Shown in pieces: positions 1 to 38,868 of a stretch of 38,868 nucleotides of DNA. Every line of letters begins with the position of its first letter. The first letter of the stretch is position 1. The DNA comes from Saprospiraceae bacterium. Lineage in GTDB: Bacteria; Bacteroidota; Bacteroidia; Chitinophagales; Saprospiraceae. The notes beneath the pieces were generated by a model. It was not told where the DNA came from. It saw only the letters and a list, made by a program, of their open reading frames with translations, and did no database searches. The translations under genes and the position numbers were made by a program. Location: the NCBI GenBank assembly GCA_020631455.1, contig JAHDHF010000010.1, positions 1 to 38,868 on the forward strand, written 5' to 3'.

Positions 1-13
1 AAGTTGTTTATTT

Positions 14-137
14 GGGGCCATCCGCTCCTCGCGTGCTCGTCGCGGTCGCTATGCTCCGTGGCTCGCTGTTCGCTCGGCCGCTCCTAGAGCTTCGCTCTAC
101 GTCGCGTCTGCTTCGCACCACTTCGCAGCGCTTGTCC
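14..137 (+). repeat. Structured intergenic element, type 1, copy 1
   Basis: First of 15 related copies. Order of parts: 5' end GGGCCATCC; variable hairpin H1; box B (GGTCGCTATGC, then TCCGTGG); mirror core GCTCGCTGTTCGCTCG; variable hairpin H2; short hairpin H3; box C (CCACTTCGCAGCGC); end TTGTCC. Pairings seen here: the ends GGGC with GTCC (one G-U); box B CGCT, GC and GTGG with box C AGCG, GC and CCAC across facing three-base loops; H2 TAGAGC with GCTCTA; H3 GC-TTC-GC. H1 is weak here (CCGC with GCGG). The conserved end TTGTCC lies 18 bases before a TATATTTG promoter motif of the next gene, so its TTG could serve as that promoter's -33 element; other type 1 copies do not show this. Confidence 0.9.
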
Positions 138-152
138 ATGCTTTTGGATGTT

Positions 153-160
153 TATATTTG
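153..160 (+). promoter_or_regulatory. Putative -7 promoter element TATATTTG
   Basis: Matches the Bacteroidota sigma factor consensus TAnnTTTG and lies 18 bases before the ATG of the DUF2200 gene. A TTG at 132-134, 18 bases upstream, could be the -33 element and belongs to the end of the repeat element. Assignment rests on consensus match and position only. Confidence 0.5.
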
Positions 161-178
161 CTACAAGCAAAAAATACC

Positions 179-547
179 ATGAGTAAGCAGCCATCAGAGA
201 TACACAATCAGCGAATTGCCGAGATGACATTTGCATCTGTCTATCCGCATTATGTCACCAAAGTCGAAAAGAAGGGCAAGACCAAAGAAGAGCTCTTTCA
301 AGTCATCGAATGGTTGACTGGATTTGATGAAGCGAAGCTGCAAGAGCTTATTGAACGCAAGGTGACGTTCAAAACGTTTTTCGAAGAAGCAAGGCTTCAT
401 CCAAATGCGCATTTGATCAAAGGTGTGATCTGTGGCTATCGTGTCGAGGAGCTCGAAAATGAATTGACTCGCAAGACACGCTATCTCGATAAGCTCATCG
501 ATGAGCTCGCACGTGGCAAAAAGATGGAAAGCATCTTGCGCAAGTAA
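179..547 (+). CDS. DUF2200 family protein
   Basis: A 122-residue soluble protein recognised as the DUF2200 family by its pattern: [11 protein letters not shown] near the N-terminus, IEWLTGF, then [13 protein letters not shown], and the ending [19 protein letters not shown]. The length is normal for the family, whose biochemical role is unknown. I chose the ATG at 179; the longer reading frame begins at a TTG that is itself part of the promoter motif. There is no Shine-Dalgarno sequence. The gene stands alone between two copies of the structured repeat and converges on the large T9SS cargo gene. Confidence 0.85.
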
Positions 548-560
548 TGAAGCTGCAAAT

Positions 561-677
561 GGCTCAGGGATAGAAGGCAGTGCCGCAAGGCAGACGCGCA
601 GCGTAGCAAGCGGCCGAGCGAACAGCGAGCTGCCGGATAGCCCGACCGCGCGTAATGAAATGAGCGCGGTGAGCCCC
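561..677 (-). repeat. Structured intergenic element, type 2, copy 2
   Basis: Read on the minus strand. Type 2 ends: GGCTCA at the 5' end pairs perfectly with TGAGCC at the 3' end. H1 is CCGCGC with GCGCGG. Long-range stem P1: box B GGG and GGCAG pair with CCC and CTGCC of box C, and the intervening TA/TA pair replaces the TG/CA of other type 2 copies. H3 is GCC with GGC. It lies between two convergent genes, next to a separate terminator. Reading frames through it are artefacts. Confidence 0.9.
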
Positions 678-681
678 AAAT

Positions 682-715
682 AAAAAAAGCCCCCGATCAA
701 GGAATGATCGAGGGC
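682..715 (-). terminator. Rho-independent terminator of the T9SS cargo gene
   Basis: Hairpin at 689-715 with arms GCCCCCGATCA and TGATCGAGGGC (one internal mismatch) and a five-base loop. On the minus strand it is followed by a run of seven T. It lies 43 bases past the stop of the minus-strand gene at 759-5027. Confidence 0.85.
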
Positions 716-758
716 GATACAATGACGTGCTTAGCGTCAGGTATTGTATGTGTTTGGC

Positions 759-3700
759 TTAGTCAATCTTGATGACCTGCTCAGAGATGACTTCGTTGCC
801 GAGATCTACACGAATGAAGTAGCTACCTGCAGCTAGATCGCTGATATCTATGCGAAGGAGGTTCTCACCTTCGATGATATAGCCTTCGCGAGCGAGCGCG
901 CCATTAGCTCCAATCAGCTCAACACGAGTTGGTGCTGAGACTGGATTTTCGAGAGTGAGGATAAACGCATTCTGAACAGGATTAGGTACGACCGTCACAC
1001 CGCCTACGCTATTGAACAATACTGTACGAGTTGGGCTGTAGACAAATGTCTCATCCAGGTCAATCATCTTCAGTCGGTAGTAGTTGACGCCTCGTGATGG
1101 TGAGTTGTCAAATGCAGTATAAAACTGTTCTGAAGAGCTATTGCCAGCTGCTGATGCTGTACCAATTGCAGAGAAATTGAAGCCGTCAGTACTGCGCTCG
1201 ATCACGAAGTGTGATGTGTTGATTTCTGTACTTGTCGCCCATTCAAGACGTGCTTGGTCATCACCAATACGAGTTGCTTTGAAGTAAAGTAGCTCGATAG
1301 GAAGCGCGAAGTTATTCATATCGCTGCTTGATCCACTTGGGAATAATCCGCTTGTACCAGAAGTACCTCCTGGTGGATTTGAGTCAGAGCCATTGATCGA
1401 AGTTTCGCCTGGCTGCTGAGTATTTCCTGATGGCGGTCCAATTGGGACATTGCCACCTGGTACAGTAAAGACGATATCACAAAGGATGCCTGGAGGCGCC
1501 ATAATCATATATGAACCATCAGCGGCAGAAGTAGTTGGTACTGCAATATCATCTGCGCCACCGCACATTCCATCAGGTCCTGCAAATGTTGCAGTGATTG
1601 TAGCGTCAGCACCTGTATATGGAGCATCTGCAGAGCCATCATCATCAGTGTCTTCATAAACAACACCTTCGATGACAACAGGTTGGAAGAAGCCAGCATC
1701 AACGTCTGTATAGTCTGTAGCACCTGCAAATGTGTCATCTCCATCAGAAGTGCCTGCAGCTGATACGATCGTGATTTGTGGTGATTGGTTTGAGCCATTC
1801 ATGTCACTATCATCAGCTGTGCTTGAGCCAACATTTGGGAATGTACCTGTATATGCTGGTGTACCTACAGGAGGAATGAATTGTACGTAATAGCAGCCAT
1901 CAGGAAGACCAGGGAATGAGTAATTACCCATTGCATCGACCATATATGGTCCTTGAATAAGTGTACCTGAGCAGTCGTATAATTCGACCATTGCGCCAGC
2001 AAGTGGTGAATCCATACCTGCACCCATTCCGTCGTTGTTGCCGTTTGTACCGTCTGCATAGTTGTCGATAAAGACATTACCAGAAATAGAACCAACTGGA
2101 GCACCAGCACAAGCGATTGATGTTATTGTCACTTGAGCGACTGGACCAGGACAACCTGTAGCTGGTGGTGTATTGACTGAACGAACGTAAACTGTCGTAG
2201 TAGCTCCAGCAGCTCCTGGACTTGGTACATTGTAGTCTTCGCCTGTAGCATCAACAGAAGTAAAGTTGTCAAGCGACCATTCGAAAGTTGATCCACCAGA
2301 TGCAGTTAACAAAGCAGCTTCTCCTTCGCAAACATCAAGTGTAGCAGGGATGGTAGGAGCAACTGTTGGTGTAGGTGTAATGACGACATCTACCATACCA
2401 GTCACAGCTGCTGCACAGCCTGCTGCTGGGATGACACCTGTTAAGGTATATGTACCAGACATAGAAACTGGCACAACAATCTGACCTCCCGTTACTGTGA
2501 GTCCTGCTGCTGTTCCTGCTGTACCGTTATTGTCATAGTTGACATCGACCATAGTGCCGTCAGCGATATCAGTTGAGATAATCATATCTACTGGCGCATC
2601 AACATCACAAGCTTCGATAGGTGTGACATCGAGATCAGCTGTTGGGCAAGTGAGACTTACCTCAAATGTTGCAGTCGTTGCATCAGCAGTTAAACAAGCT
2701 GGATTGTCAGCTGCACTTGGGAATGGCTGCACAATACCTTTAATGAAATATGTTTTACCACAGTCCGCATTTGTAAATGCTGATGTCAAGGTGTCGATTG
2801 TATAGCTTGAGCTAGCACCCGTAACAGTGAATGCACAAGTAGACGGCGTAGGAGCAATGATACTTGTGCTGCCTGTCCAATTTGAGTTGTCCATTACAAT
2901 TGCAGCTATTGTAGCAGCATCACCTGAGACTGTACCACCCGTACAATTAAATACAGCATTGTCATAGTCGCCTGTAGCAGTATTGCCAACAGCAGCAGCA
3001 GAAATACCTTCTGTAAGACCAGTTGGAATGGCTGATGTATTGGAATCTGTTGCATCAGCAGACCAAACATTGGCGTCTGTATGAATAGCAGCGAATACGC
3101 TTGGCGTTGCATCCCAAGCTGACGCACAATAGAAAATCATTTGGTCACCACCAGTAGATAAACTTGGAACGCCATCGCCTGTAATAGCTATTGAACCTAC
3201 AGTTGCAGTTGGCGCTGGAGTAGTTGCATTGAAACCTGAAAGACAAACTTCGGTGCCAGCTGTAACTCCAGCAGCTGGAGCAATCCACTCCATTGTACCT
3301 TCACCAGTTCCTCTGAATCCACCTGCAGCTAGCCATCCATTATCAGTGATGAAGAATGATGTAGACGGTTGAAGATCAACGAGAGGTACAAAACATAGTA
3401 CATCAGGATTGTCACTTTGGATCGCTGTAATAACCAAGTCTCCAGGAGCGAGAGTAGAGCAGTCTTTAGCAGAATTCAAGGTTATATCAGCTTGTCCAAG
3501 CAGCGTTCCGCCGCCAGTCCATGGATCAAATGCAGCAGACTCATCAAAGTACCAGTCGATTGTTCCGCCGTTAGGCAGGTTTAAGTTGTCAGCTGATGCA
3601 CCATCAATTTGAAGATTAAATTCTTCATCTGGGCACAACGCAACTGGACCAGCGACACCATTAATATCACCAGCGGCAACTTCAGGGCAAGGAGGGATTG

Positions 3701-5027
3701 CAACGCAGAATGTACCTGTAACAGTCACATCAGGAGCACAACCACCAGCTTGAGAGACAATAACATAGTAACCAGTTGCTGCTGGAGCTGCAATTGTAAA
3801 CAGACCTGTAGTGTTAGAGCTTATCGGATTTGATTGATCATTTGCATCATCATACAACGTATACGTAACACCTGGTGCTGTTGCAGGATCAGCTGTCACT
3901 GCATTTAAGCCAGCATTATCATCTGCACAAGCTAAAGCAGCAGTTGCAAGTGGTTCAATGACATTTATAGTGAACTCTACACGCTCATAACACTCGTTTC
4001 CACTTGTCGGAGATGTTGATCCACAACAACCTTCTTTGTAATCACTCCATTGAGCGGCATACGTTGTTCCAGTGACAAGTGCAGTCGTGTATTCAAAGGT
4101 TGTGACTCCAGAACCTTGTCCTGCAAATGTTGTCCAAGCTTGGATACCACCATTGTTCGGATCATTAATGTATGAACCATACTTGCCAGCAAAATCAAAA
4201 ACAGTTTCAAGTACATTTTGGTGGTTGTTGACTGTGCCACGAATTGTGATATTGGTAGCAGGCCCACAAAGATCAACAGTCGCACCATCTGCTACAGAGA
4301 CAAAAGGTGCACCATCTATGCTGTATTCGAAGACGAAGGCATCAGCATCAGTTAAGTCATTTTCAACGCCTGGTGTAGGGTGATTGTCTGTACTCCATGC
4401 CATAGCGACAGGATCATAGCTATACGATGTATTACAGCCTTTTACGATTGGTCCTGCATCAGGGGATACCGTAGCCGGATCAGGAATACCATAACTTCCA
4501 CCTGCACAAGTTCCAACTGGTGTTCCAGTTATGCTTGCATTTGGAAACTGAGTGTTTTGACCTGCGTCAAAAGCTACCTGATCACTGATTGTTCCAGATG
4601 CATCAAATAAAAGTACGAGCTCACCTGTATTACCAGATTTACCAAGTACAATCGTCTGCCCACCATCAGCAGCACCTGAATAAGATCCACCGTTTAAGCA
4701 GCCGCAAGTGGCAAGATCGAGATCGACCGGCAAACCATTGAAATCACATGTTGCACAGTTGAAAGCTGGAGCATAAGCAATCAAAAAATACCCTCCATCA
4801 GGAATGCTTGTACCATCAGGTATTGTGATCAATCCTTGACCGTCTGAGACAACCCAACAACTGATGTCACAGGCACCACCACCAGCAGGGCAGTACAATT
4901 CGATGAATTCACCTCCCGTACCATCGTTCATGGTAGGATCTGAGGCAAACTCTGAAATGATTGCTGTTTGACCGAAAACAAACCCGGCGAACAAACAACA
5001 ACATAAAGAGAGATAAAAACGCTTCAT
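759..5027 (-). CDS. Large secreted T9SS cargo protein with lamin-tail and SdrD_B-like domains
   Basis: A 1,422-residue exported protein. Residues 1-19 are a signal peptide ending VFG. Residues about 20-140 look like a lamin-tail (LTD) domain (IISEFASDP, EFIELYCP, GGYFLIA). A long Cys-, Thr- and Pro-rich region of Ig-like or PKD-like character follows. An SdrD_B/Cna-B-like unit begins near 977 (SISGNVFIDN) and a second, carboxypeptidase-regulatory-like unit near 1119 (IEGVVYEDTDDDG). A fibronectin-like segment begins near 1239 (LPIELLYFKA, LEWATSTE). The last 75 or so residues are a type A T9SS sorting domain (VVPNPVQNAFIL to LAAGSYFIRVD). The protein is therefore expected to cross the outer membrane and be anchored or released. 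Its substrate or partner is unknown. It is transcribed alone, with its own promoter, a leader of about 75 nt and a terminator. Confidence 0.9.
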   Translation of the reverse strand: MKRFYLSLCCCLFAGFVFGQTAIISEFASDPTMNDGTGGEFIELYCPAGGGACDISCWVVSDGQGLITIPDGTSIPDGGYFLIAYAPAFNCATCDFNGLPVDLDLATCGCLNGGSYSGAADGGQTIVLGKSGNTGELVLLFDASGTISDQVAFDAGQNTQFPNASITGTPVGTCAGGSYGIPDPATVSPDAGPIVKGCNTSYSYDPVAMAWSTDNHPTPGVENDLTDADAFVFEYSIDGAPFVSVADGATVDLCGPATNITIRGTVNNHQNVLETVFDFAGKYGSYINDPNNGGIQAWTTFAGQGSGVTTFEYTTALVTGTTYAAQWSDYKEGCCGSTSPTSGNECYERVEFTINVIEPLATAALACADDNAGLNAVTADPATAPGVTYTLYDDANDQSNPISSNTTGLFTIAAPAATGYYVIVSQAGGCAPDVTVTGTFCVAIPPCPEVAAGDINGVAGPVALCPDEEFNLQIDGASADNLNLPNGGTIDWYFDESAAFDPWTGGGTLLGQADITLNSAKDCSTLAPGDLVITAIQSDNPDVLCFVPLVDLQPSTSFFITDNGWLAAGGFRGTGEGTMEWIAPAAGVTAGTEVCLSGFNATTPAPTATVGSIAITGDGVPSLSTGGDQMIFYCASAWDATPSVFAAIHTDANVWSADATDSNTSAIPTGLTEGISAAAVGNTATGDYDNAVFNCTGGTVSGDAATIAAIVMDNSNWTGSTSIIAPTPSTCAFTVTGASSSYTIDTLTSAFTNADCGKTYFIKGIVQPFPSAADNPACLTADATTATFEVSLTCPTADLDVTPIEACDVDAPVDMIISTDIADGTMVDVNYDNNGTAGTAAGLTVTGGQIVVPVSMSGTYTLTGVIPAAGCAAAVTGMVDVVITPTPTVAPTIPATLDVCEGEAALLTASGGSTFEWSLDNFTSVDATGEDYNVPSPGAAGATTTVYVRSVNTPPATGCPGPVAQVTITSIACAGAPVGSISGNVFIDNYADGTNGNNDGMGAGMDSPLAGAMVELYDCSGTLIQGPYMVDAMGNYSFPGLPDGCYYVQFIPPVGTPAYTGTFPNVGSSTADDSDMNGSNQSPQITIVSAAGTSDGDDTFAGATDYTDVDAGFFQPVVIEGVVYEDTDDDGSADAPYTGADATITATFAGPDGMCGGADDIAVPTTSAADGSYMIMAPPGILCDIVFTVPGGNVPIGPPSGNTQQPGETSINGSDSNPPGGTSGTSGLFPSGSSSDMNNFALPIELLYFKATRIGDDQARLEWATSTEINTSHFVIERSTDGFNFSAIGTASAAGNSSSEQFYTAFDNSPSRGVNYYRLKMIDLDETFVYSPTRTVLFNSVGGVTVVPNPVQNAFILTLENPVSAPTRVELIGANGALAREGYIIEGENLLRIDISDLAAGSYFIRVDLGNEVISEQVIKID

Positions 5028-5106
5028 GTGATTTGAAGATTAGAGAAAGTGAGAAAAGAGAAGTTCGATCGTGATTTAGAAACCTGCACAGGCGATAAAT
5101 CGGTTA

Positions 5107-5114
5107 CAAAGGTA
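5107..5114 (-). promoter_or_regulatory. Putative -7 promoter element TACCTTTG
   Basis: TACCTTTG on the minus strand, 80 bases before the ATG of the T9SS cargo gene, matching TAnnTTTG. It would give an untranslated leader of about 75 nt. No clear -33 TTG was found. Confidence 0.5.
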
Positions 5115-5216
5115 ATCTTGACTTCAGCCGTTTAGGCGTTTTGGATATTAACTCTACGTAAAATAGGCTGTCATGTTTTGATAAAAATGTGGGAAAAATT
5201 GTTGAGCACTGTGTAT

Positions 5217-5253
5217 AAAAAAATGCTGCTTGATTTTTTTCAAGCAGCATTTT
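5217..5253 (-). terminator. Rho-independent terminator after the small membrane protein gene
   Basis: Perfect 14-base arms AAAATGCTGCTTGA and TCAAGCAGCATTTT around a six-base T loop. A run of A at 5217-5223 gives the U tract on the minus strand, 25 bases past the stop of the gene at 5278. The symmetry would also allow it to act on plus-strand transcripts. Confidence 0.85.
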
Positions 5254-5277
5254 AGATATAGCTCAATTTTTCGTGCT

Positions 5278-5727
5278 TTAGTTGACAAAGCACGATGTTG
5301 GTACTTGAATCCTTTGACCGATCCCACTGTTAGGAGATTGTGCAGTACCAAGACTGATATTGCCGCTACAAGCAGAAGCAGGTAGGAAAAACTGCTTCGG
5401 AGATGCCGTCTTGATGTTGTCTACTCGTATAGTATAAAAATCGTTTTCAATGCCAAGGATTTCGCCATCATAGCCAGCACCATTCGCAAATCCACGATAC
5501 GAAACCTGATCACCAACAGAAAGAAGAACTAAAGTCGTAGCAGCAGACTCAGTTTCATTCGTAGCATCTACTGTCTGTTCTACACGTTTTGTATCATCAT
5601 CAGCTAAATCTGCTTTTGCATTATCAAATACCTTAAATGCACCGAGATACCACACAAGTCCAACAAGACAAATGACAATTGCGATAGCGATTCCTGTTTC
5701 GGTAGAGTTGTATTCCTTGGTAGGCAT
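5278..5727 (-). CDS. Single-pass membrane protein with exported C-terminal domain, unknown function
   Basis: A 149-residue protein. I start it at the ATG at 5727 (MPTKEYNSTE), because the upstream extension of the frame runs through the end of the kinase gene. One membrane segment at about residues 13-32 (IAIAIVICLVGLVWYLGAF) is followed by an acidic, Thr-rich linker. A compact beta-rich domain begins near 68 (LLSVGDQVSYRGF, ILGIENDFYTIRV) and resembles a small SH3-like barrel. Two cysteines near the C-terminus could form a disulphide if the domain is periplasmic. I recognise no family. It lies about 50 bases downstream of the deoxynucleoside kinase on the same strand and may be the last gene of the folK transcript. 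Confidence 0.75.
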   Translation of the reverse strand: MPTKEYNSTETGIAIAIVICLVGLVWYLGAFKVFDNAKADLADDDTKRVEQTVDATNETESAATTLVLLSVGDQVSYRGFANGAGYDGEILGIENDFYTIRVDNIKTASPKQFFLPASACSGNISLGTAQSPNSGIGQRIQVPTSCFVN

Positions 5728-5779
5728 AACTGTTGATTTTCTCTTTCGACACCATTGAAGCTCAAATGTCACGATTTTA

Positions 5780-6460
5780 CTAGAAAAAAGAATGCATTTC
5801 GACAAGCTGGTAGGGAGCCTTCACCTCAGCGACATACAATCCATCTTCAAGCGGCTGCTCCAATAAATCAATCATTTGATCGAGAGCAGCCTGTTCCTCA
5901 AGCAAATTCGAATCCCCAAGCCTCAAGATGATACGTTTACCCGAATGCTCATCACGCAGATAATTTAAATACATTGTATCAAGCATTGACAAATACTCAG
6001 TCGTGATTCGATGTTCGTAAGACCGGCCCCGTTTTTTTATCTGTTCGATGAGTACGTGTATTGGTCTATGCAAAAAGACAATCACATCAGGCTGCGGAAT
6101 CAAAAGAGCAACATTCTTATAAATGCGTTTAAACAATTCGAGCTCATCAGCCTGCTTAAGGTTTTGACGCGCAAAGAGCATCGTCTTTTCAAACATATGA
6201 TCGGTGATCCATGCACCATTTCGCAGCGTCTCATCCTGCCAATCCTTGAGACGGTCCATCAAAAAATGCAACTCAGTCGAAAATCCATACCGATCCGCAT
6301 CCTTATAAAACGAAGCCAAAAACGGATTATCATGAAACCGCTCAGGCAGCATTTGCCTGCCCAGACGATCAGCCAACAGCGTACTAATCGTCGTCTTACC
6401 GACGCCGATATTTCCCTCTATGGCGATGATCCGATACGGCGATAGAGTAGCATCACTCAT
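5780..6460 (-). CDS. Deoxynucleoside kinase
   Basis: A 226-residue kinase that phosphorylates deoxynucleosides in nucleotide salvage. The P-loop GNIGVGKTT is at residues 16-24. PERFHDNPFL and a DRLKD segment follow, as in the dNK/dGK/dCK family, and the lid arginine region appears as KKRGRSYEHRI. Length is typical. The ATG at 6460 overlaps the stop of folK by four bases (ATGA), so the two are probably translationally coupled; this folK-dNK arrangement is familiar in Bacteroidota. The longer frame starting upstream lies inside folK and is unlikely. Which deoxynucleoside it prefers cannot be read from the sequence. Confidence 0.9.
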   Translation of the reverse strand: MSDATLSPYRIIAIEGNIGVGKTTISTLLADRLGRQMLPERFHDNPFLASFYKDADRYGFSTELHFLMDRLKDWQDETLRNGAWITDHMFEKTMLFARQNLKQADELELFKRIYKNVALLIPQPDVIVFLHRPIHVLIEQIKKRGRSYEHRITTEYLSMLDTMYLNYLRDEHSGKRIILRLGDSNLLEEQAALDQMIDLLEQPLEDGLYVAEVKAPYQLVEMHSFF

Positions 6461-6957
6461 GCAAAACCCATTTTGCGGATAGATGATTGACCATTCACAG
6501 CAGCACAAAGATCAGCGATACTCGTATCAAGTATCGGGTGTACGATATCGCCAGCTATTTCAGCCAAGGGTTCAAGCACAAATCGACGCTTATGCAAGAG
6601 CGCATGCGGGATTGTTAGCCGCTTCGTCTTGATCACACGATCAGCATACAAGAGGATGTCAATATCCATTGATCGCGGCCCCCAAGGCTCTCGTCGCACC
6701 CTGCCAAGTTGCCGCTCAATATCCAAGCAAAGATCAAGCAATTCCAAGGGCTCAAGAGTCGTGTCATAGCCCAGCACTTGATTAAAATAATCATGCTGCT
6801 TCTTCGTCACACCCCAAGCAGCCGTCTCATAGACATACGATTGAGACACAGGCTCACCGAGGGCAGCGTTCAGGAGCTTCTGCGCCTTCAAGATCTGGAT
6901 ACGACGGTTGCCCATATTGCAGCCCAGTTGTAGATATGTTCGATGGAGCATTGACAT
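6457..6957 (-). CDS. folK: 2-amino-4-hydroxy-6-hydroxymethyldihydropteridine pyrophosphokinase
   Basis: HPPK transfers pyrophosphate from ATP to 6-hydroxymethyl-dihydropterin in folate synthesis. The 166-residue protein shows the N-terminal LGCNMGNR (usually LGSNLGDR), and the signature REPWGPRSMDIDILLY at residues 89-104 with the two Mg-binding aspartates D98 and D100. IPHALLHKRRFVLEPLAEI completes the family pattern. I start at the ATG at 6957; an ATG at 6951 is equally possible. The frame can be extended upstream to a weaker start but loses homology there. It overlaps the deoxynucleoside kinase by ATGA. Confidence 0.92.
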   Translation of the reverse strand: MSMLHRTYLQLGCNMGNRRIQILKAQKLLNAALGEPVSQSYVYETAAWGVTKKQHDYFNQVLGYDTTLEPLELLDLCLDIERQLGRVRREPWGPRSMDIDILLYADRVIKTKRLTIPHALLHKRRFVLEPLAEIAGDIVHPILDTSIADLCAAVNGQSSIRKMGFA

Positions 6958-7020
6958 TTTTGAAGCAGTCAAAAGTACATCGAGAGCCACCAAGTAAAGC
7001 ATTCAAATTGTAATAAATAT

Positions 7021-7134
7021 GGGCCATCCACCACTCACAAGTTCGTGGCGGTCGCTATGCTTCGTGGCTCGCTGTTCGCTCGGCTGCCTACGGCATCCGC
7101 TCCCTATGGTCGCGCCACTTCGCAGCGCTTGTCC
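7021..7134 (+). repeat. Structured intergenic element, type 1, copy 3
   Basis: Between divergent folK and umuD. Ends GGGCC and GTCC. H1 pairs CCAC with GTGG; H2 pairs TGCC with GGCA around TAC. Box B (CGCT, GC, GTGG) pairs with box C (AGCG, GC, CCAC). The mirror core GCTCGCTGTTCGCTCG is intact. The rest of the 286-base gap (7135-7243) is AT-rich and holds the umuD promoter candidate. Confidence 0.9.
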
Positions 7135-7208
7135 AAAACCTTAGATGCAACAGGATAAATAATAAAAAGAATATACTCACAGAAAATAAAAATAAAACAA
7201 TTTGTTTC

Positions 7209-7216
7209 TAAATTTG
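7209..7216 (+). promoter_or_regulatory. Putative -7 promoter element TAAATTTG
   Basis: Matches TAnnTTTG, 27 bases before the ATG of umuD. No recognisable palindromic LexA-type operator overlaps it, so SOS control cannot be shown from the sequence. Confidence 0.4.
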
Positions 7217-7243
7217 AATAACGTAAACCAGATTGGATTAGTT

Positions 7244-7672
7244 ATGATCACCAATATCTCACCATCATACATGAGTGTAGTAGAGGCTTTGCTACCATAT
7301 TACAATAGTGTACAAGCTGGATTTCCGAGCCCAGCAGACGACTATCTCGAAGATCCACTCAGCCTTGATGCCCATGTTATCAAAAACAAGTCAGCGACCT
7401 TTTTTGTACGCGTCGAAGGCGATTCCATGATCGGTGCTGGCATCTACGATGGCTGCATCCTTGTCGTTGATCGCTCGCTGCCCGCTCAGCAGCATGACGT
7501 AGTTGTCGCGATACTCGACAATGCATTTTTGGTCAAACGACTCAAATACACACAACAAGGCCTCCAGCTTCTTTCCGCCCACCCAGATTACGAACCGATT
7601 GTCGTAGCAGCCGAAGAAGATATACGAATTTGGGGAGTCGTCACATACATCGTCCATGAGCCACAGCGATAA
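7244..7672 (+). CDS. umuD: UmuD-type translesion polymerase accessory protein (S24 peptidase fold)
   Basis: A 142-residue protein of the LexA/UmuD self-cleaving family. With the ATG at 7244, the cleavage bond falls at A25-G26 (QAGFPSPADDY), the catalytic serine at S61 (VEGDSMIGAG) and the lysine at K98 (AFLVKRL). Each is one residue off the E. coli positions, which supports this start over the upstream TTG frame. RecA-stimulated autocleavage would remove the N-terminal arm, and the product would work with UmuC in damage-tolerant synthesis. It overlaps umuC by 17 bases, as in a typical umuDC operon. Its cleavage site has Ala-Gly rather than the E. coli Cys-Gly. Confidence 0.93.
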   Translation: MITNISPSYMSVVEALLPYYNSVQAGFPSPADDYLEDPLSLDAHVIKNKSATFFVRVEGDSMIGAGIYDGCILVVDRSLPAQQHDVVVAILDNAFLVKRLKYTQQGLQLLSAHPDYEPIVVAAEEDIRIWGVVTYIVHEPQR

Positions 7673-9014
7673 GCTTGTCACCATTTGGGGTATTGTCGAC
7701 TGCAATAACTTTTACGTGTCATGTGAGCGCGTTTTTCGGCCAGACCTTGACGGCAAGCCAGTCGTTGTACTTTCCAACAATGACGGCTGCATCATCTCGC
7801 GATCAAGCGAAGCAAAAGCCTTAGGCATCAAGATGGGCGCCCCATATTGGGAAGTCAAGCCACTTTTACAAAAACACCGAGTCACAGTATTCTCTTCCAA
7901 TTATCCCTTGTATGGTGATTTGTCAGCTCGCATCATGGATGTACTGAGCGAGCACTGTTATGATGTCGATGTTTACTCTATTGATGAGGCATTTCTGTCA
8001 TTTCTTGTGACACAACAAGAACTCATCGAGCTCAAAGATCGCTGCCTCGCCCTACGCAAATTGATCTATCGCCAGACAGGTGTCCCAGTCAGCATTGGTC
8101 TTGCCCGAACAAAAACCCTCGCCAAAGCAGCCAATTTTCTTGCAAAAAAAATCTACCACAAAGAAGTCTATTCACTTCTCAATCAAGAGCGACTTACAGC
8201 AGAATTATCCCGAGTACCAATATCAGAGATTTGGGGAGTCGGTCGCGCTATCGCCAAACAACTCTCCATACGTGGTATTGCCACCGCAGCAGATATAGAT
8301 CGGCTGCCGCTTGGTTGGATTCGTCAGAAGTATGGTGTCACTGGTCTCCGCACGGCTCAAGAGCTACGAGATATATCTTGCATTGAGCTTGACAATCATC
8401 CTCCACGAAAATCAGTCATGGTCTCGCGCTCATTTCGCAAAGACGTATACGATCTCACAGAGCTCTGCGAGGCGATCTCCGTCTATGCGACGCGAGTAGG
8501 AGAAAAGCTCCGCCGTGCCAAACTTCAAGCTCGATATATTTCTGTTTTTCTACGCTCCAATCCACATCGCATCAAGAGCGGACAAAAAAGAACAAAGCAG
8601 AGCTGCGCTCGATCATTATCGCTGCCGACAGCCAATACAGCTGATCTCATACAGATTTGTACAAAACTGATCAAACAACTCTACAAACCTGGAGTGAATT
8701 ACAAAAAGGCAGGCATACTTGTGCATGACCTGAGTCCACTTTCACAGACACAAGGCAATCTCTTTTGCGAGTTGGAGCAACCAGACCGCTTGAGCAAATT
8801 GCAGCAAGCGATTGACCAGATCAATCATTCAGCAGGATACAATGCTGTTCAGTATGCGAGCTGTGGAAGCAATCATACTTGGAGTCGAAAAGCCCAGTGG
8901 GAATCTCCACACTACACAACATCTTGGGACAACATTCTTCGAATCAATAGCTCGACATGCGTCAGACAAGCAAAATCAAAGCGCAGCCAAGCTGCTACCA
9001 AGAGAGGACTATAA
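7656..9014 (+). CDS. umuC: Y-family DNA polymerase V catalytic subunit
   Basis: A 452-residue Y-family polymerase for translesion synthesis. Palm-domain metal ligands are visible: D15 (GIVDCNNFYVSCERVF) and D110-E111 (VYSIDEAF). The steric-gate region, NNDGCIISRS and the YPLYGDLSARI stretch match UmuC. A helix-hairpin-helix thumb (VPISEIWGVGRAIAKQL) and a little-finger domain follow. The protein is about 25 residues longer than typical UmuC; the extra C-terminal tail is basic and Ser-rich (TCVRQAKSKRSQAATKRG) and has no known counterpart to me. Start overlaps umuD by 17 bases, implying coupled translation. radA follows after 58 bases on the same strand. Confidence 0.93.
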   Translation: MSHSDKLVTIWGIVDCNNFYVSCERVFRPDLDGKPVVVLSNNDGCIISRSSEAKALGIKMGAPYWEVKPLLQKHRVTVFSSNYPLYGDLSARIMDVLSEHCYDVDVYSIDEAFLSFLVTQQELIELKDRCLALRKLIYRQTGVPVSIGLARTKTLAKAANFLAKKIYHKEVYSLLNQERLTAELSRVPISEIWGVGRAIAKQLSIRGIATAADIDRLPLGWIRQKYGVTGLRTAQELRDISCIELDNHPPRKSVMVSRSFRKDVYDLTELCEAISVYATRVGEKLRRAKLQARYISVFLRSNPHRIKSGQKRTKQSCARSLSLPTANTADLIQICTKLIKQLYKPGVNYKKAGILVHDLSPLSQTQGNLFCELEQPDRLSKLQQAIDQINHSAGYNAVQYASCGSNHTWSRKAQWESPHYTTSWDNILRINSSTCVRQAKSKRSQAATKRGL

Positions 9015-9072
9015 ATAGAATAAGCCACGACACAAATCAATCAACTCGACGTGTATCTTACGACTTCAAATT

Positions 9073-10440
9073 ATGGCCAAAACAAAAACAATATTCGTTT
9101 GTCAGTCATGCGGTGGCACATCGCCAAAGATGGAAGGCAAATGCCGCCATTGCGGCGAATGGAATACACTCGTCGAACAAGTACAAAAGCCACAAGCCAA
9201 GCGCAGCACGTTTGCCCAAGCAAGCGGACAGCGTAATTCAGCTGCTCCAGTACGCCTCACTGACATAGCTGCCGAAAAAGGACAGCGCGTATCAAGTCAA
9301 GACGACGAACTCAATCGCGTACTCGGCGGCGGCATCGTACCAGGATCAGTCATCTTGATTGGTGGTCAGCCAGGTATCGGCAAGAGTACGCTGCTGCTCC
9401 AAGTTGCACTCAATCTCAGTGGCACGATCCTGTATGTCACAGGCGAAGAAAGCGCATCGCAGATCAAGATGCGAGCAAATCGCCTCAAAGGAGATGGCAG
9501 CAATTGCCACATTCTGACAGAGACAAATGTGCAAGACATCATGACGGCCGCTACGACGATCAAGCCGTCCTTGCTGATCGTAGACTCGATACAAACCTTG
9601 CAGTCGCCAGACATCACATCCACACCAGGCAGCGTCTCACAGGTACGTGAGTGCGCAGGCGAGCTCCAGCAATTTGCCAAGGCCACAGGAATCCCGACCG
9701 TACTCATCGGACACATCACCAAAGAAGGCTCACTTGCAGGGCCAAAACTCCTAGAGCATATCGTCGATGTCGTCCTTCAGTTTGAAGGCGATAGACATCA
9801 CACTTATCGCATCTTACGGACGATCAAAAATCGCTTTGGCTCGACTTCTGAGCTCGGCATTTATGAGATGCGTGCCGACGGTCTCCGCGAAGTCAGTAAC
9901 CCAAGCGAGCTGCTCCTCTCCCAAAACGAAGACGAACTCAGCGGCAGCGCCATCGCCGCCGCGCTCGAAGGCAATCGACCACTCCTCATCGAGACCCAAG
10001 CACTCGTCACCAAAGCCGTCTACGGCAATCCACAGCGCTCGACCACAGGCTTCGATCTGCGCCGCATGAATATGCTCCTCGCCGTACTCGACAAGCGCGG
10101 CGGCTTACCATTTGGACAGTGCGATGTCTTTCTCAATCTCGCAGGCGGCCTGCGTATGGATGATCCAGCCATTGATCTCGCCGTCTTGAGCGCACTGATG
10201 TCGAGCCTGCGTGATGTCGCGATACCCGCTACAGTCGCATTTGCTGGAGAGGTCGGACTCTCAGGCGAAGTGCGAGCCGTCAGCCACATCGAGCAGCGCC
10301 TGATCGAAGCAGCTCGCCTCGGATTTACAGACATGTACATCCCAGCCACCAATCTGCGCGGGCTCAGCAAGCAGCCCAATACAATCAGACTGCATCCAAT
10401 AAGTAAAGTAGAGGAAATCTATGAACGCCTCATGACATAG
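9073..10440 (+). CDS. radA: DNA repair protein RadA
   Basis: RadA is a RecA-like ATPase that drives branch migration in recombination. The 455-residue protein begins with a C4 zinc finger (C10, C13, C24, C27). The Walker A motif GGQPGIGKST is at 97-106 and Walker B LLIVDS at 167-172. The RadA-specific KNRFG motif is at 252-256, and a C-terminal Lon-like domain follows (FDLRRMNMLLAVL, AGGLRMDDPAIDLAVL, GEVGLSGEVRAV). Length is normal. It follows umuC closely, making a compact DNA-damage block, and converges on a 42-residue membrane protein gene only 15 bases beyond its stop. Confidence 0.96.
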   Translation: MAKTKTIFVCQSCGGTSPKMEGKCRHCGEWNTLVEQVQKPQAKRSTFAQASGQRNSAAPVRLTDIAAEKGQRVSSQDDELNRVLGGGIVPGSVILIGGQPGIGKSTLLLQVALNLSGTILYVTGEESASQIKMRANRLKGDGSNCHILTETNVQDIMTAATTIKPSLLIVDSIQTLQSPDITSTPGSVSQVRECAGELQQFAKATGIPTVLIGHITKEGSLAGPKLLEHIVDVVLQFEGDRHHTYRILRTIKNRFGSTSELGIYEMRADGLREVSNPSELLLSQNEDELSGSAIAAALEGNRPLLIETQALVTKAVYGNPQRSTTGFDLRRMNMLLAVLDKRGGLPFGQCDVFLNLAGGLRMDDPAIDLAVLSALMSSLRDVAIPATVAFAGEVGLSGEVRAVSHIEQRLIEAARLGFTDMYIPATNLRGLSKQPNTIRLHPISKVEEIYERLMT

Positions 10441-10455
10441 AGGTTCACAGCTCAA

Positions 10456-10584
10456 TTACCCGACTTCTGGGAGCGAATCCCAATTGCCGAAGTACACATA
10501 AATGATGATCGAAAACAAGAGAAAGATGAATGCCAAGATGAGCATTACCCAGAATCCTTTGCTACCGTAATCGTGATCTGCCAT
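10456..10584 (-). CDS. 42-residue single-pass membrane protein
   Basis: A short frame read from the minus strand: an ATG at 10584, then ADHDYGSKGFW, a strongly hydrophobic segment VMLILAFIFLLFSIIIYVYF, and the ending GNWDSLPEVG before TAA at 10456. One membrane helix at about residues 13-33 with a short acidic C-terminus. Reasons to think it real are the clean topology, the fit between radA and the repeat element, and normal codon use. Function is unknown. Small subunits of respiratory complexes look similar, but that is only a resemblance. Confidence 0.65.
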   Translation of the reverse strand: MADHDYGSKGFWVMLILAFIFLLFSIIIYVYFGNWDSLPEVG

Positions 10585-10669
10585 AGTGGTGGTTTATGCC
10601 GCAAAGATAGCCGCAAAGCGGTCTTTTGCAAGCGATTCATTTCATTTTGAAGATGAGATTAGTTTAAGT

Positions 10670-10797
10670 GGGCCATCCGCTCCTCACACGTTCGTCGCGG
10701 TCGCTATGTTTCGCAGCTCGCTGTTCGCTCGGCCGCTCCTTGAGCTGCGCTCTACGTCGCGTCTAGCCTAGCGGCTCCTGCTTCACAGCGCTTGTCC
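10670..10797 (+). repeat. Structured intergenic element, type 1, copy 4 (double compensatory variant)
   Basis: Between the small membrane protein gene and tadA (divergent). This copy is the clearest evidence for pairing. Box B has GT-TTC-GCAG in place of GC-TTC-GTGG, and box C correspondingly has CTGC-TTC-AC in place of CCAC-TTC-GC, so both halves of stem P1 are restored. H2 pairs GAGC with GCTC, and an extra hairpin AGCC-TAGC-GGCT is inserted after GTCT. The rest of the 276-base gap shows nothing more than a loosely matching TAATTTG nine bases before the tadA ATG. Confidence 0.9.
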
Positions 10798-10860
10798 AAG
10801 CAGCCGATTCCCCATGCAGATTATTCACAGAGCAATACTCAAGCGTTGTAATTTGGCACA

Positions 10861-11304
10861 ATGAAGCTCACCGTTTTTGATGATTCGCATTTTATGAAGC
10901 AAGCGCTCATCGAGGCTCGACATGCAGCCGAACTCGGAGAAGTGCCCGTAGGCGCAATCGTTGTTTTCGAAAATCAAATCATCGCGCGTGCACACAACTC
11001 GACTGAGCGGATGAATGATGTCACAGCACATGCCGAGATCATCGCTATCACAGCAGCAGCCGAAGCGATGGGCTCAAAGTATCTCAAAAATTGCACGCTG
11101 TATGTCACGCTTGAGCCGTGCGTTATGTGCGCAGGTGCGCTTGCGTGGGCGCAGGTAGGGCGAGTCGTCTACGGCGCGCAAGATGACAAGAGCGGCTACT
11201 TCCGTCATGGCAATTTGCTTCATCCAAAAACCAAAGTCGCGCTCGGTGTTATGCAAGAGGAGTGCAAGCAGCTGATGAAAGATTTTTTTGCTGCGCGTCG
11301 CTAA
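10861..11304 (+). CDS. tadA: tRNA adenosine(34) deaminase TadA
   Basis: A 147-residue zinc deaminase that converts A34 to inosine in tRNA-Arg(ACG). The HAE motif is at 57-59 and PCVMC at 86-90, so the zinc ligands are H57, C87 and C90, with E59 as the proton shuttle. The C-terminal HPKTKVALGVMQEEC is typical. Start is the ATG at 10861 with normal length. Its stop overlaps the stop of convergent pdxH by four bases (CTAA). Confidence 0.95.
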   Translation: MKLTVFDDSHFMKQALIEARHAAELGEVPVGAIVVFENQIIARAHNSTERMNDVTAHAEIIAITAAAEAMGSKYLKNCTLYVTLEPCVMCAGALAWAQVGRVVYGAQDDKSGYFRHGNLLHPKTKVALGVMQEECKQLMKDFFAARR

Positions 11305-11936
11305 GGTGCGAGCCGCTTGATCTGCCAGTCATCTCCTAGACGATCGTAGACGATGCGATCATGCAGCCGCGAGCTGCGTCCTTGCCAAAACTCGATCATC
11401 GTCGGCTCAACGCGATAGCCGCCCCAATGCTCAGGGCGTGGTACATCACCTTCAAACGCTTGCTCCATTTGCTGCCAGCGCTCGTCGAGCAGATCTCTCG
11501 ACTCGATGATTTGGCTCTGTGGCGAAGCGTGTGCTCCAAGGCGACTTTTGCGTGGCCGCGAGGCAAAATACGCGTCTGACTCAGGTGCGGATATACGTGT
11601 CGCCGTGCCTTGTATGCGGATCTGCCGCTCAAGCCCGAGCCATAGAAAAACAAGTGCAACATGCGGATTGGTGTCGATCTCGTGGCCTTTGTGGCTGTGG
11701 TAATTGGTGTAAAAGACAAAGCCGCGCTCGTCATATTCTTTGAGGAGGACGATGCGCGCAGACGGCTGCCCATCAGGTGTTGATGTGGCGAGTGTCATCG
11801 CATTGGGCTCGGGCTGCTTGGTCTCGACAGCATATTGAAACCACTCTTTGAAGAGCAAAAAGGGATCGCTCGGCACTGTGGATTCGAGCAGCTCTCCGCG
11901 CTGATAGTCTTCTCTCAACTTTGATGGATCTGTCAT
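11301..11936 (-). CDS. pdxH: Pyridoxamine 5'-phosphate oxidase
   Basis: An FMN enzyme oxidising pyridoxamine/pyridoxine 5'-phosphate to PLP. The 211-residue protein shows PNAMTLATSTPDGQPSAR, RIVLLKEYDERGFVFYTNY, the SHKGHEI phosphate-binding stretch and the C-terminal VEPTMIEFWQGRSSRLHDR, all diagnostic. The ATG at 11936 (MTDPSKLREDY) is the proper start. The open frame continues upstream for 43 codons into the repeat element and would add a meaningless leader containing SSLFARP. It ends tail to tail with tadA, sharing four bases. Confidence 0.95.
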   Translation of the reverse strand: MTDPSKLREDYQRGELLESTVPSDPFLLFKEWFQYAVETKQPEPNAMTLATSTPDGQPSARIVLLKEYDERGFVFYTNYHSHKGHEIDTNPHVALVFLWLGLERQIRIQGTATRISAPESDAYFASRPRKSRLGAHASPQSQIIESRDLLDERWQQMEQAFEGDVPRPEHWGGYRVEPTMIEFWQGRSSRLHDRIVYDRLGDDWQIKRLAP

Positions 11937-11958
11937 GTGTATCAAGTAATGAGTCTTT

Positions 11959-12063
11959 GGCGTAGGGATGGTAGGCAGTGCGTAGCAGACACGAGCGGAG
12001 CGATGTGGCCGAGCGAACAGCGAGCTGCCGAACAGCCCGCCGCGCCTCTGGCGCGGACGCCCC
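11959..12063 (-). repeat. Structured intergenic element, type 2, copy 5
   Basis: Minus-strand orientation, between hpt and pdxH, which run in the same direction, so it is probably inside a transcript. The terminal stem has changed to GGCGT with ACGCC. H1 is perfect (CCGCGCC-AGA-GGCGCGG). P1 pairs GGG, TG and GGCAG with CCC, CA and CTGCC. H3 is GC-TAC-GC. The mirror core is intact. Confidence 0.9.
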
Positions 12064-12071
12064 ATATTTTT

Positions 12072-12611
12072 CTATTCTGCGAGCTGATAAATGCCGCTCA
12101 AGTGGCGACCGAGATTGTCGTAGTCGAGTCCGTAGCCAACGACAAATTTGTCTGGAATCTTGAAGCCGATGAAATCTGCTTCGACTTCTGTGACGACATT
12201 GTCGGGTTTGTACAAGAGCGAAACGGTGTGCAATGAAGCGGGCTGCTCGGCTTTGATCAGTGCTTGGATGTGTGAAAGCGTGCGCCCTGTGTCGATGATA
12301 TCTTCGACGATGACGATGTGGCGATCTTTTATCTCGGGTGGCAGTCCGACGGGCATCGCGATTGTGCCTGTGCTTTCCATGCCGCTGTAGCTTGCCGCTT
12401 TTATGAACTGGATCTCGCACTGATAATCGACGTGCTTCATAAGATCGGCGGCAAACATAAATGCGCCATTGAGAACTGGCAGAAAAATGGGATTTTTGTG
12501 ATTCAGTATACTTCTCAACTCAAGGGCAATCTCGCGAATGCGTGATTGAATCTTGTCGGAAGAGAGATACATCGAAAATCGCTTGTCGTGGACAATAATT
12601 TGCTCTTTCAT
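12072..12611 (-). CDS. hpt: Hypoxanthine phosphoribosyltransferase
   Basis: A purine salvage enzyme making IMP (and usually GMP) from PRPP. The 179-residue protein contains the type I PRTase signature IVIVEDIIDTGRTL at 99-112 with the E103-D104 pair, the flexible loop region KAASYSGM near 71, and PVLNGAFMFAADL. The C-terminal KFVVGYGLDYDNLGRHL completes the family pattern. The start at 12611 is 24 bases from the start of the divergent YgjP-like gene. It is followed by pdxH on the same strand, with repeat copy 5 between them. Confidence 0.94.
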   Translation of the reverse strand: MKEQIIVHDKRFSMYLSSDKIQSRIREIALELRSILNHKNPIFLPVLNGAFMFAADLMKHVDYQCEIQFIKAASYSGMESTGTIAMPVGLPPEIKDRHIVIVEDIIDTGRTLSHIQALIKAEQPASLHTVSLLYKPDNVVTEVEADFIGFKIPDKFVVGYGLDYDNLGRHLSGIYQLAE

Positions 12612-12635
12612 ACGGATTCGGAAGCTACGTTGCGA

Positions 12636-13403
12636 ATGTTACGCAAAATTGCGCGAGATGTTCAAGATGGCAGCCAAGTTCGTGGTTCTTTTTCAATTGG
12701 TGAGACACATTTTCCCATCGAGGCGAATTTGAGTAAAAAAGGCTACACAGGACGAATCGCCGTGGGTGTGCGAGCTTTGAGATTTACGGTGCCGCGCCTA
12801 CGCACTGAGGCGGCCTTTGAAGATTGGTGCTTGGGCGCTCGTGATATCGTCTTAAAATTTTACAAGAAAGGGCAACTGGATCGATACGTCGGGCGGCGAT
12901 ATCAAAATGGCGATGTCTTGAAGGTCTATGGTACGACATTTCATTTACAGCTTGAAGAAATATCAGGTCTCAAGATTAAGGCTATGATGACGCCTGAGCG
13001 TGTTTTGATATTGAGCGTCGGACAAGATGCTTCTCTGCTAGAGCGGCAGCGACATGTAAGACGCATCTTGATGCGCATTTTTGCCCAATATTTCTTGCCG
13101 CAATTGAGACGCCGCGTCCTTGAGCTCAATGAGCAAACAGTCGGCAAACCAATCACCGAAGTTAGAATTCGTCCTACTGATTCGACTTGGGGAACCTGCT
13201 CGTCAAAAGGAGTGGTCACGCTCTCGACGCGATTGCTGCTTGCGCCAGTAGATGTGATCGACTATGTGATCATCCACGAGCTCGCTCATCGTGTAGAGAT
13301 GAATCACAGTGCTCGATTCTGGAATATCGTTTCAGCTCATTGCCCAGACTACAAACGTCACGAGCGATGGCTCAAAGAAAATAGTAATACTTGCAGCTTC
13401 TAA
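12636..13403 (+). CDS. YgjP-like (DUF45/SprT-type) metal-dependent hydrolase
   Basis: A 255-residue protein of the YgjP/DUF45 family, a zincin fold resembling SprT and WLM proteases. The zinc motif is HELAH at 214-218, with a third ligand H224 in MNHSARFW. It is preceded by the family hallmark STWGTCSSKGVVTLSTRL. I start at the ATG at 12636; the open frame reaches back to a TTG inside hpt, but this would overlap that gene by 66 bases. The substrate is unknown. The stop overlaps that of the convergent SDR gene by four bases (CTAA). Confidence 0.85.
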   Translation: MLRKIARDVQDGSQVRGSFSIGETHFPIEANLSKKGYTGRIAVGVRALRFTVPRLRTEAAFEDWCLGARDIVLKFYKKGQLDRYVGRRYQNGDVLKVYGTTFHLQLEEISGLKIKAMMTPERVLILSVGQDASLLERQRHVRRILMRIFAQYFLPQLRRRVLELNEQTVGKPITEVRIRPTDSTWGTCSSKGVVTLSTRLLLAPVDVIDYVIIHELAHRVEMNHSARFWNIVSAHCPDYKRHERWLKENSNTCSF

Positions 13404-14278
13404 GCTTTTGAAGCTGCTCGTGGCGCTTCTTCGGTAGCGTCTTTTTTGCTTGTCGCTTTTGCTGCTTTATCGTGTCCTTTGAATTTATCCATACTTTCGT
13501 AAACACCCATCAAATCGCCAGCGACATAGTCAAAGACGCGAGTCGGAAGAATGCCTTTGAGCATTGGAATTGCATTAACGACGAATGGCGCTCGCAACAA
13601 AATTTCGTTTTTCTCAACGGCTTTCATAATCCGTGCGACAATTTTGTCTGGCTCCATGATCGGCGTAAGCATCGGTGCTTTGACACCATCAAACATGCCT
13701 GTATTGATATAGCTCGGCGTTACAGTCAATACACGAAGGTTTTTATTGATCTCTTCGAGCTCAAGACGGAGCGATTCAGACCAACCAAGTACAGCCCACT
13801 TACTCGATGCGTAGACAGACATATTTGGATTGGCGATCATGCCTGCTGCTGAAGCGATATTGATGATGTGACAGCTCTTTTGAGCAATCATATCTGATAG
13901 AAATGCTTTGGCTACGCGCATCACACCAAGTACGTTGATCGCTATTGTTTTCTCTATATCAGCATCTGTATGCTCAACGAAGGATTTACCGACGACAATG
14001 CCTGCATTATTAAAGAGTATATCAACAGTACCGACAGAGGATTTGATATCTGAAGCAGCCCACTCGATCTGCTCGACATCTGTAACATCCACTACATACG
14101 GATGGACAGAATGACCTTTAGCAGCAAGCTCATTGGCAGTTGTATTGAGTGTTTCTTCGTCGATGTCCCACATGATGATTTCTTTGGCTCCACGGAGCGC
14201 AGATTCTTCACACATGAGTTTGCCGAGGCCGCGAGCAGCTCCAGTGACGAGTACCGTTTTTCCTTTTATAGCAGTCAT
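13400..14278 (-). CDS. Short-chain dehydrogenase/reductase
   Basis: A 292-residue classical SDR. It has the cofactor loop TGAARGLG at 12-19, NNAG at 90-93, the catalytic serine S143 (NIASAAG) and the YASSK motif with Y156 and K160. An acidic residue after strand 2 (MWDIDEE) suggests NAD preference. The sequence resembles lipid or retinol dehydrogenase-like SDRs, but the substrate cannot be named. The C-terminal 30 residues form a Lys/Ala-rich low-complexity tail that is not part of the fold. The promoter TACCTTTG ends four bases before the ATG, so the transcript is probably leaderless. Confidence 0.9.
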   Translation of the reverse strand: MTAIKGKTVLVTGAARGLGKLMCEESALRGAKEIIMWDIDEETLNTTANELAAKGHSVHPYVVDVTDVEQIEWAASDIKSSVGTVDILFNNAGIVVGKSFVEHTDADIEKTIAINVLGVMRVAKAFLSDMIAQKSCHIINIASAAGMIANPNMSVYASSKWAVLGWSESLRLELEEINKNLRVLTVTPSYINTGMFDGVKAPMLTPIMEPDKIVARIMKAVEKNEILLRAPFVVNAIPMLKGILPTRVFDYVAGDLMGVYESMDKFKGHDKAAKATSKKDATEEAPRAASKA

Positions 14279-14282
14279 AGTG

Positions 14283-14290
14283 CAAAGGTA
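14283..14290 (-). promoter_or_regulatory. Putative -7 promoter element TACCTTTG, leaderless type
   Basis: TACCTTTG, four bases (CACT), then the ATG of the SDR gene. With the usual placement of this element around -7, transcription would begin at or next to the A of the ATG. Confidence 0.6.
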
Positions 14291-14384
14291 ACGAGCAAAA
14301 GCCGCTTAAAAGTTTCAGCTCGACTTATCTCTACTCTGTCACGAATCATCGATCGTTGTATATTTATGATCCAAGCTCACACAA

Positions 14385-15452
14385 ATGAAATCTCTTTTTT
14401 TTGCCCTAAGCCTAGTCTTTTGTACACATCTCTTGGCTATACCGATGATGAAGCAAGATGCTACAATCACCTTTAGCGTCTCCGAGCATATGTACGATGC
14501 CAAGCCAGGAGCAGTCCCACCTATACCAATCAAACAACATGTACAGATACACGGTAGTCTCGTACACGAACCAATCCTTGACGCAAAAGGTGAGTTTGTC
14601 ATTTTTGATATTGAGAGCAAAATAGCAGCATATTTTGATCGATCTGGATCAAAAAATCAAGAAGTCATAAAAAGCGACCTCGAAGTAAAATATCTCAGCG
14701 GTACAAAAACAATCCAAAATTTTATTTGCAATAAAGCTAAAGTGAAAATTGGTGAGCAGTGGGTTACAGTATATTTTACGCGTGAGATAAAAGGAAAAAC
14801 TCTTGATTTGTTTGGCTTAAAAGGATTTCCATTACAATATGAAATGCCAATTAAAAGAGGAGTAAGAAGATTTCATGTAAAAACGGTTATAGAGGTTTCT
14901 GAGAAAAAAGTATTTCAGCCATTTTTTGATTTACGTAAAGAAGTGAATAAATCTGTTCAAAATATTCGAACATCAAGATTGCAGACCGAATCTCAAGAAC
15001 TCGAATTAACAACATCTACAACCGTAGATAACTTGCTTGATGGTAGAAGCATTTTTGCTGCTCGTAAATTAATTTCAGGCAGAAAACTCATGCCTTGGGA
15101 TTATAGCGGTAGAGTCATTGTTCTCAATTTTTGGTTTGCCGCTTGTCGCCCATGCATACGAGAGATTCCTCGTTTAAATGAATTAAAAAAGAGATACAAT
15201 AATCAAGATGTTTTGTTTCTTTCCATAAATTATGAAAGTAAAGAAGAGGTCGAAAAATTTCTGTCTATTTATAAATTTCATTACGATCATTTAGCTGATG
15301 CTGATGACATTGTCAAAGCGTATGAAGTCAATCGTTATCCAACGCATATTGTCATTGATCAAAGTGGAGAAATTGCGCTTCGCGAAACAGGGTTTACTGA
15401 CGAAACGTATCATAATTTAATCTCTACGGTTAATCGACTTTTGAACGATTAA
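14385..15452 (+). CDS. Exported thioredoxin-like (TlpA/ResA-type) protein
   Basis: A 355-residue exported protein. Residues 1-18 are a signal peptide (MKSLFFALSLVFCTHLLA). Residues about 25-200 form a beta-rich domain resembling the GLPGLI-type or lipid-binding N-terminal domains common in Bacteroidota. The C-terminal 130 residues are a TlpA-like thioredoxin fold (VIVLNFWFAACRPC) with the CxxC pair C254 and C257, and the cis-proline region RYPTHIVID. It probably acts as a periplasmic thiol-disulphide reductase or oxidase. The next gene on the strand is a barrel protein, separated by repeat copy 6. Confidence 0.85.
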   Translation: MKSLFFALSLVFCTHLLAIPMMKQDATITFSVSEHMYDAKPGAVPPIPIKQHVQIHGSLVHEPILDAKGEFVIFDIESKIAAYFDRSGSKNQEVIKSDLEVKYLSGTKTIQNFICNKAKVKIGEQWVTVYFTREIKGKTLDLFGLKGFPLQYEMPIKRGVRRFHVKTVIEVSEKKVFQPFFDLRKEVNKSVQNIRTSRLQTESQELELTTSTTVDNLLDGRSIFAARKLISGRKLMPWDYSGRVIVLNFWFAACRPCIREIPRLNELKKRYNNQDVLFLSINYESKEEVEKFLSIYKFHYDHLADADDIVKAYEVNRYPTHIVIDQSGEIALRETGFTDETYHNLISTVNRLLND

Positions 15453-15467
15453 TTCAATTGTTTTTAT

Positions 15468-15597
15468 GAGCCATCCTTTATTTTTTTCTAGTGAAATACA
15501 CTAGAAAAAAAATAAAGGTCGCTATGCTTCGTGGCTCGCTATTCGCTCGGCCGCTCCTACGTCGCGTCTGCTGCGCACCACTTCGCAGCGCTTGTCC
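15468..15597 (+). repeat. Structured intergenic element, type 1, copy 6, with terminator-like H1
   Basis: Type 1 with box B, core (GCTCGCTATTCGCTCG, one base changed) and box C all present and pairing as in copy 1. The 5' end is GAGCC, weakening the terminal stem. The H1 slot holds a 44-base, nearly perfect hairpin rich in A and T instead of the short GC hairpin of other copies. It lies between two plus-strand genes. Confidence 0.9.
15475..15518 (+). terminator. Terminator-like hairpin nested in repeat copy 6
   Basis: Arms CCTTTATTTTTTTCTAGTG and CACTAGAAAAAAAATAAAGG around AAATA, 22 bases past the stop of the TlpA-like gene. The T run lies in the left arm, so on the plus strand there is no U tract after the hairpin. 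It looks better placed to stop minus-strand transcripts, or to act only as a stable hairpin. Confidence 0.5.
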
Positions 15598-15683
15598 GAT
15601 CTACGACAGAGCTTAAAAATAATCACTTAAACATTTCAACTCGTATTACATTAGAGTTTGCATAATTCTAAAAAGCAATTCCG

Positions 15684-16544
15684 ATGAAGTATTTGTTTGT
15701 TCTATTGAGTGCTGTATTTGTATTGCCACTTACAGCACAATCTCCGTGGACTCAGCCACACAAGGGCGGCTATGCACAAGTAGGCTTTTCAATGATTCCT
15801 ACATACTCAAGTATTTTTTATGAGGATGGCAGCCTAGAGCTTCCTAGAGAAGTTCTTGATATTGAAGTTCAGCTCTACGGAGAGTATGGAGTGCGCGAGG
15901 GGACAACTCTTCTTTTGTCACTACCTGTAAAATATGTAAGTACAGGCGATTTGAATCCACAGTCCTTTATTATTACGCCTGAAAAATCAATTGTTGGACT
16001 TGGAAATACAACTCTAGGCATAAAGCAAGCGATCTTAAAAAATGATTTCAAACTATCAGCTTATCTCAATGCTGGTATTCCATTGATTAATAGAGATGAG
16101 AATACAGGCCTGCAAACGGGCTTTGATGCTTTTTTAATTACACCTGGTATTTCATTTGGCGCGGGTCTCGGCAAAGGCTATGCTTACGGATTTTCGGGCC
16201 TTGAAATCGCGACAAAAAATATCAGTCACAGTTATGTAGGCGGAGTGGAAGTTGGTTACAACATTGCCGATATTTTGACAGCAGCTGTCGTAATACATGC
16301 TCGTGTCTCCTTGCAAAATAGAGAAGATAATTTGGGCAACCTTTCATCAAATATTTTTACAGGATTGTACATGAATAATCAAGAATATATTTCTTGGGGA
16401 TTAAAAATATTTAAAGAAATTAAAAATGGCTATGGTGTGAGTGCTGCTTTTTATGGTGCATTTAGTGCTGATCGCGTCGCGAGATCGCCTTCGTTTAATC
16501 TTGGTGTGTTTAAGAAATTTGATGGCGCAAGTCAAGGTGAATAG
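15684..16544 (+). CDS. Putative outer-membrane beta-barrel protein
   Basis: A 286-residue protein with a signal peptide at 1-18 (MKYLFVLLSAVFVLPLTA, then QS). The mature part is made of alternating short amphipathic strands rich in Gly, Tyr and Phe (GYAQVGFSMIPTY, LQTGFDAFLITPGISFG, YGFSGLEIATKN, YGVSAAFYGAF), and ends with a strand FNLGVFKKF. This is the pattern of a 12-strand or so outer-membrane barrel, similar to MetA-pathway or transporter-type porins. The exact family is not recognised. There is no T9SS tail. Confidence 0.7.
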   Translation: MKYLFVLLSAVFVLPLTAQSPWTQPHKGGYAQVGFSMIPTYSSIFYEDGSLELPREVLDIEVQLYGEYGVREGTTLLLSLPVKYVSTGDLNPQSFIITPEKSIVGLGNTTLGIKQAILKNDFKLSAYLNAGIPLINRDENTGLQTGFDAFLITPGISFGAGLGKGYAYGFSGLEIATKNISHSYVGGVEVGYNIADILTAAVVIHARVSLQNREDNLGNLSSNIFTGLYMNNQEYISWGLKIFKEIKNGYGVSAAFYGAFSADRVARSPSFNLGVFKKFDGASQGE

Positions 16545-16553
16545 GCTGCCAAT

Positions 16554-16695
16554 GGCATAGGGATGGAAGCAGCGCCCGTAGGGCGGATTCTATTAAAAAC
16601 GCCTCACAATTTTGTGGGGCTTTTTTAATAGAAGCTAGGCTACCGTACGGCGGATCAGCCCGCCGTAGCTGAATGAAATGAAGCTGCGGATGCCC
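16554..16695 (-). repeat. Structured intergenic element, type 2, copy 7 (degenerate core, terminator in H2)
   Basis: Minus-strand orientation. The terminal stem is GGCAT with ATGCC. H1 is about eight pairs with one G-U, CCGCAGCT with AGCTACGG. H3 is GCCC-TAC-GGGC. The mirror core GCTCGCTGTTCGCTCG is lost, replaced by CCGTACGG and neighbours, and P1 is incomplete. The H2 slot holds the terminator of the upstream plus-strand gene. Confidence 0.8.
16588..16633 (+). terminator. Bidirectional terminator nested in repeat copy 7
   Basis: GCCTCACAA and TTGTGGGGC form the stem, followed on the plus strand by TTTTTT. The hairpin is extended outward by TTCTATTAAAAA pairing with TTTTTTAATAGAA. It lies 44 bases past the stop of the putative barrel gene. 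Confidence 0.8.
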
Positions 16696-16756
16696 ATTTA
16701 AAAATGATAATGTTGTTTACGAGAATATGTCAATACTATTTCCGAAACATTGTGAA

Positions 16757-16764
16757 TACTTTTG
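16757..16764 (+). promoter_or_regulatory. Putative -7 promoter element TACTTTTG
   Basis: Matches TAnnTTTG, 15 bases before the ATG of recG. Confidence 0.55.
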
Positions 16765-16779
16765 CTAGGTAAATTGAGC

Positions 16780-18909
16780 ATGATACAAAGCGAGCATCAC
16801 AGTTTCCTTGATACTTCTGTCGAATTTCTTAAAGGAGTTGGGCCTAAGCGTGCGAAGCTGCTGAATAAAGACTTGCGGATTTACACCTTTGCTGATCTTA
16901 TTGAGCATTATCCATTTCGGTATACTGATCGTACACAATTGCATCGTATACGTGAGCTCAATGCGGATAGCGGAAATGTCCAATTGCTTGGTATGATGCG
17001 ACGAGTGAGTGTCGCTGGCTCTGGATTTAAGAAACGGCTTGTCGCTCGTTTTCAAGACGAGACAGGCAGCATTGATTTGACGTGGTTTAAGGGCGTTCAG
17101 TATCTCCAAAAAATCATTAAACCGAATCAACAATATCTGATTTTTGGTCAAGTCAATAGTTTTAATGGACGGCTCAGTATTACGCATCCAGAAACAGAGC
17201 TGATCGAGCGCGAAGAAGACACGTCTGAGTACACGACACTTGTGCCAGTGTATAGTGTGACTGAGCCATTGCGGAGGAGCGGACTCGATAGTCGCGGGAT
17301 TCGCAAGAGCATGGCGCACTTGTTTGGGCAGCTCAAGGATGCTGATGTGCCTGAGACCTTGCCTGAGTATTTGATCCAAAAACTGAAGCTGCCGCATCGG
17401 CTGCCTGCTTTGCGGATGCTCCATTTTCCAGCAGACTGGGAACAACACAAAGCTGCTGTGCGGAGATTCAAATTCGAAGAGTTGTTTTTTAATCAATTGC
17501 CACTCGTACAAAGCAACTCAATCAACAAACGCACGATCAAAGGGCCGAAGCTCGAGCAATTGGGTGACGCCTTCAATCGCTTCTACAATGAGATCCTCAG
17601 CTTTGAGCTGACAGGCGCACAAAAGCGAGTCATCAAAGAGATTAGAGCCGATGTGCGCTCCGGCCGCCACATGAATCGTTTGCTTCAAGGCGATGTCGGG
17701 AGCGGAAAAACAATCGTCGCGGTCATCGTCATGCTCATGGCACTTGATAATGACTATCAAGCCTGCTTGATGGCGCCGACAGAAATTCTCGCGCGGCAGC
17801 ATTACGATGGTATTAGTGAACTACTTAAGCCGCTTGGCTTGACTGTTAGCTTTTTGAGCGGCAGCATTAAAGGCAAAAAGCGCAAACTCATCCTCGAACA
17901 ACTTCAAGCCGGCGAGATCGATATCTTGATCGGTACTCATGCCTTGATCGAAGAATGGGTTGTCTTCAAGCAGCTCGGCATAGCCGTGATCGACGAGCAG
18001 CATCGCTTTGGCGTCGCGCAGCGCGCCAAGCTCTGGGCAAAACGCACAGATGATAAGCCGCCGCACATCCTTGTGATGACTGCTACACCAATTCCGCGTA
18101 CACTCGCGATGACTGTCTACGGCGATCTTGATGTCTCGACGATTGATGAGCTGCCGCCAGGGCGCACACCAGTCGAGACTCTTGTCCGCACGAATACACG
18201 TCGCACAGAAATCTATACCTTCATCAAGCAGCAGATCGAAGAAGGCCGCCAAGCCTACATCGTCTATCCGCTCATCGAAGAAAGCGAAACCCTCGATCTA
18301 CAGAACCTTGAAGATGGCTATGCGATGGTCAAAGACTATTTCCCCGAGCCGAAATATCAGATCAGCATGGTGCACGGCCGTATGAAAGCCGCCGAAAAAG
18401 ATGCCGAGATGCAGCGATTCGTCAGGGGCGAAACCCAGATCATGGTCGCCACGACAGTGATCGAAGTTGGTGTCAATGTGCCCAACGCTTCTGTGATGGT
18501 CATCGAAAATGCAGAGCGTTTTGGACTCTCGCAGCTTCACCAGCTGAGAGGACGAGTCGGGCGTGGAGCCAAGCGCTCGTACTGTGTTTTGCTCGCAGCT
18601 TACAAGCGCAGCAAAGAGGCCAAAAAGCGACTCGATACAATGGCAGAGACGACGGACGGTTTCAAAATCGCCGAAGTCGATATGGAGATACGCGGTGGCG
18701 GCGATATCGAAGGCACGCAGCAGAGTGGGGTGATTCAGTTTCGCCTAGCAGATCTCGCCACCGATCAAAATATTCTCCAAGCAGCGCGCACCATCGCGCA
18801 GCGCATCGTGACCGATGATCCACACCTCGACCATCCTGTACACACTTGCATCCGCAAGCAGCTCAAACGCATCCGCAAGAGCAAAAGCAGCTGGAGTCGT
18901 ATCAGTTAA
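16780..18909 (+). CDS. recG: ATP-dependent DNA helicase RecG
   Basis: RecG remodels stalled forks and Holliday junctions. The 709-residue protein has the N-terminal wedge/OB region (FLKGVGPKRAKLL, LIEHYPFRYTD), Walker A GDVGSGKT at 304-311 and the DEQHRFG box at 405-411. TATPIPRTLAMTVYGDLD is the RecG-specific motif III region. The C-terminal LHQLRGRVGRG and RGGGDIEGTQQSG motifs are also diagnostic. The ATG at 16780 is preferred over an upstream TTG that coincides with the promoter motif. Length is normal. The stop is 19 bases before a small membrane protein gene that has its own promoter motif. Confidence 0.96.
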   Translation: MIQSEHHSFLDTSVEFLKGVGPKRAKLLNKDLRIYTFADLIEHYPFRYTDRTQLHRIRELNADSGNVQLLGMMRRVSVAGSGFKKRLVARFQDETGSIDLTWFKGVQYLQKIIKPNQQYLIFGQVNSFNGRLSITHPETELIEREEDTSEYTTLVPVYSVTEPLRRSGLDSRGIRKSMAHLFGQLKDADVPETLPEYLIQKLKLPHRLPALRMLHFPADWEQHKAAVRRFKFEELFFNQLPLVQSNSINKRTIKGPKLEQLGDAFNRFYNEILSFELTGAQKRVIKEIRADVRSGRHMNRLLQGDVGSGKTIVAVIVMLMALDNDYQACLMAPTEILARQHYDGISELLKPLGLTVSFLSGSIKGKKRKLILEQLQAGEIDILIGTHALIEEWVVFKQLGIAVIDEQHRFGVAQRAKLWAKRTDDKPPHILVMTATPIPRTLAMTVYGDLDVSTIDELPPGRTPVETLVRTNTRRTEIYTFIKQQIEEGRQAYIVYPLIEESETLDLQNLEDGYAMVKDYFPEPKYQISMVHGRMKAAEKDAEMQRFVRGETQIMVATTVIEVGVNVPNASVMVIENAERFGLSQLHQLRGRVGRGAKRSYCVLLAAYKRSKEAKKRLDTMAETTDGFKIAEVDMEIRGGGDIEGTQQSGVIQFRLADLATDQNILQAARTIAQRIVTDDPHLDHPVHTCIRKQLKRIRKSKSSWSRIS

Positions 18910-18915
18910 AATACA

Positions 18916-18923
18916 TACTTTTG
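18916..18923 (+). promoter_or_regulatory. Putative -7 promoter element TACTTTTG, leaderless type
   Basis: TACTTTTG, four bases (TACT), then the ATG of the small membrane protein at 18928. The spacing is the same as for the SDR and DEAD-box helicase genes. Confidence 0.6.
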
Positions 18924-18927
18924 TACT

Positions 18928-19266
18928 ATGTCAGACCATAATATCCTTGATCACGATACTATCTCAGAGCAGCCAGAATCAATTCCAGATGCAGGGCTCA
19001 TTTTCGGCCTCGGTATCGTCTCTATCGTTTTAAGCCTCACATTCTGTGGCATAGGGTTTATTCCTGGTGTCATTTGCCTGATTAAAGCAAAAGAGCCGAT
19101 GCGACTCATCAAAGAAAACCCTGGGAAATACACAGACGCCTCTAATGTGTCAACAGGTCGCGTACTTGGTTTGATCGGGACTATCATTGGCGGACTCATG
19201 TTCGTATTTGTATTTCTCTATTTTATTTTCATCTTCGCACTTATCGCTGCTGAAGGTAATTTTTAA
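18928..19266 (+). CDS. Small two-helix membrane protein (CCC-motif/DUF4190-like)
   Basis: A 112-residue protein with a polar N-terminus of about 22 residues. A first membrane segment covers about 23-52 (LIFGLGIVSIVLSL, then CGIGFIPGVICLI). A polar loop KAKEPMRLIKENPGKYT follows, and then a second segment at about 78-108 (VLGLIGTIIGGLMFVF to FALIAA). This layout, with the small Gly-rich helix, a KENP-type loop and a second helix, is that of the DUF4190-like or 'CCC motif' membrane proteins of Bacteroidota. The function is unknown. Confidence 0.8.
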   Translation: MSDHNILDHDTISEQPESIPDAGLIFGLGIVSIVLSLTFCGIGFIPGVICLIKAKEPMRLIKENPGKYTDASNVSTGRVLGLIGTIIGGLMFVFVFLYFIFIFALIAAEGNF

Positions 19267-19292
19267 TTCTATTTTTTAATAGAATAAGAAGA

Positions 19293-19438
19293 GGGCGGCT
19301 CGCCGCGCTCCGCGCAGCGATCAGGCTGTTCGGCAGCTCGCTGTTCGCTCGGCCACACTAAAAAAATCCTGCTTGGAAATGTTCCAAGCAGGATTTTTTT
19401 TAGTGCGTCTGCTGCGCACTGCCTACCATCCTTGCCGC
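19293..19438 (+). repeat. Structured intergenic element, type 2, copy 8, with terminator in H2
   Basis: Lies between two convergent genes. The terminal stem is GCGGC with GCCGC. H1 pairs TCGC with GCGA and CGCG with CGCG. In P1 the outer pairs are AGG with CCT instead of GGG with CCC, a compensatory change. TG/CA and GGCAG/CTGCC are kept. The mirror core is intact. The H2 slot holds a 50-base hairpin; H3 is GC-TGC-GC. A short palindrome TTCTATT-TTTT-AATAGAA sits just before it at 19267-19284. Confidence 0.9.
19356..19405. terminator. Bidirectional terminator nested in repeat copy 8
   Basis: Arms of 23 to 24 bases. The GC part pairs TCCTGCTTGGAA with TTCCAAGCAGGA, flanked by an A run on the left and a T run on the right, and closed by CACTA with TAGTG. 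It can end transcripts from both convergent neighbours. Confidence 0.85.
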
Positions 19439-19453
19439 AGAAGCATCGAATGT

Positions 19454-20767
19454 TTATTCTTGATTGACCGTATTATCACCATGTGAGCGACCTTTTGACT
19501 CGCCTTTGCGATAGGCTTCTTCGAGTTCTTTTTGTTCGTCAGCTGCTACAGGATTGACTTCATCCCAGCTGCTGAGATCGGGTGAGCCAGCATCAACCCA
19601 TGCAGTCATCCACGCATTGCCGATGGCGAGTATCGTCGCGCGCATACGCTCTTCGACCATGCCGTCCATTTCATTCATAAATGCTTCAGCATAGTCGCGG
19701 CAATAGGTGCGGATGGTCGCATCAAGGCGCTGCTCGTAGCACATCTGCTTGTCTTGCGGAAATGTTTTGCTGAGTCGTTTCTCGATTTGAAGGACGCTAT
19801 CGACAAGCTCATGACTGTCAAATGCTGCCTGCCAAAAGAAATCGCGTGTGCTCTCGACGTATTCGGCCTTGCCGACGAAGTAATCGAATCGCTCATCAGC
19901 AAACAGCTCTGGGATGCGACTTTCCCAAAAGCCGTGGATGCCGACTTGATTGGTGAGCTGCCCGTTGTAGTTTTTGGTCGTGTGCAGCGGCACGTGTATA
20001 TCACCGATGTAATGTCCAAGCTCGGCTGAGATGCGCAGAATTTGCTTCTTGTTTTTGGTTTCAAATGCGCGCTTGAGTTTATTCTGTACACGCTGCAGAT
20101 TCCAAGGAGCGATGCCCCAAGGACTCAACTCATCTATAAACCACACTTCTTCGACTTTGACTTTAATTGGTGTCTCTGAGAAGACGGCTCGGAGCTGCTC
20201 GGTTGTGATCGTCCAGGTCTCTTGATAAAATTGAGGCAGCACGTTTTCGCGATAGAAGTCTTGATACGGCTCGGCATCAAACTCGATGCTGTCGACTGCA
20301 AATGCACGTCGAATATCTGGGCTATTGAGTATCCAAGTATCGTCTTCTACGCGCATCACGTCGTGACCGAGCAGATGCAAAGTGTCGCCGCGCTTGGTGC
20401 GGACGTACATACCTGCGTAGCGAGCCTGTGCATGATCCCATCGCTTGGGCAGCATGTCAAATGGCGGCTTGCCCCAGTGGTCGATGTCTATGTAATGGCG
20501 TACGCCTTCGTGCTTGGTCGCGTAGCGACGTTTGTCTGGATCGACGGCATGATCAGTGATGTACTCGATATGCTTTTTGTAGAAGCCGATCATCTCTGGT
20601 GGTAGCGTAAATACGGCAAGTCGATTGATGCGTTTATGTCCCCAAAATCCCCACTCCGGGTTTTCGGCTGCGGCCTCTGGGGCTGGTGTGTGCCCTTGGA
20701 AGATGAGCGCAGCTGAACAAACTGTCACAAGCGCGAAAACAAAAATGATGGTTTTGGAAATCTGCAT
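19454..20767 (-). CDS. Exported zinc-dependent phospholipase C / S1-P1 nuclease-like protein
   Basis: A 437-residue protein with an N-terminal hydrophobic export segment at about 5-24 (KTIIFVFALVTVCSAALIF). The mature part begins with the WGFWGHKRINRLAV motif, in which the tryptophan and histidine are typical N-terminal zinc ligands. HYIDIDHWG follows, and then GHYIGDIHVPLHTTKNYNG, which matches the central H...D..H zinc motif of the Zn-PLC/S1-P1 nuclease fold. It probably hydrolyses phosphodiester bonds outside the cytoplasm; phospholipid versus nucleic acid cannot be decided. The C-terminus is charged and has no T9SS tail. Confidence 0.8.
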   Translation of the reverse strand: MQISKTIIFVFALVTVCSAALIFQGHTPAPEAAAENPEWGFWGHKRINRLAVFTLPPEMIGFYKKHIEYITDHAVDPDKRRYATKHEGVRHYIDIDHWGKPPFDMLPKRWDHAQARYAGMYVRTKRGDTLHLLGHDVMRVEDDTWILNSPDIRRAFAVDSIEFDAEPYQDFYRENVLPQFYQETWTITTEQLRAVFSETPIKVKVEEVWFIDELSPWGIAPWNLQRVQNKLKRAFETKNKKQILRISAELGHYIGDIHVPLHTTKNYNGQLTNQVGIHGFWESRIPELFADERFDYFVGKAEYVESTRDFFWQAAFDSHELVDSVLQIEKRLSKTFPQDKQMCYEQRLDATIRTYCRDYAEAFMNEMDGMVEERMRATILAIGNAWMTAWVDAGSPDLSSWDEVNPVAADEQKELEEAYRKGESKGRSHGDNTVNQE

Positions 20768-20784
20768 AAGCGTCTACTCTACGT

Positions 20785-20894
20785 GGCATAGGGATGGTAG
20801 CAGGCTGCCGTAGGCAGAGCCACTTGTGGCCGAGCGAACAGCGAGCTGCGGATCAGCCCGCCGCTATCACGAGTATCGTGGTAGCGGATGCCCC
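20785..20894 (-). repeat. Structured intergenic element, type 2, copy 9
   Basis: Minus-strand orientation, between two minus-strand genes. The terminal stem is GGCAT with ATGCC. H1 is long: CCGCTACCACGA with TCGTGATAGCGG, 11 of 12 paired. In P1, GCAG with CTGC replaces GGCAG with CTGCC, and GGG with CCC and TG with CA are kept. H2 is GCCAC-AA-GTGGC; H3 is TGCC-TAC-GGCA. The mirror core is intact. Confidence 0.9.
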
Positions 20895-20935
20895 AAAATA
20901 CGATGAAGAATAAAGTCTTTGTTTGTGATCGTATG

Positions 20936-21934
20936 TTAATTGTCTGGGAAGAAGCCGTTGTATGCGATAAATATCTTGCCGATGACAAAATGCTGGGCGA
21001 CGAGAAGATCGCTGCCACGATTGGGCCATGTGTAATAGCGGCCTTTGGTACGTGAGAGTCCGCTTGACTCATCCATGCTGAAATAGTCTGTCGTGTTGGT
21101 GATGCCATCTGAAGTAACGGTGATCGTCGCAAATGGAATCGTCTGTACGAGTGAATCGCGCTGCGGTATGTCATTGCGAAAGACTTCGCCACTCAGTTTT
21201 GTGTAGTTGCTTAGGTATTCTTTGATGATGCTCTGATTAGGCACTTGAGCTTTTGGTGTTGTGGTAGGATGTAGCGGCTCTACACTATACTCGCCTTTGG
21301 AGGTTTGTTTAACTTTAAAGGATTGGCTGCGATATTTTGGGTATTCGATACTCAATTCTTGGATGCTTCCTTCTGGATAAGCGTAAAGTGTGCGGTCGCG
21401 CCATGCTTCGGCATCGAGCACGAGACTCGGACGGAGCACGCCTTCCCAAGACTGAATGTGAGTGACGTATGGCTGCTTGCTGCCTTCCATCAAGGTGAAT
21501 GTGCCTTGTGCTTCTGGATCGCTATCGCCGATATAATACACTCGCAAAGGTGTTTTGTCATCATCACCGTAGACCATGACTTTAATTGCATTAGTCGCAA
21601 GATCGCTCATGACTCGATCTATATTGCTTTTGGCGACTGGATGCCGTACGTCGATCTTGGTTGCTACGCGCAAGACATTTTGAACCATATCAATACGCGC
21701 AGTGTGTTTTCGATTGACTGTCCAGCTTTTATCGTTGCGCTGTAAGTAGATGTTTCGACCATCGCGATGGCTCAGAAAAACAGCTTTAATCTCGCTTGCT
21801 TGTTCGACTGCAAAATCTGTATCAGAACTGGCAAGCGTATTCATAGATGAGTCGCCTCTCAAGAAATACCAAGCTGCTGTGCAAACGAGCAATGCAAGAA
21901 AAACAAGCAGGAGGATTCGCGTACTGCGATTCAT
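20936..21934 (-). CDS. DUF4340 family protein of the gliding/ABC cluster
   Basis: A 332-residue protein with an N-terminal membrane anchor at about 7-25 (ILLLVFLALLVCTAAWYFL). The DUF4340 pattern follows: DISLxxxGxxxxLxK-like blocks (IKAVFLSHRDGRNIYLQRNDK, shortened) and VMVYGDDDKTPLRVYYIGD. DUF4340 proteins usually sit directly after GldG-type ABC accessory genes, as here, six bases past the gldG stop. It is presumably a periplasmic-facing partner of the GldFG transporter; its biochemical role is unknown. Confidence 0.85.
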   Translation of the reverse strand: MNRSTRILLLVFLALLVCTAAWYFLRGDSSMNTLASSDTDFAVEQASEIKAVFLSHRDGRNIYLQRNDKSWTVNRKHTARIDMVQNVLRVATKIDVRHPVAKSNIDRVMSDLATNAIKVMVYGDDDKTPLRVYYIGDSDPEAQGTFTLMEGSKQPYVTHIQSWEGVLRPSLVLDAEAWRDRTLYAYPEGSIQELSIEYPKYRSQSFKVKQTSKGEYSVEPLHPTTTPKAQVPNQSIIKEYLSNYTKLSGEVFRNDIPQRDSLVQTIPFATITVTSDGITNTTDYFSMDESSGLSRTKGRYYTWPNRGSDLLVAQHFVIGKIFIAYNGFFPDN

Positions 21935-21940
21935 AAGGAA

Positions 21941-23725
21941 TTATTTAATGTACCGTCTTCGGCGTACGAATGTAAATGCTATTCCGAAAAAGATGAGTAG
22001 TGCAGGTGGAATCACCATATTGATGAGCTGCCATTTGACTCGCTCATCATTTGCTTTTGGGCGATTTAATAAACGAAGTTTAACGTCTTTATTTCGTGCT
22101 GCGATCACGCCACTGTCGTCCATTAAGTATTCAATCGTGTTGAGCAAAAAGTCTTTATTGCCAAATTGGTATTCGACAAATTCGTTAAACCCAAGCGGCA
22201 TTGGAATGTATTCGCCTTCGCGACTCAGACGGACATTATTGCGCGCAATGTCACCATCGGCAATGACGACCATTCGTGTATTGGCACTTTTGTCACGCAG
22301 TTGAATGCCAAGTTGATCGAGTCCGCGTTTCATTGATTCGGAGACACGATTTTTGTAGTGCGATGGGAATGTTCCTTCGAGAAGAACGGCCAGCGGCTGA
22401 AATTGCTTGTTGAATTTGTCAGGCGAAGGCTCATTGCGTAAAATTTCAAGCGAGACGCGTGATGTATTTGCTTGAAAGCGGCTATTCTCAGAAGACGAAA
22501 GAAGAATGGTTTTTTTAATCGGCGTCTTCGTTTTAAATGTATCAATCGAGCTTGGATACTTCATCTCAATGGCGTCAAGATTCTTGACGATCGGATGCTC
22601 ACTTTGAGAAACTGCAAGAACGTGGTAAAACCATTTCTTCAGGTCATATTGCGGCGCATTGCCGACCATGCCGACTTGGATCGGAATCGGAGTACACGAC
22701 ATATCAAGAACCATATTTGGATTGATCTTGACTCCATAGCGGAAGAGCTGATCTTCGAGATTGAGCGGATAGTCATACGGCACGTACATTTCTCGATTGC
22801 CGCCGAGGCTATCGAGATCTATGGCAAGGCGATCAACCATCCAAAGTACTTTGCCACCATTCATGACAAATTGATCGATCTTGAATTTGTCTTGCTCAGA
22901 AAATTCACCACGTGGTTTAGCTACGATGAGTAAACCTGCTTCGTCGAGTTGAAGCTCATTGGCTGAGCTGACTGCTGCGGTCTTGATGCCGACTACGCTA
23001 TCAAGATTTACCCTTGCAACTCGATAAAACTTCTTGAGTTCTTTATCGAGGTCGGCAGTTTGTACAGGCTCAAGCTCACCATGTCCACTTGTGTAAAGAA
23101 TAGCAGGCTTCTTCGTCAACTTTAGCTTTTGTATGGCATTGGCAAACTTGTATTCAAGCAAATTGACCGAGCGATTAAGGATAACTTCTTGGTTGCCGCC
23201 GCCTGCGACTTCATTGTCGAGGAGCGAGATCGGCATTTTTCTGTTCTTGTAGCTGACGATCGCTCCTGGGAAAATATATTGCTCGCTGCTGCTGCCATCA
23301 GTTTCTTTGACTTCAAGTCGCGTTGGATTCAAGCCCAGATTAATGAGTTTTTCGCGAGCCGAATTTATTTCTTCGGTTGTTCCTTCGTTTGGATTCGCAA
23401 ATCTGTACTCAACAAGCGGATTGATATTCCGCAGCTCATCGAGCATGTCGCGGGCTGACGTTTGTAAGCGCTCAAAACCAGCAGGAAAATCTCCGTCGAG
23501 ATAGACTTCAATAAAAACTGGCTCATCGACATCGTCAAGGACTTTTCGTGTCGCATCCGTGACCGAGAAGAGCTTGTCTTCTGTCATGTCGATCTGTGTC
23601 CAAAATGCAGAACCAAGGACATTAATGAAGATCAATATGCCAACAGCAAGCACGAGCTGCAAGAGACTTTGCGCCATGTAGCCTCGCGTCCGCTTTTTCC
23701 CGACTTCTTTTTTCTGTGCTACCAT
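21941..23725 (-). CDS. gldG: Gliding-motility ABC transporter accessory protein GldG
   Basis: A 594-residue protein with a membrane helix at about 18-40 (SLLQLVLAVGILIFINVLG) and a second at the C-terminus (MVIPPALLIFFGIAFTFV). Between them is a large extracytoplasmic domain with PVFIEVYLDGDFPAGFERLQ, YRFANPNEG and GGKVLWMVDRL, as in GldG. GldA, GldF and GldG form an ABC transporter required for gliding in Flavobacterium. The gene overlaps gldF by seven bases and leads into the DUF4340 gene, so all are likely co-translated. Confidence 0.92.
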   Translation of the reverse strand: MVAQKKEVGKKRTRGYMAQSLLQLVLAVGILIFINVLGSAFWTQIDMTEDKLFSVTDATRKVLDDVDEPVFIEVYLDGDFPAGFERLQTSARDMLDELRNINPLVEYRFANPNEGTTEEINSAREKLINLGLNPTRLEVKETDGSSSEQYIFPGAIVSYKNRKMPISLLDNEVAGGGNQEVILNRSVNLLEYKFANAIQKLKLTKKPAILYTSGHGELEPVQTADLDKELKKFYRVARVNLDSVVGIKTAAVSSANELQLDEAGLLIVAKPRGEFSEQDKFKIDQFVMNGGKVLWMVDRLAIDLDSLGGNREMYVPYDYPLNLEDQLFRYGVKINPNMVLDMSCTPIPIQVGMVGNAPQYDLKKWFYHVLAVSQSEHPIVKNLDAIEMKYPSSIDTFKTKTPIKKTILLSSSENSRFQANTSRVSLEILRNEPSPDKFNKQFQPLAVLLEGTFPSHYKNRVSESMKRGLDQLGIQLRDKSANTRMVVIADGDIARNNVRLSREGEYIPMPLGFNEFVEYQFGNKDFLLNTIEYLMDDSGVIAARNKDVKLRLLNRPKANDERVKWQLINMVIPPALLIFFGIAFTFVRRRRYIK

Positions 23726-24450
23726 TTTCTACGTTCGAGCGATGTTTTGGTGAGCAAAATGAAAAAGACAACAACCGAAATGAAGTAAATCACATCGCGT
23801 GTATCAAGTAAACCACGGCTGATTGATTCGTAGTGATGAAGAATTCCGAGGTTTTGCACAAAAGAATCACCTCTTCCCGAAAGAATAGGCAAACCACTCA
23901 ACATGTCAAATGCTAAGAAGACAATGAAGCACAACAACATCGCAAGGATGAAGGCAATGATTTGATTGTTGGTTAAGCTGCTTGAAAACAGTCCAATAGC
24001 TACGAATGCGCCTCCTAGAAAAATCAAGCCCAAATACGAACCAGCTACTGCTCCAAGGTCAATGTTGCCTACTGGATAACCTAGCTGATAAACACTAAAG
24101 ACGTAAATCAGAGTAGGTACTAGAGCCACAACAACAAGTAACCAACAGGCAAAAAATTTCCCTAAAACAATTCCAAGGTCAGAAACAGGTTTTGTAGCAA
24201 GTAGCTCAATTGTTCCAGCTTGCTTTTCTTCAGCAAATGCGCGCATTGTAATGGCTGGAATCAAGAAGAGAAATACAATAGGCGCATTATCAAAAAACGG
24301 CCGCATCGTCGCAAAGCCTCCATCCAAAATACCGATGCCAGGAAAAATCCAAATCCAAGCACCTGTAAACAGTAGAAACACGCCCATCGCAATATAGCCG
24401 ATGTAGCTGCTCAAAAAGAGATTGACTTCTTTACTTAAAATGCCCCACAT
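23719..24450 (-). CDS. gldF: Gliding-motility ABC transporter permease GldF
   Basis: A 243-residue integral membrane protein with about six hydrophobic segments. The ABC-2 type permease motif RAFAEEKQAGTIELLATKP lies near residue 67, the coupling-helix region expected to contact GldA. Length and order next to gldG match GldF. Its start is three bases after the stop of the unknown gene upstream, and its end overlaps gldG by seven bases. Confidence 0.92.
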   Translation of the reverse strand: MWGILSKEVNLFLSSYIGYIAMGVFLLFTGAWIWIFPGIGILDGGFATMRPFFDNAPIVFLFLIPAITMRAFAEEKQAGTIELLATKPVSDLGIVLGKFFACWLLVVVALVPTLIYVFSVYQLGYPVGNIDLGAVAGSYLGLIFLGGAFVAIGLFSSSLTNNQIIAFILAMLLCFIVFLAFDMLSGLPILSGRGDSFVQNLGILHHYESISRGLLDTRDVIYFISVVVFFILLTKTSLERRKW

Positions 24451-24453
24451 AGT

Positions 24454-25098
24454 CTACTCGTCTTTATCTACCGAAAGCCAAACTGGATGACGATCATTGT
24501 AGATGTACAGGATTTTAAGAAGTTTAGATTGAATAGCATTGTCATCGAGGTCTGCAAGCGTCGCCGTAAGCTGCTTGTCATCCTTGCAGATGATACGCAA
24601 AGATAGCGGCGTCAAGGGCATCGTCTCGCCAGTTAATATGTTGATGATCTGCGCTCGATCTTCGTACGAGCTGCGCGTGACAGATTTTGCATATAAGCTA
24701 TCGCCAGTGATCGGATCATAGACAGCCATCGGTATGCTGACTTCTTTTTTGCAGCGCGTTATGTAGTGCGACCACAATCCTGAGACACGAACTTTCGGCA
24801 GCTTCATTGCAGATGTCATTCGCTCACAAGGATCATCCAACACATACAAAGCACCGTCTTGCACGACAAAGCGCGATTCTTCAAATCGTAGATCAGGATC
24901 AACGAGCAATGATTCTCCAGCAGTAGCAGTGTAGACAGCTACGCCGCGCTCACCTTTAAATTCTGGTTGGCTTGTTACAAGCGATTCTCCACTCGCGTAG
25001 ATTCCATCAGCAAAAATGACTTGAGATCCAAGTCTCACAGAATCACTCGGCGCGACAACCGAAGCCATCATCATATATGTAGCAATAATCCAACTCAT
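24454..25098 (-). CDS. Unknown exported protein between gldA and gldF
   Basis: A 214-residue protein I do not recognise. The N-terminus MSWIIATYMMMASVVA looks like a signal peptide. The rest is beta-rich, with two cysteines in DDPCERM and ITRCKKE and one more in IICKDDK, and a run LADLDDNAIQSKLLKILYIY near the end. The ATG overlaps the gldA stop by four bases (ATGA), and the stop is three bases from gldF, so it is translated as part of the transporter operon. A periplasmic partner of the Gld transporter is a reasonable inference from position alone. Confidence 0.75.
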   Translation of the reverse strand: MSWIIATYMMMASVVAPSDSVRLGSQVIFADGIYASGESLVTSQPEFKGERGVAVYTATAGESLLVDPDLRFEESRFVVQDGALYVLDDPCERMTSAMKLPKVRVSGLWSHYITRCKKEVSIPMAVYDPITGDSLYAKSVTRSSYEDRAQIINILTGETMPLTPLSLRIICKDDKQLTATLADLDDNAIQSKLLKILYIYNDRHPVWLSVDKDE

Positions 25099-26003
25099 CC
25101 AGCCGTCAATTGTCTAAACACTTCTTCTACCGAATACGTCTCACGACTCATACCGAGTAAGACTCGATCTTTTTCAACTGCTAGTTTAAATAATCCTTTG
25201 CGAATATCAACGCTTGGATCAGCAAAGACACGATACGTTGTATCCGCTTGACGTTCGATGCGCTGCACGCCCTTAATTGCTTCTATAAATGTCATATCGA
25301 TTGGTCTGTCGAGTTCAATGACAACGACAGACTCGCCCGAAATGCGGTCTTGCAATCCAGCAATCGAATCATCAGCCACCAATTTTCCTTGATTAATGAT
25401 CAAGACACGATCACAAACAGCTTGGACCTCCTGCATGATATGCGTCGAGAGAATGACCGTTTTCGTTTTACCGAGTTCTTGGATCATCTCACGGATGCCA
25501 GCGAGCTGATTTGGATCAAGGCCACTCGTAGGCTCATCTAAGATCAAGACTTCTGGATCATGCAGCATACTTTGCGCAAGACCGACGCGTTGACGGTAGC
25601 CTTTTGACAATGCTTGGATACGTTTATTTGCTTCGCGTGTTAAGCCTACTTGCTCGATCATAGCCTCGATACGATCACCTAGCTTTGACACTTTGTGCAG
25701 CTTGCCCACAAACTCCAAATACTCGCGCACATACATATCCAAGTAGAGCGGATTGTGCTCTGGTAAGTAGCCGATCTTTTTGCGAACTGCCATCGGATCA
25801 GTTTCAGGATCAATACCGCAGACCTTGACAGAGCCAGATGATGGCGGCAAAAATCCAGTCACCACTTTCATCGTCGTGCTCTTGCCCGCGCCATTTGGCC
25901 CTAAGAAGCCAAGGACTTGCCCTTTTTGAGCCTCAAATGAGACATCATCGACTGCGCGCTGTGCACCATACGTTTTGACCAAATGTGAGACTTGTACAGA
26001 CAT
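25095..26003 (-). CDS. gldA: Gliding-motility ABC transporter ATP-binding protein GldA
   Basis: A 302-residue ABC ATPase. Walker A is GPNGAGKST at 35-43. The signature region is LSKGYRQRVGLAQSM, Walker B and the D-loop are VLILDEPTSGLDP, and the switch histidine follows in STHIMQE. The C-terminal extension of about 85 residues fits GldA. I start at the ATG at 26003; a TTG two codons upstream is an alternative. First gene of the operon gldA - unknown - gldF - gldG - DUF4340. A TACATTTG promoter motif lies 28 bases upstream. Confidence 0.92.
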   Translation of the reverse strand: MSVQVSHLVKTYGAQRAVDDVSFEAQKGQVLGFLGPNGAGKSTTMKVVTGFLPPSSGSVKVCGIDPETDPMAVRKKIGYLPEHNPLYLDMYVREYLEFVGKLHKVSKLGDRIEAMIEQVGLTREANKRIQALSKGYRQRVGLAQSMLHDPEVLILDEPTSGLDPNQLAGIREMIQELGKTKTVILSTHIMQEVQAVCDRVLIINQGKLVADDSIAGLQDRISGESVVVIELDRPIDMTFIEAIKGVQRIERQADTTYRVFADPSVDIRKGLFKLAVEKDRVLLGMSRETYSVEEVFRQLTAG

Positions 26004-26031
26004 AATCAAAGCACTTGAAAATCAAGTAGCC

Positions 26032-26039
26032 CAAATGTA
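26032..26039 (-). promoter_or_regulatory. Putative -7 promoter element TACATTTG of the gld operon
   Basis: Matches TAnnTTTG on the minus strand, 28 bases before the gldA ATG. No convincing -33 element was found. Confidence 0.45.
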
Positions 26040-26097
26040 CGACACACAAACGCGCATCTCATGTTATCACTTTTCTAATAATCGTCAAGATTATGAT

Positions 26098-26225
26098 GGG
26101 CCATCCGCGCCTTTGGCGCGGTCGCTATGCTCCGTGGCTCGCTATTCGCTCGGCCGCTACACTCCCCCTGAGAATTCGGGGTGCGTTTGCGTCTGGCTAT
26201 CGCCACCACTTCGCAGCGCTTGTCC
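26098..26225 (+). repeat. Structured intergenic element, type 1, copy 10
   Basis: Between the divergent gld operon and toxin-antitoxin genes; it fills most of the 318-base gap at 26004-26321. H1 is perfect (CCGCGCC-TTT-GGCGCGG). H2 contains CCCC paired with GGGG around the recurring submodule CCTGAGAATTCGGG. H3 is GGC-TATC-GCC-like. Box B and box C pair as in copy 1. The core is GCTCGCTATTCGCTCG. Confidence 0.9.
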
Positions 26226-26280
26226 AAAAAAGGCAGCATTCATTAAAACACAAGATCAAATAGAGAAACAGAACTTGTTG

Positions 26281-26311
26281 TTACGTAATTGTGTTGTATG
26301 TTTATACGTAA
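26281..26311. promoter_or_regulatory. Inverted repeat, candidate toxin-antitoxin operator
   Basis: TTACGTA at 26281-26287 and TACGTAA at 26305-26311 form a perfect seven-base inverted repeat spaced by 17 bases, ending 10 bases before the antitoxin ATG. Antitoxins commonly repress their own operon by binding such sites. This is inferred from position and symmetry. Confidence 0.45.
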
Positions 26312-26321
26312 AGAGGTCGTC

Positions 26322-26573
26322 ATGGACAAAAAACTTACAGTAAGTCTTAGTAAAGACGTCATAGAACGGGCAAAAGAATACGCTCGCGATCACAAGACAA
26401 GTTTGTCTAAAATGATCGAAGCATATTTCGATTCATTGACTCGAGAAAATGCTGAAACTGATGAAATCGAGATTTCGCCGCTTGTTAAAAGTTTAAGTGG
26501 AGTAGTCGATCTGCCAGCAGATTATGATTACAAAAAAGCTCGTACTGAACATTTAAAAAGGAAATACGCTTGA
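26322..26573 (+). CDS. DUF6364-like antitoxin of a PIN toxin pair
   Basis: An 83-residue protein starting at the ATG at 26322 (MDKKLTVSLSKDV). The first 50 residues have the strand-helix-helix look of a ribbon-helix-helix DNA-binding domain (KLTVSLSKDVIERAKEYA, then TSLSKMIEAYFDSL). The acidic to basic tail (PADYDYKKARTEHLKRKYA) would wrap the toxin. This pattern matches DUF6364 antitoxins. Its TGA overlaps the TTG start of the toxin by four bases (TTGA), so translation is coupled. It could be an operon repressor. Confidence 0.85.
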   Translation: MDKKLTVSLSKDVIERAKEYARDHKTSLSKMIEAYFDSLTRENAETDEIEISPLVKSLSGVVDLPADYDYKKARTEHLKRKYA

Positions 26574-26992
26574 AAACAATATTCGTAGATACCAATGTCA
26601 TTCTCGATTTATTAGCTAAGCGAGAGCCATTTTATACCGATAGCGGAAAAGTCTTTTCACTTGCAGACAGAGGCGAAATCAAACTTGTCGTTTCTACAGT
26701 AAGTTTAGTTAATGCACACTATATCCTTAATGATGCCCTGAAACTCAAAGATGCTAGGCAGCTAATAGGTAAATTTAAAGTTCTTGTCACAAGTTTCGAG
26801 CTGACAGATAAAATTATTGACTTAGCACTTCACGATGATTCATTTAAGGATTTTGAAGATGGAATCCAATATCACACAGCCATCGAGTCAAATTGTGATT
26901 GCATCTTGACACGCAATCAAAAAGACTTTAGACATTCAAGTATCCCAGTCTTTAGTCCCAAAGAATTTATCGCGAATATTGAAGCTCAATAA
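26570..26992 (+). CDS. PIN-domain toxin (VapC-like ribonuclease)
   Basis: A 140-residue PIN domain. Acidic metal ligands are D7 (FVDTNVILDLL) and, in the centre, D94 and D97 (DFEDGIQYHTA). The C-terminal motif is TRNQKDF at 114-120, where Asn stands at the position often held by Asp, as in the PIN_3 subgroup. It is expected to cut RNA, often tRNA or rRNA, when not held by its antitoxin. The start must be the TTG at 26570, overlapping the antitoxin stop; no ATG precedes the MKT-like N-terminal strand. An AAAAAGGAAA stretch lies just upstream. Confidence 0.88.
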   Translation: MKTIFVDTNVILDLLAKREPFYTDSGKVFSLADRGEIKLVVSTVSLVNAHYILNDALKLKDARQLIGKFKVLVTSFELTDKIIDLALHDDSFKDFEDGIQYHTAIESNCDCILTRNQKDFRHSSIPVFSPKEFIANIEAQ

Positions 26993-27023
26993 TTGTTTTT
27001 TTTGACAATAGTTTATATAAAAA

Positions 27024-27509
27024 ATGAAAAAGCGAATTATCTATAAAAAATGGATTTTTGAAGTTGATGTAAAAAGAACAAAGGAAGTTTATGCTAAAAT
27101 TGATTTAGGAAGTCCAGAAAGTTGTATTTGCAGTGGATGTAAGAATTTTTCAATTAATAGAGAAGAAATTTACCCTAATGAATTTAAATCGCTTCTAAAT
27201 GAATTAGGGATAGATTATAAAAAGGAATCTGAAGTTGTTCATTATTGTAAACTAGAAAATGGTAGTCATTTTTATGGAGGATGGTTTCATTTTAAAGGAA
27301 AAATTCTGAGTGGAGTAGATTCTAGACAAGAATTGAATTTGAATGACAATAGTCTTTCTATGATTTCAATGACGGATGATTTCAAAGTTGCTTTTTCGAA
27401 AGATGGCGCATTATCCTTTTTTGATAGTGATGAATTTGATGAGTTAGTCCAAGTGGATTTTTCAGCACATTCAGAATGGATTATTGATAAGAATTTAGAA
27501 TTGGATTAG
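27024..27509 (+). CDS. Unrecognised AT-rich orphan with a CxCxxC motif
   Basis: A 161-residue soluble protein. Residues 34-39 carry CICSGC, a possible metal-binding knuckle, followed by KNFSINREEIYPNEF and an isolated Cys-containing HYCKLENGSHFYGGWFHF segment. The C-terminus is acidic (FFDSDEFDELVQVDFSAHSEW). It is markedly AT-richer than its neighbours and follows the toxin gene by 31 bases. I do not recognise the family. The position suggests an accessory gene acquired with the toxin-antitoxin pair; an immunity or defence role is possible but not shown. Confidence 0.75.
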   Translation: MKKRIIYKKWIFEVDVKRTKEVYAKIDLGSPESCICSGCKNFSINREEIYPNEFKSLLNELGIDYKKESEVVHYCKLENGSHFYGGWFHFKGKILSGVDSRQELNLNDNSLSMISMTDDFKVAFSKDGALSFFDSDEFDELVQVDFSAHSEWIIDKNLELD

Positions 27510-27553
27510 TTTATACTACTTATCTAATTATATGTTCAGGAATTTCTTTTAAG

Positions 27554-28882
27554 CTACCTACTATCCTTCGTGCGATATTGTTTTTTGTATTTCTTTTTCA
27601 TTTCCGCTTCGTAGTTGCGCTTTGAGTTGATCTTTTGATTTTTAGCGAGCTTTTCATGGAAGGCAGGGCCAGAAGGTTTTGGCTGCTTGATTTTGTGATA
27701 ATCGTTTTGAACTCGCTCTACCTCTATTTCAAATGGAAGCAATTCCTCTGAAGTAATAAGACCTTCTGGAGCATTAAGTAAAGGAATTGTTTGTCCCATC
27801 ATGTCTTCTATTTCTGCTTGTATTGGCAGCTCGTCTTTTGCAATAAATGATAAAGCAATTCCTTTTTGCTCTGCTCGACCTGTGCGGCCTATTCTGTGGA
27901 TGTAATTTTCAACGTGCTCGGATAGACCGAAATTAATGACATGCGTCACCATAGAGACATCAAGTCCTCTTGCGACGACATCGGTCGCTATGATAAATCG
28001 ATGTATCCCTTTATTAAAATGATCGACAGTTCTAAATCGGAAGTTTTGTGATTTAGATGAATGAATGACACCAACTTGATTTTCGAAATGCGGCTCCATG
28101 CGCTCAAATAATGCATCAGCCATTTTTTTTGTATTTGCAAAAACAAGGACTTTCGACATTTCAGGATTCGTCTCTAGAAGTAGCTGTAATAAATTCGCTT
28201 TTGTATTGAAATTGTTGACGCGATAGGCTGCTTGCTCAATATTTTCAAGTGGTGCGCCCGAAGGAGCTGCTTCTATTTTTTCATAGTAGTCTGTGTAAGT
28301 CGCGATGATGTTTTCGACTTCAGTTGGCATCGTCGCCGAAAACATTAAGTTTTGACGCTTTTTGGGCAAATACTCAATAATATTATTGAGTTGAGTTTGA
28401 AATCCAAGATTGAGCATTTCGTCTACTTCATCAAGGATGAGCCGCTTTATTTTTTTTGTTTTGAGTGCGCCTTTGAGCATGAGGTCAAGCAGCCTTCCTG
28501 GTGTGCCGATGACAATGTCAGATCCAGCTTCTAGTAGGTCGACTTGTGGGTTTATGTTTGCTCCACCATATACACCAACTATTTCGACGCTCATGTATTT
28601 AGTGAGCTTCTCGGCTTCTTGCACGACTTGCAGGACGAGCTCCCTTGTCGGTACCATGATTAAGATCTGCGGTGCAGGCGACTTTGTAAATTTCCAAAGC
28701 CTGATACTTGGTAATAAAAAGGCAAACGTTTTACCTGTTCCAGTTTGAGCGATCCCGACAATGTCTTTTCCAGCCATGATTGGCGAAAATGTTTTTGCTT
28801 GTATTGCAGTCGGCACAGAAATGCCTAAATCATCGAGTGCATTGCGCAAACCTGTATTGAGATTGAAGTCATCAAACGTCAT
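27554..28882 (-). CDS. DEAD-box RNA helicase (RhlE-like)
   Basis: A 442-residue superfamily 2 RNA helicase. The Q-motif region FNLNTGLRNALDDLG precedes motif I AQTGTGKT at 45-52. Ib is TPGR at 127-130, and motif II is DEVD at 151-154, with V in place of the usual A. Motif III is SATMPTE and motif VI HRIGRTGRA. A basic C-terminal tail (KNQKINSKRNYEAEMKKKYKK) probably binds RNA. It likely acts in ribosome assembly or RNA turnover. The promoter TACCTTTG ends four bases before the ATG, which predicts a leaderless message. Confidence 0.93.
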   Translation of the reverse strand: MTFDDFNLNTGLRNALDDLGISVPTAIQAKTFSPIMAGKDIVGIAQTGTGKTFAFLLPSIRLWKFTKSPAPQILIMVPTRELVLQVVQEAEKLTKYMSVEIVGVYGGANINPQVDLLEAGSDIVIGTPGRLLDLMLKGALKTKKIKRLILDEVDEMLNLGFQTQLNNIIEYLPKKRQNLMFSATMPTEVENIIATYTDYYEKIEAAPSGAPLENIEQAAYRVNNFNTKANLLQLLLETNPEMSKVLVFANTKKMADALFERMEPHFENQVGVIHSSKSQNFRFRTVDHFNKGIHRFIIATDVVARGLDVSMVTHVINFGLSEHVENYIHRIGRTGRAEQKGIALSFIAKDELPIQAEIEDMMGQTIPLLNAPEGLITSEELLPFEIEVERVQNDYHKIKQPKPSGPAFHEKLAKNQKINSKRNYEAEMKKKYKKQYRTKDSR

Positions 28883-28886
28883 GCAG

Positions 28887-28894
28887 CAAAGGTA
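28887..28894 (-). promoter_or_regulatory. Putative -7 promoter element TACCTTTG, leaderless type
   Basis: TACCTTTG, four bases (CTGC), then the ATG of the DEAD-box helicase gene. Same layout as for the SDR gene and the small membrane protein. Confidence 0.6.
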
Positions 28895-28950
28895 GGGATA
28901 ATCAGAAGTGCATATCTGTAAACGACAAGGGGCAAGTCAAGAATTGAAGT

Positions 28951-29035
28951 GGCTGAGGGATGGTAGGTGTTGTCTGAACGAGCGCAGCGAGAGAGTGCCG
29001 AACAGCCCGACCGCAGCTTTGCTGCGGGCAGCCCC
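28951..29035 (-). repeat. Structured intergenic element, type 2, copy 11 (short)
   Basis: Shortest copy, minus-strand orientation, between divergent helicase and mnmG. The terminal stem is GGCTG with CAGCC, a compensated version of GGCTCA/TGAGCC. H1 is perfect (CCGCAGC-AAA-GCTGCGG). P1 keeps GGG with CCC and TG with CA, but the inner pairs are reduced to GG with CC. The mirror core is replaced by CTCGCTGCGCTCG, and H2/H3 are largely missing. Confidence 0.85.
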
Positions 29036-29086
29036 AAATCTTTCATTCAATAAAAAAGATGACCAATGCGAGCGTGAGAAGTAGCG

Positions 29087-29094
29087 TACTTTTG
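29087..29094 (+). promoter_or_regulatory. Putative -7 promoter element TACTTTTG
   Basis: Matches TAnnTTTG, 17 bases before the mnmG ATG at 29112. The alternative GTG start of the longer frame at 29094 overlaps this motif. Confidence 0.55.
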
Positions 29095-29111
29095 TGCTAG
29101 AAATTGTAATC

Positions 29112-30977
29112 ATGTTTCCGACGTACGATGTCATAGTAGTGGGTGGCGGCCATGCAGGCGCTGAGGCAGCAGCAGCAGCAGCTCGTCTGGGCTCAAAGGT
29201 TTGCCTTGTGACGATGAATATGCAGACCATAGCGCAGATGTCTTGCAATCCGGCTATGGGCGGCGTCGCCAAAGGGCAGATCGTGCGCGAGATTGATGCG
29301 CTCGGCGGCATGTCTGGTATCGTGTCTGATCGTAGTACGCTTCAGTTTCGACTCTTGAATAAAAGTAAAGGTCCGGCGATGTGGAGCCCGCGCTCGCAGA
29401 ACGACAGAATGATGTTTGCTGCGGAATGGCGTGAGCTGCTGGAGCAAATGCCAAATGTCGATTTTTGGCAAGAGATGGCGACTGGCATCATCGTCAAAGA
29501 CGGTCGTGCTTGCGGCGTACGTACAGGCATCGGACAAGAAATCCCTGCTAAGGCTGTGATCTTGACCAATGGAACATTCTTGAATGGCTTGATTCATATC
29601 GGGGAGAAGCAGTTTGGCGGCGGTCGAGCAGGTGAGCGCGCATCAACTGGCATCACCGAGCAGCTGCTAGAGTTAGGCTTTGAGTCAGCTCGTATGAAAA
29701 CGGGTACGCCTCCGCGCGTTGATGGTCGGACGCTCGACTGGAGTGTGATGGAAGTACAGCATGGCGACGAAGGCGAAGGCCGATTTAGCTACTTGGATAT
29801 CAAGCAGCCGGAGAAGCGATTGCCGTGTCATATTACGTATACCAATAAAGCCGTCCATGAGATTTTAAAGACAGGTTTTGATCGCTCACCGATGTTCAAT
29901 GGTCGGATTCGTGGTCTTGGGCCGCGCTATTGCCCAAGTATAGAAGACAAAATCGAGCGTTTTGCTGATCGTGATCGACATCAGCTTTTTGTCGAGCCCG
30001 AAGGATTCAATACCTGCGAGATTTATGTTAATGGCTTTTCGAGCAGCTTGCCCGAAGATGTCCAGTACAAGGCGATGCGCTTGATTCCAGGATTTGAGAA
30101 TGCGAAGATGTTTCGTCCTGGATATGCGATTGAGTATGATTTCTTTCAGCCGACGCAGCTCAATGCAACGCTCGAAACTCATCTTGTCAAAGGCTTGTAC
30201 TTCGCAGGGCAGATCAATGGTACGACTGGCTACGAAGAAGCTGCTTGTCAAGGCATGATGGCTGGCATTAACGCGCATCGCAAAATCAATGAACACGATC
30301 CGTTCGTGCTCAAACGATCCGAAGCCTACATCGGTGTTTTGATCGATGACTTAATTAATAAAGGCACGACTGAGCCGTATCGTATGTTCACTTCGAGAGC
30401 TGAATATCGTATCCTGCTCCGTCAGGATAATGCCGATGTGCGCCTCACGCGCAAGGCAGCTGACATCGGAATGGCTGACATGGATGAGCGTCTTGACCGC
30501 CTCAAAACCAAAGAAGAACTCGCCGAGCAACTCGACTCGCTCACAAAAAAAATGAGCGTCACACCAGATCAGGTCAATGGATATCTGACCTCGATCGGGA
30601 GCCAGCCGCTCAAGCAAGGCGTCAAGCTGCGGAGTGTTTTGGCTCGCCCGCATGTGTCGCTCGAAGGATTGCGTGCAGTGCTGCCTGAACTTGATACAGT
30701 ATTACAAGGACAGACTCAAGAGTTGATCGATCACGCAGAGGTGAATATCAAATACGAGGGTTATATCCATCGCGAAGTCGAGCAAGCAGAAAAACTCGAA
30801 CGCCTCGAAGCGGTGCGCTTGTCGCCAGAATTTGATTATATCGGGCTATCTGGTCTATCCAATGAAGCGCGTGAAAAGCTGACTGCTCTCAAACCCATGA
30901 CCATCGGACAAGCGAGTCGCATCAGTGGTGTGAGCCCATCGGATGTGTCTGTACTTCTTGTGCATATTGGGCGATAA
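29112..30977 (+). CDS. mnmG: tRNA uridine 5-carboxymethylaminomethyl modification enzyme MnmG
   Basis: An FAD enzyme that with MnmE modifies U34 of several tRNAs. The 621-residue protein opens with the FAD motif VVGGGHAG at 9-16 and has the family block SCNPAMGGVAKGQIVREID. TGTFLNGLIHIG-like NGTFLNGLIHIGEKQ, KTGTPPR, the second CQG block (GYEEAACQGMMAGINA) and the C-terminal helical domain (KYEGYIHREVEQAEK) follow. I start at the ATG at 29112, not the upstream GTG. Length is normal. Confidence 0.96.
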   Translation: MFPTYDVIVVGGGHAGAEAAAAAARLGSKVCLVTMNMQTIAQMSCNPAMGGVAKGQIVREIDALGGMSGIVSDRSTLQFRLLNKSKGPAMWSPRSQNDRMMFAAEWRELLEQMPNVDFWQEMATGIIVKDGRACGVRTGIGQEIPAKAVILTNGTFLNGLIHIGEKQFGGGRAGERASTGITEQLLELGFESARMKTGTPPRVDGRTLDWSVMEVQHGDEGEGRFSYLDIKQPEKRLPCHITYTNKAVHEILKTGFDRSPMFNGRIRGLGPRYCPSIEDKIERFADRDRHQLFVEPEGFNTCEIYVNGFSSSLPEDVQYKAMRLIPGFENAKMFRPGYAIEYDFFQPTQLNATLETHLVKGLYFAGQINGTTGYEEAACQGMMAGINAHRKINEHDPFVLKRSEAYIGVLIDDLINKGTTEPYRMFTSRAEYRILLRQDNADVRLTRKAADIGMADMDERLDRLKTKEELAEQLDSLTKKMSVTPDQVNGYLTSIGSQPLKQGVKLRSVLARPHVSLEGLRAVLPELDTVLQGQTQELIDHAEVNIKYEGYIHREVEQAEKLERLEAVRLSPEFDYIGLSGLSNEAREKLTALKPMTIGQASRISGVSPSDVSVLLVHIGR

Positions 30978-31039
30978 TGAACCTTATTATGATTATGATG
31001 CTTTTTAACCATTAATCTAAATTATAGTACTACTTAAGT

Positions 31040-31939
31040 ATGCTTAAAAAATTATGGACAGATCTAGTTGCCAACGTTAGTGGGTACTACGATAGTTTTA
31101 TTGCAGTATTACCAAAAATGTTGCTTGCACTTATTGTATTCTTATTTTTTATAGGAATAGCGACATTGGTTAAGCGGTTTGTTACAAAAACAGTTGTCAG
31201 TAAAATGGACGACCCGCTTCTAGCGAGATTTTTATTACGACTTGTCAATTGGAGTTGTATTCTTATAGGGTTTTCGATTGCTCTAAAAATACTCGGCCTC
31301 GGCAACCTTGCTGCTGGATTGATGGCGGGCGCAGGTGTGTCAGCGTTTATTATTGGATTTGCATTTAAGGATATTGGCGAAAATTTATTGAGCGGTTTTT
31401 TACTAGCATTCAGCCGACCTTTTCGAGTAGGTGATACGGTCGAGATAAATGGAATAACAGGTAAAATTGTGTTATTAAATGTCCGTGATACGCACATGAA
31501 AACCTTTGATGGAAAAGATGTCTTTATTCCGAATTCTACATTCATTAAAAATCCAGTCTTTAATTATACGATTGATGGGTATTTACGTCATGAGTTTTCA
31601 ATCGGAGTTGACTATGATTCGGATTTTGAGAAAGCGATTGATATAATACACGAGACAATAAAAAATACTGAAGGCGTACTTCGTGAGCATAAAAAACCAA
31701 CAGTGACAATTTCATCACTTGATGCCAGCTCTGTGAGTATTAAAGCTATGTATTGGCTTGATACGTTTGACAAGACACATTCAGCATTGCGTATTAAAAC
31801 ACTAGCAATTGAAAATTGCTTAGAGCAGCTCGAGCGAGCAGGAATAAATATGCCTGGCGATATCGTTGAGCTCAAAAATTATAGAGAGAATCCATTAAAG
31901 ACTGGTGCATTACAAAACCTTAATTCTACGGATGTATAA
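31040..31939 (+). CDS. mscS: Small-conductance mechanosensitive channel MscS
   Basis: A 299-residue MscS-family channel with three transmembrane helices in the first 130 residues. The pore-lining TM3 is visible as LAAGLMAGAGVSAFIIGFAFKD with regular Gly and Ala. The beta domain starts at RPFRVGDTVEINGITGKI and leads to the VFIPNSTFIKNPVFNYT stretch typical of the family. It releases osmolytes upon hypo-osmotic shock. The start at 31040 lies 62 bases after the mnmG stop. No U-tract terminator follows, only an AT palindrome. Confidence 0.93.
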   Translation: MLKKLWTDLVANVSGYYDSFIAVLPKMLLALIVFLFFIGIATLVKRFVTKTVVSKMDDPLLARFLLRLVNWSCILIGFSIALKILGLGNLAAGLMAGAGVSAFIIGFAFKDIGENLLSGFLLAFSRPFRVGDTVEINGITGKIVLLNVRDTHMKTFDGKDVFIPNSTFIKNPVFNYTIDGYLRHEFSIGVDYDSDFEKAIDIIHETIKNTEGVLREHKKPTVTISSLDASSVSIKAMYWLDTFDKTHSALRIKTLAIENCLEQLERAGINMPGDIVELKNYRENPLKTGALQNLNSTDV

Positions 31940-31940
31940 T

Positions 31941-31960
31941 TATTTTTAAATTTAAAAATA
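31941..31960. repeat. Perfect 20-base AT palindrome
   Basis: TATTTTTAAATTTAAAAATA, immediately after mscS, in the place where the 5' part and H1 of repeat copy 12 would be expected. Confidence 0.8.
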
Positions 31961-31974
31961 GATTATTTTAAAAA

Positions 31975-32104
31975 GGTCGCTATACATCGTGGCTCGCTGT
32001 TCGCTCCCGATACGTTTGACTATTGGGACAGGTCGGCTGCTCCTTGAGCAGCGCTCATGGTCGCATCTGCTCATGATATTCGCACCACTATGCAGCGCTT
32101 GTCC
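31975..32104 (+). repeat. Structured intergenic element, type 1, copy 12 (5' truncated, hairpin insertion)
   Basis: Begins at box B; the GGGCC end and H1 are missing. P1 middle pairs are CAT with ATG in place of GC with GC, with CGCT/AGCG and GTGG/CCAC kept. A hairpin TCCCGAT with ATTGGGA (one G-U) interrupts the end of the core. H2 is GCTGCTC-CTT-GAGCAGC. The 398-base gap at 31940-32337 also holds a possible small gene. Confidence 0.85.
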
Positions 32105-32125
32105 AAGAAAAAGCGTCTAGAAGAT

Positions 32126-32341
32126 ATGTCCAATCTTCTACAAAAGCATGAAGTTCAACTTATAAGAGCGTATGATATAGAGGTCATTCAGAACTCTAAA
32201 CATGTTGAAAACGAATTAATTGCTTCACCAACGAATTCGTATTTTCGTAACATCTTCAAAATGATGTATCAATTTCAATTTTGTAGTAACCTAAAGAACA
32301 TTCTTCCGTTAAGTAGAGTATACAATACCCTTGCAAGATGA
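32126..32341 (+). CDS. Possible 71-residue protein coupled to the response regulator
   Basis: An open frame starting at the ATG at 32126 (MSNLLQKHEVQLI) just after repeat copy 12, ending in a TGA that overlaps the ATG of the receiver gene by four bases (ATGA). The predicted protein is helical and mildly basic (FRNIFKMMYQFQFCSN, LPLSRVYNTLAR). The overlap favours a real, translationally coupled gene. Against it are the lack of any recognised family and a promoter-like TACCCTTG placed inside it, four bases before the receiver ATG. The frame continues upstream into the repeat, which should not be included. Confidence 0.35.
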   Translation: MSNLLQKHEVQLIRAYDIEVIQNSKHVENELIASPTNSYFRNIFKMMYQFQFCSNLKNILPLSRVYNTLAR

Positions 32342-32778
32342 ATGACAGCCCAACACGACATATTCTATTAGTTGAGGACAATCCTGGCGATATCAGGTTA
32401 ACGACTGAAGCATTGCGCGAGAGCGAGATGAACGTTCAGCTGCACGTCGCGATGGACGGTGTTGAGGGTAGTGATTATCTTTTTCAACGAGAAGGATATG
32501 AAGAGTCAGTGAGACCTGATCTAATCATGCTCGATCTAAACTTGCCACGCAAATCTGGACATGAATTGCTAACTGAAATAAAGAACGACACTAATCTAAA
32601 ATCAATACCTGTTATAATTTTCACTACCTCAGACGATGGGGATGACGTGCGCCGATGTTATAGAAATAATGTAAATTGTTATATTATTAAACCCATTGAT
32701 TTCGATGAGTTTTTTGATGTGTTACAAATGATTGATCGGTTTTGGTTTAATACGGTACGCCTACCAAAATTTAAATAG
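32338..32778 (+). CDS. Stand-alone receiver protein (Rcp1-like response regulator)
   Basis: A 146-residue single receiver domain. The acidic pocket VEDNPGD is near residue 13, the phospho-acceptor is D66 (LIMLDLNLPRKSG), the switch is IIFTTSDD, and the lysine is K118 (YIIKPID). There is no output domain, so it acts by protein-protein contact, as in Rcp1 and CheY-like proteins that receive phosphate from bacteriophytochrome-type kinases. It ends 19 bases before the hybrid protein gene; the two are probably one transcript. Confidence 0.92.
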   Translation: MNDSPTRHILLVEDNPGDIRLTTEALRESEMNVQLHVAMDGVEGSDYLFQREGYEESVRPDLIMLDLNLPRKSGHELLTEIKNDTNLKSIPVIIFTTSDDGDDVRRCYRNNVNCYIIKPIDFDEFFDVLQMIDRFWFNTVRLPKFK

Positions 32779-32797
32779 TGGTGATTTAGTTGCAGAG

Positions 32798-34732
32798 ATG
32801 AAATCATTAAACGTTTTAATTGTAGAGGATAATTGCTCTGATGCTGAATTGATCACATCTTTATTGGTCGCATCTTCTTTAGATGCTTCGATAAAACATA
32901 TAGAAGCATTATATGAGTTGAAGGGCGCTGTTGAAGAGTCCAAGGTCGATATTATTTTACTCGACATCCATCTACCTGATTCATCAGGTCTTCACACAGT
33001 AGAAGAAGCAGTAGATCGAGTAGGAGATATTCCAATCATTGTTATGGCTAATCGAGCGGACTCTATCTTATCAAGGCAAGTTATAAAGATTGGGGCTCAA
33101 GATTATATCATTAAAGGGCAGCTAGATGAAGAAATGCTGACTCGTGCTATCAAACATTCACTAGAAAGAAGTACTCACTTAACTGCACTCAAAAGTTTAA
33201 ATGATTCAATAGCGCAACACGAGTCAGAATTATTAGCAGCACAAGAAATTGCCCAATTAGGTATGTGGTCGTTAGATATTGTCAGCCAAGAGATGAAATG
33301 GTCTCCTTTAGCCAGTCAGCTCTTAGGATTTGATGAGCCGCCTTTTCGACCTAGATTCTCTGATTTTAATCAACACATCCACCCTGACGATATAGATAGT
33401 CTATATGATGCTGTAGCAAAAGCGCAAAGGTCTGGTGAATCTGTTATGTCAGAATTTAGAATTGTACATCAACAAGGAGACATACGATACATCAATTCAC
33501 ATGTCAAACTTTCTTTGCACGACACATCCAAAGGAGCAGTCTTGACTGGAGTCCTTCAAGATGTAACAGAACGGAATATGTCGCAGCAGTTGCTTATTGA
33601 AAAGCAACTGTATTCGCAAATTAATTCTGCTAAGAACGAAATCCTGCAAGACATGGGTTTTATGGTTCGAACACCTTTGAGCTCGACGGTTAATTTATTG
33701 CATATTCTATCGAAGACGTCATTGGATGAAGAGCAGCAGGGGCTCGTCAACAACTTGCTCGCATCTGTTGATGATGTGACCACAGGTGTTTACAATGTAT
33801 TGAATTTGAGTTTATACTCATCCTCAGAGCTAGAGATGCAAGTAGAGAAAGTCAATATGAGCGACTTATTGCAAAGTGTCAAACGCGCTCTCGATACACG
33901 ATTTCAAAATCTAAATCAGCAGCTTTTATTCACAATTGATGATGAGATCCCTCAAACACTTGAAACAGATCCACTCAAGCTAAATCAACTCATTTTTAAC
34001 CTAGCAGAATTATATGCTGAGTTAGGAAGCAAAGAAGAATTTATTGATCTCCGTGTGGAGATGGCGTCACATTCTGAAGTAAAAGCATCTGGCATATTTC
34101 GCATAATAGCTACTTCAAGAGGTGTCAAAATGACCAAAGATGAATTTGAACAATACAAATCAGCAAGCTTCAGTAATCAAATTACACTCAACAGGACGAT
34201 ATTAAATACAACTAATCTAGTAAAACTGACTCAAGCTTTTGATGGTTATTTACAAATAAACAGTAGACCACGCAAAGGAACGACGCTTACAATTGAAGTG
34301 CCTGTTGATCTTATTACAGAAAAAAAGATTCTGCAATCATTAGAACCAAATACAGAATTATCAATCCTTTTAGTCGAAGATCATTTTCTCAATCAAATTG
34401 CGACAAAAGGCCTCCTCGAAAAATGGTCAGAATTTGTATCAGTAGATGTCGCATCAAATGGTAAAGAAGGCGTCAAAAAAGCCCTCGATAATAAGTATAA
34501 TATTGTTTTGATGGATTTGCAAATGCCAGTATTGGATGGTTGGGGCGCTACTCAAGAAATACTTCAACAAAAGTCCGATCAAGTGATCATCGCCTTGTCA
34601 GCCCATTCTAATCCTGAAGATGAAAAAAGGAGTGAAGAACTCGGTATGGCTGCTTTCATCGTGAAACCATTCAAACCAATTGAATTATTCACGAGCATAA
34701 TGAACTCGGTAATTGAGTATCGCGAATCTTAA
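32798..34732 (+). CDS. Receiver-PAS-pseudokinase-receiver hybrid protein
   Basis: A 644-residue protein starting at the ATG at 32798. Domains: receiver 1 at about 4-125 with phospho-acceptor D56 (IILLDIHLPDSSG); a PAS fold at about 145-265 (GMWSLDIVSQEMKWS, HIHPDDIDSLYDA); a HisKA-like dimerisation region; a HATPase-like region at about 380-510; and receiver 2 at about 520-640 with D573 (VLMDLQMPVLDGW) and K623. The H box reads ILQDMGFMVRTPL: Phe288 stands where the phospho-accepting His should be. The N box has Leu405 in place of the Mg-binding Asn (NLAELYAEL), the G1 DxGxG motif is replaced by IATSRGVKM, and the GLGL box is missing, while the final GTTLTIEVPV survives. It should not autophosphorylate, but both receivers look intact. 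Confidence 0.9.
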   Translation: MKSLNVLIVEDNCSDAELITSLLVASSLDASIKHIEALYELKGAVEESKVDIILLDIHLPDSSGLHTVEEAVDRVGDIPIIVMANRADSILSRQVIKIGAQDYIIKGQLDEEMLTRAIKHSLERSTHLTALKSLNDSIAQHESELLAAQEIAQLGMWSLDIVSQEMKWSPLASQLLGFDEPPFRPRFSDFNQHIHPDDIDSLYDAVAKAQRSGESVMSEFRIVHQQGDIRYINSHVKLSLHDTSKGAVLTGVLQDVTERNMSQQLLIEKQLYSQINSAKNEILQDMGFMVRTPLSSTVNLLHILSKTSLDEEQQGLVNNLLASVDDVTTGVYNVLNLSLYSSSELEMQVEKVNMSDLLQSVKRALDTRFQNLNQQLLFTIDDEIPQTLETDPLKLNQLIFNLAELYAELGSKEEFIDLRVEMASHSEVKASGIFRIIATSRGVKMTKDEFEQYKSASFSNQITLNRTILNTTNLVKLTQAFDGYLQINSRPRKGTTLTIEVPVDLITEKKILQSLEPNTELSILLVEDHFLNQIATKGLLEKWSEFVSVDVASNGKEGVKKALDNKYNIVLMDLQMPVLDGWGATQEILQQKSDQVIIALSAHSNPEDEKRSEELGMAAFIVKPFKPIELFTSIMNSVIEYRES

Positions 34733-35181
34733 TTCGCAACCCACGAAGTATAATCAGCCGTAAATTTTGCCATCCGCTTCTTATTCGCGCCCATATCGCT
34801 GTGGCCTACACGTGATGCAGATCTAAAATGAACGACTTGATTGACTGGGTCAATTAAAAACTCAACATCATCTTTAAATCGCATAAGCTTCGTCGTGAAA
34901 ACAACGTGAATGTATTGCTGATTTGACGTTTTGATTTCAGTGCGAGGAGTTGCCTGAATCACATCAGTTAACGCTTGCACAGTCTCCGATAGATTCGATT
35001 TAAATGGGAGAGCAGCCATTTGTTTTCCACCGCCATCTGATGTTGTGATGACGCAATTTGGAGAAGATGGGCAAGGCGATAAAGCAGTCATGCTTGCCCC
35101 AACCTCACTCGGCTGTGTTGATCCACAACTCGAAAAACAAATCAAAAAACAGACAAGCACAAAAGGAAATACTATACGCAT
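34729..35181 (-). CDS. DUF1499 family lipoprotein-like protein
   Basis: A 150-residue protein. The N-terminus MRIVFPFVLVCFLICFSSCGS looks like a lipoprotein signal with the cysteine at about residue 19. The DUF1499 motifs are LSPCPSSPNCV near residue 33, MRFKDDVEFLIDP and the strongly conserved FRSASRVGHSDMGANKKR. The function of the family is unknown. The true start is the ATG at 35181, two codons inside the longer GTG frame. Its stop overlaps that of the hybrid protein by four bases (TTAA). Confidence 0.88.
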   Translation of the reverse strand: MRIVFPFVLVCFLICFSSCGSTQPSEVGASMTALSPCPSSPNCVITTSDGGGKQMAALPFKSNLSETVQALTDVIQATPRTEIKTSNQQYIHVVFTTKLMRFKDDVEFLIDPVNQVVHFRSASRVGHSDMGANKKRMAKFTADYTSWVAN

Positions 35182-35199
35182 AGTCACTACAACTCAATA

Positions 35200-35231
35200 A
35201 AACGACTTTCGTTTAATCACAACAGTCGTTT
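35200..35231. promoter_or_regulatory. Inverted repeat upstream of DUF1499 gene
   Basis: AAACGACT at 35200-35207 and AGTCGTTT at 35224-35231, perfect eight-base arms 16 bases apart, starting 18 bases upstream of the DUF1499 ATG. A regulator site or a 5' leader hairpin are both possible. Confidence 0.35.
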
Positions 35232-35273
35232 AATACAAAAAATGATTTTCTTTCTATTCCAAAAAAAGAAGAA

Positions 35274-35419
35274 GGGCCATCCCTTCGCTCATTCCCCCGA
35301 AGAATTCGGGATTCATTCGCTACGGGTCGCTATGCTTCGTGGCTCGCTGTTCGCTCGGCCTCAGCGCTGCATTCGCAGCTTATGAGTCTGGCTGCGCCAC
35401 CACTTCGCAGCGCTTGTCC
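35274..35419 (+). repeat. Structured intergenic element, type 1, copy 13
   Basis: Between two minus-strand genes, opposite to their direction. H1 is enlarged (CCC with GGG outside) and contains the submodule hairpin CCCGAA-GAA-TTCGGG. H2 is GCTGC-ATTC-GCAGC; H3 is GGC-TGC-GCC. Box B and box C are identical to the type 1 consensus, and the mirror core is intact. Confidence 0.9.
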
Positions 35420-35422
35420 TCA

Positions 35423-35881
35423 CTATTTTTTGATACGAATCGTATATCCATACGATTGCTTTTTTTGAGTAGAAGTATGAGCAGGCTGCTCTGATTGAGT
35501 AGATTGTTTTAGTTGATATGTTATTGTTCGAGTAGATTTTAATTGCTTGCCTTTTTTTTGAGGCGGCTTAAAGTGCAGTTGAATTGTTTTATGAAAAACA
35601 ATTTTTACACCACGATGCTTTGGTACATCATATTGAAGCAATTTGGCAAGTCGAGCAGCTTCTTCATCGCAGCCATAACCAATACCTGATACGACAGTCG
35701 TATTTATTACTTTTCCTTTATGATTAATGTCAATTTTAATTTTGACTGTACCAGATATATTATGTTCTGCAGCCTCCTTCGGATATCGCATTTCTTTAGA
35801 GAGAAACTGTTGCAAAGCTTCTTTACCGCCAGGATATTTCGGCTGCCGAATAAAGCTTTCCTCCTTACGTGACTTCTTCAT
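35423..35881 (-). CDS. Soluble TonB C-terminal domain protein
   Basis: A 152-residue protein whose residues about 12-108 form a TonB C-terminal domain of the Bacteroidota type: KYPGGKEALQQFLSKEMRYP, ISGTVKIKIDINHKGKV, then DEEAARLAKLL and GVKIVFHKTIQLHF. Unlike normal TonB it has no N-terminal membrane helix or signal peptide; it begins MKKSRKEES. A basic, Gln/Thr/Ser-rich tail follows. Its ATG shares one base with the stop of the penicillin-binding protein gene (TAATG), so it is translated with it. It may act as an in-cell partner of that enzyme; no substrate is known. Confidence 0.85.
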   Translation of the reverse strand: MKKSRKEESFIRQPKYPGGKEALQQFLSKEMRYPKEAAEHNISGTVKIKIDINHKGKVINTTVVSGIGYGCDEEAARLAKLLQYDVPKHRGVKIVFHKTIQLHFKPPQKKGKQLKSTRTITYQLKQSTQSEQPAHTSTQKKQSYGYTIRIKK

Positions 35882-38463
35882 TATCCAGCATCAAATCCAG
35901 TGTCAAAAGGATCAAAGTCACCATCAGGTATGGGCGCACTAGTCGAATCTTCTGGATTAAATCCAGGATTCTCAAAATCAATATCATCATAAGCGCCCAT
36001 ACTATCATACGTTGAGCAGTCAAGCTCTATACGACTTTGCCCCTTCGGTACTTTAAAGCGCGTTTTGTGATTGTAGACTCCCGAGTCATCAGCTTCAAGC
36101 TTTTTAAACAACTTTCCGACTATTGGTCGCGCCATTTTCGAGCCTTGACCATACATAGATCTAAAGCGAATCCAACGATCATCGCCACCGACCCAAGTAC
36201 CAACAACAAGCTCAGGTGTTACACCAATAAACCAAGCATCCGTCTGATAGTTTGTCGTTCCAGTTTTGCCGCCGATTTCACTTTTTATTCCAAGTCTATT
36301 TCCGACTACAGCCTTGAGTAAATGGAGCATCGCATAATTCGATTGCTCACTCATGACTTGTTTTTGGCGGCTGATATTTTCATAAATAACATTGCCATTT
36401 TTGTCTTCTATTCGAGTCAGATAAATTGGTTTTGAGTACACACCATTATTTGCAAAAGCAGTGTACGCACCTGCCATTTCGTAGACCGATAAATCTGCTG
36501 CTCCAAGTGCAATTGATGGCTGATCCGGTACGCGCTTACTATACGGATCATTCGGATTTGTCTGAGCAGTATCGATACCGAGATTGTAGACAAAACTTCT
36601 TAACTCATTTGTATTGCCTATATCTTTTAATAAATAAGCAGAAACACTATTAATAGAACTTTGCAGCCCTTCTACAAGCGTTTTATTTTCGTACGTGTGC
36701 TTGCCTACATTTTTTGGCGAGTAATCTTTTGTCAAACCAAATGAACCCTTATGAAATGTCACAGGCTGATCCATCACTTTAAAACAAGGAGAATAACCAC
36801 GCATCTGAATACTGAGCGCATACAAAAATGGCTTAAACGTTGATCCTACTTGACGACGAGAGTTAATATTTACGTGATCGTATTTAAAATACTTATAATT
36901 CACTCCACCGACCCAAGCTTTTACATGACCATTTTTCGGATTGACAGCCATTAGTCCAGTCTGCATGTGCATGCGATGATAGCGCAAGCTATCGAGAGGT
37001 GACATCAATGTATCGACGTAGCCTTTTTCATTATATGCAAAGACCTTCATTTTCACCTTTGTACTAAAATCTTTTTTGACAGCTTTTAATAATGCAGAAT
37101 ATTCTTTTTTGACTTCTTCCCAATCTTTGCTCTTCATCATCTTTCGATAACGCTTTAGATTTTTGTCGCTTAATAGTTTCTTTTTATTTAATTCAGCTAA
37201 ATGTCCGGGCTCTTTTTCTTCCTTAAACATTCGCTCAATTTCATAATCTTTTAAACCAACTTCAATAGTTTTTGGCAGATATTCGGAAGCTAGGATTTTA
37301 TAGCGCTCCGTATTACGAAGTAAATTCTCAAAACTCTTTTCACGTAATTCAATTTCACGATTTGTGACATTGCGAGCTCGATACGTCCATGGGTCTTTTC
37401 CTTTCCAATGTTTAAAAAATACTTTTTGTTCTTTTTTGAAATGCTCATAAACAGACTCTTCTGCATAGCGCTGTACACGACTATCAATAGTCGTGTATAT
37501 TTTTAATCCATCTTTATGAACGTCATAAGCAGTTCCGTCAGCTTTAAGATATTCAGGCTGCTTCAATAAATTGCGAACCTCCTGTCTGACATGCTCTCTG
37601 AAATACGGAGCAGGTCCTTCATTGTGATCGGCTCGCTTAAATCGTTTTGTGTCGACAGGCAAGACTTTCAATCGATCATATTCTGCTTGCGATAATTTTC
37701 CATTTCGCTTCATTTGATACAAGACGACATTACGACGATCCTTAGCTCGTTCAGGAAATCGAATTGGATTATACAAAGCCGGATTTTTGAGCATCCCGAC
37801 GAGCATTGCACCTTCCTCTAAAGACAAGGAATCAAGCGATTTCGAAAAATAAATATCACTAGCAGATCGGATTCCGTACGCGCCATGAATAAAATTGAAT
37901 TCATTGAGATACATCGTGAGTATCTCATTTTTCGTGTAGCGTTTTTCTAATTTAACTGCAGTGATCCACTCTTTAAATTTTGTATTTGCAATGACACCTA
38001 CGCGCTGCAATTTATTTTTGTTATTAAAATTAGGACGATCATATAATAATTTTGCAAGCTGCTGTGTGATTGTACTGCCACCACCAGCAGAAGCATCTCC
38101 ACCGAGTACAGTTTTGACGACGACACGCGCTAACGCACGAAAATCAATTCCAGTGTGATTGTAAAAACGCTCATCCTCAGTAGATACCAAAGCATCCACT
38201 AAATGCTCTGGTAAATCATTGTATGTCGCTGGCAATCTATTTTCAGTAAAAAATAAACCGAGCACTTCGCCATCGCCGCTGATGATTTCTGAGGCGACTT
38301 CACTCTTCGGATTTTCGAGTGATTGAAATGACGGAACAGTCGTCGTCAAGTATAAAAAATAAGCTGCCAAAAGCAGAATAAATCCAATCGTACCAACCCA
38401 AAACAAGCGCCAGATTTTTTTATACAAAGGCGTTCGTTTTTCGCGTATTTCAGTAGCAGTCAT
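35881..38463 (-). CDS. Class A penicillin-binding protein (PBP1A-type)
   Basis: An 860-residue bifunctional peptidoglycan synthase. A short cytoplasmic N-terminus and one membrane helix at about 18-41 precede the glycosyltransferase domain (catalytic Glu E96 in STEDERFYNHTG, GGGSTITQQLAK). The transpeptidase domain has the SxxK serine S541 (GSTFKPF), SINS near 610 and KTG at 733-735. Between the two domains, at about 335-490, is a Lys/Glu-rich, probably helical insertion that is larger than usual. The C-terminus ends in an acidic Asp/Pro tail. I start at the ATG at 38463; a GTG two codons upstream is possible. A TACCTTTG promoter motif lies about 185 bases upstream, with repeat copy 14 in between. 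Confidence 0.93.
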   Translation of the reverse strand: MTATEIREKRTPLYKKIWRLFWVGTIGFILLLAAYFLYLTTTVPSFQSLENPKSEVASEIISGDGEVLGLFFTENRLPATYNDLPEHLVDALVSTEDERFYNHTGIDFRALARVVVKTVLGGDASAGGGSTITQQLAKLLYDRPNFNNKNKLQRVGVIANTKFKEWITAVKLEKRYTKNEILTMYLNEFNFIHGAYGIRSASDIYFSKSLDSLSLEEGAMLVGMLKNPALYNPIRFPERAKDRRNVVLYQMKRNGKLSQAEYDRLKVLPVDTKRFKRADHNEGPAPYFREHVRQEVRNLLKQPEYLKADGTAYDVHKDGLKIYTTIDSRVQRYAEESVYEHFKKEQKVFFKHWKGKDPWTYRARNVTNREIELREKSFENLLRNTERYKILASEYLPKTIEVGLKDYEIERMFKEEKEPGHLAELNKKKLLSDKNLKRYRKMMKSKDWEEVKKEYSALLKAVKKDFSTKVKMKVFAYNEKGYVDTLMSPLDSLRYHRMHMQTGLMAVNPKNGHVKAWVGGVNYKYFKYDHVNINSRRQVGSTFKPFLYALSIQMRGYSPCFKVMDQPVTFHKGSFGLTKDYSPKNVGKHTYENKTLVEGLQSSINSVSAYLLKDIGNTNELRSFVYNLGIDTAQTNPNDPYSKRVPDQPSIALGAADLSVYEMAGAYTAFANNGVYSKPIYLTRIEDKNGNVIYENISRQKQVMSEQSNYAMLHLLKAVVGNRLGIKSEIGGKTGTTNYQTDAWFIGVTPELVVGTWVGGDDRWIRFRSMYGQGSKMARPIVGKLFKKLEADDSGVYNHKTRFKVPKGQSRIELDCSTYDSMGAYDDIDFENPGFNPEDSTSAPIPDGDFDPFDTGFDAG

Positions 38464-38504
38464 AATCACAATAAAAGTGATAGTAAAAAGTGTCGAGTGT
38501 ATTT

Positions 38505-38621
38505 GGGGCTCACCGCCTCATTTCATTCGGCGGTCGGGCTGCTTTAGGGCTCGCTGTTCGCTCGGCTACTCGTGCTACGCACTCGCATCTGGCTGAAGCC
38601 ACCCTTTCGCATCCCTGAGCC
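38505..38621 (+). repeat. Structured intergenic element, type 2, copy 14
   Basis: Plus-strand orientation, probably in the 5' leader of the PBP gene (antisense to it). The terminal stem is GGCTCA with TGAGCC. H1 is CCGCC with GGCGG. In P1 the inner pairs have become AGGG with CCCT, next to TGC with GCA and GGG with CCC, compensating on both sides. H2 is GTGC-TAC-GCAC; H3 is GGCT-GA-AGCC. The mirror core is intact. Confidence 0.9.
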
Positions 38622-38647
38622 AAAAATATGAGCTCGATAAGCAGACA

Positions 38648-38655
38648 CAAAGGTA
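38648..38655 (-). promoter_or_regulatory. Putative -7 promoter element TACCTTTG
   Basis: TACCTTTG on the minus strand between repeat copies 14 and 15, with a TTG 17 bases upstream on that strand. It would give the PBP gene a leader of about 180 nt containing copy 14. The 405-base gap at 38464-38868 has no gene. Confidence 0.5.
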
Positions 38656-38717
38656 CAAAGTATCAAAGCGACCAATCGTTGTACAAACTTGGATTAACAT
38701 TGATCTAAAAGCTTCTC

Positions 38718-38849
38718 GGACAAGCGCTGCGAAGTGGTGCTGCAAGCAGACGCGAAGTGAAACGAAGCGGCCGAGCGAACAGCGAGCCACGTAGCTCCTC
38801 CTGAGAATTCGGGATAGCGACCGCGCGGCAATTGCCGCGCGGATGGCCC
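38718..38849 (-). repeat. Structured intergenic element, type 1, copy 15
   Basis: Minus-strand orientation, facing copy 14 across 96 bases. H1 is perfect (CCGCGCGGCAA with TTGCCGCGCGG). Box B is interrupted between GGTCGCTAT and CGTGG by the submodule CCCGAATTCTCAGG, also seen in copies 10 and 13. GTGG/CCAC and CGCT/AGCG pairs and the mirror core are intact. H3 is CTGC-TT-GCAG. Confidence 0.9.
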
Positions 38850-38868
38850 ATCATTTTATTCCTCTAAG

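Follow-up and report, generated by a model that had tools for sequence, protein, structure and literature searches.

Self-complementary blocks fill hairpin slots at fixed positions in a repeated element of a Saprospiraceae bacterium

Copies of the element in the window and in the genome

The window, that is, the whole stretch of 38,868 nucleotides analysed here (contig JAHDHF010000010.1 of the Saprospiraceae bacterium assembly GCA_020631455.1), carries copies of a high-copy, multi-hairpin, intergenic and probably non-autonomous repeat. Copies of subtype I lie on the forward strand at positions 15-137, 7021-7134, 10670-10797 (downstream of a radA-like open reading frame, 9073-10440), 15468-15597 (copy 6, with the outer arm GAGCCAT ... 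CTTGTCC), 26098-26225 (copy 10), 31977-32104 (copy 12, the left arm of which is unclear) and 35274-35419 (copy 13), and on the reverse strand at 38718-38849 (copy 15). Subtype IIa is represented at 19293-19438 (copy 8) and 38505-38621 on the forward strand and at 561-677, 11959-12063 and 20785-20894 on the reverse one, subtype IIb at 28951-29035 and subtype IIc at 16554-16695 (copy 7), both on the reverse strand. Copy 7 starts 9 nt past the 3′ end of the gene at 15684-16544, while copy 8, closed by the outer stem GCGGC/GCCGC, has convergent genes on either side.

In a sample of 496,703 bases of the window's own genome, 172 copies were parsed, which fall into five subtypes (labelled I, IIa, IIb, IIc and III) and share a skeleton consisting, in this order, of an outer stem, the hairpin slot H1, a box, the slot H2 and usually the slot H3. 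The copy number is estimated at 670 per genome, with a 95% interval of about 425-1,006. The outer arms are a few bases long and vary in sequence among copies; in type II elements they are complementary in 53 of the 56 pairs of equal length (four pair types), against 26.7 expected and a maximum of 36 in 2,000 shuffles, 12 of the 68 type II rows being excluded from this test due to an absent arm or unequal arm lengths. The box is about 91% identical over the 82 full type I copies, i.e., those having both the left and the right box, and in the type I comparison its changes are limited to a few columns. Three of 30 genomes contain the element, namely the window's own, G009 and G013, the last of them with 190 first-look candidates. 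No published name for the repeat was found in the open-licence PMC literature.

Contents of the hairpin slots

The original prediction had placed long hairpins in the slots of three copies, and direct reading of the sequence bears this out: the H1 slot of copy 6 is occupied exactly by a 44-nt AT hairpin (15475-15518, forward strand, flanked by GAGCCAT and TCGCTA), and the H2 slots of copies 7 and 8 by terminator-like hairpins of 46 nt (16588-16633, reverse strand) and 50 nt (19356-19405, forward strand, bidirectional), with the conserved boxes running on either side of all three inserts. The H1 hairpin of copy 8 (19300-19320, forward strand) was also read directly. The joint treatment of copies 7 and 8 needs correction, however, in that copy 7 belongs to subtype IIc, where a long hairpin is usual, and should not be regarded as an aberrant form of the element in copies 6 and 8; a count by eye gave a long AT or terminator hairpin for 25 of the 33 IIc H2 slots that could be read. 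Copies 10, 13 and 15 do share a CCTGAGAATTCGGG-like module, located in H2, H1 and the box, respectively: CCTGAGAATTCGGG lies at 26167-26180 in the H2 slot of copy 10 (26155-26191), CCCCGAAGAATTCGGG within 35293-35312 in the H1 slot of copy 13 (35281-35326), and the CCCGAATTCTCAGG module in the box of copy 15 after GCTAT (38800-38813, the position of CCTGAGAATTCGGG in this minus-strand element). Homologues of the copy 6 hairpin, with paired changes, stand in the H1 slots of two further copies (L018 and L044). The box interior holds further insertion sites, and a 27-nt insert, CCCGATA...GGGACAGG, lies within the box of copy 12 (32006-32032).

The slots sit at fixed positions and are filled by self-complementary blocks in a much larger set as well, comprising 162 of the 211 box matches (the excluded 49 have no left box, and many of these arose by chance within genes). 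Inserts at variable positions relative to the boxes, which would have spoken against the original prediction, were thus not observed. The 88 H1 slots of type I have on average 7.97 terminal base pairs, compared to 3.07 when the arms are permuted among copies, the largest mean of 500 permutations being 3.68; the corresponding values are 5.08 against 3.20 (maximum 3.56) for the 66 slots of type II and 6.13 against 3.43 (maximum 5.75) for type III, represented by only 8 slots. The first and last bases of H1 are paired in 67 of 76 slots, this set excluding slots longer than 60 nt or lacking a readable core. That the blocks would always be self-complementary holds insofar as the slots are paired beyond chance, but the H1 stems are imperfect, with 189 of 1,637 stem nucleotides unpaired in the same 76 slots. 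G-U pairs are scarce whichever strand is considered (5 or 15 beside 1,067 Watson-Crick pairs). A symmetric internal loop, TC/TC on one strand and GA/GA on its complement, is present in the H1 of 36, the H2 of 38 and the H3 of 10 of the 82 copies, compared to 5.2, 12.1 and 1.1 after arm shuffling.

Nearly every copy has an H1 of its own, the content of which is independent of H2 and H3. Among the 82 full type I copies there are 81 distinct H1 sequences and no empty slot, and between sampled pairs of the 76 copies the identity is 0.93 in the box and 0.45 in the inner H1 (0.40 when shuffled). The correlation of pairwise identity over the 82 copies is -0.02 between H1 and H2, -0.04 between H1 and H3 and 0.26 between H2 and H3; the last value may reflect some linkage or an effect of parsing. 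No two of these copies are alike in every slot, and one pair of copies has an identical 38-nt H1 and box, yet differs in both H2 and H3.

Some of the blocks are shared palindromes present in several slots and subtypes. All 13 occurrences of CCCTGAGTAGTCGGGG are within element boxes (10 of type I and 3 of IIb), those of L007 and L013 being located in the box after GCTA; CCTGAGAATTCGGG was found in one type I H2, one type I box and one IIc box, and CCTGAGTAGTCGGG in a type III H2. The pair TTTTCTATT..AATAGAAAA lies inside parsed elements in 14 of 15 cases (5 type I H1 and 9 IIc H2), the 15th being an unparsed IIc copy. GGGCTTAAGCCC is present at seven places in the genome, of which five are IIc H2 slots and the other two are the ends of the sole Y1 transposase ORF. 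The hairpins thus recur elsewhere, with homologues in other copies, slots and subtypes.

As to the idea that hairpins are gained or exchanged, the shared palindromes and the independence of H1 from H2 and H3 speak for it, but the word "gained" is misleading, because every slot of the 82 full type I copies already holds a hairpin, the sequence of which usually differs among copies. Exchange is supported; many differences, however, look like rewriting of arms, as judged from double changes and from one family of hairpins (a, b and c), in which each arm has apparently been the template in turn, in both directions. Pairwise counts, which are not independent events, give 751 paired, 262 one-sided and 128 two-sided unpaired stem changes, or 687, 132 and 71 when one group in poor register is left out. 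The overall pattern suggests that hairpins are swapped or rewritten as whole units. The a/b/c family could alternatively be due to recombination of a with b at the loop, yielding c.

Position near genes and the question of a mover

The copies lie close to the ends of genes, the median distance being 20 nt for the 159 flanking 3′ ends and 81 nt for the 119 flanking 5′ ends. In 34 of the 43 tandem type I copies the strand with the GA/GA loop runs antisense to the adjacent genes. Putative terminators (a GC stem followed by a T-run) occupy slots in 12 of 173 elements, copy 8, the right end of which falls outside the parser match, having been added by hand to the 172. For the 11 of them with known context, the distance to a stop codon ranges between -1 and 17 nt; this nearness is not special to the terminator copies, since element copies generally hug stop codons. 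Convergent gene pairs surround 6 of the 11 slot-terminator copies versus 32 of the 139 others (p = 0.031), an association of 11 cases with a p value computed after the terminator definition had been relaxed, stricter versions having missed imperfect hairpins such as that of copy 7; with the earlier strict definition the proportions were 5 of 6 versus 32 of 143 (p = 0.004). Divergent gene pairs were found at none of the 11 versus 25 of the 139, which is not significant (p = 0.21).

The nearest relatives compared have a RecG identity of at most 57%, and only eight proteins of the window's own genome have a qualifying match in the examined stretches of G009 and G013. In these stretches no element site at recG or radA is shared with our genome: G013 has one element directly after recG, where our genome has none, and the recG flank in G009 amounts to only about 115 bases; the element downstream of radA is absent from the 1.5-kb 3′ flank in G009, and its sole counterpart near radA of G013 is a match to the right end, some 1.5 kb distant, on the margin of the examined stretch. 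No orthologous pair of empty and filled sites was found among relatives this remote, the evidence for movement of copies and for exchange of slot contents being indirect.

The genome's single Y1 transposase ORF is IS200-like: the protein scores 72.5 with the NCBIfam IS200/IS605 model (cut-off 55) and 38.3 with the REP transposase (RAYT) model, the cut-off of which is 80. Its end palindrome GGGCTTAAGCCC is situated inside the subtype IIc H2, away from the repeat ends, and is absent from the boxes common to all copies. Y1 matches were found in 24 of the 30 genomes, and the element-rich G013 has none; movement of the whole element by a Y1 or RAYT protein is disfavoured, as the presence of Y1 does not track that of the element among the relatives. 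Retro-copying with template jumps is disfavoured as well, the search of the genome for reverse transcriptase (PF00078) giving no match, although with an assembly 94.3% complete this absence is not certain. The flanks of 80 type I copies show no excess of matching 2-9 nt that would indicate a target-site duplication, as expected of MITEs of the DDE-transposase type; with regard to the terminal inverted repeats of such MITEs, the outer arms of the element are complementary, but short and variable, as described above. The six contexts of CGCACTRAAGTRCG palindromes examined in two other genomes (G019 and G006) contain no such elements and no Y1-type motif.

Origin of the slot contents and comparison with known systems

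We consider it fairly probable that the element is a Flavo-1-related repeat, the slots of which turn over as self-complementary blocks by insertion or exchange together with arm rewriting. The conserved junction boxes, the outer stem that closes the element and its hairpin slots, three at most, would form a scaffold, in which small palindromes could be inserted or exchanged and in which, moreover, one arm of a hairpin could be rewritten from the other by template switching within the hairpin. Such rewriting would renew complementarity and should result in stems that are diverse in sequence and nearly perfect. Whole copies probably move as well and strongly prefer the DNA immediately after stop codons, as we infer from the high copy number and the comparison of only two genes with related genera. 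A GC-stem block with A- and T-runs placed beside a stop codon may then terminate transcription of one adjacent gene or of both.

The same regularity could be produced by old structured cis elements, i.e., selected RNA- or terminator-like copies with boxes conserved for their function and stems drifting by compensatory substitution. The slots are all filled and paired, box changes fall in few columns, the copies are close to stop codons, and the recurrent TC/TC loop, being in excess over shuffling, resembles a selected fold. Nevertheless, the identical 38-nt H1 next to unrelated H2 and H3, the palindromes common to different slots and the IS200-end palindrome in H2 all call for exchange or insertion; the element past radA does not recur in the flank in G009 and has only a distant right-end counterpart in G013, the antisense orientation of the GA/GA strand is unexpected for an mRNA fold, and G-U pairs are few. 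On the whole, selection of this kind appears to us rather unlikely.

An ordinary REP/RAYT or IS200-type element, moved by a Y1 (HUH) transposase recognising its hairpins, would agree with the single Y1 ORF and the recurrence of its end palindromes in H2 slots, as well as with the lack of a detectable target duplication, since IS200/IS605 elements are known to make none. This origin is distinctly improbable, however, given that G013 with its 190 candidates has no Y1 match, that Y1 is present in 24 of 30 genomes and the element in 3, that the protein is under the RAYT cut-off, and that the shared palindrome is confined to the IIc H2 slots and does not occur in the common boxes. As for homologous recombination or gene conversion across the 33-nt boxes, which by itself would reshuffle existing hairpins, the nearly absent linkage of H1 to other slots conforms to it, and the shared H1 and box with different right halves fit a crossover located in the box or past it. 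Yet it can neither make 81 different H1 in 82 copies nor explain the matching arms, and reshuffling whole slots from a limited pool of hairpins should give repeated alleles; we regard it as very improbable. A broader form of the Flavo-1-related turnover reading, possible but doubtful at present, is that these repeats represent a class of mobile DNA with the hairpin as the turnover unit: the sockets of the scaffold would take palindromes from transposons, other copies and, possibly, gene terminators, the arms would afterwards be rewritten by template switching, and the repeat would spread past stop codons because it is able to carry a terminator. The Flavo-1 "sRNA" would in this case be a surviving piece of the scaffold and not a regulatory RNA.

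Hundreds of paralogous hairpins in a common frame amount to an experiment, replicated by nature, on the origin and change of near-perfect stems, a question elsewhere approached through rRNA and microRNA genes, and the boxes and shared modules make hairpin turnover testable in strains. Repeats of this type are also a possible route by which terminators are brought to genes. Besides, the element offers an explanation for Flavo-1, a candidate structured RNA since 2010, for which no function was found in the literature examined.

Flavo-1 (RF01705) and the element are alike in their boxes and architecture, and the conserved sequence around the Flavo-1 hairpin (GGGCTATCCGC ... CTATCCCT) is present in the element. 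Repeats with GTCGGGCTATCCGC in other Bacteroidota have the order outer stem (e.g., GGGCGTG...CACGC), H1, GTCGGGCTATCCGC, H2, CTATCCCTCACGC; exact GTCGGGCTATCCGC has 29 matches in the window's own genome and occurs in 19 of 198 genomes of the phylum, our genome included; most of the 19 contexts read show this flanking order, and three matches (L129-L131) look like chance ones in genes. Among 15 scanned GTCGGGCTATCCGC loci, four match Flavo-1 with at least 42 bits, four match below this score at the same place (32.2-40.3 bits), and the remaining seven have no match at E<=1. In the window nothing attains the gathering score of 42 bits, the best, partial match having 21 bits; as for two IIc copies of the same genome, L010 matches over the full length with 22.6 bits (E 0.89, below the cut-off) and L114 has no match at E<=1. 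The subtype I box differs from the GTCGGGCTATCCGC box, and the Flavo-1 model of 76 positions excludes H1 and the 5′ outer arm in the eight matched loci and matches on the strand opposite to the orientation used for the element. Flavo-1 matches lie sense or antisense to transcribed regions alike, and many lie outside them, according to PMC9723704; this lack of strand preference and of confinement to transcripts is what is expected of a DNA repeat.

With REP/REPIN sequences and RAYTs the element shares high copy number, intergenic location, palindromic nature and a Y1 ORF with end palindromes in the genome. In contrast to REP stems, described as conserved within families in PMC3733652, H1 differs in almost every copy of the element, with no REP-like stem sequence shared by the 82 copies, and it is the junction boxes that are conserved. 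The sponge-mitochondrial RHEs and the fungal-mitochondrial double-hairpin elements are likewise small intergenic hairpin modules, arranged in tandem or combined; sponge RHEs, as characterised in PMC2800124, have conserved stems and substitutions in loops, whereas the stems of our element vary. Closest to the arm rewriting proposed here is template switching, which, as proposed by Monttinen and Loytynoja (PMC8794818) for rRNA and microRNA genes, makes one arm complementary to the other in a single event. Such a process, which here would act in a high-copy intergenic repeat, should give paired and multi-base changes like those of the element.

Window copies and the genome-wide set

The stretch 15468-19438 includes copies 6, 7 and 8 of the element, 15 copies of which were recognised in the window (14 by the parser, and copy 8). 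The long hairpins that the original prediction had placed in the slots of these copies were borne out: copy 6 carries a 44-nt hairpin in H1 (15475-15518), and terminator-like hairpins of 46 and 50 nt fill the H2 slots of copy 7 (16588-16633, minus strand), which is of a different subtype, and copy 8 (19356-19405). The submodule said to be common to copies 10, 13 and 15 is also there: copy 13 carries it as CCCCGAAGAATTCGGG in H1, and the form CCTGAGAATTCGGG is found in copy 10, where it lies in H2, and in copy 15, where it lies within the box. The description of all six copies is accurate.

The genome comprises 2,913,157 bases in 323 contigs (94.3% complete); the sample analysed was the window and 40 stretches (496,703 bases). 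In it the right-end parser, which passes over some copies (copy 8 included) while scaffolding duplicates a few, found 172 copies of five subtypes (93 of type I, 28 IIc, 25 IIb, 16 IIa and 10 III), the left end being recognised in 139. Extrapolation from 23 copies on nine contigs (99,888 bases), picked by number and not by hits, gives about 671 copies per genome (Poisson 95% 425-1,006). The skeleton common to the subtypes is outer stem, H1, box, subtype module, H2, usually H3, and right box; the box starts with TCGCTATGC in type I and with a CGGGCTAT-like sequence in type II. Subtype IIb (window 28951-29035 and other IIb copies) is without H3, and its H2 is flanked by GCACTCTCT ... TTCAGACAACACC. 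Type I elements are immediately preceded by a T/A-rich stretch, often ...TTTAT, which may belong to the element or may reflect a preferred target. At L043:2047-2284 and L009:18605-18830 (minus) the same element part stands on each side of an N-run, a probable scaffolding artefact with one copy counted twice.

Slots and their fillings

The slots are fixed in position and paired. The mean number of base pairs at the ends of H1 was 7.97 in type I, 5.08 in type II and 6.13 in type III (8 slots), against 3.07, 3.20 and 3.43, respectively, when arms were permuted between copies. Pairwise identity among 76 type I copies is 93% for the 33-nt box and 45% for the inner H1 (40% when shuffled); each H1 folds as a single hairpin, with the first and last base paired in 67 and with 189 of 1,637 stem nucleotides unpaired. 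Stem positions with Watson-Crick pairs on both sides hold 1,067 Watson-Crick pairs, 5 G-T, 15 A-C, 20 T-C, 3 G-A, 7 T-T, 1 A-A and 8 C-C. In type II the outer arms show covariation: they are complementary in 53 of 56 copies versus 26.7 expected (TG/CA, AT/AT, GT/AC and AG/CT). Two other genera share the type I box; their outer arms differ again and, by eye, look complementary (GCATCA/TGATGC in genome G013, GCCTA/TAGGC in some copies of G009). Two 48-nt H1 hairpins of G013 (L026, L027) are identical at base and tip, their mid-stem blocks differing in both arms.

The slots are also independent. The 82 full type I copies contain 81 distinct H1, 60 H2 and 45 H3 sequences and 38 boxes (mean box identity 0.91); pairwise identities are uncorrelated between H1 and H2 (-0.02) and H1 and H3 (-0.04), weakly correlated between H2 and H3 (0.26) and H1 and box (0.14), and no pair of these copies is alike in every slot. 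One copy in L003 and one in L011 match exactly in the 38-nt H1 and in the box, and differ in H2 and H3.

Small modules recur, nearly always within elements. All 13 occurrences of CCCTGAGTAGTCGGGG are in element boxes (10 type I, 3 IIb), those of type I standing five times after GCTA and five times, in opposite orientation, after GCTCGCTG; the broad form CC[CT]GA-N4-TC[AG]GG occurs in parsed elements in 19 of 22 cases, twice in an unparsed element and once in an ORF. CCTGAGAATTCGGG is found in a type I H2, a type I box and a IIc box; CCTGAGTAGTCGGG is present in a type III H2 in L002 as well; TTTTCTATT..AATAGAAAA occupies five type I H1 slots, nine IIc H2 slots and one unparsed IIc copy. Box inserts use a small number of exact sites, following GCTA or GCTAT, GCTCGCTG or GCTC; L007 and L013 have the first two kinds together. 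The module CCCGATA...GGGACAGG follows GCTC in three copies, and a close form of it lies in an H1 slot of L061. The H2 fillings of L006 (near 13127, minus) and L004 (near 3424, minus) exceed 90 nt and have an extra CCCTCGCTGG...GGGGGT stretch between TTTTTTTGCTT/AAGCAAAAAAA arms, possibly a nested repeat.

That a transposon palindrome can come to sit in a slot is most directly indicated by the sharing of GGGCTTAAGCCC, present at seven places genome-wide: five IIc H2 slots and the two ends of the sole Y1 transposase ORF found in the genome (L052:1401-1852, contig C126). One of the latter two overlaps the stop codon and the other lies 2 nt before the annotated start; a scaffold gap adjoins one of them. 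The protein scores above the NCBIfam IS200/IS605 cut-off and below that for RAYT.

Some arms look rewritten. When up to 2 mismatches were allowed, CCACGCACTAAAGTNC was matched 17 times and the reversed control pattern 3 times; most of the 17 are IIc H2 hairpins (L152 is not). In an unmatched form (L139, L140, L142, L146 and, with one change, L141) the 5' arm ...GATCCACGC does not match the 3' arm, ACGTGGCAATAC.... In L138, which is at the same place as L150, this 5' arm is kept and the 3' arm is exactly complementary to it; L137 and L147 keep the 3' arm of the unmatched form (altered by one change in L137), and their 5' arm GTATTGCCACGC pairs with it apart from one or two differences. L143 and L147 lie at contig ends with an overlap of 45 bases or more, and are probably one copy. 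Since the unmatched form is found with two different outer stems and its CAA excess on the 3' arm is kept in three related hairpins (L144, L145, L149), we take it as ancestral, so that the two matched forms would be corrections in opposite directions; three other hairpins (L148, L151, L153) have TAA or TAG at that position. Recombination at the hairpin loop is the alternative to such correction of arms. For arm correction, a template-switch process of such kind has been proposed in the case of RNA hairpins (PMC8794818). Comparison of hairpin families gave 751 paired, 262 one-sided and 128 two-sided unpaired changes, or 687, 132 and 71 without the type II CTCCTAG group, whose register is poor; these are pairwise comparisons, not events.

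Below the tip, a symmetric internal loop, TC/TC, marks 36 H1, 38 H2 and 10 H3 hairpins of the 82 copies; arm shuffling yields 5.2, 12.1 and 1.1 (largest of 300: 13, 19 and 4), and the seven other dinucleotides tested occur 0 or 1 times each. On the other strand the loop reads GA/GA and could take the form of tandem sheared G-A pairs. A bias among the mismatches (T-C over G-A, p=0.0005; A-C over G-T, p=0.04) points to the same strand. In type I this strand runs antisense to the genes in 34 of 43 tandem cases, so that the fold less probably acts in the mRNA and more probably in single-stranded DNA or in an antisense transcript.

Gene setting and mobility

With neighbours assigned by a simple ORF caller, the element lies a median of 20 nt from flanking gene 3' ends (n=159) and 81 nt from 5' ends (n=119), and 15 of 172 copies are inside called ORFs of >150 aa. 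In 12 of 173 copies, including copies 7 and 8, H1 or H2 is terminator-like, with a GC stem that has an A-run on one side and a T-run on the other. Neighbours are known for 11 of the 12, and in these the distance to a stop codon is -1 to 17 nt. Their setting is convergent in 6/11 cases versus 32/139 for the others (p=0.031) and divergent in 0/11 versus 25/139 (p=0.21). By this rule AT hairpins like the one in copy 6, with their T-run on the 5' side, are not terminators.

As to mobility, the source genome has a copy 230 nt after radA; G009 has none in the 1.5-kb 3' flank of this gene, and in G013 the sole trace is a right-end match some 1.5 kb off, where the available stretch ends. Conversely, a type I element directly follows recG in G013, with none there in the source genome (the comparison with G009 past recG spans about 115 bases). 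Movement of whole elements is an inference from few site comparisons. No target duplication was detected, no reverse transcriptase was found in the genome, and the Y1 gene does not track the element: of the three carriers, the source genome and G009 have Y1 matches and G013 has none, the overall figure being 24 of 30 genomes.

Relation to known families

Our literature search of open-licence PMC papers found no published description of the element. GTCGGGCTATCCGC occurs in 19 of 198 genomes of the phylum, the source genome included; most of these contexts have the same skeleton, and three look like chance. The element was compared with the candidate structured RNA Flavo-1 (Rfam RF01705, gathering cut-off 42 bits). 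Of the 15 loci that were scanned, its model matched four with a score of at least the cut-off and four more at the same place below it, all eight on the GA/GA strand, and gave no match at E<=1 in seven, including L114 of the source genome; none of the copies in the window or in L010 came up to the cut-off. On these results we call the element a relative of the Flavo-1 repeat rather than a member of that family.
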